Origin: Bacteroidaceae bacterium
GTDB lineage: Bacteria > Bacteroidota > Bacteroidia > Bacteroidales > Bacteroidaceae
Direction of reading: 5' to 3'
NCBI GenBank assembly: GCA_017631315.1
Contig: JAGBTN010000017.1
Coordinates: forward strand, 124,001 to 188,000
DNA: 64,000 nucleotides
Part shown: positions 1-64,000 of the stretch, one piece after another
Numbering within the stretch: position 1 is the first letter of the stretch
How the letters are laid out: every line of letters begins with the position of its first letter
Notes under the pieces: generated by a model
Database searches by the model: none
What the model was told of the DNA's origin: nothing
Seen by the model: only the letters and a program-made list of their open reading frames with translations
Made by a program: the position numbers and the translations under genes

Positions 1-2196
1 ACACAGGTTTTTACATCCGATGGCAAGCAGATAGGAACATGGAGCTACAGTAGTGCGAATCGTGTGTTTGCGGATTACAATGAACTTCCTCAACCCCTGG
101 TGCAGGCTCTTGTTGCAACGGAGGACATTCGCTTTTATAATCATAGTGGCATAGATTTCCAAGCCTTGCTGCGTGCCATCGTGAAGCGTGGAATACTGAG
201 GCAGAAGAGTGCGGGTGGTGGTAGTACTATTACGCAACAGTTGGCCAAGCAGCTTTATTCTGCAAAGGCTGCCAATACGAAGGAACGTCTTTTGCAAAAA
301 CCTATTGAGTGGGTTATTGCGCTTAAGTTGGAGCGTTTTTATACAAAGGAAGAAATCATTTGTATGTATTTTAATTACTTTGATTTCTTACACAATGCTG
401 TAGGTATCAAGACTGCTTCGCAAACTTATTTCGGTAAGGAGCCGATGGCGTTGGATACTTGCCAGTGTGCTTTGCTTGTGGGTATGTGTAAGAATCCGAG
501 TTTGTACAATCCTGTCCGTTATCCGGAGCGTTGCATTGAACGGCGTAACATTGTATTGTTACAGATGGCTAAAGCGGGATATATTACGGAAGAGCAGCGT
601 GAAGAATTCAGAACACGTCCGTTGGGTTTGAACTTCCATCGTGTTAATCATAAGGAGGGTCATGCGACTTATCTGCGCGACCATTTGCGTCGGATTTTGA
701 TGGCTAAGAAGCCTGTCCGCAGTGACTATGCATCTTGGCAGAATCAGCAGTATTACGAGGATTCGCTTTCTTGGGTGAATGATCCGGTTTATGGCTGGTG
801 TAATAAGAATTTGAATCGTGATGGGCGTCCTTATAATATATATACGGATGGTCTCAAGGTTTACACGACTCTCGACAGCCGCATGCAGGAGTATGCGGAG
901 CAAGCGGTTGCTAAACATGTGACGGGCGAGTTGCAGCCTCTCTTTGATAAGGAGCAGAAGAACAATAAGAATGCTCCTTATGCTTCGGCTATCTCTGCCA
1001 CCAGGGCAAGGGCTAATCTGGCTCGTGCGAAGCGTCAGAGTTCGCGTTATATTGAGATGAAGAAGGCTGGTTTTAGTGATGCCGAAATTGACGAGGCGTT
1101 CTTGAAGCCTGTAGAGATGACGGTTTATTCGCTTACGGGCGACAAGGATACGGTGATGACTCCTCTTGACAGTATCCGATACTACAAGTCGTTCCTCCGT
1201 ACTGGTTTTATGTGTATGGATGCCGAAACTGGGCATGTGAAGGCTTACGTGGGTGGTGTTAATTACAGTTATTTCCAGTATGATATGTGTACTCAGGGCA
1301 AGAATCAGGTTGGTTCTACCATTAAACCTTTCCTTTATTCGCTGGCTATGGAGAATGGTTGGTCGCCCTGTGATGAGGCTCCAAACGTTCAGCAGACTTA
1401 TGTTGTGGCTGGCAATCAGTTGTGGACGCCTCGCAATGGCAGCCGTTCCCGCTATGGTGAGCAGGTGACTTTGAAGTGGGGGTTGGCTACGAGTAACAAC
1501 TGGATTTCTGCTTATCTGCTTAATCAACTCAGTCCGGACTTGTTTGTCAGGCTTTTACATGACTTTGGGGCTAAGAATCAGGATATACATCCTTCGTTGG
1601 CTCTTTGCCTTGGTCCGTGCAATCTTTCTGTGGCCGAGATGGTGGGTGCTTATTCTGCTTTTCCGCAGAAGGGTGTCCGTCGTACGCCTCTCTATGTGAC
1701 TCGCATCGAGGATAGTGATGGTAATGTGCTGTCTCAGTTCCAGTCGAGTGTGAAGGAGGTTATCTCTGAGGAGGCTGCCTACAAGATGGTTGTTATGATG
1801 CGTGGTGTTATTGATGGCGGAACGGGCTCCCGTATGCGCAATCGTTACCATATTACTGCGCCTATGGGTGGTAAGACGGGTACGACCAACGACAATAGCG
1901 ACGGCTGGTTTATTGGTTATACGCCGCGTCTTTGCTTTGGTGCGTGGGTTGGTGGCGACGAGCATGATGTTCATTTTGCCAGCATGGCGTATGGACAGGG
2001 TGCAAACTCTGCTCTTCCCATTAACGCTTATTTCTTGCAGAAGGTTTTTGCTGACGAGCAGCTTGGCTACAGCCAGTCGGAGGAGTTCGATATGCCGTCG
2101 GGTTTCGACCCTTGTGGCGGTGATTTGTCGGAGGACGAATTTGGCGATGAGGAGTTTGTAGAAGAGATGGGTTTCGACTCGGAAACCTATCAGTAG
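1..2196 (+). CDS. Penicillin-binding protein 1A, 5'-truncated by window edge
   Basis: Bifunctional class A PBP that polymerises and cross-links peptidoglycan on the outer face of the inner membrane. The frame is open from base 1 and is already protein-like upstream of the first in-window start (GTG at 64), so the cytoplasmic/membrane N-terminus lies outside the window; 731 residues are visible. The GT51 transglycosylase region holds 'ATEDIRFYNHSGID' (catalytic Glu, visible residue 41) and 'GGSTITQQLAKQL'. The transpeptidase part shows the three penicillin-binding motifs: S439-T-I-K, S498-N-N and K625-T-G. The C-terminus is acidic (many Glu/Asp), common in Bacteroidetes PBP1A. A hairpin follows 29 bases after the stop. 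Family assignment is firm; which paralogue it is cannot be settled from this window. Confidence 0.95.
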   Translation, partial: TQVFTSDGKQIGTWSYSSANRVFADYNELPQPLVQALVATEDIRFYNHSGIDFQALLRAIVKRGILRQKSAGGGSTITQQLAKQLYSAKAANTKERLLQKPIEWVIALKLERFYTKEEIICMYFNYFDFLHNAVGIKTASQTYFGKEPMALDTCQCALLVGMCKNPSLYNPVRYPERCIERRNIVLLQMAKAGYITEEQREEFRTRPLGLNFHRVNHKEGHATYLRDHLRRILMAKKPVRSDYASWQNQQYYEDSLSWVNDPVYGWCNKNLNRDGRPYNIYTDGLKVYTTLDSRMQEYAEQAVAKHVTGELQPLFDKEQKNNKNAPYASAISATRARANLARAKRQSSRYIEMKKAGFSDAEIDEAFLKPVEMTVYSLTGDKDTVMTPLDSIRYYKSFLRTGFMCMDAETGHVKAYVGGVNYSYFQYDMCTQGKNQVGSTIKPFLYSLAMENGWSPCDEAPNVQQTYVVAGNQLWTPRNGSRSRYGEQVTLKWGLATSNNWISAYLLNQLSPDLFVRLLHDFGAKNQDIHPSLALCLGPCNLSVAEMVGAYSAFPQKGVRRTPLYVTRIEDSDGNVLSQFQSSVKEVISEEAAYKMVVMMRGVIDGGTGSRMRNRYHITAPMGGKTGTTNDNSDGWFIGYTPRLCFGAWVGGDEHDVHFASMAYGQGANSALPINAYFLQKVFADEQLGYSQSEEFDMPSGFDPCGGDLSEDEFGDEEFVEEMGFDSETYQ

Positions 2197-2224
2197 CGGC
2201 TTTCTCTTTATAGACAAAATGTCA

Positions 2225-2267
2225 TTGATTTATGTCAATATCATATCAGAGTGTTGACATAAATCAA
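2225..2267. promoter_or_regulatory. Inverted pair of CRP/FNR-like 14-mers
   Basis: TTGATTTATGTCAA at 2225-2238 and its exact reverse complement TTGACATAAATCAA at 2254-2267, separated by 15 bases. Each 14-mer is itself nearly the CRP/FNR-family operator TTGAT-N4-ATCAA (one mismatch). They lie about 82 and 111 bases before the predicted start of the candidate small RNA. The same 14-bp stem could instead act as a hairpin terminator for the PBP1A gene, although no T-run follows directly. Confidence 0.5.
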
Positions 2268-2305
2268 CAAAATCTGTATTATTTTTGCTTTTCTATTTGT
2301 TTTGC

Positions 2306-2335
2306 TTGCAAATAGATATTATTGTCGTACCTTTG
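2306..2335 (+). promoter_or_regulatory. Bacteroidetes-type promoter for candidate small RNA
   Basis: A perfect -7 element TACCTTTG at 2328-2335 and a TTG at 2306-2308, 19 bases apart. The predicted start is about 2342. No plausible coding sequence follows before the terminator at 2445. Confidence 0.65.
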
Positions 2336-2341
2336 CAATGT

Positions 2342-2478
2342 CAAAAGAAACACAGATAATAGAAAAATAGAAATAGTTGCTTTAGTGTTAAGGTGAAAAG
2401 ATTTATTTGAAGGTTAATAGTTGTTAGTTTTAGTTTTTTTCAGGAGAAGCAATCCGTGAGGACCGCTTCTTTTTTTGT
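2342..2478 (+). ncRNA. Candidate small RNA, about 135 nt
   Basis: A strong promoter at 2306-2335 is followed, without a credible reading frame, by an A/T-rich stretch ending in a hairpin plus T-run at 2445-2476. Promoter, non-coding body and intrinsic terminator together define a short independent transcription unit between the PBP1A and DUF1599 genes. I do not recognise an Rfam family in it. CRP/FNR-like boxes upstream suggest control by redox, nitrosative or carbon state, but that is inference. Confidence 0.5.
2445..2476 (+). terminator. Intrinsic terminator of candidate small RNA
   Basis: AGAAGC at 2445-2450 pairs with GCTTCT at 2465-2470. TCC/GGA can pair inside the loop, and a run of T follows. 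Confidence 0.7.
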
Positions 2479-2592
2479 CCTTATGCGTAGCCGTCGGCGA
2501 TTTCTGCTTTGCTTTTGTGTCGTTAGCGAGTAGGTAAACATTTAATTTCGGGTAGTTGTTCCGTCGGGTTCGACAATGGCTGTTTTTCTCCT

Positions 2593-2702
2593 CCTTTGCC
2601 GTGTCGTTGAAATAGGTTAACCTTTTTGTTCAATTCGACGTGCCTTTCTGCTCAATTAGGTTAACCTTTTTGCCCGAAAAGGTTAACCTGTTTCGAACGA
2701 AT
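2593..2702. repeat. 22-bp-period intergenic array, locus A
   Basis: Octamers spaced exactly 22 bases apart: CCTTTGCC (2593), GGTTAACC (2615), GACGTGCC (2637), GGTTAACC (2659), GGTTAACC (2681). Each is followed by a 14-base spacer such as TTTTTGCCCGAAAA. The rest of the 2479-2978 gap shows no gene. Confidence 0.75.
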
Positions 2703-2978
2703 CTTCTTGCTTTGTCATTTCTTTGAAACTAAGGATGTTATAATGGCTACTTTTTTGTGTGCGAAACTTTAGTGTCGCAGGGGTGGGGAAGCGTTGTGCG
2801 AGGGAGAAATATATAGTAGGTTTCTCGGCAAGAAGTTGGTTGGTTATGTGCTTTTCGAGCAGACGATTTCTGTTTCCCGGTGTTCCCCAGTGTGCCAGAT
2901 GCTGTGTTGCTCAAAACCAAATGGCGTGTTAAGCGAACATTTTTGCGCGGTTATGCCCTATAATTAAAAATAATGTAG

Positions 2979-2986
2979 TAAATTTG
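2979..2986 (+). promoter_or_regulatory. -7 element of the DUF1599-tpiA-folE operon
   Basis: TAAATTTG fits TAnnTTTG and lies 28 bases before the ATG at 3015. A clear upstream -33 element was not found. Confidence 0.5.
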
Positions 2987-3014
2987 CACGCGAATATGTT
3001 TATTACAAGTCGCT

Positions 3015-3572
3015 ATGGAAACTCAGCAACAGTTTGAGAAGGTGATGGAGGAATGTCGTGCCTTGTTTGTCAAGAAGTTACACGACTATGGCGCAGCATG
3101 GCGCATACTCCGCCCCTCTTCGCTAACCGACCAGATATACATCAAAGCCAATCGCATCCGCAGCATCGAGACGAAAGGCGTTTCTTTCATCAACGAAGGT
3201 GTACGACCGGAGTTCATTGGCATTGTGAATTACGCCATTATCGGTCTCATACAGTTGGAGAAAGGCTATTCCGAGAAGCCCGACGACATGACGAAGGACG
3301 AGGCCATTGCGGCTTACGACAAGCATGCTCAGCAAACTCTGCAGTTGATGCTTCGCAAAAACCATGACTACGACGAGGCTTGGCGAGGCATGCGCATCAG
3401 CAGTTACACCGACCTTATCCTAATGAAGGTGTTCCGCACGAAGCAAATCGAGCAACTCGACGGCAACACATTGGTGTCGGAAGGCGTCGATGCAAACTAC
3501 ATGGACATGTTGAATTATGCCGTCTTCGGCTTGATAAAGTTAACCTTCGGTGAAGACAACGCTGAAGCATAA
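3015..3572 (+). CDS. DUF1599 domain protein (two repeats)
   Basis: 185 residues made of two similar halves. Residues about 15-82 contain 'KKLHDYGAAWRILRPSSLTD' and 108-176 contain 'RKNHDYDEAWRGMRISSYTD'; both continue with a conserved Lys/Arg pair, a Glu-Gly and an Asn-Tyr-Ala. This is the DUF1599 (nucleotide-modification-associated) fold, common in Bacteroidetes; biochemical function is not established. It starts a tight five-gene operon, and its 3' end overlaps the GTG of the next gene by 23 bases, suggesting translational coupling. The order DUF1599, DoxX-like, tpiA, SPOR, folE is one I recall from other Bacteroidales genomes. Confidence 0.85.
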   Translation: METQQQFEKVMEECRALFVKKLHDYGAAWRILRPSSLTDQIYIKANRIRSIETKGVSFINEGVRPEFIGIVNYAIIGLIQLEKGYSEKPDDMTKDEAIAAYDKHAQQTLQLMLRKNHDYDEAWRGMRISSYTDLILMKVFRTKQIEQLDGNTLVSEGVDANYMDMLNYAVFGLIKLTFGEDNAEA

Positions 3573-4818
3573 ACTCGCGGTTGCGATGGTGAATGTGGCA
3601 CGTCTGCTGCTAAGCCTGACGTTCCTCTTTTCCGGAGTGGTAAAACTCATCGACCCGCGTGGCACGCAATACAAGATAGAAGACTACGGAGCCGCTTTCG
3701 GCATGGCAGCTTTCCTTCCAGACGGAATGCCACTTACCTTGTCCTGCACCCTCGCCGTTACAGAATTCTTGGTGGGCATCTATCTGCTCTATGGCATTCG
3801 TCGCCGTATGGCAGCAAGCCTGGCACTGTGTTTCATGCTCGTCATGACACCCCTCACACTCTATCTGGCAATAGCCAATCCGGTGACCGACTGCGGCTGC
3901 TTTGGCGATGCCCTCGTGCTCACCAACTGGCAAACCTTTCAGAAAAACGTCGTTCTGCTCGCCTGTTCCATCATTGTTCTGCGCTACAACTCCCTGATAC
4001 TGCGATTTGTGACGCGAAGAAACCAGTGGATGGTTGCACTCTACTCACTCGTTTTCGCCTGCATCTTTATGGCCTATAATCTGTGGCAACTGCCCGTCAT
4101 CGACTTCCGCCCCTATCACGTAGGTGCCGATGTACGACAGGCTTGGCAAGACGACAGGCACAACTCTGGTCAGTTCGTCACAACATTCATCCTCGAAAAA
4201 GACGGCATACAAAAAGAATTCACACTGGAAAACTACCCGGACAGCACCTGGACCTTTGTCGATTCACACACCGTTCAACACCAAACCGCCAAGCAAAGCG
4301 GAGTGGGCGACCTGCTTATACAAGACGCACAAAGCGGTGAAGACATCACAGAACAGATACTCAACGACACAACATACAACTTCCTTCTCGTAGCCCCCTA
4401 CCTAGAGAAAGCCGACGATGGCGTCATGGGCGAACTCCTTTCGCTCTACGATTACAGTCAGGAGAACGGCTACGGCTTCTACTGCCTCACCTCAAGCAGC
4501 GAACAAGCCATCGAGAACTGGAAGGAAATGACCGGAGCAGAATACCCCTTCTGCCTTGCCGATGCAGTAGTGCTCAAGACGATTGTACGCTCCAATCCCG
4601 GCCTAATACTCCTTCACGATGGTAAAATCGTCGGGAAATGGGCCTCGGCCGCACTGCCTGAGCCGGCAGAACTCAATATCCTTTCCACGCAAAACGTCAA
4701 CAGCCAAAGCCGACGCATAGCCGGCATCCTCGGCTGGTACATCCTCCCCCTGCTTGTCTTCCTGCTTATCGATGCAGTAAGCGTAGCACGAAACAAGAAG
4801 AAACACTCTAAAAAATAA
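3550..4818 (+). CDS. DoxX/MauE-like membrane protein
   Basis: 422 residues from a GTG at 3550; an ATG at 3586 would remove 12 residues and the overlap. The N-terminal half is a four-helix DoxX/MauE-type membrane domain with '[19 protein letters not shown]' around residue 115, whose vicinal Cys pair suggests a thiol-redox role. A further helix follows near residue 165, then a soluble domain of about 200 residues, and a last membrane helix near the C-terminus ('[17 protein letters not shown]') with a basic tail. Located between DUF1599 and tpiA in one transcription unit. Exact role unknown. Confidence 0.8.
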
Positions 4819-4846
4819 ACACATTTATCAACAAAAAACAAAAGAC

Positions 4847-5605
4847 ATGAGAAAGAAAATCGTAGCAGGTAACTGGAAAATGAACAAGAACCTGCAGGAA
4901 GGCGTAGCACTCGCCACAGAACTCAAAGACATGTTGGCTGCAGAAAAGCCCAATTGCGAAGTAGTAATCGGCACACCCTTCATCCACCTCGCCACCGTTA
5001 GCGAACTCCTGAAGGACAGCGTCATTGCTGTTAGTGCAGAAAACTGTGCCAACAAAGAAAGCGGCGCATACACAGGCGAAGTTAGCGCAGAAATGGTAAA
5101 GAGCACAGGTGCAGAGTACGTTATCCTCGGCCATAGCGAACGTCGCGAGTACTACAACGAGACTCCCGAAATCCTGAAGGAGAAAGTAGACCTCGCCCTC
5201 GCAAACGGCTTGAAGGTTATTTTCTGCATCGGCGAAAGCCTTGAACAGCGCGAAGCAAATCAGCAGGAAGCAGTTTGCAAAGCAGAACTCGAAGGCAGCG
5301 TATTCCATCTCTCTGCAGAACAGTGGAAGAATATCGTAATCGCCTACGAACCAATCTGGGCTATCGGCACAGGTAAGACTGCAACCGCAGAGCAGGCAGA
5401 AGAAATCCACGCCTTCATCCGTCAGTGCGTAGCCGAAGTTTATGGCGCAGAAGCAGCCGACGAAACTTCCATCCTCTATGGCGGTTCTTGCAAGGCAAGC
5501 AATGCACCCGAACTCTTTGGCAAGCCCGACATCGACGGCGGCCTCATCGGTGGCGCAAGCCTCAAGGCAGCCGACTTCAAGTGCATCATCGACGCTTGGA
5601 ACTAA
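4847..5605 (+). CDS. tpiA: Triosephosphate isomerase
   Basis: 252 residues, the normal length. Interconverts dihydroxyacetone phosphate and glyceraldehyde 3-phosphate in glycolysis, cytoplasmic. Catalytic residues are visible: N9-W-K11 in 'AGNWKMNKN', H96 in '[11 protein letters not shown]' and E168 in '[13 protein letters not shown]'; the phosphate-binding loops 'YGGSCKASN' and 'GGLIGGASL' are present. It starts 28 bases after the DoxX-like gene. A 10-bp hairpin follows before the SPOR gene. Confidence 0.97.
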
Positions 5606-5623
5606 TAACACAATCCTCCAATA

Positions 5624-5649
5624 TCTCCTCCCCAATCACGGGGAGGAGA
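5624..5649. other. Intra-operon hairpin between tpiA and the SPOR gene
   Basis: TCTCCTCCCC (5624-5633) and GGGGAGGAGA (5640-5649) form a perfect 10-bp stem with a 6-base loop. No T-run follows, so it is more likely an mRNA processing or stability element than a full terminator. Confidence 0.5.
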
Positions 5650-5683
5650 TAAATCAACAAACAATACAAACGTTAATTCGCAA

Positions 5684-6202
5684 ATGAAGTACACCTTTGC
5701 CCTCATCTTCTGCCTTTTGACAGTTCAAATGAATGCCCAGCAGGCATTTACCGAAAGGATACAGCAAGTGGTTGGCTCCATGGGAAGAATCCTTCTCCAT
5801 CAAGACAAAGCCATTACAGACCTCGTGAATGGTCCAAAGAGATCTGTCATATCGCCAAATCAGAAGGGACAGCAAGACGGAACAGCACAATATCCAGATT
5901 CTCTGGCTGCCGACAGCCTTTCCCAAGGCCCCACAATCAGGATTAATGGCTATCGCATCCAAGTGTACTTCGGCGACAATTCACGTAAAGGAAAGACCGA
6001 AGCACGAGCAGCAGGCTTGCGCTTCAGGAATTACTTTCCCAACCAACCTGTCTATGTCAGCTTCGCATCCCCTCATTGGCTCTGCAGAGCCGGCGATTTC
6101 CGTACAATCGAAGAGGCAAGCGAAATACTAAGACAGATTCGCGAGATGGGCATCTTCCGTGAAGCCGTTCTCGTGAAAAGCAAAATTAAAGTTAGATTAT
6201 AA
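5684..6202 (+). CDS. SPOR domain protein, exported
   Basis: 172 residues. An N-terminal signal peptide ends near 'VQMNAQQAF'. The C-terminal half (about 85-172, '[20 protein letters not shown]' onward) is a SPOR domain, a fold that binds denuded peptidoglycan at division sites. It lacks a membrane anchor beyond the signal, so it is probably periplasmic. It ends two bases before folE. Confidence 0.85.
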
Positions 6203-6204
6203 GA

Positions 6205-6789
6205 ATGGAACAGCAGCAGAAGCACGAACAGACCACCGCTCAGCAACAGATAGAAGAACATATCCACGCCATACTAAATCTTTTGGGCGAGGATACAAAT
6301 CGCGAGGGATTGCTCAAGACACCTATGCGAGTAGCTAAGGCAATGAAGAATCTTACATGCGGCTACGAACAAGATCCTGTAGCAATTCTTAACTCCGCAA
6401 AGTTCAATGAGGATTATCGTCAGATGGTGATTGTTCGTGACATTAACTTCTATTCTCTTTGCGAACACCACATGTTACCTTTTTATGGGAAGGTTCATGT
6501 CGCATACATCCCTGATGGACAAGTTACAGGCTTGAGTAAGATTGCCCGTGTGGTGGATTGTTTCTCCCATCGTCTCCAGATTCAGGAACGTATGACGAAG
6601 CAAATACGAGAATGTATACAGGAGGCTCTGTCGCCTTTAGGTGTAATGGTTGTTGTTGAGGCTCAGCACATGTGTATGCAAATGCGTGGAGTAGAAAAAC
6701 AAGGAAGCATTACAACAACTAGCGACTTCTGCGGCGCGTTCAATCAAGCAAAGACCCGAGAGGAATTTCTACAGTTAATTAGAGCATAA
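6205..6789 (+). CDS. folE: GTP cyclohydrolase I
   Basis: 194 residues, family length. Converts GTP to 7,8-dihydroneopterin triphosphate, the first step of tetrahydrofolate synthesis. Zinc ligands are visible in '[10 protein letters not shown]' (C86, H89) and in '[11 protein letters not shown]' near residue 157. The substrate-binding stretch '[20 protein letters not shown]' is intact. Last gene of the operon that begins at 3015; iorA follows after 56 bases with no recognisable promoter or terminator, so read-through is possible. Confidence 0.97.
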
Positions 6790-6845
6790 CTTTAGAAGTC
6801 TTTCGGAATATATCCCGATTATCCCGATTATCCATAACAATAAAT

Positions 6846-8429
6846 ATGAAGAAACTTCTTTTAGGTGACGAGGCTATAGCCTTGGGTGCAATCAATGCCG
6901 GACTGAGTGGTGTATATGCCTATCCAGGGACGCCAAGCACGGAGATAACAGAATACATACAAAACGATCCTCTCGCCAAGGAACGTGGCATACACTCTCG
7001 TTGGTGTACGAACGAGAAAACAGCGATGGAAGCTGCTTTGGGTATGTCGTATGCAGGCAAGAGGGCATTGGTGTGTATGAAACACGTTGGCATGAATGTT
7101 TGTGCCGATGCTTTTGTCAATAGTGCCATTACTGGTGTGAAGGGTGGTCTTATCGTTCTTGCTGCTGATGATCCGTCGATGCATTCTTCTCAGAATGAAC
7201 AAGACTCTCGTTTTTATGCCAAATTTGCTTTGGTTCCATGCCTTGAACCTTCTAATCAGCAAGAGGCTTATGATATGATGGCTTATGGCTTCGATTTGTC
7301 GGAGAAATTGGGAGAACCGGTTGTACTTCGTGTTGTTACCCGATTGGCACATTCCCGTGCTGCGGTAGAAGTGACGGAGCCTATGGCAGAGAATCCTTTC
7401 TCTCCTGCTACGGATGCTTGGGTTCTCTTGCCTGGCATTGCGAGGAAGAAGTATGCTGTGCTTCTGGAAAAGCAAGAGACAATGATGCAGGCTTCGGAGA
7501 ACAGTATATACAATAAGGTTGAGACGTCTTCTTCTAAGACTGGCATATTGGCTTGTGGCATTGCATATAACTATGTTAAGGAGGCTATTGGCGATGATGC
7601 CAACCTTGTTAAGGTGTCGCAATATCCTTTGCCCGAAGATAAGATTAAAACTTTGGCTGCCGGATGTGACGAATTGCTTATTGTTGAAGATGGCCAGCCT
7701 GTTGTTGAGGAACTTGTGAAGGGCCTTTTAGGTGCGGACTATCCGGTGAAGGGACGTTTGACGGGCGATTTGCCACGTACTGGCGAACTGACTCCCGATA
7801 ATGTTGCAAAGGCATTAGGTAAGAAGACGGGTGCGGTGTTTGCTCCTGCCCAGAACATGGCTGCACGCCCGCCTCAGCTTTGTCAGGGTTGTGGCCACAG
7901 AGATGTTTATACTGCATTGAATCAGGTTTTGGCTGAATATCCCGAACATCGTGTGTTTGGAGATATAGGTTGTTATACACTTGGTGCTTTGCCTCCTTTC
8001 CAGAGTCTTTCTTCTTGTGTTGATATGGGGGCAAGCATTACAATGGCTAAGGGTGCGGCAGATGCCGGACTGTTCCCTGCTGTTGCAGTTATTGGCGACT
8101 CTACTTTTACTCATAGTGGTATGACCGGCCTTTTGGATGCCGTGAACGATAAGTCCAACATCACTGTGATTATTTCCGACAATCTCACGACGGGAATGAC
8201 CGGAGGCCAGGATTCTGCCGGCACGAACAAGTTTGAGGCTATTTGTCTTGGTCTTGGTGTTGAGCCGGAGCATGTTCGTGTTGTAGTGCCTTTGCCAAAG
8301 AATATGCCGGAGATTACGCAGGTTATTAAGGAAGAGATAGAATACAAGGGCGTTTCAGTCATCATTCCTCGCAGAGAGTGCATCCAGACATTTGCACGCC
8401 ATGCAAGAGAAAGAAAACAAGGAAAATGA
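6846..8429 (+). CDS. iorA: Indolepyruvate:ferredoxin oxidoreductase, alpha subunit
   Basis: 527 residues. Catalyses oxidative decarboxylation of arylpyruvates to aryl-acetyl-CoA, or the reverse reductive carboxylation, with ferredoxin. The N-terminal pyruvate-oxidoreductase fold starts 'AINAGLSGVYAYPGTPSTEI'; 'CQGCGHRD' lies near residue 346; the thiamine diphosphate site is 'GDIGCYTLG' through 'DNLTTGMTGGQDS'. The C-terminal 2x[4Fe-4S] ferredoxin domain of archaeal IorA is missing: the protein ends 'RHARERKQGK' with no CxxCxxC cluster. It overlaps iorB in an ATGA. Confidence 0.93.
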   Translation: MKKLLLGDEAIALGAINAGLSGVYAYPGTPSTEITEYIQNDPLAKERGIHSRWCTNEKTAMEAALGMSYAGKRALVCMKHVGMNVCADAFVNSAITGVKGGLIVLAADDPSMHSSQNEQDSRFYAKFALVPCLEPSNQQEAYDMMAYGFDLSEKLGEPVVLRVVTRLAHSRAAVEVTEPMAENPFSPATDAWVLLPGIARKKYAVLLEKQETMMQASENSIYNKVETSSSKTGILACGIAYNYVKEAIGDDANLVKVSQYPLPEDKIKTLAAGCDELLIVEDGQPVVEELVKGLLGADYPVKGRLTGDLPRTGELTPDNVAKALGKKTGAVFAPAQNMAARPPQLCQGCGHRDVYTALNQVLAEYPEHRVFGDIGCYTLGALPPFQSLSSCVDMGASITMAKGAADAGLFPAVAVIGDSTFTHSGMTGLLDAVNDKSNITVIISDNLTTGMTGGQDSAGTNKFEAICLGLGVEPEHVRVVVPLPKNMPEITQVIKEEIEYKGVSVIIPRRECIQTFARHARERKQGK

Positions 8430-9001
8430 AGAAGGATATCATCATATGCGGTGTGGGTGGACAAGGTATTCTCTCCATCGCAACTATCATAGGCGAAGCA
8501 GCTACAAGGGCGGGCCTTTATTTGAAACAGGCAGAGGTGCATGGCATGAGCCAGCGTGGCGGAGATGTGCAGTCGAATCTGCGTCTATCTACGGAACCTA
8601 TCTGGAGCGACCTCATTTCGGAGGCAGGCGCAGAACTTATTATCTCCATGGAACCTATGGAGTCGATGCGCTATTTGTCTTATTTGAGCAAGGACGGAAA
8701 GGTAGTGACCAACTCGAAGCCATTTGTCAATATCCCCAACTATCCTGCAGAAGATGCTTTGCAGAAGGAACTGGACGCATTGCCAAGTGTTAAACTCGAC
8801 ATCGAGGAAGTTGCCAAGGACTGTGGCAACCCCAGAGGTGCCAATATGGTTTTGCTTGGCATGGCGGCTCCTGCGATTGGGATTCTCTCTGTAGAAGACT
8901 TAAGAAACGCCATTGCTACGGTGTTTGCCCGTAAGGGAGAGCAAGTTGTGGAGGCTAATCTCAAGGCCTTCGATGCAGGCGTGAAGGCTGCAACGGAATA
9001 G
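8426..9001 (+). CDS. iorB: Indolepyruvate:ferredoxin oxidoreductase, beta subunit
   Basis: 191 residues from ATG 8426, chosen because it forms an ATGA overlap with the iorA stop and gives the standard start 'MKKDIIICGVGGQGILSIAT'; an in-frame ATG at 8378 would add an unlikely 16 residues. This gamma-type oxidoreductase domain pairs with IorA. 'GVGGQGI' and 'HGMSQRGGDVQSNLR' are family hallmarks. A strong terminator follows at 9036. Confidence 0.94.
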   Translation: MKKDIIICGVGGQGILSIATIIGEAATRAGLYLKQAEVHGMSQRGGDVQSNLRLSTEPIWSDLISEAGAELIISMEPMESMRYLSYLSKDGKVVTNSKPFVNIPNYPAEDALQKELDALPSVKLDIEEVAKDCGNPRGANMVLLGMAAPAIGILSVEDLRNAIATVFARKGEQVVEANLKAFDAGVKAATE

Positions 9002-9035
9002 CCATGCATGGCAATTTAGCCAACAGACAATAATG

Positions 9036-9075
9036 CAACGGCCGCAGGAAAGTACCTGTGGCCGTTGTTGTTTTT
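9036..9075 (+). terminator. Terminator after iorAB
   Basis: A 13-bp stem (9036-9048 with 9055-9067, one mismatch), 6-base loop, then TTGTTTTT. Confidence 0.85.
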
Positions 9076-9304
9076 GGGTATCGTGTTGGGCTGAAAATGT
9101 AAAATTATTTGCAGTACATAGGTGCTGCGAGAGGCGATTATTTTCGACGACGAGTGTCGTCTGTTGAAATGAATGGCATTTTTTGTGCCATTATGATGCT
9201 CTGAATGTCAATAGGTTATGTTCTGTTCGGTGTAAAAGCCTACGTGAAATCGTGTAAAAGCACAGGTTTTTTGCTCCATTGTATCGTGTAAAAATCGAAG
9301 ACAA

Positions 9305-9480
9305 GGCGTGTTAAGTCGGCAAACTTAACCAGTCAGGTTGCCGGACTCGACACACCTTTTTCCTCTACGCAGCATTTCGAAGCCTGAAAACTGGCCTTTC
9401 GGAAAATTCTTTACAACATTTTTGTCCTCAACTCGTTGCCTTTCATGTGGCATTTTGTAACGTATTTTTCAAGTTGTACG
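9305..9480. repeat. 22-bp-period intergenic array, locus B (degenerate)
   Basis: In-phase octamers at 9305 (GGCGTGTT), 9327, 9349 (GACACACC), 9371, 9393 (GGCCTTTC), 9415, 9437 (TGCCTTTC) and 9459, with spacers such as AAGTCGGCAAACTT and AGGTTGCCGGACTC. Bases 9401-9422 recur exactly, inverted, at 45987-46008. The remainder of the 9076-9609 gap has GTGTAAAAG at 9230-9238 and 9252-9260, also 22 bases apart, and no gene. Confidence 0.5.
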
Positions 9481-9609
9481 GACACTCATGGCATAAGGAT
9501 ACGGGTGGGTAACTTTGTGTTTTTATATTAATAGTGTCGCCGACTTCTTTCTGTGCAATTGCCACTTTGTGCCGTCCTTGCTGCTTTATGGTCGAAAATA
9601 CCCAATAAA

Positions 9610-9641
9610 TTTGTCTATTTTCGTGTCTTTTTGTAACTTTG
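9610..9641 (+). promoter_or_regulatory. Promoter of the paaK-aminotransferase operon
   Basis: TTTG at 9610-9613 and TAACTTTG at 9634-9641, 20 bases apart. The predicted leader is about 58 bases to the ATG at 9706. Confidence 0.7.
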
Positions 9642-9705
9642 CAAACTCAATTTTGCCCCATTGGGGAATTATGTCAATTGTTAATACATATTGTAAGAAT
9701 AACTC

Positions 9706-11016
9706 ATGATACACAATCCACAAATGGAGTGCATGTCCCGCGAGGACATGAGAAAACTGCAAGGAGAACGACTTGCTGCAACCGTGAAGCGTTGCTACGA
9801 GAAAGTTCCTTTCTATAAGAAGAAGATGGATGAACTCGGCATAAAGCCGGAAGATATCAAGTCGGTCGATGACGTTGTGAAACTTCCTTTCACCACAAAG
9901 CATGACCTTCGCGACGAATACCCCTACGGATTGCAGGCGGTACCCATGGATGAGATTAAACGCATCCATGCTTCCAGCGGTACAACAGGCAAGCCGGTTG
10001 TCGGCACATACACTCAGGCAGACCTCGACATGTGGTCGGAGTGCGTGGCTCGTGTATTGGCAGTTGGAGACATAGGTCCCGGCGATGTGGTACAAGTCAG
10101 TTATGGCTATGGCCTTTTCACAGGTGGCCTTGGCGCTCACGATGGTGTGGCAAAACGAGGTGCCGTGCAGTTGCCCACCTCAGCAGGCAACTCCGAGAAA
10201 CAAATCATGCTGATGCAAGACCTTGGCACAACAGCCATCTGCTGTACGCCATCCTATGCTTTGCATCTGGCAGAAGTAATTGAAAAGAACAAGGTTGACG
10301 TTTCCAAACTCAAACTCCGTGTCGGCTTCTTCGGCGCAGAGCCCTGGACATGGGGCATACGCCGTGAACTCGAGGCAAAACTTAACATCAAGGCAATCGA
10401 CATCTACGGACTGACAGAGATGTGCGGACCTGGTGTGGGTGGCGAATGCCAGTATCAAGACGGTACACACATCTGGGAAGACATGTTCCTGCCCGAGATA
10501 GTAAACCCCGAAACCTTAGAGCCGGTCGCTCCCGGCGAAGTGGGCGAGTTGGTGATAACATCACTCTGCAAGGAGGCAATGCCCATACTCCGCTATCGCA
10601 CCCGCGACCTTTCCAGCCTCAACTACGAAGCCTGCAAGTGCGGACGTACTGCAGTCCGACTCGGCAAGGTGCTCGGCCGCAGCGACGATATGCTTATCAT
10701 TCGTGGCGTAAACGTCTTCCCCAGCCAGATAGAAACAGTACTCACAGAGTTCCCCGCTTTTACTCCACAATACTTCATTACCGTCGACCGTAAAGGAAAC
10801 GAAGACACCTTCGACCTCGATGTAGAACTCCGCGAAGAACTCTTCTCGCCCAATCCCGGCAAACAAATGCCTTTCATCAAGCCACTCTACGACCGTCTTG
10901 TGTCTCTGACAGGCATCAAACCAAACATACACATACAGCCACCAGGAACCATTCAGCGTTCAACAGGTAAGGCTAAACATGTAAACGACAAACGCGACTT
11001 CTCAAATTGGCATTAA
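9706..11016 (+). CDS. paaK: Phenylacetate-CoA ligase (first copy)
   Basis: 436 residues. ATP-dependent ligase making aryl-acetyl-CoA from phenylacetate or related arylacetates. The AMP-binding motif 'HASSGTTGKPVVGTY' is near residue 90, 'YGLTEMCGPGVGGECQ' near 235, and the adenylate hinge 'GRSDDMLIIRGVNVFPSQIE' near 324; the C-terminal Lys is in 'RSTGKAKHVNDKRDF'. It is followed after one base by an aminotransferase and then by a second ligase that is clearly its paralogue. With iorAB just upstream, the likely net pathway is arylacetate to aryl-acetyl-CoA to arylpyruvate to aromatic amino acid. Confidence 0.93.
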   Translation: MIHNPQMECMSREDMRKLQGERLAATVKRCYEKVPFYKKKMDELGIKPEDIKSVDDVVKLPFTTKHDLRDEYPYGLQAVPMDEIKRIHASSGTTGKPVVGTYTQADLDMWSECVARVLAVGDIGPGDVVQVSYGYGLFTGGLGAHDGVAKRGAVQLPTSAGNSEKQIMLMQDLGTTAICCTPSYALHLAEVIEKNKVDVSKLKLRVGFFGAEPWTWGIRRELEAKLNIKAIDIYGLTEMCGPGVGGECQYQDGTHIWEDMFLPEIVNPETLEPVAPGEVGELVITSLCKEAMPILRYRTRDLSSLNYEACKCGRTAVRLGKVLGRSDDMLIIRGVNVFPSQIETVLTEFPAFTPQYFITVDRKGNEDTFDLDVELREELFSPNPGKQMPFIKPLYDRLVSLTGIKPNIHIQPPGTIQRSTGKAKHVNDKRDFSNWH

Positions 11017-11017
11017 A

Positions 11018-12328
11018 ATGTTAGACAGAGAACAGGTAAACAGCATCATAGATGCGATGGGGCTAAACGATTTCTCCCAAGCCACCATTCGCGATATTCA
11101 AGCATTGTCCCGAAAGATCGAGGACGAGACAGGCGAGCAGGTCATACACTTGGAGATGGGTGTGCCGGGTTTGCAACCATCAGAGATTGCTTTGAAGGCA
11201 GAAGCAGAAGCTCTCCAGAACGGCTGTGCCACTATCTATCCACCCAATGGCGGCATTCCTCGCATCAAGCAAGCGGCATCAGACTTCGTGAAAGCATTTA
11301 TCGGCGTTGATATTTCGCCCGAAGGTTGTGTGCCGACTACCGGAAGCATGCAAGGAACATTTGCCACCTTTATGGCATTGCACCATGCTTTTGCCGGCAC
11401 TCCAAAAGACACGGTGTTGCTCATTCAGCCAGGTTTCCCGGTACAAACAACTCAGTGCGATGTCATTGGTCTTAAGCACGAGGCTCTTGATATCTATAAC
11501 TATAGAGGCGAAGCCTTAATACAAAAGTTGGAAGAGATTGTTGCCAAAGGTAATATCTGTGCAATCGTCTATTCCAATCCGAACAATCCCACTTGGGTTT
11601 GCTTCACAGAGGAAGAGTTGAAGGGAATAGGACAAATAGCAACAAAGTATGATATCCTCGTCCTCGAAGACCTTGCATACTTCGCTATGGACTTCCGTCG
11701 CGACCTTTCTCATCCTTTTCAGGAACCGTATCAAGCCACCGTTGCTCGCTATACCGACAACTATGTACTGTGGGTTTCTGCATCGAAGGCTTTCTCATAT
11801 GCCGGGCAGCGTATAGGTGTGACGTGTATCTCCGATAGACTTTTCCATCGTGCTTATGGCCCCTTGAAGGAATCGTTTGGCGTTAGCACCTTTGGCGACT
11901 TCTTTGTCGGCAGACTGATGTATACGCTTTCCAGCGGAACGACACATTCTGTTCAGCATGCAATGGCAGCGCTCATGGAGGCTGCGGTAAAGGGAGAATA
12001 CAACTTCCTTATCGATGTGCAGGAGTATGGCCGTAGGGCTAAGTTCATGAAGGAAGTGCTTTTGAATAATGGCTTTTATCTTGTCTATGACAATGATATG
12101 GGTGCTCCTTTGGCCGACGGTTTCTATTTCACGGTTCAGTATCCCGGAATGGACGACCTTCAACTGACACGTGAACTCATGACCTACGGTATTGCTGTTT
12201 TCCCGCTCGACACGATGGGCTCTACCCAGCAAGGTGTACGTATTTGTACTTCTTTCTTCCGTGAGGAGCAGAAACATTTATTCACAGAACGTATTACACA
12301 ATTCCATAAGGAACATCATGGATATTAA
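11018..12328 (+). CDS. PLP-dependent aminotransferase, probably aromatic
   Basis: 436 residues, class I/II fold. Substrate-binding 'YSNPNNPTWVCFTEEEL', PLP Asp/Tyr segment 'LVLEDLAYFAMDFRR' and Schiff-base K257 in 'SASKAFSYAGQRIG' are all visible. Starts one base after paaK; its 3' end overlaps the second ligase by 11 bases. Aromatic specificity is inferred from position between two arylacetate-CoA ligases and next to iorAB, where it would transaminate the arylpyruvate product. Confidence 0.9.
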   Translation: MLDREQVNSIIDAMGLNDFSQATIRDIQALSRKIEDETGEQVIHLEMGVPGLQPSEIALKAEAEALQNGCATIYPPNGGIPRIKQAASDFVKAFIGVDISPEGCVPTTGSMQGTFATFMALHHAFAGTPKDTVLLIQPGFPVQTTQCDVIGLKHEALDIYNYRGEALIQKLEEIVAKGNICAIVYSNPNNPTWVCFTEEELKGIGQIATKYDILVLEDLAYFAMDFRRDLSHPFQEPYQATVARYTDNYVLWVSASKAFSYAGQRIGVTCISDRLFHRAYGPLKESFGVSTFGDFFVGRLMYTLSSGTTHSVQHAMAALMEAAVKGEYNFLIDVQEYGRRAKFMKEVLLNNGFYLVYDNDMGAPLADGFYFTVQYPGMDDLQLTRELMTYGIAVFPLDTMGSTQQGVRICTSFFREEQKHLFTERITQFHKEHHGY

Positions 12329-13634
12329 CTCTCCTTACTTTCATCCCGAATACGAGACTCTCTCTCGCGAGGAAATCGGCAAGTTGCAGACGAACCGCCT
12401 GCAAGAGACGATAAAGAGGTGTTCGCAGGTTCCGTTCTATGCCCAGAAGTTCAAGGAGATGGGCATTAAGCCGGAAGATATTGCTTCGCCCGAAGACATT
12501 CGCAAGTTGCCTTTTACTACAAAACAGGACTTGCGCGACACTTATCCGTTTGGTTTGGCTGCGGTACCTTTGTCGGACTGCGTGCGTTTACACTCCAGTA
12601 GTGGTACGACGGGCAATCCAACAGTTATCCTTCATACCCAAAACGACCTTGACGAGTGGGCCAATCAGGTGGCTCGTAACCTTTGGATGGTGGGGCTTCG
12701 TCCGGATGATGTGTTTCAGAATTCGTCCGGCTATGGTATGTTTACCGGCGGCTTAGGTTTCCAGTATGGTGCTGAACGAATGGGTATGCTGACGGTGCCT
12801 GCTGCTGCGGGTAATTCGCTGCGCCAGATAAAGTTCATCAAGGACTTCGGAACGACTGCCATTCATGCTGTCCCGTCATACCTGACCCGTCTCTATGAGG
12901 TGATGCAGGAACAGGGTGTTGATCCTCGCACTGATACTAATCTTCGCGTTTTTGCCATTGGTGCGGAGCCTCATTCTGAGGAACAGCGCCAGAGGATTGA
13001 GAATATGTTTGGCGTAAAGGCATACAACAGTTTTGGTATGTCTGAGATGTGCGGACCGGGTGTCGGTTTTGAGTGTCAGGAACAGAATGGCCTTCACTTT
13101 TGGGAGGATTATTATATCGTTGAAATCGTTAATCCCGAAACTTTGGAGCCTGTGCCCGACGGTGAGATAGGCGAACTTGTTTTGACAACACTTCGCCGCG
13201 AAGCAATGCCATTGATAAGGTATCGTACGCGCGACCTTACACGTGTACTCGGCCGTTCCTGTCCTTGTGGACGTAATCATGTTCGCATCGACCGCATGAA
13301 AGGTCGTAGCGACGATATGATAGTGCTGCGTGGCGTGAATATCTTCCCCATACAGATTGAGAAAATACTCATGACCTTCCCCGAATTGGCAAGCAATTAT
13401 CTTATAACTCTATCAACCGATAACGATAACGACAACATGACTGTAGAGGTAGAGTTGGCAGAGATGTTCACCGACGATTATGCACGACTTCATTCTCTGA
13501 CGAAGAACCTTACTCGTGCATTGAAGGACGAAATTTTGCTCACGCCTATTGTGAAACTTGTGCCCAAGGGGAGCCTGCCAGTCAGCGAAGGCAAGGCTGT
13601 TCGTGTGGTTGACAAGCGTAAGGTTTACTTATAA
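12318..13634 (+). CDS. Phenylacetate-CoA ligase (second copy)
   Basis: 438 residues from ATG 12318 ('MDINSPYFHPEYETLSREE'), aligned with the start of the first copy; it overlaps the aminotransferase by 11 bases. All ligase motifs are intact: 'HSSSGTTGNPTVILHTQ', 'FGMSEMCGPGVGFECQEQ', 'GRSDDMIVLRGVNIFPIQIE' and the C-terminal Lys in 'VSEGKAVRVVDKRK'. Side-by-side paralogues suggest different aryl groups (for example phenylacetate versus indoleacetate or hydroxyphenylacetate); which takes which cannot be read from sequence. Confidence 0.92.
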   Translation: MDINSPYFHPEYETLSREEIGKLQTNRLQETIKRCSQVPFYAQKFKEMGIKPEDIASPEDIRKLPFTTKQDLRDTYPFGLAAVPLSDCVRLHSSSGTTGNPTVILHTQNDLDEWANQVARNLWMVGLRPDDVFQNSSGYGMFTGGLGFQYGAERMGMLTVPAAAGNSLRQIKFIKDFGTTAIHAVPSYLTRLYEVMQEQGVDPRTDTNLRVFAIGAEPHSEEQRQRIENMFGVKAYNSFGMSEMCGPGVGFECQEQNGLHFWEDYYIVEIVNPETLEPVPDGEIGELVLTTLRREAMPLIRYRTRDLTRVLGRSCPCGRNHVRIDRMKGRSDDMIVLRGVNIFPIQIEKILMTFPELASNYLITLSTDNDNDNMTVEVELAEMFTDDYARLHSLTKNLTRALKDEILLTPIVKLVPKGSLPVSEGKAVRVVDKRKVYL

Positions 13635-13679
13635 TAGTAGTGTGCAAAGGATTTGCTACTTAATTATTTTTAATATCCT

Positions 13680-14078
13680 ATGAAACAACTTTCCATATTC
13701 ATCGAAAACAAGCAAGGAACACTGCTTACGGTGCTTAATGTTCTAAAGAATGCAAACATACAGATAATAGCTTCAACCATATCAGACACACAGGATTTTG
13801 GTATTTATCGAATAATCTGCGATGATCCCGAACGTGCTTATGTCGTTCTCGGCGAGCAGGGTGTTTCCGTAACATTGACCGAAGTCTTTGCCATTCAGCT
13901 CGAAGACAAACCTGGAGAGGCAGCGCGTGTGCTTGCTCTCTTTGCCGAAGCAGATATCAGCATTGCCTACATGTATTCATTCCTGCTTTCCGGCAAGGGT
14001 ATTCTTGTGTTCCGCTCGTCCGACACGGAAAAGACAAAGCAAGTTATTGCCGATAAATCTTTACAGGAATTCTGCTAG
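13680..14078 (+). CDS. Tandem ACT domain protein
   Basis: 132 residues forming two ACT domains (about 1-66, 'QLSIFIENKQGTLLTVLNVL', and 70-132, 'AIQLEDKPGEAARVLALFAE'). ACT domains bind amino acids; here the protein probably senses an aromatic amino acid and modulates the ligases or aminotransferase upstream. This two-ACT protein is commonly seen downstream of paaK in Bacteroidetes and other anaerobes. 45 bases after the second ligase; a 32-bp palindrome follows. Confidence 0.88.
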   Translation: MKQLSIFIENKQGTLLTVLNVLKNANIQIIASTISDTQDFGIYRIICDDPERAYVVLGEQGVSVTLTEVFAIQLEDKPGEAARVLALFAEADISIAYMYSFLLSGKGILVFRSSDTEKTKQVIADKSLQEFC

Positions 14079-14115
14079 GATATTCTTAGATATAAATCGG
14101 ATTTAACGATATTGG

Positions 14116-14147
14116 TAGGGCGCATCCATTGCAATGGATGCGCCCTA
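14116..14147. terminator. 32-bp perfect palindrome after the ACT gene
   Basis: TAGGGCGCATCCATTG at 14116-14131 is followed directly by its exact reverse complement to 14147, giving a 16-bp stem with essentially no loop. It sits 37 bases after the ACT stop. A T-run is weak ('tgttta'), so it may be a terminator or a dispersed palindrome. Confidence 0.6.
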
Positions 14148-14157
14148 TGTTTAATTC

Positions 14158-14275
14158 CTTATGTTCCGGCAAGAAACATCTACTGCCAAGTCGTCCAACT
14201 TCCTATACCTTCCTTGCCAACTTCTACTGCCAAGTTGGGCGACAACCTATGCCTTGTTTTTTAACCACCTATGGC
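14158..14275. repeat. 22-bp-period intergenic array, locus C
   Basis: Octamers exactly 22 bases apart: CTTATGTT (14158), CTACTGCC (14180), CCTATACC (14202), CTACTGCC (14224), CCTATGCC (14246), CCTATGGC (14268), with spacers such as TTCCTTGCCAACTT and AAGTTGGGCGACAA. It lies between convergent genes. Confidence 0.8.
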
Positions 14276-14387
14276 TTATAAGTCATGCTTTTGTAATTGC
14301 CTCGTCACAAACTACATAGAGCTTTACCAGATAGGCAGATTTTCGCATATGAATCATTTGTCGGATGCAAATTTCTGCTTAAACAAA

Positions 14388-14419
14388 GAAAAAGCCCCAC
14401 CACGATTGTGGCAGGGCTT
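14388..14419 (-). terminator. Terminator of the OmpA-family gene
   Basis: On the minus strand GCCCTGCCAC and GTGGTGGGGC form a stem around AATC, followed by TTTTTCTTTG. Confidence 0.8.
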
Positions 14420-14452
14420 CCGTTATTTGTCTGTTATTAAACTACGCTTCGA

Positions 14453-15523
14453 TTACTTAATAGAAACGTAAACTACACGCTGAGATTCCTTACCAGCAGC
14501 ACCGTGTGCGTTAACGTCAGCAACCTTCACACCGCGTTCTTCCAAGTAAGCCTTAACTGCATCGCAACGACGCTGAGACAACTTCTGGTTGTATGCCTTA
14601 GCACCTTCGGGAGAAGCGAAACCATCAATGCAAACAGTTGTACCCTTCTCAATTGTGTTCAACTTAGCTTTTGCAGTGTTGGTGAGAGTAGCCTTGTTCT
14701 GAGCGAACTCAACGGTTACACCGCTAACGTTCTTAGTAACTACCTTCTCAACTACCTTCTCAACTACCTTCTCAACGGGCTTTTCAACTACCTTCTCAAC
14801 AACCTTGGTAACCTCAACAGGCTTAACCTCTGTGAAGTAGTGGTTGCCATTGCTGGTCTTGAAGTGGTAAGTAACACCAGCGGTAATCTGACCAACTGCA
14901 TTGTCTGCATAAGCACCTTCGCCTTCGCATACAACGGGCATGCCAGCACCAGAGAAGCGAACGGGATCGTTGTCGCGAGAAGTCTTGAGGATTACAGCAG
15001 GACGCAAGCTAACAGTCCAAGCTTTCTTTTCGCCAAGGTTGAAGTCAAAATCAAGACCAAACTTGAACATGCAGCGGTTCAAATCGTTTGAACTTTCAGT
15101 TGTAATGCCTTCGTAGCTGGGCCAGAAGAAACGTGTGTAACCAACACCGCCACGAGCCTGAATCTCGAAGAAGCGAGGTGCACCCTTGTAACCGCCAAAC
15201 CAGTTCATGAGGTTAACCTTAGTGTTAGCAAAAACGCTTGCATTGTCAACAACATTTGCACTCTTTGCTGCCCAGTTCCAATTTGTGTTGTCGTTGAAAC
15301 CAGCCTGCAATTGGAATTCCAAACTCAATACAGGAGTGATGCCCTTGGTAAAGTTGATACCAGCAACGCCGCCATTAGGTGCATTCCAGTCATGAAGGTT
15401 TGTGTTTACACCACCTTCAACACCGATTGACCAATTGTCGAAAAACTTCTTGCCAGTGTACTGAGCACTAGCAACCATTGCCATTCCAAACATAGCAACG
15501 AGTACGAGAGTAATCTTTTTCAT
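14453..15523 (-). CDS. OmpA family outer membrane protein
   Basis: 356 residues. Signal peptide 'MKKITLVLVAMFGMAMVASA', an eight-strand-type beta barrel of about 210 residues rich in Trp/Tyr/Phe, a linker, and a C-terminal OmpA peptidoglycan-binding domain ('VEFAQNKATLTNTAKAKLNT', then 'IDGFASPEGAKAYNQKLSQR'). The linker contains head-to-tail VVEK/VVEKPVEK units, an elastic spacer seen in Bacteroidales OmpA proteins. It links outer membrane to cell wall and is likely abundant, with a good promoter at 15606-15636 and its own terminator. Confidence 0.95.
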   Translation of the reverse strand: MKKITLVLVAMFGMAMVASAQYTGKKFFDNWSIGVEGGVNTNLHDWNAPNGGVAGINFTKGITPVLSLEFQLQAGFNDNTNWNWAAKSANVVDNASVFANTKVNLMNWFGGYKGAPRFFEIQARGGVGYTRFFWPSYEGITTESSNDLNRCMFKFGLDFDFNLGEKKAWTVSLRPAVILKTSRDNDPVRFSGAGMPVVCEGEGAYADNAVGQITAGVTYHFKTSNGNHYFTEVKPVEVTKVVEKVVEKPVEKVVEKVVEKVVTKNVSGVTVEFAQNKATLTNTAKAKLNTIEKGTTVCIDGFASPEGAKAYNQKLSQRRCDAVKAYLEERGVKVADVNAHGAAGKESQRVVYVSIK

Positions 15524-15605
15524 TTGTTTAAAAAATTGATTAACACTATATAATTTGTAATTTCTATCCCTGTTAGTTTCCGTTTAGACAGAATTTAATT
15601 CGATG

Positions 15606-15636
15606 CAAAAATACAACTTTATTTATTCCCTTGCAA
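15606..15636 (-). promoter_or_regulatory. Promoter of the OmpA-family gene
   Basis: On the minus strand TATTTTTG (15613-15606) and CTTGC ending at 15633, 19 bases apart. It gives an untranslated leader of about 75 bases. Confidence 0.7.
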
Positions 15637-15717
15637 GAAAAATGTTTTTTTTTATGTTTTGGGGGCCTAATTATGCGTTATTTTGTTTTTAGACATTAAA
15701 TATCTAATAAATATATG

Positions 15718-16554
15718 TTATATTTCTTCAATTTTTGCTTTGTCTCTTACTACCAGTATTGACAGCTCATAGAGTACATAAAGCGGTATAAATACAAGCA
15801 TGAGCGAGAAAGGGTCGCCACTTGGCGTGATAATAGCAGCGGTAATAAGTAGCACAACAATAGCATGGCGTTTGTATTCGCGCAGAAAACTCTTTTTGAG
15901 AATTCCCAACAGACTAAGTAACCATGCTAACAATGGCATTTCAAAAACAATACCCATGACCAAGATCAGCAGTGTGAAGTTATCAATGTAACTCTGTAGA
16001 TTGATTTGATTCGTGATATTGGGGCTCAAATTGTATTCAACCAAGAAACGGAAAGTAAATGGAAAAACAAACAGATATCCTATTGCACAACCTAGGTAAA
16101 ACATAAATGTTCCTCCCATAAATGCAGGACGCAAATGTTTTATTTCTTCCTCGAAGAGTGCAGGTTCAATAAATTTCCATATCTCCCAAATAAAATAAGG
16201 AAAAGCAATGACGGCAGCCATTGATATTGATGTAGAAATATGTGTCATGAATTGACTGGCAACGTTGATGTTAATAATTTGAACGTCAAAGTCGGGAGAC
16301 AACTTTACTACACCGCTACCAATAGCATTAAGCCATCGGTAAACAAAAAACTCGTTGCTTGTTGGGGCAAGTACAAAACGGTCGAAAATATAAGGCATTG
16401 CAATAAAAGTGCCTATTAAAATGACCATAAGGACACATGCACTACGGAATAATGCCCATCGTAGTACTTCGAGATGATCCCAAAATGACATTGCGCTCTC
16501 TTGGGTCTCTTTCTCTTCAATCGGTTCTGTCTTGCTCTTGTCTTCTAACTCCAT
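15718..16554 (-). CDS. tatC: Sec-independent protein translocase subunit TatC
   Basis: 278 residues, six predicted membrane helices. Recognises twin-arginine signal peptides and forms the Tat translocase with TatA. The N-terminal 'MSFWDHLEVLRWALFRSACV' is the family's signature start, and the loop 'FPYFIWEIWKFIEPALFEEE' is the conserved signal-binding face. The charged tail 'KSKTEPIEEKETQE' precedes the first helix. The partner tatA is at 20083-20295; three metabolic genes lie between, all on the same strand. A hairpin at 16565-16620 separates tatC from the preceding gene. Confidence 0.96.
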   Translation of the reverse strand: MELEDKSKTEPIEEKETQESAMSFWDHLEVLRWALFRSACVLMVILIGTFIAMPYIFDRFVLAPTSNEFFVYRWLNAIGSGVVKLSPDFDVQIININVASQFMTHISTSISMAAVIAFPYFIWEIWKFIEPALFEEEIKHLRPAFMGGTFMFYLGCAIGYLFVFPFTFRFLVEYNLSPNITNQINLQSYIDNFTLLILVMGIVFEMPLLAWLLSLLGILKKSFLREYKRHAIVVLLITAAIITPSGDPFSLMLVFIPLYVLYELSILVVRDKAKIEEI

Positions 16555-16564
16555 AACACTTAAG

Positions 16565-16620
16565 TAGGAGCCCCTCTATCTTTGTGAGTGTTTTAAGTAC
16601 TCGCATTAGAGGGGCTCCTA
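16565..16620 (-). terminator. Hairpin upstream of tatC
   Basis: TAGGAGCCCCTCTA (16565-16578) and TAGAGGGGCTCCTA (16607-16620) form a 14-bp perfect stem; GTGAGT/ACTCGC may extend pairing inside. No clear T-run follows on the minus strand, so it may be a partial terminator or an mRNA processing site between the isomerase-like gene and tatC. Confidence 0.55.
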
Positions 16621-16633
16621 AAGATAGATTGTT

Positions 16634-17527
16634 TTACTTGTTGTATGTTGCTTTTACGAACTTTGCAGCATTGAGGTAGTCTGCACAAACCTTCATGCCA
16701 TCCAAGATGTTAGGTCTGTTGCTTGCTTCCAATTCAACAACCAGATGCTTCAAGCCAGCTTTGTCTGCATTGTTGAAAATAGCATCAAAACCAACCATGC
16801 CGCTTTCTCCGAATTCCTTGTGATCCTTGATGTGGAGTAGGGTAAAGCGGTTAGGATATTTTTTGAAGTATTCAACGGGACTAACTTGACCACGAACTGC
16901 CCAATAAACATCCATTTCATAGAATACCTTGTCGGCATCGGTATGTTTAATCATATAGTCATACCAGACTTGGCCTTCTACCTTGTTGAATTCGTAGCTG
17001 TGGTTGTGATAACCGAACTTCATGCCAGCTGCATTAACCATTTCGCCAACTTTATTCAAGTACTTGCAGATAACATCAGCTTCAGCAAGTGTGTTGGGGA
17101 AGTTAACACCAGGATTGACAATGTACTTCATGCCGGCACGCTTATGGGTGTCAATGCATTGAGCCCACCACTTCAGCGCTTCATCAAAATTTCCGGATTT
17201 CAGTTCCTCGTTGTTAAGATTATGACCGACATGGCTCGAAAGAACTTCCATGCCTGCAGCCTCGATGTCTGCCTTGAATTGCTCGGGTGTGACGCCATAA
17301 AGCTTTCCATTGTCGTAGTTGGCTGCTTCAATGGCTGTATAGCCCATTTTTGCCAACGCTTTCAGTGTGCTTTCGTGGTTTTGAGCATATTTGTTTGGAT
17401 TGCCAATGAGGTCGCGCACAGAATACATCTGGAAAGCAATCTCCTTTTTCTTGGCTTCAACTCCAAAACTGTAGCTTAGGAGTGTTCCAAATAAGCAGAT
17501 GAATATAAGAGTTCTTCTCATTTCCAA
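16634..17527 (-). CDS. Xylose isomerase-like TIM barrel protein (sugar isomerase/epimerase family)
   Basis: 297 residues with an N-terminal signal peptide ('RRTLIFICLFGTLLSYSFGV'), so exported. The body has the AP-endonuclease-2/xylose-isomerase-like barrel: 'AFQMYSVRD', 'SHVGHNL', 'GYHNHSYEF' and 'EMDVYWAVRGQ', which supply metal-binding His/Glu/Asp residues. It sits 20 bases after the DUF1080 gene and follows a Tat-exported oxidoreductase. This trio resembles the recently recognised periplasmic route in which sugars are oxidised at C3 and glycosidic bonds then cleaved by elimination. Substrate unknown. Confidence 0.85.
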   Translation of the reverse strand: MEMRRTLIFICLFGTLLSYSFGVEAKKKEIAFQMYSVRDLIGNPNKYAQNHESTLKALAKMGYTAIEAANYDNGKLYGVTPEQFKADIEAAGMEVLSSHVGHNLNNEELKSGNFDEALKWWAQCIDTHKRAGMKYIVNPGVNFPNTLAEADVICKYLNKVGEMVNAAGMKFGYHNHSYEFNKVEGQVWYDYMIKHTDADKVFYEMDVYWAVRGQVSPVEYFKKYPNRFTLLHIKDHKEFGESGMVGFDAIFNNADKAGLKHLVVELEASNRPNILDGMKVCADYLNAAKFVKATYNK

Positions 17528-17547
17528 TAATATAATAATGAATAGAA

Positions 17548-18411
17548 TTATTTAAGAACCTTTACGCGGATGTTGCGATACCATACTTCGTCGCCATGGT
17601 CTTGCATACCGAAATAGCCTGCGTCCTTGCCACAATCCTTCATGATCTCAAATGCAAGAGGCCAGTTCTTTTCGCTGAACTTGGAGGTTTGAAGCAGGTC
17701 TACCCATGAGCTGTCACCCAATGTGTAGCTTAGCACCTTTACTCCATTCTGATAGTGAGTCACCTTGCCGTTTTTGGCAACAATCTTTACTTTGTTCCAT
17801 TGGCCAGCAGGATTTGCATTCTGTGGCTTGGCAATAATCATGTCATAGAGGCTAGTGCTCTGGCGAATGCCGAGTGTTTTGCCCAGTTTCGCATCAGGAT
17901 GACGTTCGTTGTCGAGTACCTGGCATTCGGGGCAACTGATGTAGATAGGCTGATAGTTAAGCTTGCCACGATTGTCAATTGTCTGTGTGATGGTTAAATT
18001 GTCAGCCTTTGTTTCTTTTGTTTTGGGAGCATCATTATTGATTGTGGCTGTTTCCTTGCCAAGATAGAAGATGCCTGAGTTGCCACCTTCGCTAATTTTC
18101 CATTCAATCTCAAAAACGAAATTCTTAAACTTGTGGGCAAAGATAATGTCGCCGCCTTCGCCATTAGAGGTGCGTCCGTCAAAATGCAGGCTGCCATCCT
18201 TGATGTTCCATTTGCTGGGGATGTAGTTTTTGCAATAACCACGCCATCCGTCAAGGCTTGTGCCGTCGAATAGAACATAATAGCCTTCTTTGTCTACTTT
18301 AAGTTTGTTGAGATCAATTTGTGGATTCTCAATGGTAACATACTGAGGCTGTGCATATGCACTGGCTGCAAGTGCCAGTGTTGTGGCAGCAAGAATATTT
18401 TTTAGTTTCAT
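17548..18411 (-). CDS. DUF1080 (3-keto-disaccharide hydrolase/lyase-like) protein
   Basis: 287 residues. Signal peptide 'MKLKNILAATTLALAASAYA', then a concanavalin-like DUF1080 domain ('VLFDGTSLDGWRG', 'FVFEIEWKISEGGNSGIFYL', and at the end 'DHGDEVWYRNIRVK'). DUF1080 proteins act on 3-keto-glycosides in several bacteria; its neighbours, a Gfo/Idh oxidoreductase and a TIM-barrel isomerase, fit that role. It probably acts in the periplasm or at the surface. Confidence 0.88.
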   Translation of the reverse strand: MKLKNILAATTLALAASAYAQPQYVTIENPQIDLNKLKVDKEGYYVLFDGTSLDGWRGYCKNYIPSKWNIKDGSLHFDGRTSNGEGGDIIFAHKFKNFVFEIEWKISEGGNSGIFYLGKETATINNDAPKTKETKADNLTITQTIDNRGKLNYQPIYISCPECQVLDNERHPDAKLGKTLGIRQSTSLYDMIIAKPQNANPAGQWNKVKIVAKNGKVTHYQNGVKVLSYTLGDSSWVDLLQTSKFSEKNWPLAFEIMKDCGKDAGYFGMQDHGDEVWYRNIRVKVLK

Positions 18412-18444
18412 TGTTCTGTGTGTTGATGTTATTAATAAAGAAAA

Positions 18445-18515
18445 TTCATAATTTATAATTCACGGCTCATAAAAGTTGAGTAAATTAATATGAGCTATGA
18501 ATTATAAATTATGAA
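18445..18515. repeat. Imperfect 26-bp AT-rich inverted repeat
   Basis: Bases 18445-18470 and 18490-18515 are reverse complements at 24 of 26 positions, with a 19-base loop. Lies in the 116-base gap between the oxidoreductase and DUF1080 genes. It could shape differential expression within the operon. Confidence 0.65.
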
Positions 18516-18527
18516 TTAATATGTTAA

Positions 18528-20048
18528 TTATGCTGGCATTTCGGGCAGAGCATAGCCGTTGTGATATGTCGGCTTGATGAGTTCTGCTGCAAATTGACGT
18601 GCATTAACAGGTTCTGTCCACTTCTTGTCGAATGTGGGGTGTCCTTCGTGAATAGAGAAGCCGTCCTTGAGCATTGAACGAACAGTTGCTTTTTCTGGGA
18701 TGTTTGTGAAGCGCATGTTTTCGCCATCCCATTCCAAAGTCTGATTCAAGCCTTGCAAACGTGTGGCAACAACGCCCATGGCAACCATTTCGTTGAAGGG
18801 TCCTGCTTCGCTGAAGTCGGAAGCTGTCTTTGTCCAGTTCTCCTTACCCTCGCGAATTTCCTTGATGGCGCGAATCCAGTCGCGTTGGTGATTTTCTGTT
18901 ACTCGACGGCAAACTTTAGGTGCGTTGGGAACACGACCGCTAACCAAATATGGCTTTTCGCCGTAGCAACCTACGATCATGATGTCTTTTGTGCCATAGA
19001 AGATAGCACCACCACCACTAACATTGAGGTCCTTGCCAACTGCTAAACCTTCGGGACGGAATGGGATGATACCACCATCGCTCCATGTTACAACAACTTC
19101 AGGCATTGCAACCTTTGGACGGTTGTTACGTGCGGGATATGTCAACTTTACAACCTGTGCGCTGGGGCAGCAGTCTGACATAAGAGGAGTTGAGCTGCCT
19201 TCTGCCTTAATGGGATAGCCGAGGTCGAGAGCCTTGAAGACTGGGTGCAGGATGTGGCATGCCATATCGCCAAGCGCACCTGTACCGAAGTCCCACCATC
19301 CGCGGAAGTTCCAGGGGTGATAGATAGAGTTGTAGGGACGTTTTGGTGCGGGACCAATGAATGCGTCCCAGTTCAATGTGCTGGGGATTTCGTGTTCTTC
19401 TGTGGGGCGTTCCAAGCCTTGGGGCCAAATTGGACGGTCTGTAAATGCGTCTACGCGAGTTACTTCACCGATTTCGCCATTCCACAACCATTCGCATGCC
19501 AGGTTTACACCTTCGCCACTTGCACCCTGGTTGCCCATCTGTGTGGCTACGCCAGCTTGTGCAGCGAGTTTGGTGAGCAAGCGAGATTCATATACGGTAC
19601 GTGTGAGTGGTTTTTCGCAATAAACATGCTTCTTTGCTGCCAACGCTTCTGCGCTGATAATTGCGTGAGTGTGGTCTGCTGTGCCACATACAACTGCATC
19701 GGCCTGATCCAACAATTCGGCATACATCTTCTTGTAGTCGTTATATACTTTCATGTTGGGGAAGAGCTTCTGGTATTTGTCTATGACGCCTTTTGCATAC
19801 TTCTGGTCGACGTCGCACATGCCGATGAATTCGATATCGTCATATATCTCGTCTTTTCCTTTGAATGTGATGCCGTTGATGACAGCATGACCACGGCCAC
19901 CAATACCTACTGCGAGGATTTTGATTTTGCCAGTTTGTGCTTTTTTCTTTGCCTTGGCTTTGCCAAGCACATCAGCCGGAGCCATTGCCAATGCAGCGGT
20001 TGCTGCTGTTCCTGCTTTGAGGAACGATCTTCTTGACATGTCTTTCAT
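18528..20048 (-). CDS. Gfo/Idh/MocA family oxidoreductase with Tat signal
   Basis: 506 residues from ATG at 20048; the open frame extends upstream without a signal-like sequence, so this start (or ATG 20039) is preferred because it yields a classical twin-arginine signal 'SRRSFLKAGTAATAALAMAP'. The Rossmann domain begins 'KIKILAVGIGGRGHAVING'; 'GTADHTHAIISAEALAAKK' and the hallmark 'YCEKPLTR' follow. Predicted NAD(P)-dependent sugar dehydrogenase exported folded with its cofactor. Directly downstream of tatA (34 bases), making it a likely Tat client of the same operon. Confidence 0.93.
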   Translation of the reverse strand: MKDMSRRSFLKAGTAATAALAMAPADVLGKAKAKKKAQTGKIKILAVGIGGRGHAVINGITFKGKDEIYDDIEFIGMCDVDQKYAKGVIDKYQKLFPNMKVYNDYKKMYAELLDQADAVVCGTADHTHAIISAEALAAKKHVYCEKPLTRTVYESRLLTKLAAQAGVATQMGNQGASGEGVNLACEWLWNGEIGEVTRVDAFTDRPIWPQGLERPTEEHEIPSTLNWDAFIGPAPKRPYNSIYHPWNFRGWWDFGTGALGDMACHILHPVFKALDLGYPIKAEGSSTPLMSDCCPSAQVVKLTYPARNNRPKVAMPEVVVTWSDGGIIPFRPEGLAVGKDLNVSGGGAIFYGTKDIMIVGCYGEKPYLVSGRVPNAPKVCRRVTENHQRDWIRAIKEIREGKENWTKTASDFSEAGPFNEMVAMGVVATRLQGLNQTLEWDGENMRFTNIPEKATVRSMLKDGFSIHEGHPTFDKKWTEPVNARQFAAELIKPTYHNGYALPEMPA

Positions 20049-20082
20049 AAGATTTGTGTTTAGTTGATTGAACTTAAAAAGT

Positions 20083-20295
20083 TTATTTGTTTTGTATTTC
20101 TTCGTTCTTTTTTGGTTCGGCATTGATTTCTTGTTCAATGTCGTTCATGCCTTTCTTGAACTGTGATACGCCTTTGCCGAGGCCGCGCATTAGTTCGGGA
20201 ATTTTCTTGCCTCCGAAGAGGAGAAGAATGATGAGGGCGATGATGAGAATTTCCTGGCCGCCCATATTGCCGAGAAAGAGGAGTTGGTTTGTCAT
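20083..20295 (-). CDS. tatA: Sec-independent protein translocase subunit TatA
   Basis: 70 residues. One membrane helix ('[20 protein letters not shown]') followed by the amphipathic helix '[20 protein letters not shown]' and a polar tail; the FGG-K-K-IPE hinge is diagnostic. No tatB is visible, as expected for a minimal TatAC system. First gene of the minus-strand unit leading through the Tat-dependent oxidoreductase towards tatC. Confidence 0.95.
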
Positions 20296-20372
20296 AATAT
20301 AAATATGTCTATTTGTGTATTGTTTTTTCTCTTTGCGTATTGTTTTTGTTGTTGTTTTGTGCTTTCAGCGTG

Positions 20373-20404
20373 TAAAGTTAACAAATTCGTTTGTCCTTTC
20401 AAAC
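20373..20404 (-). promoter_or_regulatory. Promoter of the tatA operon
   Basis: On the minus strand TAACTTTA (20380-20373, one off consensus) with GTTTG ending at 20400, 19 bases apart. Confidence 0.55.
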
Positions 20405-20456
20405 TCTTTACTATTGTTTTAACTTTTTTTCACACAAGGGCGGTTTTATCGTAAAG

Positions 20457-20491
20457 AAAAGCCCGCTGTGCGGATTGCATAGCGGGCTTTT
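20457..20491 (-). terminator. Terminator of the TPR gene
   Basis: AAAAGCCCGCT (20457-20467) and AGCGGGCTTTT (20481-20491) form an 11-bp perfect stem; T-rich on both strands, so it may act bidirectionally. Confidence 0.85.
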
Positions 20492-20509
20492 CTTGTTTGG
20501 CATGTGTGT

Positions 20510-21922
20510 TTATTTTTTGAGGCTGCCACTCCAGAATGCTTCTTCTTCCTTCTGGCGTGCAATGTAATCGTCGTATGCCTTGCGTGCTGCGGCGTTGGCA
20601 GCTTGGTTGGCTTGAACTTTTTTGATGTTTGCTTTGAGGCGGTCGGCAGAGCCGCTGACTGTGATGTCGGCATCGCTGGCTTTGCCGCAGTATGCGATTG
20701 CTTCGTCGTACTGGCCGAGCATGGTGTAGATGTTTGCTTCCTTGAGGTATGCTTTGCCGGTGAGGTCTGCATCGTAGGCGATGGCTTTCTCTGCGTAGGT
20801 CAATGCACCGGTGTATTGCTGGCTTTTGGTCAGGCCGTTGCAGATGTTGAGGCAGATGACGCCGCGTCTTGCGTCGTTTGAAGCGAGCTCAAGTGCCTTC
20901 TCGTAGTATTCGAGCATTTTGTCGAGTTGTCCATCTTTCTGTGACTTTTGTGCCAGGCCGATGGCGCTGGTGAAAGAGGGTTGGAGGGCGTATGCAGCTT
21001 CGGCGTACTGGTAGTAGATGTCTGACTTGTCGCAATCGTTCTGCTGCATGATGGTGAGGCTGGAGTTGAGCTTGTTGATGTCTTGCTTATAGCTTTCGAA
21101 CTTCTTGGTGTAGATGTTGACGAGCTGTGTGCTGTCTGCTGCTCCGCTCTGTGCGAAGGTGTATTCAATTTGTGCGAGGGGTGCGTCGTATGTGGCAAGG
21201 AGTTTTTGTGCTCTTGCTGTGTCGCCTTCGGCTTTTGCGTCTTTGGCTAGCTGGAGCATTTTCTCGCAGGCGTCTTTGCTGTCGAGGTAGTCTTGCAGGT
21301 ATTGTTCGCGTGTGGTGTTGGGCATTGCCTTGTAGATGGCGTCGCTCACGAGGAAGAATGTCTGGAGGAATGAGCCTGTGATTTCGCGTCCGCCGTGTTC
21401 GTTGACCATTTTGATGGCTTCGGAGAAGTTGGCGTATGATTTGCGAAGGTCGAAGGTTTGTCCGAACACGCCGGGTGCTGTCCAGTTGTAGTATTCTGCC
21501 TTAACGCTCAACACGTCGCCCAGTGTGCTCTTTGTCTTTGCGAAGGAGTTGAGGGCATCGAGGTTTTTCTGACGGAGTTCGAAGAGTTCCATCATTTCGT
21601 CGAAGTATTGTTTTTTCTTGGCGGGGTCTTGTTCTGTGTTGATGAGGTTGTAGAACATGAACGGGCCTTGTGTGTAGATGCCGTTTACGGCGAAGGGTGC
21701 GTTTTTCTTCAGCCATTGGTAGTTGACGTACATGTCCTTGTAGTCCTTGTTGCTGTTGGACTGTTGGAACATGGTGATGAAGCCTTTGGCTGTTTTGATG
21801 CTGTCTTCGTTATTGCCCATTGTGTGAGCAATACGTTCTTCCAGGGTGCTTCCTTCGAAGTTCTGTGCTGTTGCGCCTGCTGCGGCCATTGCAAGGCAGA
21901 CGAATAATGTGAGTTTTTTCAT
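20510..21922 (-). CDS. Tetratricopeptide repeat protein, exported
   Basis: 470 residues from ATG 21922, chosen because it gives a good signal peptide 'MKKLTLFVCLAMAAAGATAQ'; an upstream in-frame ATG (21985) precedes the promoter. Alpha-helical throughout, with TPR-like helices, clearest in the second half ('DKMLEYYEKALELASNDARR', 'GALTYAEKAIAYDADLTGKA', 'GQYDEAIAYCGKA'). It probably scaffolds an envelope complex in the periplasm; no specific function is recognised. Single-gene unit with its own promoter and terminator. Confidence 0.85.
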   Translation of the reverse strand: MKKLTLFVCLAMAAAGATAQNFEGSTLEERIAHTMGNNEDSIKTAKGFITMFQQSNSNKDYKDMYVNYQWLKKNAPFAVNGIYTQGPFMFYNLINTEQDPAKKKQYFDEMMELFELRQKNLDALNSFAKTKSTLGDVLSVKAEYYNWTAPGVFGQTFDLRKSYANFSEAIKMVNEHGGREITGSFLQTFFLVSDAIYKAMPNTTREQYLQDYLDSKDACEKMLQLAKDAKAEGDTARAQKLLATYDAPLAQIEYTFAQSGAADSTQLVNIYTKKFESYKQDINKLNSSLTIMQQNDCDKSDIYYQYAEAAYALQPSFTSAIGLAQKSQKDGQLDKMLEYYEKALELASNDARRGVICLNICNGLTKSQQYTGALTYAEKAIAYDADLTGKAYLKEANIYTMLGQYDEAIAYCGKASDADITVSGSADRLKANIKKVQANQAANAAARKAYDDYIARQKEEEAFWSGSLKK

Positions 21923-21955
21923 TGTTTTTATTAAGGTATTTGTTGATTTCTGCTG

Positions 21956-21985
21956 CAAAGGTACGAATAAAATGCGGTTTTGCAA
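21956..21985 (-). promoter_or_regulatory. Promoter of the TPR gene
   Basis: On the minus strand TACCTTTG (21963-21956) and TTG (21985-21983), 19 bases apart; a perfect -7 match. Confidence 0.75.
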
Positions 21986-22212
21986 GCAAAGCTATCTTAA
22001 TGAAACTTAAAACGTGCATAAATGAGCCCTGCGATGCCTGCGGAGTGAATACTTATGCACTACGGGCGGTTTTAGTCGTATGCCATTCTTTCTGGATGTT
22101 CTTTTCTGTTTTGTCGGAAACGGAGGTGCAGGAGGTGGTGTAAAAACATTGACATTTTGGGACAGTTTGCAGTGGGCGGTTTGTGGCATACGACAGGGGT
22201 TTGGATGGAGGA

Positions 22213-22322
22213 GGTCTGCCTTTCTCTGGAAAAAGGTTAACCTAATTGGCCAACAAGGCACGTTAAGTTGCCCGTAATGGTTAACCTAATTGCCCGTAAT
22301 GGTTAACCTTTTTTCCGATGAT
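22213..22322. repeat. 22-bp-period intergenic array, locus D
   Basis: GGTCTGCC (22213), GGTTAACC (22235), GGCACGTT (22257), GGTTAACC (22279) and GGTTAACC (22301), each 22 bases apart with 14-base spacers; TAATTGCCCGTAAT is the clearest. It lies between divergent genes; the rest of 21986-22634 holds nothing I can identify. Confidence 0.85.
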
Positions 22323-22634
22323 GAAACTGTTTGGAATTGAACTTCCTTGTGAATGATTGTAAGGTGTCTGTAATCAGTATGTTGAGTAATTGCTGTAAAG
22401 AAATTCCTTAGGTGGAGTTTTCTTGATGAGTTTGGCATGGTGTGGTGTAGGTTCTGTTTCGGAGATTTGTGCATTGGACCTTTAGGTAGGTTCGTCTTTC
22501 TTGTGAGAAAAATTACGACATGTTAGTTGATATGTGATTTCCTCTCATGGTTCGGAACTGACTCTCTTTAGTTATCTTTTTCGATATAAACGAAAAAAAT
22601 CATTCTTTTGGCTTCTGCTTCGCCGAAAATGTCG

Positions 22635-22642
22635 TATATTTG
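22635..22642 (+). promoter_or_regulatory. -7 element of the CaCA antiporter gene
   Basis: TATATTTG, 17 bases before the ATG, implying a very short leader. A TTTG at 22607-22610 is 24 bases upstream, slightly long. Confidence 0.55.
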
Positions 22643-22659
22643 CACACATTTTTGAAGAT

Positions 22660-23631
22660 ATGGTACTCAATATTCTACTGATTTTACTTGGTTTTATCGT
22701 TGTTTTGTGGGGCGCAGATCGCTTCACGGATGGTGCTTGTGGCTTGGCTCGTAAGTTCCGGGTCAGCGAGTTGGTAATCGGACTGACGGTGGTTGCTTTG
22801 GGAACCAGTCTGCCGGAGTTCATGGTCAGCTTCATGAGTGTCCTGCTCGGCAGCAGCGATATGAGCGTAGGTAACATCATAGGCAGCAATGTCTTCAACA
22901 TCCTTATCATCACAGGCATGTCGGCCGTCCTCACAACATTGGCAGTAGATAAGTACCTCCTTCGTCGCGACATACCGCTTTGCCTTGTGGGTTCGGTGCT
23001 GCTTGTCGTGTTCTCCCTCACAGAAAGCACGATAACCCGCTGGGAAGGCATGTTGCTCGTGGCCTTCTTCCTTTGCTATCTCTACATTGCTTATCGGGTG
23101 GCAATGAAGGACAGGAAGGCATCTGCCCCTTCGGCTCAAGCACAGGAAACAGACGGTACACCATGTTGCAAGAAGAAAAAGGAAGACACCACATGGTATC
23201 TTTTTCTGCTCATCCTGCTCGGCATTGCAGCCCTTGTGATAGGCGCACGCCTTCTCGTCGACAATGCAGCATCGGTTGCCCGTGCATGGGGCATCAGCGA
23301 AAGTGTCATCGGCCTTACCATCCTTGCCGCAGGAACCAGTCTGCCCGAACTGGCAACCAGTCTTGTGGCAGCCCGTAAGGGCAGCAGCGCACTCGCACTC
23401 GGCAATGTCATAGGCAGCAACATCTTCAACATCGCTTTTGTTATCGGCATATGCAGTAGCGTACTTCCCATGAAGGTTTCCGAGATTTCCATCATCGACT
23501 GGACGGCACTCGTGGGTAGCGTCGTGCTGACTTGGCTGACGGCATACACCTGTCGCAAGCTCAGCCGCTGGGAAGGCCTGATACTCGTCTTCTGCTACAT
23601 CGCATTCATCATGCTGCTTCTTTCAAGGTAA
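22660..23631 (+). CDS. Calcium/sodium antiporter (CaCA family, YrbG-like)
   Basis: 323 residues from ATG 22660; the frame is open further upstream but crosses the promoter. About ten membrane helices in two inverted halves joined by a polar loop containing 'CCKKKKEDTTW'. The two alpha repeats are textbook: 'GTSLPEFMVSFMSVLLGSSD' with 'GNIIGSNVFNI', and 'GTSLPELATSLVAARKGSSA' with 'GNVIGSNIFNI'. Exchanges cytoplasmic Ca2+ for Na+ or H+ at the inner membrane. Stand-alone gene. Confidence 0.93.
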   Translation: MVLNILLILLGFIVVLWGADRFTDGACGLARKFRVSELVIGLTVVALGTSLPEFMVSFMSVLLGSSDMSVGNIIGSNVFNILIITGMSAVLTTLAVDKYLLRRDIPLCLVGSVLLVVFSLTESTITRWEGMLLVAFFLCYLYIAYRVAMKDRKASAPSAQAQETDGTPCCKKKKEDTTWYLFLLILLGIAALVIGARLLVDNAASVARAWGISESVIGLTILAAGTSLPELATSLVAARKGSSALALGNVIGSNIFNIAFVIGICSSVLPMKVSEISIIDWTALVGSVVLTWLTAYTCRKLSRWEGLILVFCYIAFIMLLLSR

Positions 23632-23764
23632 ATTCTCTTCATCCCTGTTCGTCCTTCCGGGTATGGGGAGAGGTGTGTCCTTTCGTAACGTAGCATTATT
23701 CTCGAAATTCAAAACCTTACAAGCGAAATAAGAATACTCGTATTTCTTATTTTGAACACGATTG

Positions 23765-23795
23765 TTTGGATTTCGGATTAAACTTCGTATCTTTG
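23765..23795 (+). promoter_or_regulatory. Promoter of the DUF6057-PD40-GH30 operon
   Basis: TTTG (23765-23768) and TATCTTTG (23788-23795), 19 bases apart. The leader to the ATG at 23925 is about 120 bases and contains GTCGAC pairing possibilities, but I match it to no known riboswitch. The 23632-23924 gap otherwise shows nothing. Confidence 0.75.
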
Positions 23796-23924
23796 TCCCC
23801 AGAACATACAACCGGCGAGCCAAAGCTATACACCACCGCAACACATCGGTGCAGTAAGCTCAGGCAAATGCATGTCGACAAATGACCTCTGCATCGTCGT
23901 CGACAAGAAAGTGCTTTTTTACAA

Positions 23925-25526
23925 ATGAAACAAAGAACTTCATCCCCCAAACAGAAGCAGGTCAACATCTCCTCTTCTGCCTCCACCAGAGAATCCTTCC
24001 TCAACCGAAGGATTCCCATTCTGCCCGTCTTCTTTCTGCTAACCTGGCTTTGGGCAGCATGGTACTACGGTACGGTTTTCTACATCAGCCGCGAATACAG
24101 TATATGGGTGGCAGATGTGCGAATCATGGACTTCGTCTTGAATCAGTCCTACGGCATACTCCGCTACATAGGTCGCGCCATGTTGCAACTCTACAAGTAC
24201 CCATGGCTTGGCGGCCTCTTGCTGGCACTGATGCTTACTGCCGGTAGCTGGCTTGCTGGCTACTGCATGAGACTCCGCCCCTCATGGCGAATCCTGCAAT
24301 ATCTGCCAGCCTTGTCCTATATTGCCGTCGTGACTTATCATGGCTTCGACATCTTCTTCGAGGCATGGACCGGCTTGATCTTCGGCATTCCATTCGTCGT
24401 TTTGACAGTACTCTGCATCTGGGCAATCATCATCCGTAGCTTCAGTCGTAAACCTGCGCCAACCTTTGTGGGTATCCCAACAGACGAAACACCCCGACAG
24501 AACCGCCTCCAACTCGCCATTATCGCCGTCTGCCTGATGGCCATCATTGGCTTCGATATGTGGCAACGCCCGTATGTTCGGGTCGTATGCAAGTTGCTCG
24601 ACATGGAATACAAACAGGATTGGTCCGGCATACAAAAACTTGCCCGCTCCAATTCCAAGATGAGTAACCGACCGATGGCTTGCGCCTATGCCATAGCCCT
24701 CGTACAGACAGGACAAATAGCCGAACGGATGTATGATATCCGTCTTGATTACGATTCGCTCCACATACATGGAATGGACTGGACACACAATAATGCAAGC
24801 CCACTTTATCTTCCGGAAGGCAACTATTATGGTGGATTCATCGAATCGTCACTCCGCGCCAGTATGGAACAAATGGTTATGACCGGCCCAACCATCCGCC
24901 TGCTCAAAATCATGATAAAATGTGCCTTGATGCGCGAAGAATGGGAACTGGCAGAGAAGTATCTAAGCATTTTGCGTCGTGTTCCATTCGAAGGAACCTT
25001 CTGTAAGAAATACGGAGCAATGATGCGACGAACAGATCTGGTCAATTCAGATCCGGAGATGGCTATGATAAGACTGACAGAACCCCTCCACGACAGCTTT
25101 GAAAGTCAATATCAACAGCCACTCTTCATGGGATATAACCTCGCACTTGTCGAAGGTCGCAGCCGCAATGCACTCATAAACAGCCTGTGCGTTTGTCTCT
25201 ATACAAAACTCATGCCTCAGTTTCTCGAACGCCTCGAACCGCTCGTCGGCACAACACCTCCCGGCATCATCATGGATGGAATCCTATTGGCAGAAAACAA
25301 AAACCCTGGCATTTCACAACATTTCACAGGAATCAATTTCCGTCAACCACAGTTCCAAAGCTTCTTGCAAAACATACAACCATACATGTCAGACCGCCCG
25401 GGACATGCATATGAACTTTTCCCCAAATACAAAGGTTACTATCCTTACTACTATTTCTTCGGAAATCTTAAAGCAACCAAGAAAGGATATACTGGCATCA
25501 CTACAAGTAACTCGGGAGTAAATTAA
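23925..25526 (+). CDS. Multi-pass membrane protein, DUF6057-like
   Basis: 533 residues. The first about 200 residues carry five or so membrane helices ('FFLLTWLWAAWYYGTVFYIS', 'LGGLLLALMLTAGSWLAGYC'), and another near residue 195 ('LAIIAVCLMAIIGFDMWQ'). The remainder is a soluble helical domain with TPR-like helices, probably periplasmic. It resembles the DUF6057 proteins of Bacteroidales, which I know as partners of the PD40 lipoprotein found next. First gene of a three-gene operon. Function unknown. Confidence 0.7.
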   Translation: MKQRTSSPKQKQVNISSSASTRESFLNRRIPILPVFFLLTWLWAAWYYGTVFYISREYSIWVADVRIMDFVLNQSYGILRYIGRAMLQLYKYPWLGGLLLALMLTAGSWLAGYCMRLRPSWRILQYLPALSYIAVVTYHGFDIFFEAWTGLIFGIPFVVLTVLCIWAIIIRSFSRKPAPTFVGIPTDETPRQNRLQLAIIAVCLMAIIGFDMWQRPYVRVVCKLLDMEYKQDWSGIQKLARSNSKMSNRPMACAYAIALVQTGQIAERMYDIRLDYDSLHIHGMDWTHNNASPLYLPEGNYYGGFIESSLRASMEQMVMTGPTIRLLKIMIKCALMREEWELAEKYLSILRRVPFEGTFCKKYGAMMRRTDLVNSDPEMAMIRLTEPLHDSFESQYQQPLFMGYNLALVEGRSRNALINSLCVCLYTKLMPQFLERLEPLVGTTPPGIIMDGILLAENKNPGISQHFTGINFRQPQFQSFLQNIQPYMSDRPGHAYELFPKYKGYYPYYYFFGNLKATKKGYTGITTSNSGVN

Positions 25527-25556
25527 AATCGTTGCTCACAATATATACTTATTCTT

Positions 25557-27182
25557 ATGAAGCTTCTTACATTATCAAAATACATAATTTCTCTTTGCAT
25601 ACTGGTCGTTGTTGTCGGTTGTAAACCCAAAGCAGAGGTTCCGGTCCAGTTTGTAGAAGCAGATATAGAGGTAAATATCTATCCAGACTATAAAGATATA
25701 GTTGTGCCACCCAACATCGCTCCGCTCAATTTCATTGTACGCGACTCCATTGCAACAGCCTATGTTGTACAATTCACCGGTAAAGGCCAGGAACTTCTTG
25801 CTGCAGCAGATGATGATGCTGTTATAAGGATAGATACTGCAGAGTGGCGTTCGCTCCTGATGGGAAATAAAGGGAATGATGTTTCCGTAGATATCTATGC
25901 CAAACGCCCCAACGGATGGATTCACTATAAACCATATAAGATAAGCATTGCCGAAGAGCCCATCGATGCTTTCCTCAGTTATCGTCTCATTGAGCCGGGC
26001 TATGAACTATATCGACAACTTGGCATTTACCAGCGTAACCTTACAACTTTCGAAGAGAAGCCAATCTATGAGAACAATCGAGAGTACGACGATAATAACA
26101 ATCATTGTATCAATTGTCACAACTATCGAATGGGTAGTACGGAGAGCATGTTGTTCCATGTTCGTTCCAATCATGGTGGTACTATCATTGTGCAGAACGG
26201 TAAGGCGCATAAGATACAGCTCAAGGATAGTACAATCATTGCAAGTGGTGTCTATCCCTCATGGCACCCGACGGTGAACTTGGTTGCCTTTTCTACAAAC
26301 AAAACAGGTCAGGCATTCCATTTGTATCATCCAGAAAAAGTAGAAGTTCTTGATGCGCAAAGTGATTTACTTCTGTATGATGTGACAAATAATGAAGTTG
26401 GTCATATCATTCGAACCTCTGATGATTTGGAAACTTTCCCATGTTGGTCTCCGGATGGTCGCACACTTTACTACTGTTCGGCCGGTGTTAAGCATCTCAT
26501 AAATCCCATAGTGCCAGACAGCCTTATCAGTCAGCATCTCATTTTGAAGTACGATAGTATTCGTTACAACTTGATGTCTATTCCTTTTGATCCAGAATCT
26601 CGTAGTTTTGGAACTCCTAAGGTTGTAATTAATGCTGCTGAAGAAGAGAAAAGTATTTCTGTGCCACGTGTATCTCCTGATGGCAGATATGTTCTTTATA
26701 CAAAGGGGGATTATGGTCAGTTCCATATTTGGCATAAGTCTAGTGATCTTTGGGTTATGGATTTAGAGAAGGACACTTGCTATGCTTTGGCTGAATCTAA
26801 TTCGCCCGATGTGGATAGTTTCCACTCCTGGAGCAGCAACGGTCGCTGGTTTGTTTTCAGTAGTCGTCGTATGGATGGCAATTATACGCGTCCTTATATT
26901 GCATACTTCGACAAGCAAGGTCGTGCTCATAAAGCATTTGTGTTGCCACAGGAAGACCCCGAATGGAACATTCTTCTTCTGAAGAGTTACAATGTGCCTG
27001 AGTTGAGTAAGGATGCGGTTCTCATTTCGCCTAAGGAATTACATCAGTGTATTTACGAGACGGAAGGAGAGCAAGCGGCGTATAAAGCCAATCCGACAGC
27101 CATTGTGAATTTGGATGGTACGACGGGTGCATCGCCAAAGGTTGATGCCGAAGAGGTCCTCTCCGATGGGCTGAAACAATAA
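25557..27182 (+). CDS. PD40/TolB-like beta-propeller lipoprotein with CxxCH heme motif
   Basis: 541 residues. Lipoprotein signal with lipobox ending 'VVVVGC' (Cys near residue 22). A single c-type heme motif 'CINCH' occurs around residue 187 in 'NNNHCINCHNYRMGS'. C-terminal half is a PD40/TolB-like propeller ('YPSWHPTVNLVAFSTNKTG', 'FPCWSPDGRTLYYCSAG', 'VPRVSPDGRYVLYTKGD', 'FHSWSSNGRWFVFSSRR'). It is located 30 bases after the membrane protein and 7 bases before a GH30 glycosidase, so the three may act together at the cell surface. What the heme does is not known. Confidence 0.82.
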   Translation: MKLLTLSKYIISLCILVVVVGCKPKAEVPVQFVEADIEVNIYPDYKDIVVPPNIAPLNFIVRDSIATAYVVQFTGKGQELLAAADDDAVIRIDTAEWRSLLMGNKGNDVSVDIYAKRPNGWIHYKPYKISIAEEPIDAFLSYRLIEPGYELYRQLGIYQRNLTTFEEKPIYENNREYDDNNNHCINCHNYRMGSTESMLFHVRSNHGGTIIVQNGKAHKIQLKDSTIIASGVYPSWHPTVNLVAFSTNKTGQAFHLYHPEKVEVLDAQSDLLLYDVTNNEVGHIIRTSDDLETFPCWSPDGRTLYYCSAGVKHLINPIVPDSLISQHLILKYDSIRYNLMSIPFDPESRSFGTPKVVINAAEEEKSISVPRVSPDGRYVLYTKGDYGQFHIWHKSSDLWVMDLEKDTCYALAESNSPDVDSFHSWSSNGRWFVFSSRRMDGNYTRPYIAYFDKQGRAHKAFVLPQEDPEWNILLLKSYNVPELSKDAVLISPKELHQCIYETEGEQAAYKANPTAIVNLDGTTGASPKVDAEEVLSDGLKQ

Positions 27183-27189
27183 AAGATGC

Positions 27190-29511
27190 ATGATGACACA
27201 TAGAACTCTTCTTACGGTTTGGTTTGTTGCTTGCTTTTCTTTGCTTCGTGCAGAGCAGGTATGTGTTTTTACGACTACATCCGATGGGAAGAAACAGTTG
27301 GAGTATACAGTCTCACAGAGTTCTCGTGCGAAGTTGTCCAGGCATCTTATGCTCACTCCTTCCGAGGGTTATCAGGAGATGGATGGCTTTGGTTATGCCA
27401 TTACGTATAGTGCCTGTTACAATCTTATGCAGATGGCACCTGCCGACCGTAAGGCATTCCTGACGAGGACATATTCCAGGACTGAAGGTTACGGGGTCAG
27501 TTATGCCCGCATCAGTATAGGTTGCTCTGACTTCTCGAGTACAGAGTATTCGCTTTGTGACAAAGAGGGTTTGGAAAATTTTCGTCTGCATACGGATGAG
27601 ACGAAGTATGTTATTCCTGTTATAAAGGAGATACTTGCCATCAATCCAGACCTGAAGATTATGGCTGCGCCATGGACATGTCCGAAGTGGATGAAGGTGA
27701 AGAGCCTTACCAACAGGGTGGGGTATGACTCCTGGACGAGTGGTTCGCTCAACCCGAACCATTATGATACGTATGCAGAATACTTTGTTCTTTTTGTGAA
27801 GGCTTTTGCCAAGGAGGGTATTCCCATTTATGCTGTCACTCCGCAAAACGAGCCTCTCAACCGCGGCAATTGTGCAAGTCTGTATATGCCATGGGAAGAG
27901 GAGGCTGCTTTTGTCAACAAGTTGGCTCCTGCCTTTGCTCATGCCGGCATCAAGACGAAGATATATTGCTTCGACCACAACTACAACTACGATAATATTG
28001 CCGACCAACAGGACTATCCCATTAAGTTCTTTAATGCGCTCGACCCAGACATGGACGGCCGCGACCTTGTGGTGGGTTCTGCCTGGCACGACTATGGAGG
28101 CAGTGTTACGGAACTGGATGACATTAACAGCCAGGCACCGGACAAGGAGGTTATCTTTACCGAGACCAGCATAGGGACGTGGAACGACGGGCGCAATCTT
28201 TCGGCTCGTTTGCTTGCGGACATGCAGAATTTGGTCTACAACACTGTGATGCGTCGCAGCAAGGCGGTTATGGTGTGGAACTTTATGCTTGACCTCAATC
28301 GTGGTCCTAATCTTGATGGTGGTTGTCAGACCTGTTATGGTGCTGTGGACATCGACCAGAACGACTATCATACTCTTTCTTACAATTCACATTATTACGT
28401 CATGGCTCATGCCAGTCTTGCTGCCCATCCGGGTGCCAGACGTATAGGAGCCTCGCTTTCTGGCGGTGCTTCGGATGTTGCTTACGTTGCGTTTCAGAAT
28501 CCCGATGGCAGTTATGGTGCTGTAATCTCCAACAGTGGCAGCACGAGTATTATGATGTCTATGTCTGCCACCAGCAATGCTGTAGCGCGTTTTACCTTGC
28601 CGGCAAAGAGCATTGTTACGGTGGTGCTTGGCGGAAAGGAAGATGAGGCTTTGCTGTTAGGCTCCACGTCAATTAAGCCTACGAAGTGTTTGGGCTGCTA
28701 CAAGGGTACGGTGGATTTGAAACAACTTGACGACCTTTCGCAGAACTTCATCGACAATCCTGCTGATTGGCACATTGCTCCCGATTTCTTTTGGTATGAC
28801 GATGCTGATGCGTCGCTCACGGTTTTGCCTGTCGATGGCAGGTATGAGGTGGAGATTGACAAGGCTGCCCGTACATTGCTGGCTGCCCCTGTTGCCGACG
28901 ACTTGACGGACGATGGGCAGGGCAACATATATGTTTGTGGTCCTGCCGGCAGTGTTGGGCGAGTTTTCTACTATCCCGGTGCAGAAACTCTCCCGGAGAA
29001 TGCTTTTGCAATGGCTGAGGTGAAGGATGGAATCTACGAGTACACCTTTGCCATAGGCGAACAGCTGAACGACGAAGCCATCGATTTTGCCTTTTACTTG
29101 AAGGATGACCTTTCGGCGAAGTTCTCTTCGAAGACGACTGCTCCCCATTGCCTTGTTTACGATTCGAAGCAGGGCAGCACTTACTTTGGCTTGGGCAAAG
29201 GCTTGTCGGGACATGCAGATGGGCATATCTACAAGCGTGTTTCGAATGTCCGCCTCAAGGAAGGTAGCCTTTGGACGGCGGTTGTTGATGTCCGCAACGG
29301 CTTGAAGGATGCATCTGTTTATATAAGGAAAGCACACGAAACCCCTACGGGCCTTGTGCCTTCTTTCCGTAATGCCGATGGCAAGGAAAAGGGCGGAATG
29401 CCAGTCGGCGTGTGTTACGACTTGCAAGGCCGCAGGGTTGCCAACGACAAGTCGAAGGGCATTTATATCATCAGGGATAACGATTCTACAAGAAAAATAG
29501 CCAGACGCTGA
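27190..29511 (+). CDS. GH30-family glycoside hydrolase, secreted, with C-terminal sorting-like domain
   Basis: 773 residues with a signal peptide. The catalytic barrel (about 55-490) matches GH30: 'QEMDGFGYAITYSACYNLMQ', 'AAPWTCPKWMK', acid/base E221 in 'VTPQNEPLN' and nucleophile E325 in 'VIFTETSIGTWNDG'. A following beta-rich region (about 500-710, 'NIYVCGPAGSVGRVFYYPGA') resembles SusE/F-type starch-module folds. The end 'YDLQGRRVANDKSKGIYIIR' is like Prevotella/T9SS C-terminal sorting segments. Probably a glucosyl- or xylosyl-specific beta-glycosidase; substrate not deducible. Confidence 0.9.
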   Translation: MMTHRTLLTVWFVACFSLLRAEQVCVFTTTSDGKKQLEYTVSQSSRAKLSRHLMLTPSEGYQEMDGFGYAITYSACYNLMQMAPADRKAFLTRTYSRTEGYGVSYARISIGCSDFSSTEYSLCDKEGLENFRLHTDETKYVIPVIKEILAINPDLKIMAAPWTCPKWMKVKSLTNRVGYDSWTSGSLNPNHYDTYAEYFVLFVKAFAKEGIPIYAVTPQNEPLNRGNCASLYMPWEEEAAFVNKLAPAFAHAGIKTKIYCFDHNYNYDNIADQQDYPIKFFNALDPDMDGRDLVVGSAWHDYGGSVTELDDINSQAPDKEVIFTETSIGTWNDGRNLSARLLADMQNLVYNTVMRRSKAVMVWNFMLDLNRGPNLDGGCQTCYGAVDIDQNDYHTLSYNSHYYVMAHASLAAHPGARRIGASLSGGASDVAYVAFQNPDGSYGAVISNSGSTSIMMSMSATSNAVARFTLPAKSIVTVVLGGKEDEALLLGSTSIKPTKCLGCYKGTVDLKQLDDLSQNFIDNPADWHIAPDFFWYDDADASLTVLPVDGRYEVEIDKAARTLLAAPVADDLTDDGQGNIYVCGPAGSVGRVFYYPGAETLPENAFAMAEVKDGIYEYTFAIGEQLNDEAIDFAFYLKDDLSAKFSSKTTAPHCLVYDSKQGSTYFGLGKGLSGHADGHIYKRVSNVRLKEGSLWTAVVDVRNGLKDASVYIRKAHETPTGLVPSFRNADGKEKGGMPVGVCYDLQGRRVANDKSKGIYIIRDNDSTRKIARR

Positions 29512-29804
29512 AGCAAAAGGCTGTGTTTTCCCCATTTGCACGGATTGACATTTTGCTGTTTTTCTTGCCGTTTTGCTTACATCTTGAATTTTGACGGACT
29601 CGCCAGAAACGCTTAAAATCGTTCGGGTGGCACTTTCCTGCCTCCGATGGGGAATATGCGCTTAAATCGAATCGTTGCAGAGTTTCAGATGGTTACAATG
29701 CGACAAAATGGAGAGAAAAGTTCGAATTGACAACTCTGCCTTGCAAAAATCGGCCGTTTTTCAGTGTTTTGGCTCAATTTTTGCCGTGAGATTCCGGTGA
29801 ACTT

Positions 29805-29944
29805 CTACTGCCCAAATTGGAGACATCTACTGCCTTGTTGCAAATAATGCTGAACCATTATCTGCGAGAGGCTGTTCCTCGTTGCCCGGAAGGCTGCTTT
29901 TTGTCACAAAATATGCTGCTTCCGAATGTGACAAAAGGATAGGC
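29805..29944. repeat. 22-bp-period intergenic array, locus E (seven in-phase words)
   Basis: CTACTGCC (29805), CTACTGCC (29827), GCTGAACC (29849), GCTGTTCC (29871), GCTGCTTT (29893), GCTGCTTC (29915), GGATAGGC (29937): seven words with exact 22-base steps. Spacers include TCGTTGCCCGGAAG. It lies between convergent genes; the remainder of 29512-29994 has no gene and may hold more degenerate units. Confidence 0.85.
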
Positions 29945-29994
29945 TAAACGTCTTTTTGCTTACAATTTGTTTTCGCAAAAGGCGAGGGCTGTCG

Positions 29995-30633
29995 TCAGGC
30001 GTAAGGATTGTTCTGTTTCTCCCATCCGATAGTGGTGGACGGACCATGCCCCGGCAGGACCCTGGTGTCGTCTGGCAGGCAGAAGAGTTTGTTCTTGATG
30101 CTGTTCAACTCATCCTCATAACTTCCTCCGGGCAAATCGGTGCGCCCAATGCTCTGCTGGAAAAGAGTGTCGCCACTGAAGAGCAGTCCGGCTTCGGGGA
30201 TATAGAAGGCAGAAGAACCAGGCGTATGACCGGGTGTGTGGATGAGGCGAACGGCAGTTGTGCCGAGAAACAGTTCGTCGCCGTCGGAAAGCAACTGCCC
30301 GATGGGCGGCATCCCGCCTCCCATGTTCAGTCCGAACCTTGCCGCCATGCTCGGCATCTGCCGGTAGATGTCAACTTCGTCCTTATGGAAAACAGGCTTC
30401 AGCCCGTAGGTGCGATGTACGAATGGCAGGCCAAAAGTGTGGTCGAAGTGTGCGTGCGTCTGCAAGGCATACTTCAATTTCAGTCCGAGTGCCTCTATGC
30501 TTCCTGCCAGCGACAGCTCCTCCTGTCTGTCCCAGGCACCGGTATCCACAATGGCAGCCTCCAGTGTCTGCTCGTCCCAAAGCAGATAAGTATTCTCCTG
30601 GACAGGGTTGAACGTAAAAGATTGATATTTCAT
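29995..30633 (-). CDS. MBL-fold metallo-hydrolase (glyoxalase II-like)
   Basis: 212 residues from ATG 30633 ('MKYQSFTFNPVQENTYLLWD', the usual family start). The dinuclear metal motif H60-x-H62-x-D64-H65 is in 'QTHAHFDHT'; 'HTPGHTPGS' and 'FSGDTLF' supply further ligands. Probably a cytoplasmic thioester hydrolase of the GloB/YcbL type; persulfide dioxygenase activity is less likely. It follows rsmG by 69 bases on the same strand. Confidence 0.9.
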   Translation of the reverse strand: MKYQSFTFNPVQENTYLLWDEQTLEAAIVDTGAWDRQEELSLAGSIEALGLKLKYALQTHAHFDHTFGLPFVHRTYGLKPVFHKDEVDIYRQMPSMAARFGLNMGGGMPPIGQLLSDGDELFLGTTAVRLIHTPGHTPGSSAFYIPEAGLLFSGDTLFQQSIGRTDLPGGSYEDELNSIKNKLFCLPDDTRVLPGHGPSTTIGWEKQNNPYA

Positions 30634-30702
30634 GTTGCTACGAGGCTTTAGAGTGTAATAAATCAAGATGAATGATTAGTCCGGTTTTGCCAAAGGCCGT
30701 CC

Positions 30703-31329
30703 TCAAAGAGGCAGATAGACCACTTTCTTCGTCTCGAAGAAATTCTCCTCGAAATACTCGCTGAGCGAAGAAATCTGGGCGGCTTTCCCGAAAGGCTTCG
30801 CCTCCTGCTCCAGTTCGCCACCCTTAAGGCAGATGAGCCCGTTGGGCAGCCCATTGAACTGCTCGCCGCTGATGGATTTGCGGATTATCTTTACAAGGTC
30901 GGGCAAAGGCATTACGGCTCTCGACACAACGAAGTGGAACTTCTGCTTCACCTCCTCGGCCCTACACCACTGCGTCGTCACATTCTCCAGTCCCAAAGCA
31001 CCCGCAACCTCCTGGCATACGCGTATCTTCTTGCCAATGGAGTCAACCAGATGGAATTGAACCTCCGGAAACATAATGGCAAGCGGAATGCCCGGAAAGC
31101 CACCGCCCGTGCCGAGGTCCATGATGCCCGTGCCGGGCTTGAAACGAATCAGTTCGGCAATGGCAAGGCTATGCAAGACATGGTGCTCGTAGAGGTTGTC
31201 GATGTCCTTGCGAGAGATGACATTTATCTTGCTGTTCCAGTCGCGATATAGCGCATCGAGGGCAGCAAACTGCTCCTTCTGCCTATCGGTCAGAGAAGGA
31301 AAGTATTTGTAAAGAATCTCGTTGTTCAC
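30703..31329 (-). CDS. rsmG: 16S rRNA (guanine527-N7)-methyltransferase
   Basis: 208 residues, normal length. Methylates G527 in the 530 loop of 16S rRNA using S-adenosylmethionine. N-terminal 'YRDWNSKINVISRKDIDNLY' and the SAM motif 'MDLGTGGGFPGIPLAIMFPE' are diagnostic, with 'SRAVMPLPDL' as the later catalytic-fold motif. Lies 32 bases after the antiporter gene, probably cotranscribed. Confidence 0.95.
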   Translation of the reverse strand: MNNEILYKYFPSLTDRQKEQFAALDALYRDWNSKINVISRKDIDNLYEHHVLHSLAIAELIRFKPGTGIMDLGTGGGFPGIPLAIMFPEVQFHLVDSIGKKIRVCQEVAGALGLENVTTQWCRAEEVKQKFHFVVSRAVMPLPDLVKIIRKSISGEQFNGLPNGLICLKGGELEQEAKPFGKAAQISSLSEYFEENFFETKKVVYLPL

Positions 31330-31361
31330 GTATGTATAGTTGATGTTGGTTGACTTATGTG

Positions 31362-32678
31362 TTATTCTTTCACTCCCCTGGCTCTTCTCCTGAACCGAGG
31401 AAGCGGAGAGAAAATAATGTAGAGCAACGCAATGGCTCCAAGTATGTAGGGGTAGTAGAGGTAAGGAATGATATCAAGCGGCGCAACAGTCGACAAGCCA
31501 CTGGCAATGAGCATCTGCGCACCATAAGGGATGATGCCCTGCGCCAGACAACTGAAAGTGTCGAGAATGCTCGCTGCTCGTTTCGGTTCAATGCCGTATC
31601 GTTTTGCCAAATGCTTTGCCAGCGGACCAACACTCAGTATGGCAATCGTGTTGTTAGCAGTGCAGAAATCCGTCAACATCACTAAAGAAGCCATACTCAA
31701 TTCTGCCTTTTTGCGCGAGCCACCACGGCTATTGAAGAGTTGCATCAGCCAATCAATGCCACCCGCATAGCGGATGACCTGCATCAGGCCGGCAGCCAAA
31801 AGCGTCACAATAATCAGTTCGCTCATGCCCATGATGCCCTCATTCATGGCACGAAGCCAATCAAATGGCGTCAATGCACCCAGCGAAATGCCAATAATAC
31901 CTGCCAGAATCGTTGCCGAAGCCAGTACAAGCATCACATTCATGCCGCACAATGCTGCAACAATTATGTATATATATGGTATAATCGAAAAGTAAGACAC
32001 CTCGCTCGTCAACTCTGGTCCCATCCCCGTGGCAGGCAAACAAGAGTACAGCGCAATACAGATGAAGGCAGCCGGGACCGCTATCCAAACGTTGGCACTG
32101 AACTTATCCCGCATCTTGCACCCTTGAGTCTGTGTCGCCACAATAGTTGTGTCGGAAATAAAACTCAGGTTGTCGCCAAAGTAAGCACCGCCAACCACAA
32201 TGCCAACCATCATGGCAGCATTGCTTCCCGTCTGCGTAGCCATGTTCCCCGCAATAGGTGCAAGGGCTGCTATCGTGCCAACACTGGTTCCGGTGGCAAG
32301 CGAAATGAAACAGGCAGCAAGAAAAAGACTGCTCATAACAAAGTCGGGAGGGACAATTTTCAATGCCAGTTGTATCGTGGCGTCAATGGCTCCCATCTGC
32401 TTTGCCGTTGCAGCAAAGGCACCTGCCAAAATGAAAATCCACAACATCTGCATCACACTTGGCGAAGCAGCCCCAGCAGTCAGTTGCTCAAAACGCTGTC
32501 CTATAGAAAGACCTCGCATGATGAACAGACTGTAAAGCGATGCCGCCAAGAATGCAACCGTCAGCGGAACGGCATAGAAATCATCGGCTACAAGACTCAA
32601 AAACAAATAGAGCAGTAGGAAAATTCCAAGTGGACTCAACGCAAGAAGCCCTTTTTGGCTTGAAATGACACCTTTCAT
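31362..32678 (-). CDS. Na+/H+ antiporter, NhaC family
   Basis: 438 residues, about 11 membrane helices. Family features: 'FISLATGTSVGTIAALAPIA', 'GGAYFGDNLSFISDTTIVAT' and 'DFCTANNTIAILSVGPLAKH'. It exchanges cytoplasmic Na+ for H+ (or carries malate/lactate in some relatives). First gene of the minus-strand unit with rsmG and the MBL hydrolase. The NQR pump at 52115-58206 would supply the Na+ gradient such carriers use or balance. Confidence 0.9.
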   Translation of the reverse strand: MKGVISSQKGLLALSPLGIFLLLYLFLSLVADDFYAVPLTVAFLAASLYSLFIMRGLSIGQRFEQLTAGAASPSVMQMLWIFILAGAFAATAKQMGAIDATIQLALKIVPPDFVMSSLFLAACFISLATGTSVGTIAALAPIAGNMATQTGSNAAMMVGIVVGGAYFGDNLSFISDTTIVATQTQGCKMRDKFSANVWIAVPAAFICIALYSCLPATGMGPELTSEVSYFSIIPYIYIIVAALCGMNVMLVLASATILAGIIGISLGALTPFDWLRAMNEGIMGMSELIIVTLLAAGLMQVIRYAGGIDWLMQLFNSRGGSRKKAELSMASLVMLTDFCTANNTIAILSVGPLAKHLAKRYGIEPKRAASILDTFSCLAQGIIPYGAQMLIASGLSTVAPLDIIPYLYYPYILGAIALLYIIFSPLPRFRRRARGVKE

Positions 32679-32786
32679 GCTGCGAAGTTACAACTTTTTT
32701 CTTTTTTAATGCTACCGTGGTGATTAAAAACATATCAAATGGAGAAATTAAGGTTTCCATTATTTTATTAATTCGAAAGTTTTATA

Positions 32787-32794
32787 TACTTTTG
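32787..32794 (+). promoter_or_regulatory. -7 element of kdgK-eda
   Basis: TACTTTTG, 40 bases before the kdgK ATG; the -33 element is unclear. Confidence 0.5.
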
Positions 32795-32834
32795 CATGTT
32801 GAAAAGAAAAATTAAGGCAATATAGCATAGCTTA

Positions 32835-33857
32835 ATGGCAAAAATAGTCACATTTGGAGAGATCATGTTACGTCTCTCTTCTCCGGGGTTCAGCAGAATT
32901 GTTCAATCAGATAGTTTCGATGTTAATTATGGCGGTGGCGAAGCAAATGTAGCCGTTAGCCTTCAGAATTACGGAAACAACGCATCTTTCGTTAGTAAGC
33001 TGCCATCTCATGAAGTAGGCCAAGCAGCTATCAACAGTTTACGCCGTTTCGGTGTGCAAACAGACTTTGTGGCTCGAGGTGGAGAACGTGTAGGTATTTA
33101 CTATCTCGAAACAGGTAGCAGCCTCCGTCCCAGCAAGGTTATCTATGATCGCAAATACAGTAGTATCAGCGAAGCCACACCCGATGATTTCGATTTCGAT
33201 GCCATTTTTCAAGATGTCGACTGGTTCCATTGGAGTGGTATCACGCCAGCTTTGAGCAAAAGCACTGCAGAGTGCGTAGAGAAAGCATGTATTGCAGCAA
33301 AGAAAGCCGGTGTTATCATCAGTTGTGACCTTAACTATCGTAAGAAACTATGGACACCAGAAGAGGCGAGAGCCATCATGCGTCCATTGATGCAATACGT
33401 AGATGTCTGCATTGGAAACGAAGAAGATGCTGAGAATTGTTTAGGCTTCCGCCCCGATGCAGATGTAGAAAACGGCCAGACAGATGCTAATGGCTATATG
33501 GATATCTTCAAACGTATGGCCAAAGAGTTTGACTTCAAGTATGTTGTCAGCACACTTCGCGAAAGTTTCAGCGCCACCCATAATGGATGGAAGGCTTTGA
33601 TGTACGATGGAAAGGAGTTCTACGAAAGTCGTCGTTACGATATAAATCCAATCGTTGACCGTGTTGGTGGTGGCGACAGCTTCAGCGCCGGCATAATCCA
33701 TGGTTTAGCAAATGGCAAGTCAATGGAGTGGTCGTTAGAGTTTGCGGTAGCAGCAAGTGCCCTTAAGCACTCGATTCCCGGTGATGTTAATCTCGTTTCT
33801 GCAGCAGAAGTGGAGAGTCTCATGGCTGGGAATTGTAATGGTCGAGTACAAAGATAA
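32835..33857 (+). CDS. kdgK: 2-dehydro-3-deoxygluconokinase (PfkB family)
   Basis: 340 residues. Phosphorylates 2-keto-3-deoxygluconate to KDPG. PfkB signatures: '[12 protein letters not shown]', '[17 protein letters not shown]' and the C-terminal ATP/catalytic motif '[20 protein letters not shown]' with the Asp base. The adjacent eda gene (8 bases on) cleaves its product, supporting this substrate within the PfkB family. The pair completes uronate/gluconate catabolism to pyruvate and glyceraldehyde 3-phosphate. Confidence 0.92.
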
Positions 33858-33865
33858 CGCAGACT

Positions 33866-34534
33866 ATGGCAAAATTCGATAAGATACAAGTTCTCGGAAA
33901 GATGCAGGCTACGGCTATGGTGCCTGTCTTTTACCATGCAAACGCAGATGTTGCGAAACAAGTTATTAAGGCTTGTTATGAGGGTGGAGTACGTGTTTTT
34001 GAATTCACAAATAGAGGTGATTTTGCTCATGAGGTCTTTGCCGAATGTGTAAAGTATGCGGCTAAAGAGTGTCCAGAGTTGGCGATGGGTGTTGGTTCGA
34101 TTGTCGATGCGCCTACTGCTGCCTTGTATATTCAACTTGGTGCTTGCTTTGTAGTGGGTCCGTTGTTTAACCCAGAAATCGCTCATGTATGCAATCGTCG
34201 TCTCGTTCCTTATGTTCCCGGATGCGGAACGGTAAGTGAAATCGGCATGGCACAAGAGCTTGGTTGCGACGTTGTGAAGGTCTTCCCCGGTGATGTCTAT
34301 GGTCCAGCTTTTGTGAAAGGCATGATGGCTCCTTGTCCATGGAGCAAGATAATGGTCACTGGCGGCGTGTCTCCTGACGAGAAGAATCTTTCATCTTGGT
34401 TCAATGCCGGTGCGTTTTGTGTTGGAATGGGCAGCAAGCTTTTCCCAAAGGATAGAGTTCTGGCAGAGGATTGGCAGTATGTGACCGATCAGTGCCGTCT
34501 GTCACTTGAATACATTGCTGCTGCAAGAAAATAA
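33866..34534 (+). CDS. eda: KDPG/KHG aldolase
   Basis: 222 residues, typical length. Class I aldolase cleaving 2-keto-3-deoxy-6-phosphogluconate. 'VFEFTNRGD' contains the catalytic Glu, and '[20 protein letters not shown]' the Schiff-base Lys; '[20 protein letters not shown]' forms the phosphate site. Second gene after kdgK. A 44-bp palindrome follows 62 bases after the stop. Confidence 0.94.
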
Positions 34535-34596
34535 TTTTGGAATAGTAATATAATTCTAATGGTCAATCTGTTTATGTTGACCGCACAGGAGTTGTT

Positions 34597-34640
34597 ATAC
34601 TATTAAGGGCCAAAGCACGTGCTTTGGCCCTTAATAGTAT
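34597..34640. terminator. 44-bp perfect palindrome, bidirectional terminator
   Basis: Bases 34597-34618 (beginning ATACTATTAAGGGCC) are followed directly by their exact reverse complement, a 22-bp stem. It sits between convergent eda and the symporter gene, 11 bases past the symporter stop. Confidence 0.8.
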
Positions 34641-34651
34641 GTTGTATGATG

Positions 34652-36175
34652 CTATTTGTAGCATTCGAATATCTTGTCTGTGTAACTTTTGGGGAGTTTC
34701 GGACTGACAAGACTTACTATCCAGGCTATGGGGAAACCGCCTATCATGGCGAGTGCTCCACAGTTTATGGGGTTGATAGGGCTCCCGATAAGCATATTGA
34801 TGCCTGTTAGGCCTACGCCCCATACGAAGCATGCCCAGATGGCCGATGTTGTTATTCCACGCCAGTATAGTCCGAGCATGAAGGGTGCGAGGAAGGCTCC
34901 TGCCAGTGCTCCCCAGGAGATGCCCATGAGTTGTGCAATGAAGGTTGGTGGGTTGAGGGCTATCATTAGGGAGATGATGACGAAGAAAACGATGAGAACT
35001 CGCATGATAACGACTTTCCGACGTTCTACTTTTTCGGAAACTGTGTCGTTGATGCTGCCTTCTTCCACCTCGCCTGGCAGTGATTTTTTATCGCGATATA
35101 TAATGTCGAGGGTCAGGGTGCTGGCCGATGTCAGCACCAGTGATGCCAGTGTTGACATTGATGCTGAGAGGACGAGCAGTATGACGAGGGCTATGAGGAT
35201 GTCGGGCAATGTGATGAGCATTGAGGGTACTATGGCGTCGAAGTCCAGTCGGCCGTTGGGGAGGAGTGGGGGTGTTCCGAATAGTCGTCCGAAGCCTCCG
35301 AGGAAGTAGCAGCCTCCTGCTACAACGATGGCGAAGATGGTGGAGATGATGGCGCCTCGTGTGATGGCTTTTTCGTCGTTGATGCTGTAGAACTTGCCTA
35401 CCATTTGAGGCAAGCCCCATGTGCCTAATGATGTGAGGATGACTACGCCGATGAGGTTTTTGATGTCGGGGCCGAACAGTGTGGCAAAGCCGCCGTTTGC
35501 ATCGGGGTTGTTGTCGGCGGGGAGTGATGCCATCTTTTCTATGGCTTGTGTTAGTCCTCCTTGCGAGGATAGCACTGCTGCGATGACGGTGGTGATGCCG
35601 AAGAGCATGATGATGCCTTGTATGAAGTCGTTTATGGCTGTTGCTTTGTAGCCTCCGAAGATGACGTAGATTGCGGTGAAGAGTGCCATGCCGATGACGC
35701 AATACTCGTAGGGGATGTTGAATCCCATTTCGAAGAGTGTGGAGATGCCTTTGTAGACTCCGGCTGTGTAGGGGATGAGGAATGCGAAGACGATGGCGGA
35801 AGCCACGATGCGGAGGCTTTGGCTGTTGAAGCGTGTGCCGAAGAAGTCGGGCATTGTGCGGCTTTCTATGTGTTGTGTCATGAGTTTTGTTCGGCGTCCG
35901 AGCACTATCCATGCCAGCAGTGAGCCTATGAGTGCATTGCCGATTCCTATCCAGGTTGCTGCCAATCCGTATTTCCATCCGAACTGTCCGGCATAGCCAA
36001 CGAAGACGACTGCCGAGAAGTATGATGTGCCGTAGGAGAAGGCTGTCAGCCAGGGGCCTACGGAACGTCCGCCGAGGACGAAGCCTTCGACGTTGGCGGC
36101 TTGCTTTCTGGAGTAGATGCCGACGCCTACCATTATGCTGAGGAATATGATGGTGAGTAGAATCTTGGTTATCAT
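34652..36175 (-). CDS. Sodium:solute symporter (SSS family)
   Basis: 507 residues, about 13 membrane helices. Family features: N-terminal 'GRSVGPWLTAFSYGTSYFSA', 'AGVYKGISTLFE', 'FGGYKATAINDFIQGIIMLF' and the C-terminal half 'SLVLTSASTLTLDIIYRDKK'. Na+-coupled uptake of an organic solute at the inner membrane; the substrate could be a sugar, sialic acid, pantothenate or other. Downstream of, and 12 bases from, an OprP-like porin, so outer- and inner-membrane uptake may be paired. Confidence 0.9.
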   Translation of the reverse strand: MITKILLTIIFLSIMVGVGIYSRKQAANVEGFVLGGRSVGPWLTAFSYGTSYFSAVVFVGYAGQFGWKYGLAATWIGIGNALIGSLLAWIVLGRRTKLMTQHIESRTMPDFFGTRFNSQSLRIVASAIVFAFLIPYTAGVYKGISTLFEMGFNIPYEYCVIGMALFTAIYVIFGGYKATAINDFIQGIIMLFGITTVIAAVLSSQGGLTQAIEKMASLPADNNPDANGGFATLFGPDIKNLIGVVILTSLGTWGLPQMVGKFYSINDEKAITRGAIISTIFAIVVAGGCYFLGGFGRLFGTPPLLPNGRLDFDAIVPSMLITLPDILIALVILLVLSASMSTLASLVLTSASTLTLDIIYRDKKSLPGEVEEGSINDTVSEKVERRKVVIMRVLIVFFVIISLMIALNPPTFIAQLMGISWGALAGAFLAPFMLGLYWRGITTSAIWACFVWGVGLTGINMLIGSPINPINCGALAMIGGFPIAWIVSLVSPKLPKSYTDKIFECYK

Positions 36176-36187
36176 TTTGTGTGGATT

Positions 36188-37309
36188 TTAATTGAATCTT
36201 ACCTGCATTTGGCATTGTATGCCGTGATTGGCGCCGTGGATGAATTGGTTGTCTTTAATGAAGGCATTCTTGTAGACGTACTGGACTTGCATGCGACATC
36301 TCTTGTAGAACCAGTATTGCAGTCCGCCTACGGCTTTGTGTTGTGCCATGTTGTGGCTGGTGTTGTAGTTGAAGAAGTCGTATGAGGCTATGAGTTCCAG
36401 TTTAGGTGTGCCCAGGGGGATTGCGCTTGTGATGTAGGCTCCCCAGCTGTGTGCATCGCCGTCCCAGCCGGCGAGGTATTCGCTGCGCACTTTGATGGCC
36501 TTGCCTCTGTAGTCGGCACCTGCTGTCAGGCGGTGTCTTTTGTAGTCTTGTCCGTTGAGGATGGTTGGGTTATAGACGGATGTTTTGCCGTCTGTCAGTA
36601 TGTTGTGGCCGCGTCCTATTTGTCCGGAAGTTACGATGTTGAGTCCTTCGAGCGGTCGGTATTCGAGTCGGGCAATGATGTCTTTGAAGTTGTTGCCGTC
36701 CTTTTTGTTGACGCCTTGTCCGTTCATGACGTTGAGTTCGTAGCGAAACTTGCTGTTGTTTGTTTCGCCGAAGAGTGAGAGTCCGAGGTCGCGTCCGGTT
36801 TGCGTACCGTAGAGTGGGTCGCTGCTGCAACCGGTGAGGTAGTTGACGCCTTCGCTGTAGAGGTCGACGGCCTCGAGGTAGGAGCAGGAGAGGGGGCCTT
36901 CTATTGACAGTCCATTCTTGAATTGTCCGATTCGGACGTTGAGGGCTTTGTTTTTCGTGATACGGTAGGTGGTGTAGAATTCAAGCACGGAGCCTGAGAA
37001 GTTGTGCATGAAGAGGCACGACCACCGGTCGGTTATTTGGCCTTCGACCCAGAAGATGACGCGTTTGAGGTTGAAGGAGTTTGTGTTTGTGCCGTCCTGG
37101 TGTGAGTAGTTGTAGCCGCCTTGGGCATAGCCGTGCAGTTTGATTCGGTCCGACAACTCCTGGAACCATTTCTTTTCTTTTATTTCCTTGAACTCTACAC
37201 GCCCGTTTTTGCTGATGCCGATTTCTTGTGAGTTCTGTTGTCCCATTGCTGCTGTATTGCTGAAGATGGCCAGCGTTACAGCGAGCATCGTCTTGAAAAG
37301 TGAATTCAT
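36188..37309 (-). CDS. OprO/OprP-like outer membrane porin
   Basis: 373 residues. Signal peptide ends 'NTAAMGQQNS'; body is a beta barrel with alternating aromatic strands ('KLHGYAQGGYNYSHQDGTNT', 'TDRWSCLFMHNFSGSVLEFY', 'RIGQFKNGLSIEGPLSCSYL') typical of phosphate-selective porin O/P relatives. It ends in Phe-Asn ('MQVRFN') rather than a terminal Phe. It precedes the SSS symporter in one unit. Selectivity cannot be inferred. Confidence 0.87.
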   Translation of the reverse strand: MNSLFKTMLAVTLAIFSNTAAMGQQNSQEIGISKNGRVEFKEIKEKKWFQELSDRIKLHGYAQGGYNYSHQDGTNTNSFNLKRVIFWVEGQITDRWSCLFMHNFSGSVLEFYTTYRITKNKALNVRIGQFKNGLSIEGPLSCSYLEAVDLYSEGVNYLTGCSSDPLYGTQTGRDLGLSLFGETNNSKFRYELNVMNGQGVNKKDGNNFKDIIARLEYRPLEGLNIVTSGQIGRGHNILTDGKTSVYNPTILNGQDYKRHRLTAGADYRGKAIKVRSEYLAGWDGDAHSWGAYITSAIPLGTPKLELIASYDFFNYNTSHNMAQHKAVGGLQYWFYKRCRMQVQYVYKNAFIKDNQFIHGANHGIQCQMQVRFN

Positions 37310-37349
37310 TTGCAGAGGGATGTTGATTTGTTTCCTGGTTTTCAGTGTG

Positions 37350-37380
37350 CAAAGGTACGAAGATACGGCCGAAATACAAA
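37350..37380 (-). promoter_or_regulatory. Promoter of the porin-symporter unit
   Basis: On the minus strand TACCTTTG (37357-37350) and TTTG (37380-37377), exactly 19 bases apart. One of the best promoter matches in the window. Confidence 0.8.
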
Positions 37381-37440
37381 ATTATTGCAGGAAAAACATC
37401 CAATGCTTTTCTCTCACGAAACAGGCCTTGCGGAGCTCGA

Positions 37441-37572
37441 TGTTTTGCCTTTTCGGCAGCCCCCGCAATGTGTGCCGCCGGAAGGGTTAACCATTTTGCC
37501 CATAATGCTTAACCTTTCCGCTCATAATGCTTAACCATTATTGTAAGAAAGGTTAACCTAATTTCGCCGACA
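37441..37572. repeat. 22-bp-period intergenic array, locus F
   Basis: GGTTAACC (37485), GCTTAACC (37507), GCTTAACC (37529) and GGTTAACC (37551) at exact 22-base steps, with weaker units at 37441 and 37463 and possible ones to 37668 (TCTGCTAT at 37573, TCTGCTTG at 37661, 88 bases apart). Spacer example ATTTTGCCCATAAT. It lies between divergent genes. Confidence 0.85.
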
Positions 37573-37723
37573 TCTGCTATGGCCAGTGTTTGTTGCTTTA
37601 AGTCGTTAATTATAAAGGATGTGTCTGCTCGGCAAATACCTGAATCCGTCCGCACAATGCTCTGCTTGGCTCAAAACGCCTTCAAATTCCAATTCGCAAT
37701 TTCCGATTCTCAATAATTCTTCG

Positions 37724-37731
37724 TAATTTTG
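37724..37731 (+). promoter_or_regulatory. -7 element of map-tsaD
   Basis: TAATTTTG, 25 bases before the map ATG. Confidence 0.55.
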
Positions 37732-37756
37732 CAGACGAATTGCAAAGAGGCAGTCA

Positions 37757-38629
37757 ATGGCAAACAAGAAAACAAAGAAACAGCGATGGTTCGTCCCGGC
37801 AGGAATGGAACCGACGGCAATGGACCTCAAGATAATGGAGTGGCAGGCAAAAGGCAAACTCGTGCCAACCCGTAAACTCATCAAGACACCAGAACAGATA
37901 GCAGGCATACGTAAAGCCGGCCAACTCAATACGGCAGTTCTCGATGCCGTAGCCGAAAAAATACGCGAAGGCATGACAACGGCAGAAATAGACCGCATCG
38001 TCTATGACTACACGACAGCCCACGGCGGCATACCCGCACCGCTCAACTACAGCGGCTTCCCCAGCAGCTGTTGCACCAGCATCAACGATGTCGTGTGCCA
38101 CGGACTGCCCTCCGAAGACGACGTCCTCGAAGAAGGAGACATCATCAATGTGGACTGCACCACCATACTCGACGGATACTATGCCGATGCAAGCCGTATG
38201 TTCGTCATCGGAAAGACCACTCCCGAGCGACAACGCCTGGTGGATGTGGCATGGGAATGTCTCAAGATTGGCGAACAGGTATGCTCCGAACCATACGTCT
38301 TTGTGGGCGATATGGGCAGTGCCATTGCCAAACATGCCCACGACAACGGCTACACCGTAGTGCGCGACCTTTGCGGACACGGCGTGGGCAACGCCTTCCA
38401 CGAAGAGCCCGACGTAGAACACCATGGTAAGAAAGGCACAGGCATGCTGCTCGTGCCAGGCATGACATTCACCATCGAACCCATGATAAACGGAGGCGAC
38501 TGGTATGTCTGTGGCGACGAGGAAGACGAAACGGGCTGGATAGTCCTGACCGAAGACGGAGAAGACAGCGCCCAGTGGGAACACACATACTTGATGACAG
38601 AAAACGGCGTAGAGATAATCACACACTGA
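37757..38629 (+). CDS. map: Methionine aminopeptidase type I
   Basis: 290 residues: a basic N-terminal extension of about 40 residues ('MANKKTKKQRWFVPAG'), then the pita-bread catalytic domain. Metal ligands lie in 'NVDCTTILDGYYADAS' (two Asp), 'LCGHGVGNAFHEEP' (His), 'TFTIEPMINGG' (Glu) and 'SAQWEHTYLM' (Glu). Removes the initiator Met from nascent proteins. Followed after 61 bases by tsaD. Confidence 0.96.
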   Translation: MANKKTKKQRWFVPAGMEPTAMDLKIMEWQAKGKLVPTRKLIKTPEQIAGIRKAGQLNTAVLDAVAEKIREGMTTAEIDRIVYDYTTAHGGIPAPLNYSGFPSSCCTSINDVVCHGLPSEDDVLEEGDIINVDCTTILDGYYADASRMFVIGKTTPERQRLVDVAWECLKIGEQVCSEPYVFVGDMGSAIAKHAHDNGYTVVRDLCGHGVGNAFHEEPDVEHHGKKGTGMLLVPGMTFTIEPMINGGDWYVCGDEEDETGWIVLTEDGEDSAQWEHTYLMTENGVEIITH

Positions 38630-38690
38630 TAAGCAACTCTCCAACACACACCCTACACTTGTCGGACAATACAAAAAGCCAAATCCGGAA

Positions 38691-39776
38691 ATGAAAGAGA
38701 ACACCATACAAAACAACCCCGAAGCACCTCGCCAAACAGAGAGTCAGAAGCAGACCGCTCCAGTCTACATACTCGGCATAGAAAGCAGTTGCGACGACAC
38801 ATCGGCGGCAGTCCTTCGCGACGGCATACTGCTTTCCAACGTCACAGCAAGCCAAGCCGTTCACGAAGCCTACGGCGGCGTAGTGCCCGAACTGGCCAGC
38901 CGCGCCCATCAGCAAAACATCGTGCCCGTGGTGGATGCAGCCTTAAAACAAGCCGGCATCGAACGCGAACAACTGAGTGCAATCGCCTTTACACGAGGCC
39001 CCGGACTGATGGGCTCCTTGCTCGTAGGCGTTTCCTTTGCCAAAGGATTGGCAGCCTCGTTGGGTATCCCCATGATAGATGTCAACCATCTTCATGGCCA
39101 TGTATTGGCACATTTCATACACGCCGAAGGCGACGATTACGAGTCGCCCGAATTCCCATTCCTGTGCTTGCTGGTCAGCGGAGGCAACAGTCAGATTATA
39201 CTCGTCAAGAGTTATAAGGAAATGGAAATCATCGGTCAGACCATCGACGATGCAGCCGGCGAGGCAATCGACAAGTGCTCTAAGGTGATGGGGTTGGGTT
39301 ATCCCGGCGGTCCAATCATCGACAAACTCGCCCGTCAAGGCAATCCCGAGGCATATACCTTTGCCAAACCAAACATCGCAGGCTACGACTATAGTTTCAG
39401 CGGGCTGAAGACAAGTTTTCTCTACAACTTGAGAGACTGGATAAAAGACGACCCCGACTTCATTGAAAACCATAAGTGCGACCTTGCTGCCTCACTCGAA
39501 AAGACCATCGTGGACATATTGATGAAGAAACTTCGACTGGCTGCAAAAGATCTGAAGATACGTCAGGTGGCAGTAGCAGGTGGCGTTTCTGCCAATACAG
39601 GCTTGCGCAATGCTTTCCACGACTATGCCAAACGATACGGTTGGAAGGTGTTCATTCCCCGTTTCAGTTATACAACAGACAATGCAGCCATGATTGCAAT
39701 CACCGGTTATTACAAGTATCTCGACAAAGACTACTGCCCAATGTCAGCACCAGCCTACAGCCGAGTGACAGAGTAA
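38691..39776 (+). CDS. tsaD: tRNA N6-adenosine threonylcarbamoyltransferase
   Basis: 361 residues including an unusual hydrophilic N-terminal tail of about 25 residues before 'ILGIESSCDDTSAAVL'. The Kae1/TsaD ASKHA fold is evident; metal-binding His residues are in 'VNHLHGHVLAH', and 'FTRGPGLMGSLLVGVSFAKG' and 'VSGGNSQIILV' are family motifs. Transfers the threonylcarbamoyl group to A37 of ANN-reading tRNAs. Terminates at a bidirectional hairpin shared with tamB. Confidence 0.96.
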   Translation: MKENTIQNNPEAPRQTESQKQTAPVYILGIESSCDDTSAAVLRDGILLSNVTASQAVHEAYGGVVPELASRAHQQNIVPVVDAALKQAGIEREQLSAIAFTRGPGLMGSLLVGVSFAKGLAASLGIPMIDVNHLHGHVLAHFIHAEGDDYESPEFPFLCLLVSGGNSQIILVKSYKEMEIIGQTIDDAAGEAIDKCSKVMGLGYPGGPIIDKLARQGNPEAYTFAKPNIAGYDYSFSGLKTSFLYNLRDWIKDDPDFIENHKCDLAASLEKTIVDILMKKLRLAAKDLKIRQVAVAGGVSANTGLRNAFHDYAKRYGWKVFIPRFSYTTDNAAMIAITGYYKYLDKDYCPMSAPAYSRVTE

Positions 39777-39817
39777 CACATGTAATAACCCTCAACATCG
39801 CGAGTCAATTATACAAA

Positions 39818-39853
39818 TTAAGCCTGTTAAGTCTTCAATCTTAACAGGCTTAA
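39818..39853. terminator. Bidirectional terminator between tsaD and tamB
   Basis: TTAAGCCTGTTAAG (39818-39831) and CTTAACAGGCTTAA (39840-39853) form a 14-bp perfect stem with an 8-base loop, placed between convergent genes. Confidence 0.85.
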
Positions 39854-39868
39854 TTTATCTGTATACAC

Positions 39869-42800
39869 TTACTTCTTTTCCTTTTTCTTTGCCCGACGGA
39901 ACAATTCCTTCCAACGATTGAAGTCGCGTTGGAACTTGATGCCGATACCTTGCGTTGTGAGTGACGACTGGGTGAAGTAACGGTCATTGGTCTGGTTGTA
40001 GGCTTTCAGCGAGAATGGGCTACGTGGAGACAGACGATACTGTATGTCGAAGTCGCCAATGAAGTTGCTGTTACCCATCTTATATTTGTTCTCTCTGTAA
40101 CCAAAATTGCCATTGAAAATGAGCCTTCCGGACAGCATCTTTCCACTCACCAAACCCTCAACATCCAATTCCTGCCAGCCATCTTCGCCTGTTCGCAGGT
40201 TTGTTCCGAACGTCCAGCCAGTGCCGCCCAGTGCTTGCGACATGATTTGGTTGAAGCGAGAACTCAGCGCACCACTCAAAACAGAGTTCATTGCCATGCC
40301 GCCTTGTCCTTGTTTGCTGTCGAGCATGCTGCCGTAACTGTAGAACCTGCCTACGCCCAACAGATAGACAGCCTGCATGTCGCGCTCTTCTTCGCTGCTC
40401 ATCATAGAGCGCACCATCTGCTTCTCGTCCTCGTTTGCATTGGGAATATCGAAGTCGAAGCTGATGGCCGGTTCTCGGGCAATGCCTCCAATGTTCATGA
40501 TGCAATCGACACGTGTGTTGGAAAGCCCAAGTCCTGTGGGCGAAAGGTCGTCGAGCGAAACATTTGGGACTGTATGAATTGCTTTTAGATTTAAAGACGC
40601 CTGCATTGCATTGCCACCGAATACGATGGTGCCATCCGGTTGGAAAGTGAAATCTTTGCGAATGAGGTCGCGAATGGACATGCGGTAGTTGCCTTCTTCC
40701 ACTCGGTAAGTTCCGAAGAGTTGGAAGCGACCTTTATTATAATAGTTAGCCCTGAGGCGGCCATTTCCATAAAGCGATATGTTATCTCCCGTTCGTGGAT
40801 CCATGAGAATTCGTATCTCTGCATTCGGATTTGCATCAATGTTGAAGTTGATACGCAGGTCGGAAGAGGAGGATGACTCTTCTTTTACGTTCGATTTCTT
40901 ATCTTGTGGCGCGCCGTCCTCCTCTTTATTTTTAGCAGCGGAGGCAGACTGTATATATGTTATGAACTCGGATTCCTCTATCGTTCCTGTTGTTGCTGTA
41001 TTGTAGTTGATGGTTGTTCCAGGCATAGGCGTTGCGTCGACGTTGATGTTAACGCTGCCGGGTTCGCCGCTTAAGTGAACTTTTGCATCGGCATATACTG
41101 TGCCGAAGAAACTCATGTTGCCTTGATTGGGGAAGTTGTAGCCAAGTATGTTGTGTGCATCGATGTTGACGTCGAAACGAAGATTCTTGAGTGAATTGTG
41201 CTTGAAGTGTGCATCGACAGTTCCCATGTGCTCATTCATTCCCGGCGTTCCTAAATAGTCGTAGATGCGAGCACTGCGTAGCCAGATATTGTCGGGACGC
41301 AGAATTACACTGTCTCCGGCAAGGTGATAGTCTGCACCGGTAGCCAATACGTGTGTCTTCAATTCGTTGATATACATGTCTCCTTCAAGATTTATGAACT
41401 TGAAGGGACCGTAAATGCGTGTCCAGCCAGAGGCTCGCCCATGCAGATTGCTAAAGATACTGCGTGTAAACTTACTGAGGAAGGAGAGGTCGAAGTAACT
41501 TGTACGGACGTTCAGGTTGAGGCCGTCTTTCTTTCCTTTGCCAGGAATGATGGTGCCGTGCAGCAGAGTCCGGTGTTGAGGTATGGGCCCTTTCATGTCT
41601 GCATCGAGTGTGATGGCTCTTTCTTGCTTTCCCCAGTTTGCGTAGAGGTCCATGTTTCCAAGGTTGGCAGAGTTGAAGGTGAAGTCTTTCACCTGCAGGA
41701 AAGCATCGGCAAAGGGCTTTTCCATTAGTGATGTGGCATAGATGCTTCCTGTTATACTGCCGTCGAATTCGACTTTGTGGAAGTTCACGAGGTCCATGAT
41801 GTAGGAGACATCGATGTTGGCAAGTTCGGCTTTCAGTGTGTCGGACGAAAGATTAGATATCCTGCCACCTATGTTGATGCGTTTGTCGGTCTGGCTGATG
41901 CACAGGTTTTCTACGTCGATTACCTTGTTGTGGTACTTGATTGTTGCTGGTTGGATTTCCCAAATCGTGTCGCTGATAACGATGTTCGAGTTGTTTATCT
42001 TGGCATCAACGATAGCTCCAGTAGCGGGATTGTGTTGTACGATACTGGTTATGCTAATATCTCCTGTGTTGGCTTTCGGGCTTTTGTTGTCCCATCGTAG
42101 TCGTGATGTCACTTTGTCTGCTTTTGCATACGCATCGATATTGAGCAGAATGGGTCTTCCTTTCATGATGCGTTCTCCTTGAATGCTTGTTTGCAGAGCC
42201 GTGTTTCCTGTTTCAATGCGGCAGTCAATGTTCTGTAACTGTTGTCCGGAGATTGTTACTTGTGGTATGTCTATCTGCAAGGCATTTTGCCCGATGGCAT
42301 CGCTGATGCTTCCTTCGAATGTGCTTTTTTGTGGTATGTACAGGCTCAACCCCAGCAATCGATTTGCGAGGACAGTGTCTTGTACCTGAACATGGAAGCG
42401 GAAGTCGTTGCCGTAAGGGTGTTGATGTTTGCTGTTTGTCGTGAATAGACCGGGAAGATTCTGTTGCACGGGCCAAATGAAAGAAGTGGGCAAAGTCTTC
42501 CAGTTGAAGTTTCCGTCGGCTTTGATGTTGAGGAAATTGCTTTGTACAGTTATGTGTTGTCCGGTGTTTGTTATTATGCTATTGAGTGTAACGTCGCCTA
42601 TTTCTACTTTCTCTTTACTTTCAGAATTCAATTCAAGATCTGTTAGCAAGAGCTCTCCTTGCAGGTTGTTTATATCCAGGTTCTGGAAATTTGCGTTGAT
42701 TTGCCCTGAGAAGTATTCGCCTTCGAACTTATCTGTGAGGTTCATCTTGTGTGGGGCGAAGTCTTTCAGAGTCGCCAGACACGTTAAGATGCGCCTGTCT

Positions 42801-44221
42801 TGTTGCTTCGAGGTCTGTAAGTCAATCTCGGCAAGGCCATTAAGTTCTTCTATTTTTACTTTGCCGCCGATTGTTTCTCCGTCGAGAGTTGCAGAGAATG
42901 GTATGTTGCGATGCTCGTAGTTGTTGAAAACTAAACTTTTGAGTACGCCTTTTGCTTGTAGTTTTGCAGGGTTATCCTTGTTGGGCAGGCTGCCGCTGAC
43001 GCTTGCTTCTACTGATGCTGTTGTGCCTTTTGCTTTATTTTTAAGGCTTAACAGTTGTCCTATTTTAAGGTTTGCAAGAAGTATTTTTGCATCGACATTC
43101 TGCATGTTCTTCAGGGAGCCTTCAATCAGTACGTTTCCTTGATTGCTTTCTGTCTGCAGATTTGTGCGGAGGTTCTTGTCTTGCCAGGCAATCGTTCCGG
43201 ATGATTTTGTGCTCCCGAGTTGTGTGAGGATTGGACTTAACTCCTTTTCTTCGCCTTGCAGATTACGTGTCAGGAATTGCTGAAGGTTTGTACCAGTATA
43301 GAGTTCTTTGATGTCGGCAAAGAGGGCTGGTGTGCTGTCGATGTTACGAACAGAAGCATTAAGAAGCAATGAAAGATTGCCATTGTTGTCGGAAAACGAG
43401 ATGTTGGGCAGTCGTAATGTTCCGTTCGACATCTTTGCATTGGCCGAGAGGTTTAATTCGTCATTGAAAGATGCTAATTTGGGGATGATGCAAGCCAGGT
43501 CATGCGGGCAGATGTTTGCTGTCATGACTGCTTCTGCGTTTATCGCCTTGATGAAATTCTCTTTTTGCTTGAAGGACAGTAAGCCAACGTTTCCTTTGGC
43601 TTGAGTAAGGCTGACGGTTGAATTCGGCAGTTCGATTTTGAGGTTATGGACTGTTGAGTTGTTTTTTCCTGCCTCGGCTTCGAGGGATAATTTCCGTACT
43701 TGCAGTCCGCTTTGCTCTTTGAAGGAGAGGTTTCTAAGGTCGATGTAGAGCGAATCTTCCTTTTTGAAGTGTACTCTTGTGGTCAGACTTAAGTCGGTCA
43801 GGTGCAGATGGTTTGTGTCGAACTTCGAGCCCTTTCCTTTGGACGGAGTTTTGCCGAGCATGTCGAAACGGACTTCTCCTCTTCTGATGACCAGTGCGCC
43901 TATCTTGAGGTCGAGTGGGGAAGAGGTTGTGTCTTTCGACGAGAAAGCATCAACGAAGAACTGGAAGTTGAATGGTTCGTCGCCGTCCTTGTAGAGATTT
44001 GCTTTCGCACCGATGAGTTGTGCTGCGCTGATGCGTATCTTCTTCCTGAAGAGAGGCGTGATGTCTATCTTTGCTGCAATGCGTGAGGCTTGCAGCATCA
44101 GCGTGTCTTGCTGGTCGTAGAGTTTCACATTGTCCAGGATGACATGACCGAGCATGTTCAGACGCATGTTTCCGATGTCGACTTTGCTTTCGAGTTTCCT
44201 TTCCAGAAGTTGCGACGCCAC
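39869..44221 (-). CDS. tamB: Translocation/assembly module TamB
   Basis: 1450 residues from the first canonical start, a GTG at 44221. A giant AsmA-like bridge protein for lipid/beta-barrel assembly between the two membranes: long repetitive beta-helical middle and a C-terminal DUF490/TamB domain ('LSGRLIFNGNFGYRENKYKM', 'FSLKAYNQTNDRYFTQSSLT'). The frame stays open upstream to 44344 and there encodes 'ILVGLLAFFYLSLLLLSTVP', the expected N-terminal membrane anchor, but with no ATG, GTG or TTG in frame. So the true start is probably a rare codon between 44344 and 44312, or a sequence change removed it. Confidence 0.92.
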   Translation of the reverse strand: MASQLLERKLESKVDIGNMRLNMLGHVILDNVKLYDQQDTLMLQASRIAAKIDITPLFRKKIRISAAQLIGAKANLYKDGDEPFNFQFFVDAFSSKDTTSSPLDLKIGALVIRRGEVRFDMLGKTPSKGKGSKFDTNHLHLTDLSLTTRVHFKKEDSLYIDLRNLSFKEQSGLQVRKLSLEAEAGKNNSTVHNLKIELPNSTVSLTQAKGNVGLLSFKQKENFIKAINAEAVMTANICPHDLACIIPKLASFNDELNLSANAKMSNGTLRLPNISFSDNNGNLSLLLNASVRNIDSTPALFADIKELYTGTNLQQFLTRNLQGEEKELSPILTQLGSTKSSGTIAWQDKNLRTNLQTESNQGNVLIEGSLKNMQNVDAKILLANLKIGQLLSLKNKAKGTTASVEASVSGSLPNKDNPAKLQAKGVLKSLVFNNYEHRNIPFSATLDGETIGGKVKIEELNGLAEIDLQTSKQQDRRILTCLATLKDFAPHKMNLTDKFEGEYFSGQINANFQNLDINNLQGELLLTDLELNSESKEKVEIGDVTLNSIITNTGQHITVQSNFLNIKADGNFNWKTLPTSFIWPVQQNLPGLFTTNSKHQHPYGNDFRFHVQVQDTVLANRLLGLSLYIPQKSTFEGSISDAIGQNALQIDIPQVTISGQQLQNIDCRIETGNTALQTSIQGERIMKGRPILLNIDAYAKADKVTSRLRWDNKSPKANTGDISITSIVQHNPATGAIVDAKINNSNIVISDTIWEIQPATIKYHNKVIDVENLCISQTDKRINIGGRISNLSSDTLKAELANIDVSYIMDLVNFHKVEFDGSITGSIYATSLMEKPFADAFLQVKDFTFNSANLGNMDLYANWGKQERAITLDADMKGPIPQHRTLLHGTIIPGKGKKDGLNLNVRTSYFDLSFLSKFTRSIFSNLHGRASGWTRIYGPFKFINLEGDMYINELKTHVLATGADYHLAGDSVILRPDNIWLRSARIYDYLGTPGMNEHMGTVDAHFKHNSLKNLRFDVNIDAHNILGYNFPNQGNMSFFGTVYADAKVHLSGEPGSVNINVDATPMPGTTINYNTATTGTIEESEFITYIQSASAAKNKEEDGAPQDKKSNVKEESSSSSDLRINFNIDANPNAEIRILMDPRTGDNISLYGNGRLRANYYNKGRFQLFGTYRVEEGNYRMSIRDLIRKDFTFQPDGTIVFGGNAMQASLNLKAIHTVPNVSLDDLSPTGLGLSNTRVDCIMNIGGIAREPAISFDFDIPNANEDEKQMVRSMMSSEEERDMQAVYLLGVGRFYSYGSMLDSKQGQGGMAMNSVLSGALSSRFNQIMSQALGGTGWTFGTNLRTGEDGWQELDVEGLVSGKMLSGRLIFNGNFGYRENKYKMGNSNFIGDFDIQYRLSPRSPFSLKAYNQTNDRYFTQSSLTTQGIGIKFQRDFNRWKELFRRAKKKEKK

Positions 44222-44358
44222 TCCTGCTCCCCATTTTTGCAGGGCAGGAACCGTTGACAGCAGAAGCAGACTCAGGTAGAAGAATGCTAGCAGTCCAACG
44301 AGGATTCGGAATATGTATTTTAGTGTTCGGATATGTGTCCTGTTTTATGTGTGGTGTT

Positions 44359-45741
44359 CTACATCAGTCCGTTGAGCATGCCGTAGAAGAACATGGGTTT
44401 CAGGAAGTGTTTTTTCAGCATCCATGCTGATGCTTGTTCCTTCGACATGTCTTGAAGTGTGAACGGGAAGGTGATGTCGGGGTTCTTGTCGTAGTCGAAT
44501 TCGCACAGCAGAACATGGCCGTAGTCTGTTACGATGGGACAGCAGGCGTATCCGTTGTACTCTTTCGTGGGTTCTTTGCCTTGCATGATGCTGAGCAGGT
44601 TGTCGACGGCGATGGGCAACTGAATGCGGATTGCCGACGATGTCTTGCTGGTAGGTATTCCGGCAACGTCTCCCAGGCAGACGATGTTAGGGTAGGCAAG
44701 ATGGACGAGTGTCTTCTTGTCCACCATGGCCCATCCGTCCTTTGCCAGTTTGCCTTCAGTCCAGGAGAGGCCGGCATTGCGTACGAAGTCGGGCGCCGAC
44801 TGTGGTGGAACGAAACTCAACAAGTCGTAATCCTCGACGCGAGGCGTAACGATTTCGCGTTCCACCTCTGTCTCGTTGCCTTGTGCGTCCGTCTGTGTTT
44901 CTTTTACTTTCTCGTAGTGTTCCAGATAGACCTTCTTTGCCAGCGTGTCGATGCCCTTAACGCGGTGGCGCACTTCCAGTCCGATGTTACGTTCTTCGTA
45001 TATCTGAAGCAGTCGGGGCGTGTAGAGAGGCACGTCGTAGAGTGCCTTCTCGGAGCAGAAATAGTCCAGTTGCACGCCGTCGCGTTTGCCTTCTTTGCGG
45101 GCAAGATGCTCGGTGAGCATGCAGATTTTCTTTGGTGCACCGCCGCATTTGTGCTTGGTGTATGTGTCGGTGAAGACGCCTCGTCCGCCTTTTGCCACCA
45201 GTTCCTGGATGGCGGGCCAAATGCGTTGTGCGCCCATAAAGTCGTAGATGCAGTGTGCATTTCCCTGTCCCAGGGTTTCGCGGCTGATGCCTTCCACCTT
45301 GTCCCAGTTGATTTGCAGACCCGGTGTCAGCACCAGGAAGTCATATTCCACCATTTGTCCGCCGGCAGTGCGTGCCGTCTGTTTTACAGGGTCTAATTCG
45401 ATAACCGAGTCCTTTATCCACTTCACGCCGCTTGGGATGCACTTCGACATGGGCTTCCACACCTCGTCGGGTTTGAAGATGCCAGCAGCGATGAAGGTGA
45501 AGCCCGGCTGATAGTATTGTCTGTCGGCAGGGTCGATCAGCGTGATATCTGGGTTGCTGAGGCGGCGCATAAGGCGTGCAGCGAAACTGCATCCTGCAGC
45601 ACCACCGCCAATGATGAGGATACGTCCCTTGGCATCTACCATATTCAAATGGTGCATTACTCCGCCTCCAATGCCTAAGACGGCAGCAGTGCCAACTCCG
45701 GCTTTCAGGAAGGTGCGGCGGTTCATGGTTGTCTTTTTCAT
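44359..45741 (-). CDS. Sulfide:quinone oxidoreductase-like flavoprotein with Tat signal
   Basis: 460 residues. Twin-arginine signal 'NRRTFLKAGVGTAAVLGIGG' at the N-terminus, then FAD-binding 'GRILIIGGGAAGCSFAARLM', 'YYQPGFTFIAAGIF' and the second dinucleotide region 'IVCLGDVAGIPTSKTSSAIR'. Cysteines in 'HKCGGAPKKICML' may take part in redox chemistry, as in SQR. Predicted to be exported folded via TatAC (this window) and to pass electrons to quinone; flavocytochrome c subunit is an alternative. Stops 15 bases before the open frame of tamB begins. Confidence 0.88.
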   Translation of the reverse strand: MKKTTMNRRTFLKAGVGTAAVLGIGGGVMHHLNMVDAKGRILIIGGGAAGCSFAARLMRRLSNPDITLIDPADRQYYQPGFTFIAAGIFKPDEVWKPMSKCIPSGVKWIKDSVIELDPVKQTARTAGGQMVEYDFLVLTPGLQINWDKVEGISRETLGQGNAHCIYDFMGAQRIWPAIQELVAKGGRGVFTDTYTKHKCGGAPKKICMLTEHLARKEGKRDGVQLDYFCSEKALYDVPLYTPRLLQIYEERNIGLEVRHRVKGIDTLAKKVYLEHYEKVKETQTDAQGNETEVEREIVTPRVEDYDLLSFVPPQSAPDFVRNAGLSWTEGKLAKDGWAMVDKKTLVHLAYPNIVCLGDVAGIPTSKTSSAIRIQLPIAVDNLLSIMQGKEPTKEYNGYACCPIVTDYGHVLLCEFDYDKNPDITFPFTLQDMSKEQASAWMLKKHFLKPMFFYGMLNGLM

Positions 45742-45798
45742 GGGTATGTTTGACTGTCTGTTTGTGGCTTGTGCCTTTTGAAAAATATATTATTTTTA

Positions 45799-45806
45799 CA
45801 AAGATA
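45799..45806 (-). promoter_or_regulatory. -7 element of the SQR-like gene
   Basis: On the minus strand TATCTTTG; the -33 element is unclear. Confidence 0.5.
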
Positions 45807-45986
45807 CGAAACTTTTTCTTTTTGGCCACCAATTCTGCACAATTATTTTCGTTTCTGCCATGGTTTAGACATTAGTATGGTAAAAAAGCAATTAGTTTCG
45901 CCATGGTCAATAGTAGTTTGGTGTGCTTGAATAAATCGGGAAAAAGTATTACAAAAAGTGGCTTTTCTACGGAAGAGAAACGACTT

Positions 45987-46190
45987 AAAATGTTGTAAAG
46001 AATTTTCCAAAGCACCGAAAAATTCACTTCACACAAGAACTGTTTCCCGACTTGGCAGTAGATGTTTTCATGTCCCTGCGGTAATTTGCAAATTACACTC
46101 GTGTAGTTTGAGAAGTTCACACGTCTGTTTTCCTGTTTTCAAGCGTCTATTTTGACGAAGGAACTCTACTTTTCCGCCAGTTTTACATGA
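45987..46190. repeat. 22-bp-period intergenic array, locus G
   Basis: GGCAGTAG (46054, complement of CTACTGCC) with in-phase words at 46076 (CTGCGGTA), 46098 (CTCGTGTA), 46120 (CACGTCTG), 46142 (AGCGTCTA) and 46164 (CTCTACTT). To the left, 45987-46008 is an inverted exact copy of 9401-9422. The 45807-46253 gap has no gene. Confidence 0.6.
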
Positions 46191-46253
46191 GTTTTTCCGT
46201 TCGTCGAAATGTAATCTCCTGATGCATAATTAGTTCCCTTGTGTGAAAAATAA

Positions 46254-46295
46254 CGGTTCTTTTTGACGAACGACCCGTTCCGCCAAAAAGAACCG
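46254..46295. other. Strong hairpin upstream of the WYL gene
   Basis: CGGTTCTTTTTG (46254-46265) and CAAAAAGAACCG (46284-46295) form a 12-bp perfect stem around an 18-base loop. It includes TTTTGACGAAC, which recurs after the nuclease gene at 48421. Confidence 0.65.
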
Positions 46296-46369
46296 CTTCT
46301 CACGAGGCAGGGCTCATGCAAAAAACTTGACAAATCAATTTGCCTGCTCTTATAAGCAAGATGTGAATC

Positions 46370-46411
46370 GGCTCATTTTCTTGCATATTTGAGCCAATTT
46401 GCTTACCTTTG
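46370..46411 (+). promoter_or_regulatory. Promoter of the WYL-nuclease unit with overlapping inverted repeat
   Basis: TTG (46381-46383) and TACCTTTG (46404-46411) are 20 bases apart. GGCTCA (46370-46375) and TGAGCC (46390-46395) form an inverted repeat centred on the -33 element, the expected place for a repressor operator; autoregulation by the WYL protein is a reasonable guess. Confidence 0.6.
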
Positions 46412-46462
46412 TGAGAGAAAATGCTGAGCTCCCAAAAGAATTAAATTTTCAAGATACACTCA

Positions 46463-47380
46463 ATGATTAGCAAGACATATTATAAGTACATCTGGCTTCT
46501 TGACCTGTTACTTAACAGCGACGAACCTCTTTCGTTTGACATCATAAGTTCGGAATGGGACCTCAATCCTGCAGCCGATGATACGACTCTGGCTCTTCGT
46601 ACATTCCATGAATACAGGAAGGGTATAAAGGAAATGTTTGGGGTGGATATAGAGTGCGACCGGAAGAGAAATGTGTATTACGTCAAGAACCCTGAGGTCT
46701 TGGAGGAGAATCGACTGGCTAAGTGGCTGCTGCGCAAGTATAGTATCCCCAAAGACTTTGCAACTTTCAATGGTATGAAGGGCAGAGTATTGCTTGAGGA
46801 GATTCCTTTGGGGCAAGCTTTCTTGGACAGCATCTTGGATGCCATGCAAAGGAATGTGGAACTGCGGATAGACTATCAGAGCTATGAAAGAGGGCAGGAA
46901 GAAGAACACATGCAAACGTTCCATTTTCAGCCATACGCCTTAAAGGTCTATAATCGCCGTTGGTATCTCTTAGGATACCAGAAAGAGAAGGAAGCCCTGC
47001 GTCTTATATCTTTAGACCGCATTCATGATTTGAAGAAAACGAGCACTCATTTTGAATTGCCGTCAGACTTTGATGCGAGGAAGTATTTTGCGGATGTGGT
47101 TGGTGTTTATGTGGATAAGGACAAGCAAGCCTCTAATGTTAAGATTCGTGCGTATGGCGTACTGGCAGAGTATCTTCGTTCAACACCTCTGCACAAGAGT
47201 CAGGCAGAAGTTTGTTCCAAACATGGAGAATTTGCGGAGTTTACATATAGATTATGTATAACTCCAGAGCTCATCAGCCAACTGTTGGCTATGGGAGAAA
47301 ATGTGGAAGTCCTGGAGCCGGAGGAATTGAGAGAGGAGATGAAAGAGAGGATTAATAATATGTTTAACTTTTATAAGTAA
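46463..47380 (+). CDS. WYL domain transcriptional regulator
   Basis: 305 residues. N-terminal winged-helix-like segment (about 1-70), then a WYL domain (about 120-200) with 'FHFQPYALKVYNRRWYLLGY' and 'ALRLISLDRI', and a C-terminal extension (WCX-like). WYL proteins commonly repress or activate phage-defence genes on sensing nucleic-acid ligands. The next gene, 6 bases on, is a predicted nuclease, so it probably controls that unit. Confidence 0.88.
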   Translation: MISKTYYKYIWLLDLLLNSDEPLSFDIISSEWDLNPAADDTTLALRTFHEYRKGIKEMFGVDIECDRKRNVYYVKNPEVLEENRLAKWLLRKYSIPKDFATFNGMKGRVLLEEIPLGQAFLDSILDAMQRNVELRIDYQSYERGQEEEHMQTFHFQPYALKVYNRRWYLLGYQKEKEALRLISLDRIHDLKKTSTHFELPSDFDARKYFADVVGVYVDKDKQASNVKIRAYGVLAEYLRSTPLHKSQAEVCSKHGEFAEFTYRLCITPELISQLLAMGENVEVLEPEELREEMKERINNMFNFYK

Positions 47381-47386
47381 AGAATT

Positions 47387-48412
47387 ATGAAAATCCCTAA
47401 AAAATTCCCTGAAGAAACAACCAACCCAATTTATACTGAGTTCTTTTCAAAGAGCAAATTGGAAGCAGAGGTAGAAAAAACAAAATGGCGTGGCCGTCCT
47501 TCTGATAACTCTTTTTGTTTTATTAATCCAGAAGTGAAATATAAAGAACGAGAAGGTGTAGTATTGAAAAAACTCAAAGAAGTCTTCGGTATAGATTCTA
47601 ATACTTTTGATACAAAATTTCGACAGGCAATTTCTGGTGATGGCCAAGAAGTTAAGCGAATCTCAACTCTTCATTCTTCATCTTTGGCTGCTTTGTTGCT
47701 TTTATATTCTGTTTCAGAAAATGAACTTGAATGTACCTTAGATGGAGAAAACTATACTTTTCATGATTGTTTTTTTGAGGTAAAGACAAATGTGAAAGAT
47801 AGTCATTTCTCCAATATGGACATTGTTTTAGTTGGCAAGAATTCTGAGGGCAGAGATGTACTGTTCTTTTTAGAGAGCAAATTCAGCGAATATCTATATC
47901 CAGTAATGTGTAATAACATAAGTTTCTCATATAAGGAAGAATATGAAAAATTAGGACTATTTGGGGATAATGCTATACAAGGACTTCTTATTCAAGATGG
48001 AATAGGAAAAGATAACTTAAAATGTTTGCAAATTAAGTCTTCTTCTGATGAACCTCAATATTGTAGTGGAATCAAACAGATGATTTCTCACTATATTGGC
48101 GTAACTAATTTTATAAACAAAGGTATTGAAGCAATGGATACAAATCAAATTCAATATTTTGAGAAAATTGTTAATTTGAGAGATTGTGCAGAAATTATTT
48201 TGGGCGAGGTGTTGTTTGCCTTTGATGATAAGGTTGATAAGGGAAAAACAAAGTTTTCCAGATATTCTTCTATTTATAGGGATTTAGCAAAAGTATTAGA
48301 ATTAAAGAAGAAATCCTCGAGGTTACATATACTGCCTGAAGTTTTAACCTATCAGGAACTTCTTAAAGATTTTAAAATAGACAGCAAAGTCAAAGATTTC
48401 TATCAATTGTAA
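47387..48412 (+). CDS. Predicted PD-(D/E)XK-fold nuclease (accessory)
   Basis: 341 residues, no signal peptide or membrane helix. A nuclease-like core is visible: E131 in 'CFFEVKTNV', D145 in 'NMDIVLVGKN', and E163-S-K165 in 'VLFFLESKFSEYL', the spacing of PD-(D/E)XK enzymes. It recalls the PGN_0703 type of putative restriction endonucleases, at low certainty. Clearly AT-richer than the flanking housekeeping genes, a sign of transfer. Paired with the WYL regulator and closed by a terminator at 48494, it forms a compact candidate defence unit. No methyltransferase partner is present. Confidence 0.6.
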   Translation: MKIPKKFPEETTNPIYTEFFSKSKLEAEVEKTKWRGRPSDNSFCFINPEVKYKEREGVVLKKLKEVFGIDSNTFDTKFRQAISGDGQEVKRISTLHSSSLAALLLLYSVSENELECTLDGENYTFHDCFFEVKTNVKDSHFSNMDIVLVGKNSEGRDVLFFLESKFSEYLYPVMCNNISFSYKEEYEKLGLFGDNAIQGLLIQDGIGKDNLKCLQIKSSSDEPQYCSGIKQMISHYIGVTNFINKGIEAMDTNQIQYFEKIVNLRDCAEIILGEVLFAFDDKVDKGKTKFSRYSSIYRDLAKVLELKKKSSRLHILPEVLTYQELLKDFKIDSKVKDFYQL

Positions 48413-48493
48413 AATGACCGTTTTGACGAACTGAAAGGATAAAGGCTTTTATGCGATAAATAGCAAATAGCGCAAATTTCCTCTTAGCTTCTG

Positions 48494-48532
48494 CGGCGTT
48501 TTTGCATAGATAATGGCGAAAACGCCGTTTTT
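48494..48532 (+). terminator. Terminator of the WYL-nuclease unit
   Basis: CGGCGTTTT (48494-48502) and AAAACGCCG (48519-48527) form a 9-bp stem followed by TTTTT. Confidence 0.75.
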
Positions 48533-48601
48533 CAGTTTTTCTTATCGTATAAATATATATAGAGGGGCTTCCTTAATTAAAACACCTCTCTTGACAAATA
48601 T

Positions 48602-49000
48602 ATGATAAAGAATCAAATCAACACGAGTGAATTGATTGCCGAAAACCAGCGTTATGTTGAACTTGTGGCAAAGCAGTATCTGGACCAAGGTCTCACCCTT
48701 GAGCAACTCATTGAAGCAGGAAATCGAGGGCTGGCAGAAGCCGCAAAACGGTTCGATTCCAGCAAAGGACACTCCTTCATGAGCTATGCTGTCTGGTGGG
48801 TTAGGCAAGGCATCCTGCAAGCCCTAGCCAATCATTCGTCAGGCAAGTCAATCCCTTTGTCTGAGCGCGAACGAAGCATCCAACAAGACATCGACGAAGG
48901 CCGCCTTCTTGCAGACATAGCCAAAGAATGGAGCCTCACAGAAAGAAGGGTGCAACAAATCCACAATCGAAGTGTCTTAAAGACAATAAATAATGTATAA
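48602..49000 (+). CDS. Miniature sigma-70-like factor
   Basis: 132 residues. Residues 14-78 match region 2 of the housekeeping Bacteroidetes sigma factor nearly throughout ('YVELVAKQYLDQGLTLEQL', 'NRGLAEAAKRFDSSKGHSFM', 'SYAVWWVRQGILQALANHS'). Residues 101-127 look like the region 4.2 HTH ('LADIAKEWSLTERRVQQI'). Regions 1, 3 and 4.1 are gone, an internal deletion of roughly 150 residues relative to RpoD. Region 2 suffices to bind RNA polymerase beta-prime and the -10/-7 element, so it could be an alternative sigma or a competitor. It overlaps the next gene by 8 bases. Confidence 0.85.
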   Translation: MIKNQINTSELIAENQRYVELVAKQYLDQGLTLEQLIEAGNRGLAEAAKRFDSSKGHSFMSYAVWWVRQGILQALANHSSGKSIPLSERERSIQQDIDEGRLLADIAKEWSLTERRVQQIHNRSVLKTINNV

Positions 49001-50210
49001 GCATATGAAAAAGTCACACTCAGAATTACTTCAGGGCCTCGTTTCGGCTGGTTTGAGAGAACGTTACGGCAAAGAGCTCGAGCCCCAACAGATTAATGAA
49101 AATACAATGACCTGCAGTGTTGCACCCGTTAGAATGTTTTTGGAAATGAAACAGATAGAAGAGGCAGGCTTCATTGATTACTATCTGATGGCGTTCTGGG
49201 TATTCAATTTCCATGCGAGAGCAGCTGGAATAAATGTCTGGGCAAGAGGAGCGGTACCTTCATCTGTGGTCTGCTATTGCCTGGGACTTACAGATGTTGA
49301 CCCCATTAAGTATGGCCTTCATTCAGCCAGATTCGTTAATGAAGGCCTACCCAAGTTCCAGTTCGACATAGAGGCTTCGCGCTTCGATGAGTTTATGAAG
49401 AGAGCAGAGGAAATACTTGCCGAAAATGCAGAGGACTATGACATTCCTGCCATCAGGGAATGCCTGTTCAAGGACGTAAAACCATACAAGTATCTGGACA
49501 ATAAACAAGAGAGACCTTTGCCTGAAGACCTCGAAGATGAGTTCGCGCGTTATGCCCTCTATTTCCCACAGACGATGGATTTGTTCTGTACTTATGTCAA
49601 CCAATATCCCAATTGCGACCTCCTCATCTATCAGGAGCAGATGTTCGACATTTTGAGAGAGGTCTTTCATGTGAGCGGCATTAAGGCTAATCATATTCGT
49701 CTGAGCATTCAGCGAGGCGAGACCGAGCAAATAGAAGCATACAAGCATGAAGTCTTTGAGGCTTCTGACCTTTCAACCGAGGAGAAAGAAAAAGCCTGGC
49801 AACGACTCACCAGCAATCCCAAAGCCTTTCTGAAAGCCCACGTAGTCAGCCAAGTGTTGGCGAGCTATAGATTTGATATGGGCGAGGGTTTCATAAAAAA
49901 GTGGAAAGAAATAAGAGAGTACAATGAAGGACTGGCAGGAGTTAAGAATGCTGATGGCAGATGGGGCTTCATTGATAAAACAGGTAATCTTGTGCTACCT
50001 TGTCTGTGGAAGAAAGCTCTCTGGTTTTCCGAAGGCTTGGCTGGAGTGCAAGATGACAATGAGAAGTGGGGCTTTATCGACAAGACGGGTAAGGTGGTAC
50101 TTCCGTTTGAATGGAGCAATGTGCAATGGTTCAAGAACGGTCGAGTGAGAGTACAGACAGTTCTCGGCGGCGCTTGGCACGACATAGACGGTGAAGGTGC
50201 ATGTGTGTGA
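48993..50210 (+). CDS. DnaE-like (Pol III alpha) remnant fused to WG repeats
   Basis: 405 residues (ATG 48993; ATG 49005 would remove the overlap). Residues 45-127 align with the DnaE palm: 'EEAGFIDYYLMAFWVFNF', 'ARGAVPSSVVCYCLGLTD', 'DPIKYGLHSARFVNEGLP', then 'FQFDIE' where DnaE has PDxDxD. Two of those three acidic positions are changed (to Gln and Glu), so polymerase activity is unlikely. Residues 187-292 resemble the DnaE fingers ('LIYQEQMFDILREVF', 'KAHVVSQVLASY'). PHP, the rest of the palm/fingers and the beta-clamp region are absent. Residues 310-395 are two and a half WG repeats ('WGFIDKTGNLVLP', 'WGFIDKTGKVVLP'). Not a family I know by name. Confidence 0.8.
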   Translation: MYKHMKKSHSELLQGLVSAGLRERYGKELEPQQINENTMTCSVAPVRMFLEMKQIEEAGFIDYYLMAFWVFNFHARAAGINVWARGAVPSSVVCYCLGLTDVDPIKYGLHSARFVNEGLPKFQFDIEASRFDEFMKRAEEILAENAEDYDIPAIRECLFKDVKPYKYLDNKQERPLPEDLEDEFARYALYFPQTMDLFCTYVNQYPNCDLLIYQEQMFDILREVFHVSGIKANHIRLSIQRGETEQIEAYKHEVFEASDLSTEEKEKAWQRLTSNPKAFLKAHVVSQVLASYRFDMGEGFIKKWKEIREYNEGLAGVKNADGRWGFIDKTGNLVLPCLWKKALWFSEGLAGVQDDNEKWGFIDKTGKVVLPFEWSNVQWFKNGRVRVQTVLGGAWHDIDGEGACV

Positions 50211-50378
50211 TGTTCTTCCTCTATTTATAAGGGCAATTAGTGCTGCATATGAAAACAAGTTTATTGAGAATTTATATGTGATAAATCAGTAATGTTCGTA
50301 TAGTGATGTACAAGTTTAAAGATATCTTTTTGTAAGAGTGTAGGAATTTGAAGTGTAATTATATGATTTAAGAGTTGT

Positions 50379-50798
50379 ATGAATTTAGGAAGGCTTTCAG
50401 ACACGGAACGTTCACAAGTTGAGGAGGTAATGCGTAATGCATCTGCCGATAAACCAATGGTTGGTATATTCTGGTATGATGTTGTTAATGACGAATTGTT
50501 TGGCGTCGATTCGGTAAATCCTGACACACTAAAAGGACAATCGCAGAAGACATCTTCTAAAAGGCATGACCAGGTATGGAAGAAAGAACACTATCGTGCT
50601 GTTGCAAGGAATAAAAAGAACTCACCCTTTTATAAAGAAGTTGACGGGTATAATGTACCAAGAGGCAGAGTCTTCAAGGACACTACTAAGTTTTATGTCA
50701 TGGTGGGGTGTTGGATTGATGATTACCCACAGGCTAAAGACTTAATTATTGATGAGTTTAATCTACCTCCAGATGTACTTTTTAAGTATGATAAATAA
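50379..50798 (+). CDS. Uncharacterised 139-residue protein
   Basis: Soluble, no signal peptide. The conserved-looking stretches are 'KPMVGIFWYDVVNDELFGV', 'VWKKEHYRAVARNKK', 'VPRGRVFKDTTKFYVMVG' and 'CWIDDYPQAKDLIIDEFNLP'. I have seen similar short proteins in Bacteroidales accessory regions but cannot assign a function. Its stop is one base before the next gene's ATG, indicating a coupled pair. The 168 bases before it (50211-50378) show no clear promoter. Confidence 0.7.
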   Translation: MNLGRLSDTERSQVEEVMRNASADKPMVGIFWYDVVNDELFGVDSVNPDTLKGQSQKTSSKRHDQVWKKEHYRAVARNKKNSPFYKEVDGYNVPRGRVFKDTTKFYVMVGCWIDDYPQAKDLIIDEFNLPPDVLFKYDK

Positions 50799-50799
50799 T

Positions 50800-51231
50800 A
50801 TGGAAACAACAATCAGAAACAAAAGCGGAGAATCCACTCTTACAATCAAAGGCGATTTCTATCAGATTCTTGATGAGAACTTTAAGGAAATATGTAAGGC
50901 AATCACCAACAAAGTCAAAAGCCTTAAAGAAATGAAGGCTTTCCTCGACGCGGATGACCAGGTAATAAAAACTATCCTCCATATCATTAATTATTCCATC
51001 ACCCCAGAAGCCGCAGTCTTAAAACTTCAAGAAGAACTTGGCATGAGCAAAATGGCGGCTAAATATCTGTTGAATATATCTTCGGGCACACGTATTTTCT
51101 TGACAGCAGAAGGCATAGAGCAAGAATTGGCAGAATATAGAAAGCAGATGGAAGCTATCAGTTCCCTTTGCCAACCAGAGATAGAGTTCATGGAATGTGA
51201 CGATATAAAACGAACACCATCAATTTGCTAA
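50800..51231 (+). CDS. Small protein resembling the GyrA/ParC coiled-coil segment
   Basis: 143 residues from ATG 50800, which directly follows the previous stop; an upstream in-frame ATG at 50749 would overlap that gene. Residues about 53-125 ('DQVIKTILHIINYSITPEAA', 'KLQEELGMSKMAAKYLLNI', 'GIEQELAEYRKQMEAIS') follow the pattern of the type IIA topoisomerase A-subunit coiled-coil tip (I-x-x-S-x-x-xx-EA, L-x-E-x-F-x-S-x-x-QA-x-x-I-L, then the E-x-E-Y helix). The catalytic Tyr domain and beta-pinwheel are absent. The match is by eye and moderate. Confidence 0.6.
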   Translation: METTIRNKSGESTLTIKGDFYQILDENFKEICKAITNKVKSLKEMKAFLDADDQVIKTILHIINYSITPEAAVLKLQEELGMSKMAAKYLLNISSGTRIFLTAEGIEQELAEYRKQMEAISSLCQPEIEFMECDDIKRTPSIC

Positions 51232-51296
51232 TAATAAGTAATTCAAGTATAGTTGTAAAATCAAACATAAATAGGAACAACATAAAATAGTAAGGT

Positions 51297-51623
51297 ATGA
51301 ACTACAAGAAATTATCTATGATATTTGATATGGCAAACTTGTTACCAAAACGCACAGGTTTGGCATACAATATTTGGTATGGGCCTAAAGAGCCTAGACA
51401 TAAGCCCAGAGTAAAAGTATCAATAGGTAATGGAAAGGAGCTCTCTATAGAGATCGAAAGTCACAAGGTTTTAGGAGATGTAAATAAAATAGACAAGTCT
51501 GAGCTAACTAAAATATTCAAGTGGTTAGATTTAAATAAGGATATCTTATTAAGATATTGGAATGAAGCAAGGGATGGAAAAATGGACAATGGTGATGTTT
51601 TAGAGAATCTAAAGAAAGTCTAA
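51297..51623 (+). CDS. Uncharacterised 108-residue protein
   Basis: Short soluble protein: a basic beta-rich N-terminal half ('LAYNIWYGPKEPRHKPRVKV') and a helical C-terminal half ('KIFKWLDLNKDILLRYWNEA'). The second half is faintly like small DUF4160-type accessory proteins. Gene is AT-rich, 65 bases after the GyrA-like gene, and ends 26 bases before a perfect palindrome. Confidence 0.6.
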   Translation: MNYKKLSMIFDMANLLPKRTGLAYNIWYGPKEPRHKPRVKVSIGNGKELSIEIESHKVLGDVNKIDKSELTKIFKWLDLNKDILLRYWNEARDGKMDNGDVLENLKKV

Positions 51624-51649
51624 AGCAGTTTAAGGTGTCAATATAACTA

Positions 51650-51683
51650 ATACGAGAAGAATAGTTAACTATTCTTCTCGTAT
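51650..51683. terminator. 34-bp perfect palindrome terminator
   Basis: Bases 51650-51666 (ATACGAGAAGAATAGTT) are followed directly by their exact reverse complement. It closes the island's last clear gene. Confidence 0.75.
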
Positions 51684-51752
51684 TTCGTATTATAAGTACT
51701 CGTTAAAAGGACCACGGGTAATTTATGTTGGTAAGCGTCCTAAGATAAAGTT

Positions 51753-51857
51753 ATGACAAGAACACAACAATTTATTGAAAAGTTCAAGAAAGTACTTAGT
51801 GATGGTGCAGCCTTTTACAATCCTGACACATCCTTAATGAAGAAAGAAAATGACTAA
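51753..51857 (+). CDS. Possible 34-residue ORF
   Basis: 'MTRTQQFIEKFKKVLSDGAA' followed by 14 more residues. It overlaps a second tiny frame by 8 bases, an arrangement like coupled small genes. It could also be the remnant of a decayed gene in this otherwise empty stretch (51684-52071). Confidence 0.3.
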   Translation: MTRTQQFIEKFKKVLSDGAAFYNPDTSLMKKEND

Positions 51858-51921
51858 AAGAATTTACAGAAGTGCAGTAAGTGGTGATATGGTTGTTAAG
51901 CTGCCTAAGCAGTTTTTTTAG
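51850..51921 (+). CDS. Possible 23-residue ORF, perhaps a gene remnant
   Basis: 'MTKRIYRSAVSGDMVVKLPK' plus QFF. The 'RIYRSAVSG' start recalls short phage/plasmid proteins that normally run longer, so this may be truncated. CTGC/GCAG plus seven T at its end could be a weak terminator. Confidence 0.25.
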   Translation: MTKRIYRSAVSGDMVVKLPKQFF

Positions 51922-52071
51922 GTTTGAGAGCCTCCTACTTTTTCTGGATTAAGTTGATAAATTGTTGTCTTTTTCTGTCTGCGCTATGCTGCTTTTTAGG
52001 AAGAATTCATCATAAAATCTTCCTTTCAAGGAAAAACTTTTGGAATGTTCGTTTTTCTTTTCTTTTTTTTG

Positions 52072-52079
52072 TAATTTTG
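52072..52079 (+). promoter_or_regulatory. -7 element of the nqr operon
   Basis: TAATTTTG, 36 bases before the nqrA ATG. A TTCG at 52048-52051 is 20 bases upstream as a weak -33. Confidence 0.5.
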
Positions 52080-52114
52080 TGGCGCGAAAATAAACATTAT
52101 TAACAATCCCAGAT

Positions 52115-53443
52115 ATGGCAAAAGTAATTAAGTTACGCAAAGGCCTCGACGTCAATCTCAAGGGCAAAGCCACAAAGGAAACAGCGGCAGTGAATTGTCC
52201 GGGCGAGTATGCACTCGTGCCAGACGATTTCACAGGCGTGAAACCTAAGGTGGTTTGCAAGGAGGGCGATGTTGTAAAGGCTGGTGATGCCTTGTTTGTA
52301 GACAAGTTGCATCCCGAGGTGAAGTTCGTGAGCCCTGTCAGCGGAACAGTCAGTTTGGTGGAACGCGGCGACCGTCGCAAACTGCTGAGCATCCGTGTGA
52401 AGGCTGATGGCAAGCAAGAAGCTCGCGAGTTCGACACAAAGGGCGACGTAAAGACACTTATGCTGGAGAGCGGTTTGTTTGCTTTCCTGCGTCAACGTCC
52501 CTATGATGTAGTGGCAAATCCGGAAGATGCGCCAAAGGCAATCTTCGTGAGTGCCTTCAACAGCATGCCGCTCAGCCAGGACTTCGAGTATGCGCTCGAA
52601 GGTCAGGAGGCAGAGTTCCAGGCAGGTATCTCTGCTTTGGCAAAACTCGCTAAGGTTTATCTTGGCGTAAGCGCTAAGCAGACCGCCAAGGCGCTGACAG
52701 AAGCAAAGGATTGCGAAGTGAACATCTTCGACGGTCCCGCTCCTGCTGGCAACGTCGGTGTTCAAATCAATCATGTAAGCCCCATCAACAAGGGTGAAGT
52801 GGTATGGACACTCGGTGCAGAAGAAGTTATCTTCCTTGGTCGCCTCATGAAGACAGGCAAGGTGGATTTCACTCGCACCATTGCGCTTGCCGGTAGCGAA
52901 GTGAAGGCTCCCAAGTACTACAAGGTGAAGGTAGGTCAGAAGTTGACAACGCTCCTTGACGGCACAATCAATGCCGAAGGCGCTCGCATCATCAGCGGCA
53001 ACGTGATGACCGGTCTGAAGACCTGTGCCGAAGGCTTCCTCGGTGCTCATGCAACAGAAGTGAACGTCATTCCCGAAGGCGACCATGCTGACGAGATGTT
53101 GGGCTGGATTATGCCTCGCTTCAATACCTTCAGCACACATCGCAGCTACTTCTCTTGGCTCTTTGGCAAGAAGAAGGAATATGTCTTCGATGCACGCATC
53201 AAGGGTGGCGAACGTCACATGATAATGAGCGGAGAATACGACAAAGTCTTCCCGATGGACATCTATGCAGGCTATCTCGTGAAAGCCATCATTGCAGGAG
53301 ATATCGATCGTCAGGAGGCACTTGGCATCTACGAGGTTGCTCCCGAAGACTTCGCCATCGCAGAGTTTGTGGACAGCTCTAAGCTCGAGTTGCAGCGTAT
53401 CGTACGCGAAGGGTTGGACATCCTCAGAAAGGAAAACGCTTAA
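52115..53443 (+). CDS. nqrA: Na+-translocating NADH-quinone reductase subunit A
   Basis: 442 residues. Cytoplasmic subunit of Na+-NQR that lies against the membrane part. 'KLRKGLDVNLKGKA' is the family start, with 'VKAGDALFVDKLHPEVKFVS' (lipoyl-like barrel) and 'RPYDVVANPEDAPKAIFVSA' following. First gene of nqrABCDEF; a large stem-loop separates it from nqrB. Confidence 0.97.
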   Translation: MAKVIKLRKGLDVNLKGKATKETAAVNCPGEYALVPDDFTGVKPKVVCKEGDVVKAGDALFVDKLHPEVKFVSPVSGTVSLVERGDRRKLLSIRVKADGKQEAREFDTKGDVKTLMLESGLFAFLRQRPYDVVANPEDAPKAIFVSAFNSMPLSQDFEYALEGQEAEFQAGISALAKLAKVYLGVSAKQTAKALTEAKDCEVNIFDGPAPAGNVGVQINHVSPINKGEVVWTLGAEEVIFLGRLMKTGKVDFTRTIALAGSEVKAPKYYKVKVGQKLTTLLDGTINAEGARIISGNVMTGLKTCAEGFLGAHATEVNVIPEGDHADEMLGWIMPRFNTFSTHRSYFSWLFGKKKEYVFDARIKGGERHMIMSGEYDKVFPMDIYAGYLVKAIIAGDIDRQEALGIYEVAPEDFAIAEFVDSSKLELQRIVREGLDILRKENA

Positions 53444-53448
53444 TTACA

Positions 53449-53544
53449 ATTCAAACTTTATTAATTCAAAAATCAAAATGAGGCTTTGACCTCAGTTCTG
53501 CGAGAAGGATGCAATTTTGAACTTTGAATTTAATAACTTTGAAT
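53449..53544. other. Large AT-rich stem-loop between nqrA and nqrB
   Basis: The 31-base arms 53449-53479 and 53514-53544 are mostly reverse-complementary (starting ATTCAAA), with GAGG/CCTC pairing in the 34-base loop. It occupies nearly all of the 130-base gap, much larger than the other nqr gaps, and could be an mRNA processing or stability element. Confidence 0.6.
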
Positions 53545-53573
53545 TCACAACTACACATTATTAAATATAAGTT

Positions 53574-54746
53574 ATGAATCCAATTAAGAAACTATTCGAT
53601 AACATACATCCCTACGTTGAGGAAGGTGGCAAGTTCCATGCTTTCCGCTCGTTGGTGGACGGTTTCGAGACGTTTGCTTTCGTTCCGAACACAACCAGTC
53701 GCGTAGGTAGTGTGAACATCCACGATGCTATCGACAGCAAGCGCATCATGAGTTTCGTCGTGATTGCACTTCTGCCAGCCCTGCTCTTCGGTATGTTCAA
53801 TGTGGGTTTCCAGAACGCTCTTGCTTGTGGAGGCGATATGACAGACTATGTCGGCATGTTCCTCTATGGCCTTCTTGCCGTTCTGCCTAAGATTATTGTC
53901 AGCTACGTTGTTGGTCTTGGCATCGAGTTCGTGGTTGCACAGTGGAAAAATGAAGAGATTCAGGAAGGTTACCTCGTATCCGGTATCATCATCCCCATGA
54001 TTGTACCCGTTACCTGTCCTCTCTGGATGCTTGCCGTTGCCGTTGCTTTCAGCGTTATCCTTGCAAAGGAAATCTTCGGCGGTACTGGTATGAACATCTT
54101 CAATCCTGCTCTTATTGCACGTGCTTTCCTGTTCTTCAGCTATCCTACAGCAATGACTGGCGACGCTACCGTTTGGGTGGCACAGGACACAATCTTCGGT
54201 TTGGGTTATAAGGCTGCCGATGCTTACACTGCAGCAACTCCTCTTGGCGAAGCAGCTGTGGCAGGCTTCCAGGGCTTTACTCCCGAAACGATTCAAGATG
54301 CAGTCATTGGTCTTGTACCCGGCTGTATTGGTGAGACAAGTGTCATTGCCATTGCTCTTGGCGGCTTGCTGCTTCTCTATACTGGAATTGCAAGCTGGAA
54401 GATCATGTTGAGTGTCTTTGTCGGTGGTGCTGCAACAGGTTATCTGATGCAGGCTCTCGGCTTGACAGAGATTCAATGGTACGAGCAATTGGTTCTCGGT
54501 GGCTTTGCTTTCGGTGCTGTCTTCATGGCAACCGACCCCGTGACAAGCTGTCGTACAGAATGTGGCAAGTATGTCTATGGTTTGCTCATCGGTTTCATTG
54601 CAGTATTGGTTCGTGTGCTCAACCCCGGTTATCCCGAAGGTATGATGCTCGCCATCCTGCTCTTGAACCTCTTTGCAAGCCTTATCGACTACTGCTTCGT
54701 GCAGAGCAACATTAACATGCGTGCTAAGCGTGTATCTAAAAAGTAA
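53574..54746 (+). CDS. nqrB: Na+-translocating NADH-quinone reductase subunit B
   Basis: 390 residues, about ten membrane helices. Carries covalent FMN and riboflavin; the FMN-threonine motif appears as 'YTAATPLGEAAV', a variant of the usual SGAT. 'FGGTGMNIFNPALIARAFLF' and 'MATDPVTSCRTECGKYVYGL' are conserved RnfD/NqrB stretches. Stop is 6 bases before nqrC. Confidence 0.96.
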   Translation: MNPIKKLFDNIHPYVEEGGKFHAFRSLVDGFETFAFVPNTTSRVGSVNIHDAIDSKRIMSFVVIALLPALLFGMFNVGFQNALACGGDMTDYVGMFLYGLLAVLPKIIVSYVVGLGIEFVVAQWKNEEIQEGYLVSGIIIPMIVPVTCPLWMLAVAVAFSVILAKEIFGGTGMNIFNPALIARAFLFFSYPTAMTGDATVWVAQDTIFGLGYKAADAYTAATPLGEAAVAGFQGFTPETIQDAVIGLVPGCIGETSVIAIALGGLLLLYTGIASWKIMLSVFVGGAATGYLMQALGLTEIQWYEQLVLGGFAFGAVFMATDPVTSCRTECGKYVYGLLIGFIAVLVRVLNPGYPEGMMLAILLLNLFASLIDYCFVQSNINMRAKRVSKK

Positions 54747-54752
54747 ACAGAT

Positions 54753-55622
54753 ATGGCAAAGAAATTTATATGCGAACAATGCGGCCAAACATTCGAGGCT
54801 GCATCAATGCCCGATAAGTGCCCTATCTGCGGCGCCGACACTTCCAAGATGAAGGAAGTTAAGTCGAAGGGTAAGGGTATTAATACAAACAGTAATGTCT
54901 ATACTGTAGTTTATGCCTCAGTAATGGTTATCATCGTTGCTTTCATGCTTGCATTTGTTGCTTCTGCATTGAAGGAGACACAGGATGCCAATGTGGCAAA
55001 CGACACAAAAGGACAGATTCTTACTGCTCTTGGTTATGACAAGGCTACCATCAATGTAGCAGAGGTGTACTCGGAAAAGGTACAGGACAATCTTTTCGTT
55101 GATGGCGAACTGAAGGCATACGAAGGCGACTTCAACACAACTTATGGTTCTCTCATCAAGAATGGCGAACTTCATGTCTTTACAGCAACAACCGCTCAAG
55201 ACGAGAAGGCATACGTGATTCCTGTTGTAGGTCGTGGCCTTTGGGGCGGCCTTTGGGGTTACATCGCTGTAAACGAGACAAAAGACAAGGTGCTCGGCAC
55301 ATACTTCTATCACGAAAGCGAGACTGCCGGTCTTGGTGCTCGTATTGGTGAGAAGTGGTTCCAGGACCAATTCATTGGCAAGCCCATCTTTGGCGAGGAC
55401 GGCAATGTTGTTCTTACTGTTGTTAAGGCTGGTGCTGCTCAGGCAGAAAACGAGGTTGATGGTGTGACAGGTGCAACCCTTACCGTCAATGGTGTTAGTG
55501 CAATGGTTAAGGATGGCCTGACGGCTTATGCCAAGTTCTTGTCTGGTGGCGAGTGCCCTGCAGAGGCAGGCAACGAAGAGTGCCAGGAGGTAGAATGTGA
55601 ACAAACCGATGTTGAACAATAA
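54753..55622 (+). CDS. nqrC: Na+-NQR subunit C with N-terminal rubredoxin-like domain
   Basis: 289 residues. Residues about 45-289 are standard NqrC: one membrane helix ('VVYASVMVIIVAFMLAFVAS') and a periplasmic FMN domain with the flavinylation motif 'DGVTGATLT' (T242). In front lies an extra about 40-residue domain, 'FICEQCGQTFEAASMPDKC' then 'PICGAD', with two CxxC knuckles exactly as in rubredoxin-like domains of rubrerythrins. It would sit on the cytoplasmic side. The ATG at 54753 is used because the fused domain is in frame and intact. A Cys/Glu-rich C-terminal tail ('ECPAEAGNEECQEVECEQTD') is also unusual. Confidence 0.95.
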   Translation: MAKKFICEQCGQTFEAASMPDKCPICGADTSKMKEVKSKGKGINTNSNVYTVVYASVMVIIVAFMLAFVASALKETQDANVANDTKGQILTALGYDKATINVAEVYSEKVQDNLFVDGELKAYEGDFNTTYGSLIKNGELHVFTATTAQDEKAYVIPVVGRGLWGGLWGYIAVNETKDKVLGTYFYHESETAGLGARIGEKWFQDQFIGKPIFGEDGNVVLTVVKAGAAQAENEVDGVTGATLTVNGVSAMVKDGLTAYAKFLSGGECPAEAGNEECQEVECEQTDVEQ

Positions 55623-55642
55623 GAAAAGAGGAGGAAAAGAAT

Positions 55643-56269
55643 ATGAGTAAATTGTTTTCTAACGAGAATAAAGCCGCATTCACCAATCCCCTTAGCATGG
55701 ACAATCCTGTTACCGTACAGGTGCTTGGTATTTGTTCGGCATTGGCTGTGACGAGTCAGCTGAAGCCCGCCATTGTGATGGGACTTAGCGTGACGGTTAT
55801 CACGGCATTCTCCAATGTGATTATATCTTTGTTGCGTAAGACTATTCCCAACCGTATTCGTATCATCGTACAGTTGGTTGTGGTTGCTGCGCTTGTGACG
55901 ATTGTAAGCCAGTTGCTCAAGGCATACGTTTATGACGTGAGCGTTCAGTTGAGCGTATATGTTGGTCTTATCATCACGAACTGTATCCTTATGGGTCGCC
56001 TCGAGGCTTTTGCTATGCAGAATGGTCCTTGGCCTTCGTTCCTCGATGGTATTGGTAACGGTTTGGGCTATGCTGCCATCCTGGTTATCGTAGGTTTTGT
56101 TCGTGAACTTCTTGGCTTCGGCACCCTGTTGGGCTATAATGTTATCCCTCAGTTCTTGTACGATGCTGGTTATAAGAACAATGGTATGATGGTAATGCCT
56201 GCCATGAGTCTTATTATCGTAGGTTGTGTAATCTGGGCACACCGCTCAATAAATAAGGAGAAGAAGTAA
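55643..56269 (+). CDS. nqrD: Na+-translocating NADH-quinone reductase subunit D
   Basis: 208 residues, six membrane helices. RnfE/NqrD family: '[20 protein letters not shown]', '[20 protein letters not shown]'. With NqrE it holds the intramembrane iron centre; the Cys in 'ITNCILMGR' is the expected ligand. One base before nqrE. Confidence 0.96.
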
Positions 56270-56270
56270 T

Positions 56271-56897
56271 ATGGAACATATGATTAGTCTTTTTGTCCGC
56301 AGTATTTTTGTGGACAATATGATTTTCGCTTTCTTCTTGGGTATGTGTTCTTATCTGGCTGTATCCAAGAATGTCAAGACAGCTTTTGGCTTGGGCGTGG
56401 CAGTAACATTCGTGTTGCTCGTTACGGTACCTGTTGACTATGCATTGCAGACCTATGTACTTGGTCCTGGTGCTATTGTTACAGGTGTTGACCTGACGTT
56501 CCTTGCCTTCATTCTGTTTATTGCCGTTATTGCCGGTATGGTGCAGTTGGTGGAGATGATTGTGGAACGCTTCAGTCCTTCGCTCTATGCCTCTCTTGGT
56601 ATCTTCCTGCCTCTTATAGCAGTGAACTGCGCCATCATGGGTGCCAGCTTGTTCATGCAGCAGCGTGTTACGATGGAGCCTACTAATGCTCAGTTCATCG
56701 GTGGCTTTGGCGATGCAATCGCTTATGCTCTTGGCTCTGGTATTGGTTGGCTGTTGGCTATTGTTGGTCTTGCTGCTATTCGCGAGAAGATGGCTTACAC
56801 CGATGTGCCCAAGCCCTTGCAAGGTCTCGGCATTACATTCATCACAGTTGGTCTGATGGCACTTGCTTTCATGTGCTTCTCTGGCCTTAACATCTAA
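56271..56897 (+). CDS. nqrE: Na+-translocating NADH-quinone reductase subunit E
   Basis: 208 residues, six membrane helices. '[20 protein letters not shown]' and '[17 protein letters not shown]' carry the conserved Cys residues of the intramembrane iron site. Inverted-topology partner of NqrD. Confidence 0.96.
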
Positions 56898-56916
56898 TAA
56901 TAGGAGGAAACAGAAT

Positions 56917-58206
56917 ATGGATATTAATTTGATTTTAGCCAGTATTGCTGTCTTCCTGGGCATCATACTGATATTGGTAGCCATTCTGCTTATTGCGAAG
57001 GCATATCTTTCGCCGAGCGGCAATGTTACTGTAACGATTAATGGTAAGGATAAACTTTCTGTGCCCCAAGGTGGCTCTCTCTTGAGCACATTGAGCCAGG
57101 AGGGTATCTTCTTGCCTTCTGCTTGTGGCGGTAAGGGTTCTTGCGGACAGTGCAAACTTCAGGTGCCTGCTGGTGGTGGTGATATTCTTGATTCGGAGAA
57201 GGGTCACTTCACTCGTAAACAAGTTAAGGAGAATTGGCGTCTCGGTTGTCAATGTAAGATTAAGGGCGACCTCGAAGTTACGGTTGACGATTCTGTAATG
57301 GGTGTTAAGGAATGGGAGTGCACCGTTATCGGCAACAGAAACGTTGCTACCTTCATTAAGGAGTACAAGGTGGCTCTGCCTCCAGGCGAACACATGGACT
57401 TTGAGCCCGGCTCTTATGCACAGATTAAGATTCCTGCATTCGATTGCATCGACTACGACAAGGATTTCGACAAGAGCCTTATCGGCGAGACATATCTGCC
57501 TGCATGGGAGAAGTTCGGTCTCTTCCCTCTCAAGTGTACTAACCCTACGGAAACCATCCGTGCCTATTCAATGGCGAACTATCCTGATGAGGGTGACATT
57601 ATCACTCTTAACGTTCGTATTGCCACACCTCCTTTCAAGCCGAAGGAGCAGGGTCCTGGTTTCATGGATGTCAACCCTGGTATCGCTTCGTCTTACATCT
57701 TCAGCCTGAAGCCCGGCGACAAGGTTATCATGAGTGGTCCTTACGGAGAATTCCGTCCGCAATATGGCACAGGCAGAGAGATGATTTGGGTTGGCGGTGG
57801 TGCCGGCATGGCTCCTCTGCGTGCTCAGATTATGCATATGCTCAAGGGCAACGGCATTAAGGATGAGGACCGTCAGCGCCCCATGCACTACTTCTATGGT
57901 GCACGCGCATTGGAGGAGATTCCTTTCCTCGACGACTTCCTGCAGTTGGAGAAGGACTTCCCCAACTTCCACTTCCACCTTGCTCTCGACCGTCCCGATC
58001 CGAAGGCAGATGCAGCAGGCATCAAGTACACTCCGGGCTTCGTAGCACCAGTGATGGGCGACACCTATCTCAAGGCTCACGAGGCTCCCGAAGACTGCGA
58101 ATACTACCTCTGCGGTCCTCCAATGATGGCCAAGACAGTGCTCGACCTCTTGCATTCTCTGGGCGTAGAGGACGACATGATTCGCTTCGACAACTTCGGC
58201 GGTTAA
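56917..58206 (+). CDS. nqrF: Na+-NQR subunit F (NADH dehydrogenase component)
   Basis: 429 residues from ATG 56917, preceded by a good AGGAGG; the frame's earlier ATG (56863) lies inside nqrE. One N-terminal membrane helix, then a [2Fe-2S] domain with C70, C76, C79 and C111 ('SACGGKGSCGQCK'), an FAD domain ('RAYSMANYPDEG') and an NADH domain ('WVGGGAGMAPLRAQIMHM', 'YYLCGPPMMAKTV'). Entry point for NADH electrons into the pump. Confidence 0.97.
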   Translation: MDINLILASIAVFLGIILILVAILLIAKAYLSPSGNVTVTINGKDKLSVPQGGSLLSTLSQEGIFLPSACGGKGSCGQCKLQVPAGGGDILDSEKGHFTRKQVKENWRLGCQCKIKGDLEVTVDDSVMGVKEWECTVIGNRNVATFIKEYKVALPPGEHMDFEPGSYAQIKIPAFDCIDYDKDFDKSLIGETYLPAWEKFGLFPLKCTNPTETIRAYSMANYPDEGDIITLNVRIATPPFKPKEQGPGFMDVNPGIASSYIFSLKPGDKVIMSGPYGEFRPQYGTGREMIWVGGGAGMAPLRAQIMHMLKGNGIKDEDRQRPMHYFYGARALEEIPFLDDFLQLEKDFPNFHFHLALDRPDPKADAAGIKYTPGFVAPVMGDTYLKAHEAPEDCEYYLCGPPMMAKTVLDLLHSLGVEDDMIRFDNFGG

Positions 58207-58210
58207 CCAT

Positions 58211-58287
58211 AATGTAGGTTCGGCCTACATTTAATCCGAATAAATCGGCTGCATGCTTGATATTTAATCAGGCGGCAGCCGATTTTT
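58211..58287 (+). terminator. Double hairpin terminator after nqrF
   Basis: First stem AATGTAGG/CCTACATT (58211-58231, 5-base loop); second stem AAATCGGCTGC (58242-58252) with GCAGCCGATTT (58275-58285), then more T. Confidence 0.85.
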
Positions 58288-58399
58288 TTACATTATCTTT
58301 TTGTCTTGTGCACCATGGTGTGACTTAAATCCGCTTTGTTTGATTCGTCGACGAATTCAGGGCGATATTCAGACTTCTACAAAGGTGTAGAATTGTTAT

Positions 58400-58498
58400 C
58401 CTATGCGTGCTTGAAAATCATCTACTGTTAAATTGGCCAATTAGGCGTGCCTAATCTGCCAATTAGGTGTACCTTGTTTGCAAACTTCGCAGTAGATG
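58400..58498. repeat. 22-bp-period intergenic array, locus H, bounded by inverted CATCTACTG
   Basis: CCTATGCG (58400), CTACTGTT (58422), GGCGTGCC (58444), GGTGTACC (58466), CGCAGTAG (58488), all 22 bases apart. CATCTACTG at 58419-58427 and its reverse complement CAGTAGATG at 58490-58498 enclose the core. The rest of 58288-58632 shows nothing else. Confidence 0.8.
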
Positions 58499-58632
58499 TT
58501 TTCGAGGATGTTTTACTTTTGTTGGACACCGGTTTTCTTATCTCCAAGAAATCCTTATAATCCTTTTTATATAAAGGTGAATCTTTATGTTTTGGTATGA
58601 GCAAAACAAGGTGAACAAAATACCGAAAAATG

Positions 58633-58663
58633 TTGTCTTACTCCCAAAATTTTAGTAATTTTG
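58633..58663 (+). promoter_or_regulatory. Promoter of the large secreted protein gene
   Basis: TTG (58633-58635) and TAATTTTG (58656-58663), 20 bases apart; the leader is about 110 bases. Confidence 0.7.
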
Positions 58664-58779
58664 CACTTCTTTTTCGGCTAATATCCCTTTTCGTAGATTT
58701 AATTTTATGTCAATGGAGAGGGAAAATGACCATCAATAGGAGTAAAACAAAAAGAACCAATAATTTAATTTATTTCATT

Positions 58780-61700
58780 ATGAAACATTCAAAAATCAGT
58801 CGTATTCTTATTGCGACATGTTTTTGTGTGGTTGCAGGACTGAATACAATCAGTGCACAGAACGGCAACCCACATTCTCTTACTGGAGAAGCGAAATTCA
58901 ACAACGTAGTTCTTAACTGGCAGGCACCTGCCACTGACATTACATTGCAATGGCACGATGGTGAAGACTACAATGGAACGGATGGTGTTTTGTCTAATCC
59001 TCAAGGTAGCGTGGTTTATTACGTTGCCAACAAGTTCACGAAAGAAGATCTCAAGAACAGTGTTGGCGAAGTTATAGACAGCATGTCTTTCTTCGAGTAT
59101 CGTCCTGCCTACAAGGTTACAGCCCTGATTTATGAGAATGGCACACCCGTTGTTGAGCAGAATGTAGACTTGTCAAACTTCACAAAGAACACAGTTCGCA
59201 AATTTGCCCTGAGCAGCCCTTATACTATTCCGGCAGAGAAGGAACTCATGTTTGTCATTAAGTACGAATATGGTAGCAACCAGGACTTTATGGCTATCTG
59301 CGACAAGAGTCCCACACCCGGAAAGGGCAACCTCTATTCTTATGATGGTAAGACATGGCACAACGACGGCCCCGGCGACTATCTCGTTACTGCTTATATC
59401 AAGAACAACACTGCAGCCGATGCAACTCCCGATGGTTATAATGTTTACAGAGACGGCACTAAGGTGAATGATGCTCTTATTGCAGAAACTACAGCCACGC
59501 TCAATGGCGAGGCAGCAGGTAACCACCAATATTATGTTGCTGCAGTATATGGTGCGACAGAAAACCAGTCAAAGCCCATCTCTCTTTCTTGTGCTTCTGT
59601 AACTGATTTCGTTCCTTCTGTTTCCACAATCATGGCATCTAAAGAAGACCTCAATGGCACAATTGAATGGACAGCACCTCTTAGCCGTTCAAACGAGATT
59701 ACATGGTCGAGCAAGGAGTATGGCAACACCATTGGCGGCACAGGTTCATCGCCTAAGGTATGGATTAAGCAGGAATTTGATGCGAACGACATGATTGCAT
59801 ATCCTAATCATAAGATTACTGCTATCAACTCATTCATCAATGGTCCTATAACCGGCATTACCCTTTTTGTCATCAAGAATGGTGTTATTGACTACCACCA
59901 GCCTATTGAGGCTGCAGCGTTGGAAGGCCTTGTGAACAACTCTTGGAACAAGTTCACACTCACCACTCCCTACAAGTTTGAAGTAGGCAATCAGTACTCA
60001 TTCGGTATTTATTACACACACGCCAAGGGAGAGAAACCCATTGCGGTTGACAACTCAACCTGCATTGACATTAAGGGTAACAGCTTCTCTACATCCTCAC
60101 CCAAATCGGCTGGCTTCGAAAAGACCACTCCTTCATGGAAGACATTGGCTTCCGGCAACATCCCCGGTAACTTCATGCTTACTGCCGACATTGAGGCTGA
60201 TGGCGAAGTCGCTCCTGCATCAGAAATCACCGGATATGACATCTATCGCGATGGCAATTTGATTGCTTCTGATGTGAAGGAGTTGAAGTACACCGATACC
60301 GTAACAGACCTCGGTACATATCTCTATGGAGTAGTCAGCAAGGGTAAGGACGGCAAGGTTTCGCCTGCCAAGGAAATCAGCATCACTTACACTCTCCCTG
60401 CTACCTACGAGGCTCCTGTCATTCTCTCCAACTCTTACGAGAACAACGAGTTGAATATCTCATATACAGCAGACGCTTATGAGCTCAAGCACTATGGCAC
60501 ACCAGCATATTTGGCCGGATTCGAAGAGGAAATGCCCGACCTTCTCTATGGTGCCAAGTTTACGAAGGAGGAACTCGCCGACTATGTTGGATATGAATTC
60601 AATTCCTTGAAGTTTGCTATCGGTTCAGGCATTACCACCTTCAACCTGGAGGTTTACGAGTCTGGCAATACCACTCCCATTTATTCTGAAAAGATGGAAG
60701 GAATAGAGGCAGGCTACCTTTACACCACATCTCCTTCTTCAAAGATTGTTATTCCTGAAAATAAGGACCTCTATCTCGTCTACAAGGCAACGCTGCCTGC
60801 TGGTGCTTCTGGCATTATCCTCGACGAAGGTCCGGCTCGTGAAAACGGTGCAGTCGTTAGTCTTAGCGGAGGTGCAAATTGGTTGAAGTTGGGAACCATC
60901 TCTCCCGACCTGAAGGATTACAATATCGTTATCAGCGCCATTGCAGTTCCTGCTTCTGACGATGCCAAGGGTGCCGCCAAGGCCAAGCAAGTAGTTTTGG
61001 GCAACAATACAGAGAAGTTGGCCGCAATGCCCAAGAGAATAATCAGCAAAGTCAATGCAGCTGCCGATTCTTCTTCAGACGAGTTTGGCATCGAGGCAGC
61101 ATTAAAGACAGTCAAGAAGGCTGCGAAGAAGGCTGCCGACACATCCAAGGTATTGTCTTATCGCGTATATTGCAACAACGAGATTGTGTACGAAGGTGCG
61201 GCCACAACATATACTGAAACCATCAGCGATTATGGTGTGTTCAACTATCACGTTACAGCCATCTTCGAGAAGGGTTGGGAATCTCCTGCAAGCCGTACCA
61301 TCACTGTTGAGAATGAAATCAAACAAGCGGCTCCCGCACCATTCGACCTCGTTGGATATGAGAAGGACGAGAAGTTCAACCTCGCGTGGAAGTCTGTTTC
61401 TGATGCTCCTGTGCTGAAGGTTCACAATGGCGATATTGACTGGGTGAATGGTTGTGGCATGACACATTCCAGCGGAACCTCTAGCGGCTATCAGACCATC
61501 TTGATTCCTGCTGCCGATGTTGCCGACAAAGCAGGCATGGAAATCAGCCACATCCGCTTTGGCTTGCTCGACCCCAATGTCTATACAGCTTCTGTAATCG
61601 TAATGAAGAACGAAAATGTAGTCTACGAACAGGCTGTAGATGTTGCCACACTCGTTAAGGGTTGGAACGAGGTTCGCCTTAACACCCCTGTTACTATCGA

Positions 61701-62250
61701 GGCAGGTCAGGACCTCTATGTAGGCTACCATCTTTCATATAAGAGCGGTCTCCATCCTTTGGCTGGCGACAAGGGCCCTGCTGTTCCCGGTTACGGCGAC
61801 CTCATCTCTTCCAGCGGTTCTAATGGCTATTGGTATTCTATGAAGAATAAGTACAAACTTGACTTCAACTGGGTTATCGAGGCTGTGCTTAAGACTCCCA
61901 ACACATCTGCCCGCAAGGCACCAATGCGCGCCGATGATGCCGTTACATATAATGTATATTGCGATGGCGTGGCAGTGGCAACAGGTCTTACCACCACAAG
62001 CTATGTGGCAGAAAAGGGTGCTTATGGCGATTATACTGTTACAGCAGTTACTGCAGGTGTAGAGTCAGCCGAGTCAAATGTTGTAAGTTATGTTGTTTCT
62101 GTTGGAATCGATTCAGTTGAAGGCGACAACGCAGCAGAAAACACTGCAGTTTACAGCATCGACGGCCAACTCGTCAACAAGAGCGGTAAGGTAAACGCTT
62201 TGAAGAAAGGCCTTTATATCGTAAACGGCAAGAAATACGTTGTAAAATAA
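58780..62250 (+). CDS. Large secreted FN3-like multidomain protein with C-terminal sorting-like domain
   Basis: 1156 residues from ATG 58780; upstream in-frame ATGs precede or overlap the promoter and leader. Signal peptide ends 'AGLNTISAQ'. Four similar about 170-residue beta modules ('DSMSFFEYRPAYKVTALIYE', 'ITAINSFINGPITGITLFVI', 'NSLKFAIGSGITTFNLEVYE', 'ISHIRFGLLDPNVYTASVIV'), resembling cleaved-adhesin/jelly-roll folds, alternate with FN3-like modules ('GYNVYRDGTKV', 'GYDIYRDGNLI', 'SYRVYCNNEIV', 'TYNVYCDGVAV'). Residues about 727-788 are a Lys/Ala-rich insertion. The end 'GLYIVNGKKYVVK' is T9SS/Prevotella-like. Probably cell-surface; function unknown. Confidence 0.82.
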   Translation: MKHSKISRILIATCFCVVAGLNTISAQNGNPHSLTGEAKFNNVVLNWQAPATDITLQWHDGEDYNGTDGVLSNPQGSVVYYVANKFTKEDLKNSVGEVIDSMSFFEYRPAYKVTALIYENGTPVVEQNVDLSNFTKNTVRKFALSSPYTIPAEKELMFVIKYEYGSNQDFMAICDKSPTPGKGNLYSYDGKTWHNDGPGDYLVTAYIKNNTAADATPDGYNVYRDGTKVNDALIAETTATLNGEAAGNHQYYVAAVYGATENQSKPISLSCASVTDFVPSVSTIMASKEDLNGTIEWTAPLSRSNEITWSSKEYGNTIGGTGSSPKVWIKQEFDANDMIAYPNHKITAINSFINGPITGITLFVIKNGVIDYHQPIEAAALEGLVNNSWNKFTLTTPYKFEVGNQYSFGIYYTHAKGEKPIAVDNSTCIDIKGNSFSTSSPKSAGFEKTTPSWKTLASGNIPGNFMLTADIEADGEVAPASEITGYDIYRDGNLIASDVKELKYTDTVTDLGTYLYGVVSKGKDGKVSPAKEISITYTLPATYEAPVILSNSYENNELNISYTADAYELKHYGTPAYLAGFEEEMPDLLYGAKFTKEELADYVGYEFNSLKFAIGSGITTFNLEVYESGNTTPIYSEKMEGIEAGYLYTTSPSSKIVIPENKDLYLVYKATLPAGASGIILDEGPARENGAVVSLSGGANWLKLGTISPDLKDYNIVISAIAVPASDDAKGAAKAKQVVLGNNTEKLAAMPKRIISKVNAAADSSSDEFGIEAALKTVKKAAKKAADTSKVLSYRVYCNNEIVYEGAATTYTETISDYGVFNYHVTAIFEKGWESPASRTITVENEIKQAAPAPFDLVGYEKDEKFNLAWKSVSDAPVLKVHNGDIDWVNGCGMTHSSGTSSGYQTILIPAADVADKAGMEISHIRFGLLDPNVYTASVIVMKNENVVYEQAVDVATLVKGWNEVRLNTPVTIEAGQDLYVGYHLSYKSGLHPLAGDKGPAVPGYGDLISSSGSNGYWYSMKNKYKLDFNWVIEAVLKTPNTSARKAPMRADDAVTYNVYCDGVAVATGLTTTSYVAEKGAYGDYTVTAVTAGVESAESNVVSYVVSVGIDSVEGDNAAENTAVYSIDGQLVNKSGKVNALKKGLYIVNGKKYVVK

Positions 62251-62301
62251 GCGATAAAAAGCAGTCCGACCTCCTCGCAGGACTAAGGACATTCTTTATG
62301 G

Positions 62302-62339
62302 AACCGTGGCATGGAACATAAACCATGTCACGGTTTTTT
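62302..62339 (+). terminator. Terminator of the large secreted protein gene
   Basis: AACCGTGGCATGG (62302-62314) and CCATGTCACGGTT (62323-62335), a 13-bp stem with one G-T pair, then T-run. Confidence 0.85.
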
Positions 62340-62365
62340 AATGTCTTTTTTACATTATACAAGAA

Positions 62366-62402
62366 CAAGGGCGGATATTGCTGTTTGCAATGTCCGCCCT
62401 TG
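62366..62402 (-). terminator. Hairpin downstream of trpB2
   Basis: CAAGGGCGGATATTGC (62366-62381) and GCAATGTCCGCCCTTG (62387-62402), a 16-bp stem with one wobble and a 5-base loop. A T-run on the minus strand is weak. Confidence 0.6.
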
Positions 62403-62422
62403 TTGTGTGGGGTGTGTGATTT

Positions 62423-63790
62423 TTAGATTTTTGGCAGTCTTTCGAGTGCGGTGTTGATTTCTTCGTCGGTGGGGACGTAGTCGCCCATGGTGCCGTCGTT
62501 GAATGCTTTGTAGGCGTAGAGGTCGAAGTAGCCTGTTCCGGAGAGGTTGAATACGATGACTTTCTCTTCGCCGGTTTCTTTGCACTTGAGTGCTTCGTCG
62601 ATGGCTGCGCGGATGGCGTGGCTGCTTTCGGGTGCGGGCAATGTGCCTTCTGCTCTGGCGAATATCTCTGCTGCTTCGAAGATGGCTGTCTGTTCGTAGG
62701 CGCGGGCTTCGAAGAGTCCTTGGTGGTAGAGTTCGGAGAGGACGGGGCTCATGCCGTGGAAGCGGAGTCCGCCTGCGTGGCTGGCCGATGGGATGAATTG
62801 GCTGCCTACGGTGTACATCTTTGCCAGGGGGCAAATCATGCCCGTGTCGCAGTAGTCGTAGGCAAACTTGCCGCGTGTGAAACTGGGGCACGAGGCTGGT
62901 TCTGCGCCTATTATCTTATAGTTGGCTTCGCCTCTGAGCATTTCGCCGAGGAAGGGTGTTGCAAAGCCGCCGAGGTTGCTGCCGCCACCGGTGCAGGCGA
63001 TGAGGATGTCGGGCTTGATGTTGTACTTTTGGAGTGCCTTTTGTGTTTCGAGTCCGATGATTGTCTGGTGGAGCAGTACTTGGTTGAGCACGCTGCCCAG
63101 TTCGTAGCGATAGCCTTCGTTGTTGACTGCTGCTTCTACGGCTTCGGAGATGGCGCAGCCGAGCGAGCCTGTTGTGCCGGGGTGTTCGGCCAGAATCTTG
63201 CGCCCCACTTCTGTGGTGTCGCTGGGGGAGGGGACGATGCTTGCGCCAAAGGTTCGTATTACTTCGCGTCGGAAGGGTTTTTGCTCGTATGAGCATTTCA
63301 CCATATAGACTTTCAGGTCGAGGCCGAAGTGCTGGCATGCCATGCTCAAGGCTGTTCCCCATTGTCCTGCTCCGGTTTCTGTTGTGACGCCTTTCAGTCC
63401 TTGTTTTTTGGCGTAGTAGGCTTGTGCGATGGCGGAGTTGAGTTTGTGTGAGCCGCTGGTGTTGTTGCCTTCGAACTTATAGAATATCTTTGCTGGTGTG
63501 TCGAGGGCTTTTTCCAGGAACTTGGCATGCACGAGTGGGCTGGGGCGGAACATTTTGTAGAAGTTGAGCACTTCTTCGGGGATGTCGAACCACTTGGTTT
63601 GGTCGTCGAGTTCTTGTGCCACGAGTTCTTTGCAGAAGATGGGTTCCAGTTCGGCATGTGTGAAGGGTTTGCCGGTTTGTGGGTTGAGCAGTGGTTCCGG
63701 CTTTTTCTTCATGTCGGCACGCACGTTGTACCACTGGGTGGGCATCTCTTCCTCGCTCAGATAAATCTTGTATGGTATGTCTTCTTTCAT
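62423..63790 (-). CDS. TrpB2-type tryptophan synthase beta chain
   Basis: 455 residues from ATG 63790 ('MKEDIPYKIYLSEEEMPTQW'); an upstream in-frame ATG (63865) lies upstream of the -7 element. Condenses indole with serine to tryptophan using PLP; Schiff-base K116 is in 'NNTSGSHKLNSA', the phosphate loop is 'CTGGGSNLGGFATPF'. Length and N-terminal 'NPQTGKPFTHAELEPIF' mark the TrpB2 subfamily, which works without TrpA and salvages free indole. No trpA is nearby. It fits functionally with the indolepyruvate enzymes at 6846-9001. Confidence 0.92.
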   Translation of the reverse strand: MKEDIPYKIYLSEEEMPTQWYNVRADMKKKPEPLLNPQTGKPFTHAELEPIFCKELVAQELDDQTKWFDIPEEVLNFYKMFRPSPLVHAKFLEKALDTPAKIFYKFEGNNTSGSHKLNSAIAQAYYAKKQGLKGVTTETGAGQWGTALSMACQHFGLDLKVYMVKCSYEQKPFRREVIRTFGASIVPSPSDTTEVGRKILAEHPGTTGSLGCAISEAVEAAVNNEGYRYELGSVLNQVLLHQTIIGLETQKALQKYNIKPDILIACTGGGSNLGGFATPFLGEMLRGEANYKIIGAEPASCPSFTRGKFAYDYCDTGMICPLAKMYTVGSQFIPSASHAGGLRFHGMSPVLSELYHQGLFEARAYEQTAIFEAAEIFARAEGTLPAPESSHAIRAAIDEALKCKETGEEKVIVFNLSGTGYFDLYAYKAFNDGTMGDYVPTDEEINTALERLPKI

Positions 63791-63835
63791 CTCTATTTTG
63801 TTAGGATTATGAGTGGAATTTCCAAAAATCCGTGG

Positions 63836-63865
63836 CAAAGGTACAAAGAATAGTTGACACTTCAA
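63836..63865 (-). promoter_or_regulatory. Promoter of trpB2
   Basis: On the minus strand TACCTTTG (63843-63836) and TTG (63865-63863), 19 bases apart. Bases 63866-64000 carry no feature I can support. Confidence 0.75.
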
Positions 63866-64000
63866 TGTAAAATGGTGGCGTTTGATGTTATTTCCTCAAT
63901 AAAATGCTATAATTTTTTTTGCTGCTTGGGGTCAGATTGGGCCGAAGCCCATGCAACTGGTGGTTGTTATGGCGGTCAGTGCTGCCGTGATGGCTGCGAC

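What the first reader, a model, noticed from the sequence alone, without database searches (positions are those of the whole stretch)
48602..51231. Cluster of cut-down copies of sigma-70, DnaE and (probably) GyrA in one accessory island
Within 2.6 kb there are three proteins that each look like a shortened, partly degenerate copy of an essential information-processing protein: RpoD (region 2 plus HTH only), replicative polymerase alpha (palm/finger pieces with altered active site, fused to WG repeats), and a type IIA topoisomerase A subunit (coiled-coil piece). The first two genes overlap by 8 bases, and the GyrA-like gene is tightly paired with an unknown gene. One such remnant could be chance decay; three intact frames side by side suggest they work as mimics or decoys that bind RNA polymerase, the clamp/replisome and gyrase, perhaps to halt or protect these machines during phage attack or transfer. 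I know of no described system with this composition.
Basis: partly seen in the sequence, partly recalled or inferred. Interest (0 to 1): 0.9.

Follow-up and report, generated by a model that had tools for sequence, protein, structure and literature searches.

The report
Arrays of trimmed housekeeping-protein look-alikes
Some gut bacteria carry mobile gene islands that pair a nuclease-like gene with shortened, often inactive look-alikes of the cell's own transcription, DNA-replication, gyrase and cell-division proteins, which may serve as baits that betray or absorb an attacker.

Summary
The window genes are homologous to RpoD, DnaE and GyrA, in an island led by a WYL regulator and a nuclease-like gene.

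In 33 array loci (Prevotellaceae/Bacteroidales), the DnaE look-alike has a sigma look-alike beside it in 31; both misses lie at contig ends. The 33 also hold pieces of FtsZ (8 loci), GyrA (8), DnaB (3) and a second DnaE palm (12). Two fusions join pieces: DnaE+sigma and DnaE+FtsZ. The first two active-site aspartates of DnaE are replaced in all 32 look-alikes extracted. Look-alike frames are under purifying selection (dN/dS 0.15-0.42). Longer array sigmas come repeatedly from the genus's own rpoD; the window's short piece could not be placed. Full-length rpoD, dnaB, ftsZ and gyrA exist elsewhere in nearly all genomes checked. A hairpin element occurs only at these arrays in 139 genus genomes. 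The insertion site is empty in 10 of 11 relatives, and the nuclease-like gene is swapped between close relatives.

Best reading: a mobile, probably defensive system whose look-alikes are baits for invader proteins. Main rival: dominant-negative fragments. No function was tested; no description was found in the literature searched.

The parts
46463..47380 (+). WYL-domain transcription regulator (WYL + WCX), first gene of the unit
   Evidence: Pfam WYL 1.5e-14, WCX 9.8e-11; homologue in 27 of 33 array loci
47387..48412 (+). PD-(D/E)XK-type nuclease-like protein, possible effector, 6 bp after the WYL gene; family differs between arrays
   Evidence: Weak PDDEXK_13 0.012, below cut-off; a protein in the same slot of L056 hits REase-ARP 1.9e-38 and PDDEXK_13 1.4e-9; 25% identical to the G005 protein although neighbours are 92-93% identical
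48493..48528 (+). Conserved hairpin (13-bp stem, 10-base loop) followed by a T run, between nuclease-like gene and sigma piece
   Evidence: Pattern found 22 times in 17 of 139 genus genomes, 0 in the reversed-pattern control; 97.7% of cells paired in 27 distinct sequences
48545..48566 (+). Promoter-like element TCGTATAAATATATATAGAGGG, upstream of the look-alike genes
   Evidence: Such an element found in 17 of 27 loci scanned; function inferred
48602..49000 (+). Sigma-70 look-alike, 132 aa: region 2 plus a short HTH; region 3 and most of regions 1.2 and 4 missing
   Evidence: alignment to own RpoD
49005..50210 (+). DnaE look-alike: palm-N + fingers, stretch between them deleted, catalytic PDxDxD changed to PKFQFD, WG repeats at the C-terminus
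50379..50798 (+). c16, 139 aa, unknown; paired with the GyrA piece here and in G005, longer homologue in L041
   Evidence: No Pfam, NCBIfam, PHROG or PADLOC hit; in 3 of 33 loci
50800..51231 (+). GyrA look-alike, 143 aa: C-gate/coiled-coil base only (own GyrA about 385-457), no catalytic tyrosine
51297..51623 (+). DUF4160-like small protein (also weakly like toxin DhiT), possible cargo
   Evidence: DUF4160 1.6e-4, 22.2 bits against cut-off 23; toxin_DhiT 1.9e-4, far below cut-off

Best explanation
This is one copy of a mobile, probably defensive, array system of gut Prevotellaceae. A WYL regulator (likely a repressor that senses a signal) controls a swappable PD-(D/E)XK-type nuclease and one or two further transcription units. 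Those units encode trimmed or inactive look-alikes of the host's own sigma70, DnaE, GyrA and, in sibling arrays, DnaB and FtsZ. Most likely the look-alikes are baits: invader proteins (phage takeover factors or toxins) that attack the real machines bind the copies. Binding either titrates the attacker or changes a look-alike/nuclease complex and frees the nuclease. Shown here: the homologies, loss of DnaE catalytic residues, co-location, two fusions, purifying selection, repeated recruitment of longer array sigmas from host rpoD, a shared DNA element, presence/absence at a chromosomal site, and swapping of the nuclease-like gene. Inferred: nuclease activity, WYL control, bait binding, coupling to the nuclease and the defence role.
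For: Conserved co-location: sigma piece with DnaE piece 31 of 33, WYL 27 of 33; the DnaE piece lies within 1.6 kb of a contig end in all six loci without WYL. Five different essential proteins are represented, which fits a list of attack targets better than one pathway. The DnaE motif is P[K/R/Q/Y/T]-x-[Q/T] in 32 of 32 extracted look-alikes, against PDIDTD in the own DnaE. The GyrA piece is limited to the C-gate side (own GyrA 385-457, envelope to 476); CcdB binding to gyrase is abolished by GyrA R462C (PMC8814602, passages seen). Pieces are fused to one another (L054 DnaE+sigma, L167 DnaE+FtsZ), which suggests joint action. Array sigmas of 185 aa or more need at least 3 origins among the genus's rpoD in the tree, one of them resting on a long branch. 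One is full length and only 6 of 286 residues away from its host's RpoD although 115 of 858 bases differ, i.e. selected to stay like RpoD. Presence/absence and swap of the nuclease-like gene. WYL regulators lie beside phage-defence systems (PMC9122601, abstract and passages). Sensing through something the invader attacks is a known bacterial principle (PMC12409349 passages; Panoptes PMC12657218 abstract).
Against: No phage, toxin or binding data. No defence system is recognised among the 7 window and 3 array proteins scanned. Nuclease membership is weak for the window protein (0.012). Of 22 first genes after a WYL gene, 16 look PD-(D/E)XK-like by eye, but the motif regex is not specific (18 of 22 against 46 of 149 other genes), and 4 of 8 siblings tested have no relevant Pfam hit. 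FtsZ pieces are seen only by profile comparison: c28 found no FtsZ in the PDB (best hits antibody chains, E 0.63) and c56 found no FtsZ in Pfam. The conserved 152-aa gene c3 (15 of 33 loci) stays unexplained. The hairpin was not seen in the 7 arrays L166-L172. Look-alikes could equally inhibit the host machines. No structure could be predicted.
Confidence: 0.42

Rival explanations
1. Dominant-negative fragments. On infection or stress the WYL regulator releases the array, and the fragments insert into the cell's own RNA polymerase, replisome, gyrase, DnaB ring and FtsZ filament and stop them, a multi-target growth arrest that starves the invader (abortive infection or persistence).
For: Domain fragments lacking catalysis but keeping interface regions are classic inhibitors (general knowledge); DnaE active site lost; the DnaB piece keeps only the RecA-like domain; FtsZ pieces are either the C-terminal or the N-terminal half.
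Against: Some arrays carry a complete RpoD-like sigma, one 98% identical to its host's RpoD (L045), which should work rather than poison. The window sigma piece differs from RpoD in the region-2.2 stretch (LEQLIEAGN against LPDLINEGN; its role in core binding is recalled). The tight control this would need is not shown.
Confidence: 0.27
2. Passive sponge or immunity cargo: look-alikes only titrate toxins delivered by competitors or plasmids (gyrase, FtsZ or replication toxins), with no link to the nuclease.
For: The GyrA piece covers the region beside the CcdB-resistance position; Bacteroidales carry immunity-gene islands (recalled); the island ends in a DUF4160/DhiT-like gene.
Against: Does not explain the WYL regulator in 27 of 33 loci, a nuclease-like gene behind it in about 16 of 22 (by eye), nor the constant sigma/DnaE pair.
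Confidence: 0.14
3. New regulators or enzymes: the pieces form a new complex, for example a nucleotide-binding DnaE-like sensor with a sigma adaptor that drives the array's own promoter; similarity to housekeeping proteins is only ancestry.
For: The GRG arginine and finger motifs that may bind nucleotides are partly kept (roles recalled); a shared promoter-like element precedes many units; some array sigmas are full length.
Against: Does not explain why GyrA, DnaB and FtsZ pieces join the same arrays, nor the 116-aa sigma without an HTH.
Confidence: 0.12
4. Decaying gene copies in a recombination hot spot, no function.
For: Genes are truncated and several contigs break at the arrays.
Against: dN/dS 0.09-0.47 for array genes in the pairs with a finite value (pairs under 50% identity skipped, two saturated); trimmed forms, gene order and hairpin are kept between species.
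Confidence: 0.03

Closest known systems
WYL-regulated defence loci (BrxR/BREX, CapW/CBASS)
   Same: A WYL regulator leads an island with nuclease-like and variable genes
   Different: No BREX or CBASS protein among the 10 proteins scanned; several other genes are pieces of host housekeeping proteins
MZA system (MzaA, sigma-70-like protein)
   Same: Contains a sigma-70 region-2 protein inside a defence locus; the window sigma hits the MzaA models through that domain (1.8e-18 NCBIfam; 1.9e-15 PADLOC)
   Different: The MzaA models are 726 and 683 positions long; no other MZA component was hit by the proteins scanned
Guard/decoy immunity (plant integrated decoys, recalled; bacterial Panoptes, PARIS, Ronin)
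   Same: Would detect an attack on a copy or on a guarded target
   Different: The bacterial examples use nucleotides or restriction-type proteins; here the baits would be protein copies of essential machines. Triggering not shown
CcdB-GyrA14 type target fragments
   Same: The GyrA piece is from the C-gate side of GyrA, beside the residue-462 position that CcdB binding needs
   Different: GyrA14 is a laboratory fragment (its limits recalled); here a natural gene encodes a piece, about 22% identical to GyrA over 58 aligned columns

Membership tests
RpoD/sigma-70 factor | Region 2 (core binding, -10 recognition) | tested here: met
   Sigma70_r2 4.7e-13
RpoD/sigma-70 factor | Regions 3 and complete 4 | tested here: not met
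   Region 3 absent, region 4 shortened and below the Pfam cut-off in the window copy
DNA polymerase III alpha (DnaE) | Catalytic aspartates in palm | tested here: not met
   PKFQFD instead of PDIDTD; replaced in 32 of 32 extracted look-alikes
DNA polymerase III alpha (DnaE) | PHP, thumb, clamp-binding and C-terminal domains | tested here: not met
   Only two pieces align, palm-N and fingers
GyrA | Catalytic tyrosine and DNA-gate domain | tested here: not met
   Only own GyrA about 385-457 aligns
MZA | MzaB-MzaE partners | tested here: not met
   No such hits among the 7 window and 3 array proteins scanned
BREX or CBASS | Core genes next to the WYL regulator | tested here: not met
   No core-gene hits among the same 10 proteins; genes further away were not scanned
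Guard/decoy defence system | Look-alike binds an invader protein and triggers or titrates | not testable with these tools
   Needs binding and phage assays
PD-(D/E)XK nuclease | Recognisable family match and catalytic motif | tested here: inconclusive
   Window protein 0.012; 3 of 8 sibling-slot proteins reach the REase-ARP cut-off (1.9e-38, 1.2e-8, and 4e-6 over a short stretch), 1 hits DUF6946, 4 have no relevant hit; motif test not specific

The most novel reading that the evidence does not exclude
Bacteria run arrays of protein decoys, copies of the essential machines that phages and toxins attack, re-copied from host genes as they wear out, trimmed to the attacked surface, fused into multi-bait proteins and wired through a WYL switch to an interchangeable nuclease: a bacterial counterpart of plant integrated-decoy immunity that reports an attack on transcription, replication, DNA topology or cell division.
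Probability: 0.28. Interest if true: 0.95.

Novelty: categorically new. Interest (0 to 1): 0.83.

Why it matters
If the look-alikes are baits, bacteria sense or block invaders at the host proteins they must attack, and the bait list would predict unknown phage takeover proteins of gut Bacteroidales. If they are dominant-negative fragments, this is a new multi-target growth-arrest module. Either way it is a compact, testable locus in which evolution has itself chosen which piece of RpoD, DnaE, GyrA, DnaB and FtsZ is enough.

Tried and rejected
Chance decay: disfavoured, because frames, order and dN/dS are conserved. Phage or plasmid origin: the DnaE piece has no relative in viral contigs (110 pattern stretches, none confirmed). 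In 135 phage records the matches are all under 60% identity and none covers 80% of the query; the listed annotated hits are DNA polymerase III alpha. In 957 plasmid records all are under 60% identity and one, not looked at, covers 80%. The GyrA piece has no phage match. The longer sigma pieces group with host rpoD. DnaE, DnaB and GyrA pieces were not put in trees, so their donor is not shown.

c3 as an FtsZ piece: suspected by eye, not supported (0.1%; reversed controls score higher). L171_9 as a GyrA piece: only 18.7%, not counted. c16, c6 and c9/c17 remain unassigned. Rfam: no hit in 46000-52000. Hairpin covariation: only one pair changes on both sides (3 cells; 10 of 500 shuffles as high), so selection on the fold is suggested, not proven. 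The PD-(D/E)XK motif regex is unspecific. A first FtsZ comparison used wrong-strand frames and was redone. A first motif regex (second part) was faulty and redone. The first synteny table undercounted sigma because longer opposite-strand frames were picked, and was redone with profiles. Paper searches that led nowhere.
Full report
Observation. The window lies in a 2.7-Mb assembly (G000) whose relatives with this gene family are Prevotellaceae/Bacteroidales. Frames at 48602-49000, 48993-50210 and 50749-51231 are intact. Pfam and NCBIfam place the first in sigma-70 region 2 (4.7e-13; RpoD 4.9e-21) and the second in DnaE (2.5e-16; polc 1.2e-18) with WG repeats (2e-20). The third is weak alone (0.011). 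Its seven-member profile finds 26 PDB sequences, all GyrA or topoisomerase IV A (best 5e-4). A relative reaches 2.3e-7, just under the Pfam cut-off. Hhalign to 10 Bacteroidales GyrA gives 92.9%, against 0.8% for the same alignment reversed and 1.5% for ParC.

Anatomy. The unit begins with a WYL regulator (46463-47380), followed after 6 bp by a PD-(D/E)XK-like protein (47387-48412). Next come a hairpin (48493-48528) with a T run and a TCGTATA...GAGGG element (48545-48566), then the sigma piece, the DnaE piece, c16, the GyrA piece and a DUF4160-like gene. The sigma piece lacks region 3 and most of regions 1.2 and 4. The DnaE piece aligns to DnaE as palm-N (profile 7-125) and fingers (159-295), with about 200 residues of DnaE between them missing. 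The motif PDIDTD of the own DnaE is P[K/R/Q/Y/T]-x-[Q/T]-x-[D/E] in all 32 look-alikes extracted. L054 was not caught by the expression, and three spurious short frames were dropped from the 35 rows. The GyrA piece covers own GyrA 385-457 (envelope 369-476), the C-gate side, without the catalytic tyrosine.

Distribution. A profile of the DnaE piece matches 14 of 399 genomes of the family at E <= 1e-25. Of 37 loci from the one-genome-per-species collection, 26 (L037-L062) are this family; the other 11 match over a part only, at 32-40% identity, as ordinary polymerases would. The 26 records are titled Prevotellaceae, Bacteroidaceae, Bacteroidales or Prevotella; the sample names given are ruminant gut sites (rumen, reticulum, omasum, abomasum, cecum) or reindeer, and 'RUG' as a rumen label is recalled. 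No viral contig holds one.

Array content. I took 33 loci with a DnaE piece: the window, 25 of the 26 (L061 is L169), and L166-L172. Copies of the same contig fetched under other numbers, and loci without a DnaE piece (L141, L145, L146, L148, L174, L175), were not counted. All six-frame frames were scanned with family profiles. Sigma piece 31 of 33; the two misses (L043, L169) have the DnaE frame within 340 bases of the contig start. WYL 27, MBL-fold protein 18, c3 15, second DnaE-palm piece 12, GyrA piece 8, DnaB piece 3, FtsZ piece 8 (c28 in 3, c56 in 5 including one fusion). The DnaB piece is Pfam DnaB_C 4.2e-47 and 100% by hhalign. The second DnaE-palm piece is weaker (Pfam 0.0027; hhalign 76%). 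FtsZ pieces score 94-97% against 23 FtsZ proteins or their C-terminal domain, and 1% or less against the reversed alignments. On their own, however, c28 found no FtsZ in the PDB and c56 none in Pfam. In L148 FtsZ is split into an N-terminal (100%) and a C-terminal gene (96%) behind a WYL gene. L141 carries a finger-only DnaE piece (3.8e-19). Two natural fusions join pieces: L054 (DnaE+sigma) and L167 (DnaE+FtsZ, where the full FtsZ profile also hits). In L045 the DnaE and sigma genes overlap by 4 bp (coordinates).

Selection and origin. Pairwise dN/dS of array genes lies between 0.09 (WYL) and 0.47 (a 67-aa gene), with the sigma, DnaE, GyrA, DnaB and FtsZ look-alikes at 0.15-0.42. These are simple Nei-Gojobori counts without error bars; pairs under 50% identity were skipped and two saturated. 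Between the window and G005, synonymous distances of array genes (0.22-0.38) are below that of the neighbouring nqrA (0.70). Between the window and L053 they are lower for WYL (0.33) and GyrA (0.24) but higher for DnaE (1.29, nqrA 0.87). So genes of one array have different histories, which suggests exchange between species. A tree of 19 rpoD and 11 array sigmas of at least 185 aa needs 4 changes of label, at least 3 forced by well-supported branches, with one array sigma on a very long branch. The window's 132-aa piece was too short to include. In G210 the array sigma differs from that genome's other rpoD at 6 of 286 residues but 115 of 858 bases. So this slot can hold an almost perfect RpoD, a region-3 deletion (207 aa) or a 116-132-aa remnant. 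Full-length copies outside the arrays: rpoD in 7 of 7 array genomes searched, DnaB in 14 of 15; FtsZ and GyrA in the own genome (21 of 25 and 13 of 13 genomes, the own one included, have a match).

DNA element. The 37-base hairpin pattern, with up to 2 mismatches, occurs 22 times in 17 of 139 genus genomes. By position the 22 lie in the loci described here (one, G210:C46, is a contig end with WYL, nuclease-like and sigma genes only). The reversed pattern never occurs, and the own genome has one match. A looser scan finds the hairpin in 23 of 27 loci (window and L037-L062; the four others start at a contig end) and the TCGTATA element in 17 of 27. Among L166-L172 the hairpin is absent and the element is in two. 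97.7% of cells pair in 27 distinct sequences, with one compensatory pair. Six arrays have two copies of the hairpin. I read it as terminator plus promoter; this is inference.

Mobility. In 10 of 11 relatives with enough sequence the genes flanking the island, tamB and nqrA, are 226-475 bp apart, and in one 1.9 kb; in the window 7.9 kb lies between them. G005 has an island at the same site with WYL 93%, sigma 92%, DnaE 88% and GyrA piece 84% identical, but the nuclease-like protein only 25%. The gene after WYL belongs to several unrelated families; 16 of 22 look PD-(D/E)XK-like by eye, and 3 of 8 siblings tested reach the REase-ARP cut-off, one over a short stretch only.

Mechanism. BrxR, a WYL regulator, is a repressor, and 48% of its homologues lie beside known phage-defence systems (PMC9122601, abstract and passages). 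CapW, another, is linked to CBASS (PMC9122588, start of abstract). Sensing an attack on a guarded target or decoy is an accepted bacterial principle (PMC12409349 passages; PMC12657218 abstract). That the five proteins copied here are targets of phage proteins or toxins is general knowledge, not a call; for gyrase, CcdB binding is lost with GyrA R462C (PMC8814602 passages). I therefore favour baits coupled to a swappable nuclease (0.42), with dominant-negative arrest as main rival (0.27). The near-perfect RpoD in L045 argues against poisoning; lack of any functional data keeps both open.

Known or new. Searches of the open-access library listed no paper that by title or abstract start describes such arrays. 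Apart from the four papers cited, only listings were read. Most subscription journals are not held. PADLOC recognises no system among the proteins scanned. The nearest relatives in kind are WYL-led defence islands and the sigma-bearing MZA system; neither fits. I rate the locus type as categorically new and its function as open.

Noticed in passing
L174 7095-8330 (G000:C5 about 22.1-23.3 kb): The own genome has a second full-length FtsZ-like gene (411 aa) in a stretch with WG-repeat-like proteins and a distant WYL gene; second FtsZ genes also occur in G003, G008 and G015, and the four group together at 93/91 support.
   Followed up: partly
L175 3376-5900 (G015:C10 about 73.4-76 kb): A degenerate DnaB-like gene (294 aa, hhalign 97%, DnaB_C 4.1e-8) lies directly before a second FtsZ, on the same contig as a sigma/DnaE array.
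   Followed up: partly
L150, L152, L154, L160, L162, L163: More distant WYL relatives head loci with a 163-188-aa DnaQ-like exonuclease and other variable genes (family names recalled); the look-alike profiles found nothing else there.
   Followed up: no
L132, L138, L149, L151, L039, L043, L045: Contigs often break at or inside the arrays or soon after the WYL gene, suggesting repeats or strain variation in the sampled population.
   Followed up: no
L250 and L274 (G008:C5 and C2): G008 holds two nqrA copies 94-95% identical to the window's, possibly a mixed assembly.
   Followed up: no
window 44359-45741: An FAD-dependent-oxidoreductase-like gene (name recalled) lies between tamB and the WYL gene; it was not found in the stretches fetched from 11 relatives or from G005, so a second insertion may have occurred here.
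   Followed up: partly
L056 8034, L057 8123, L062 8090, L047 585, L038 12285, L043 1285, L053 11392: Small proteins with one hydrophobic segment (c9/c17, hhalign 96% to each other) and a conserved N-terminal motif are carried in several arrays; function unknown.
   Followed up: partly
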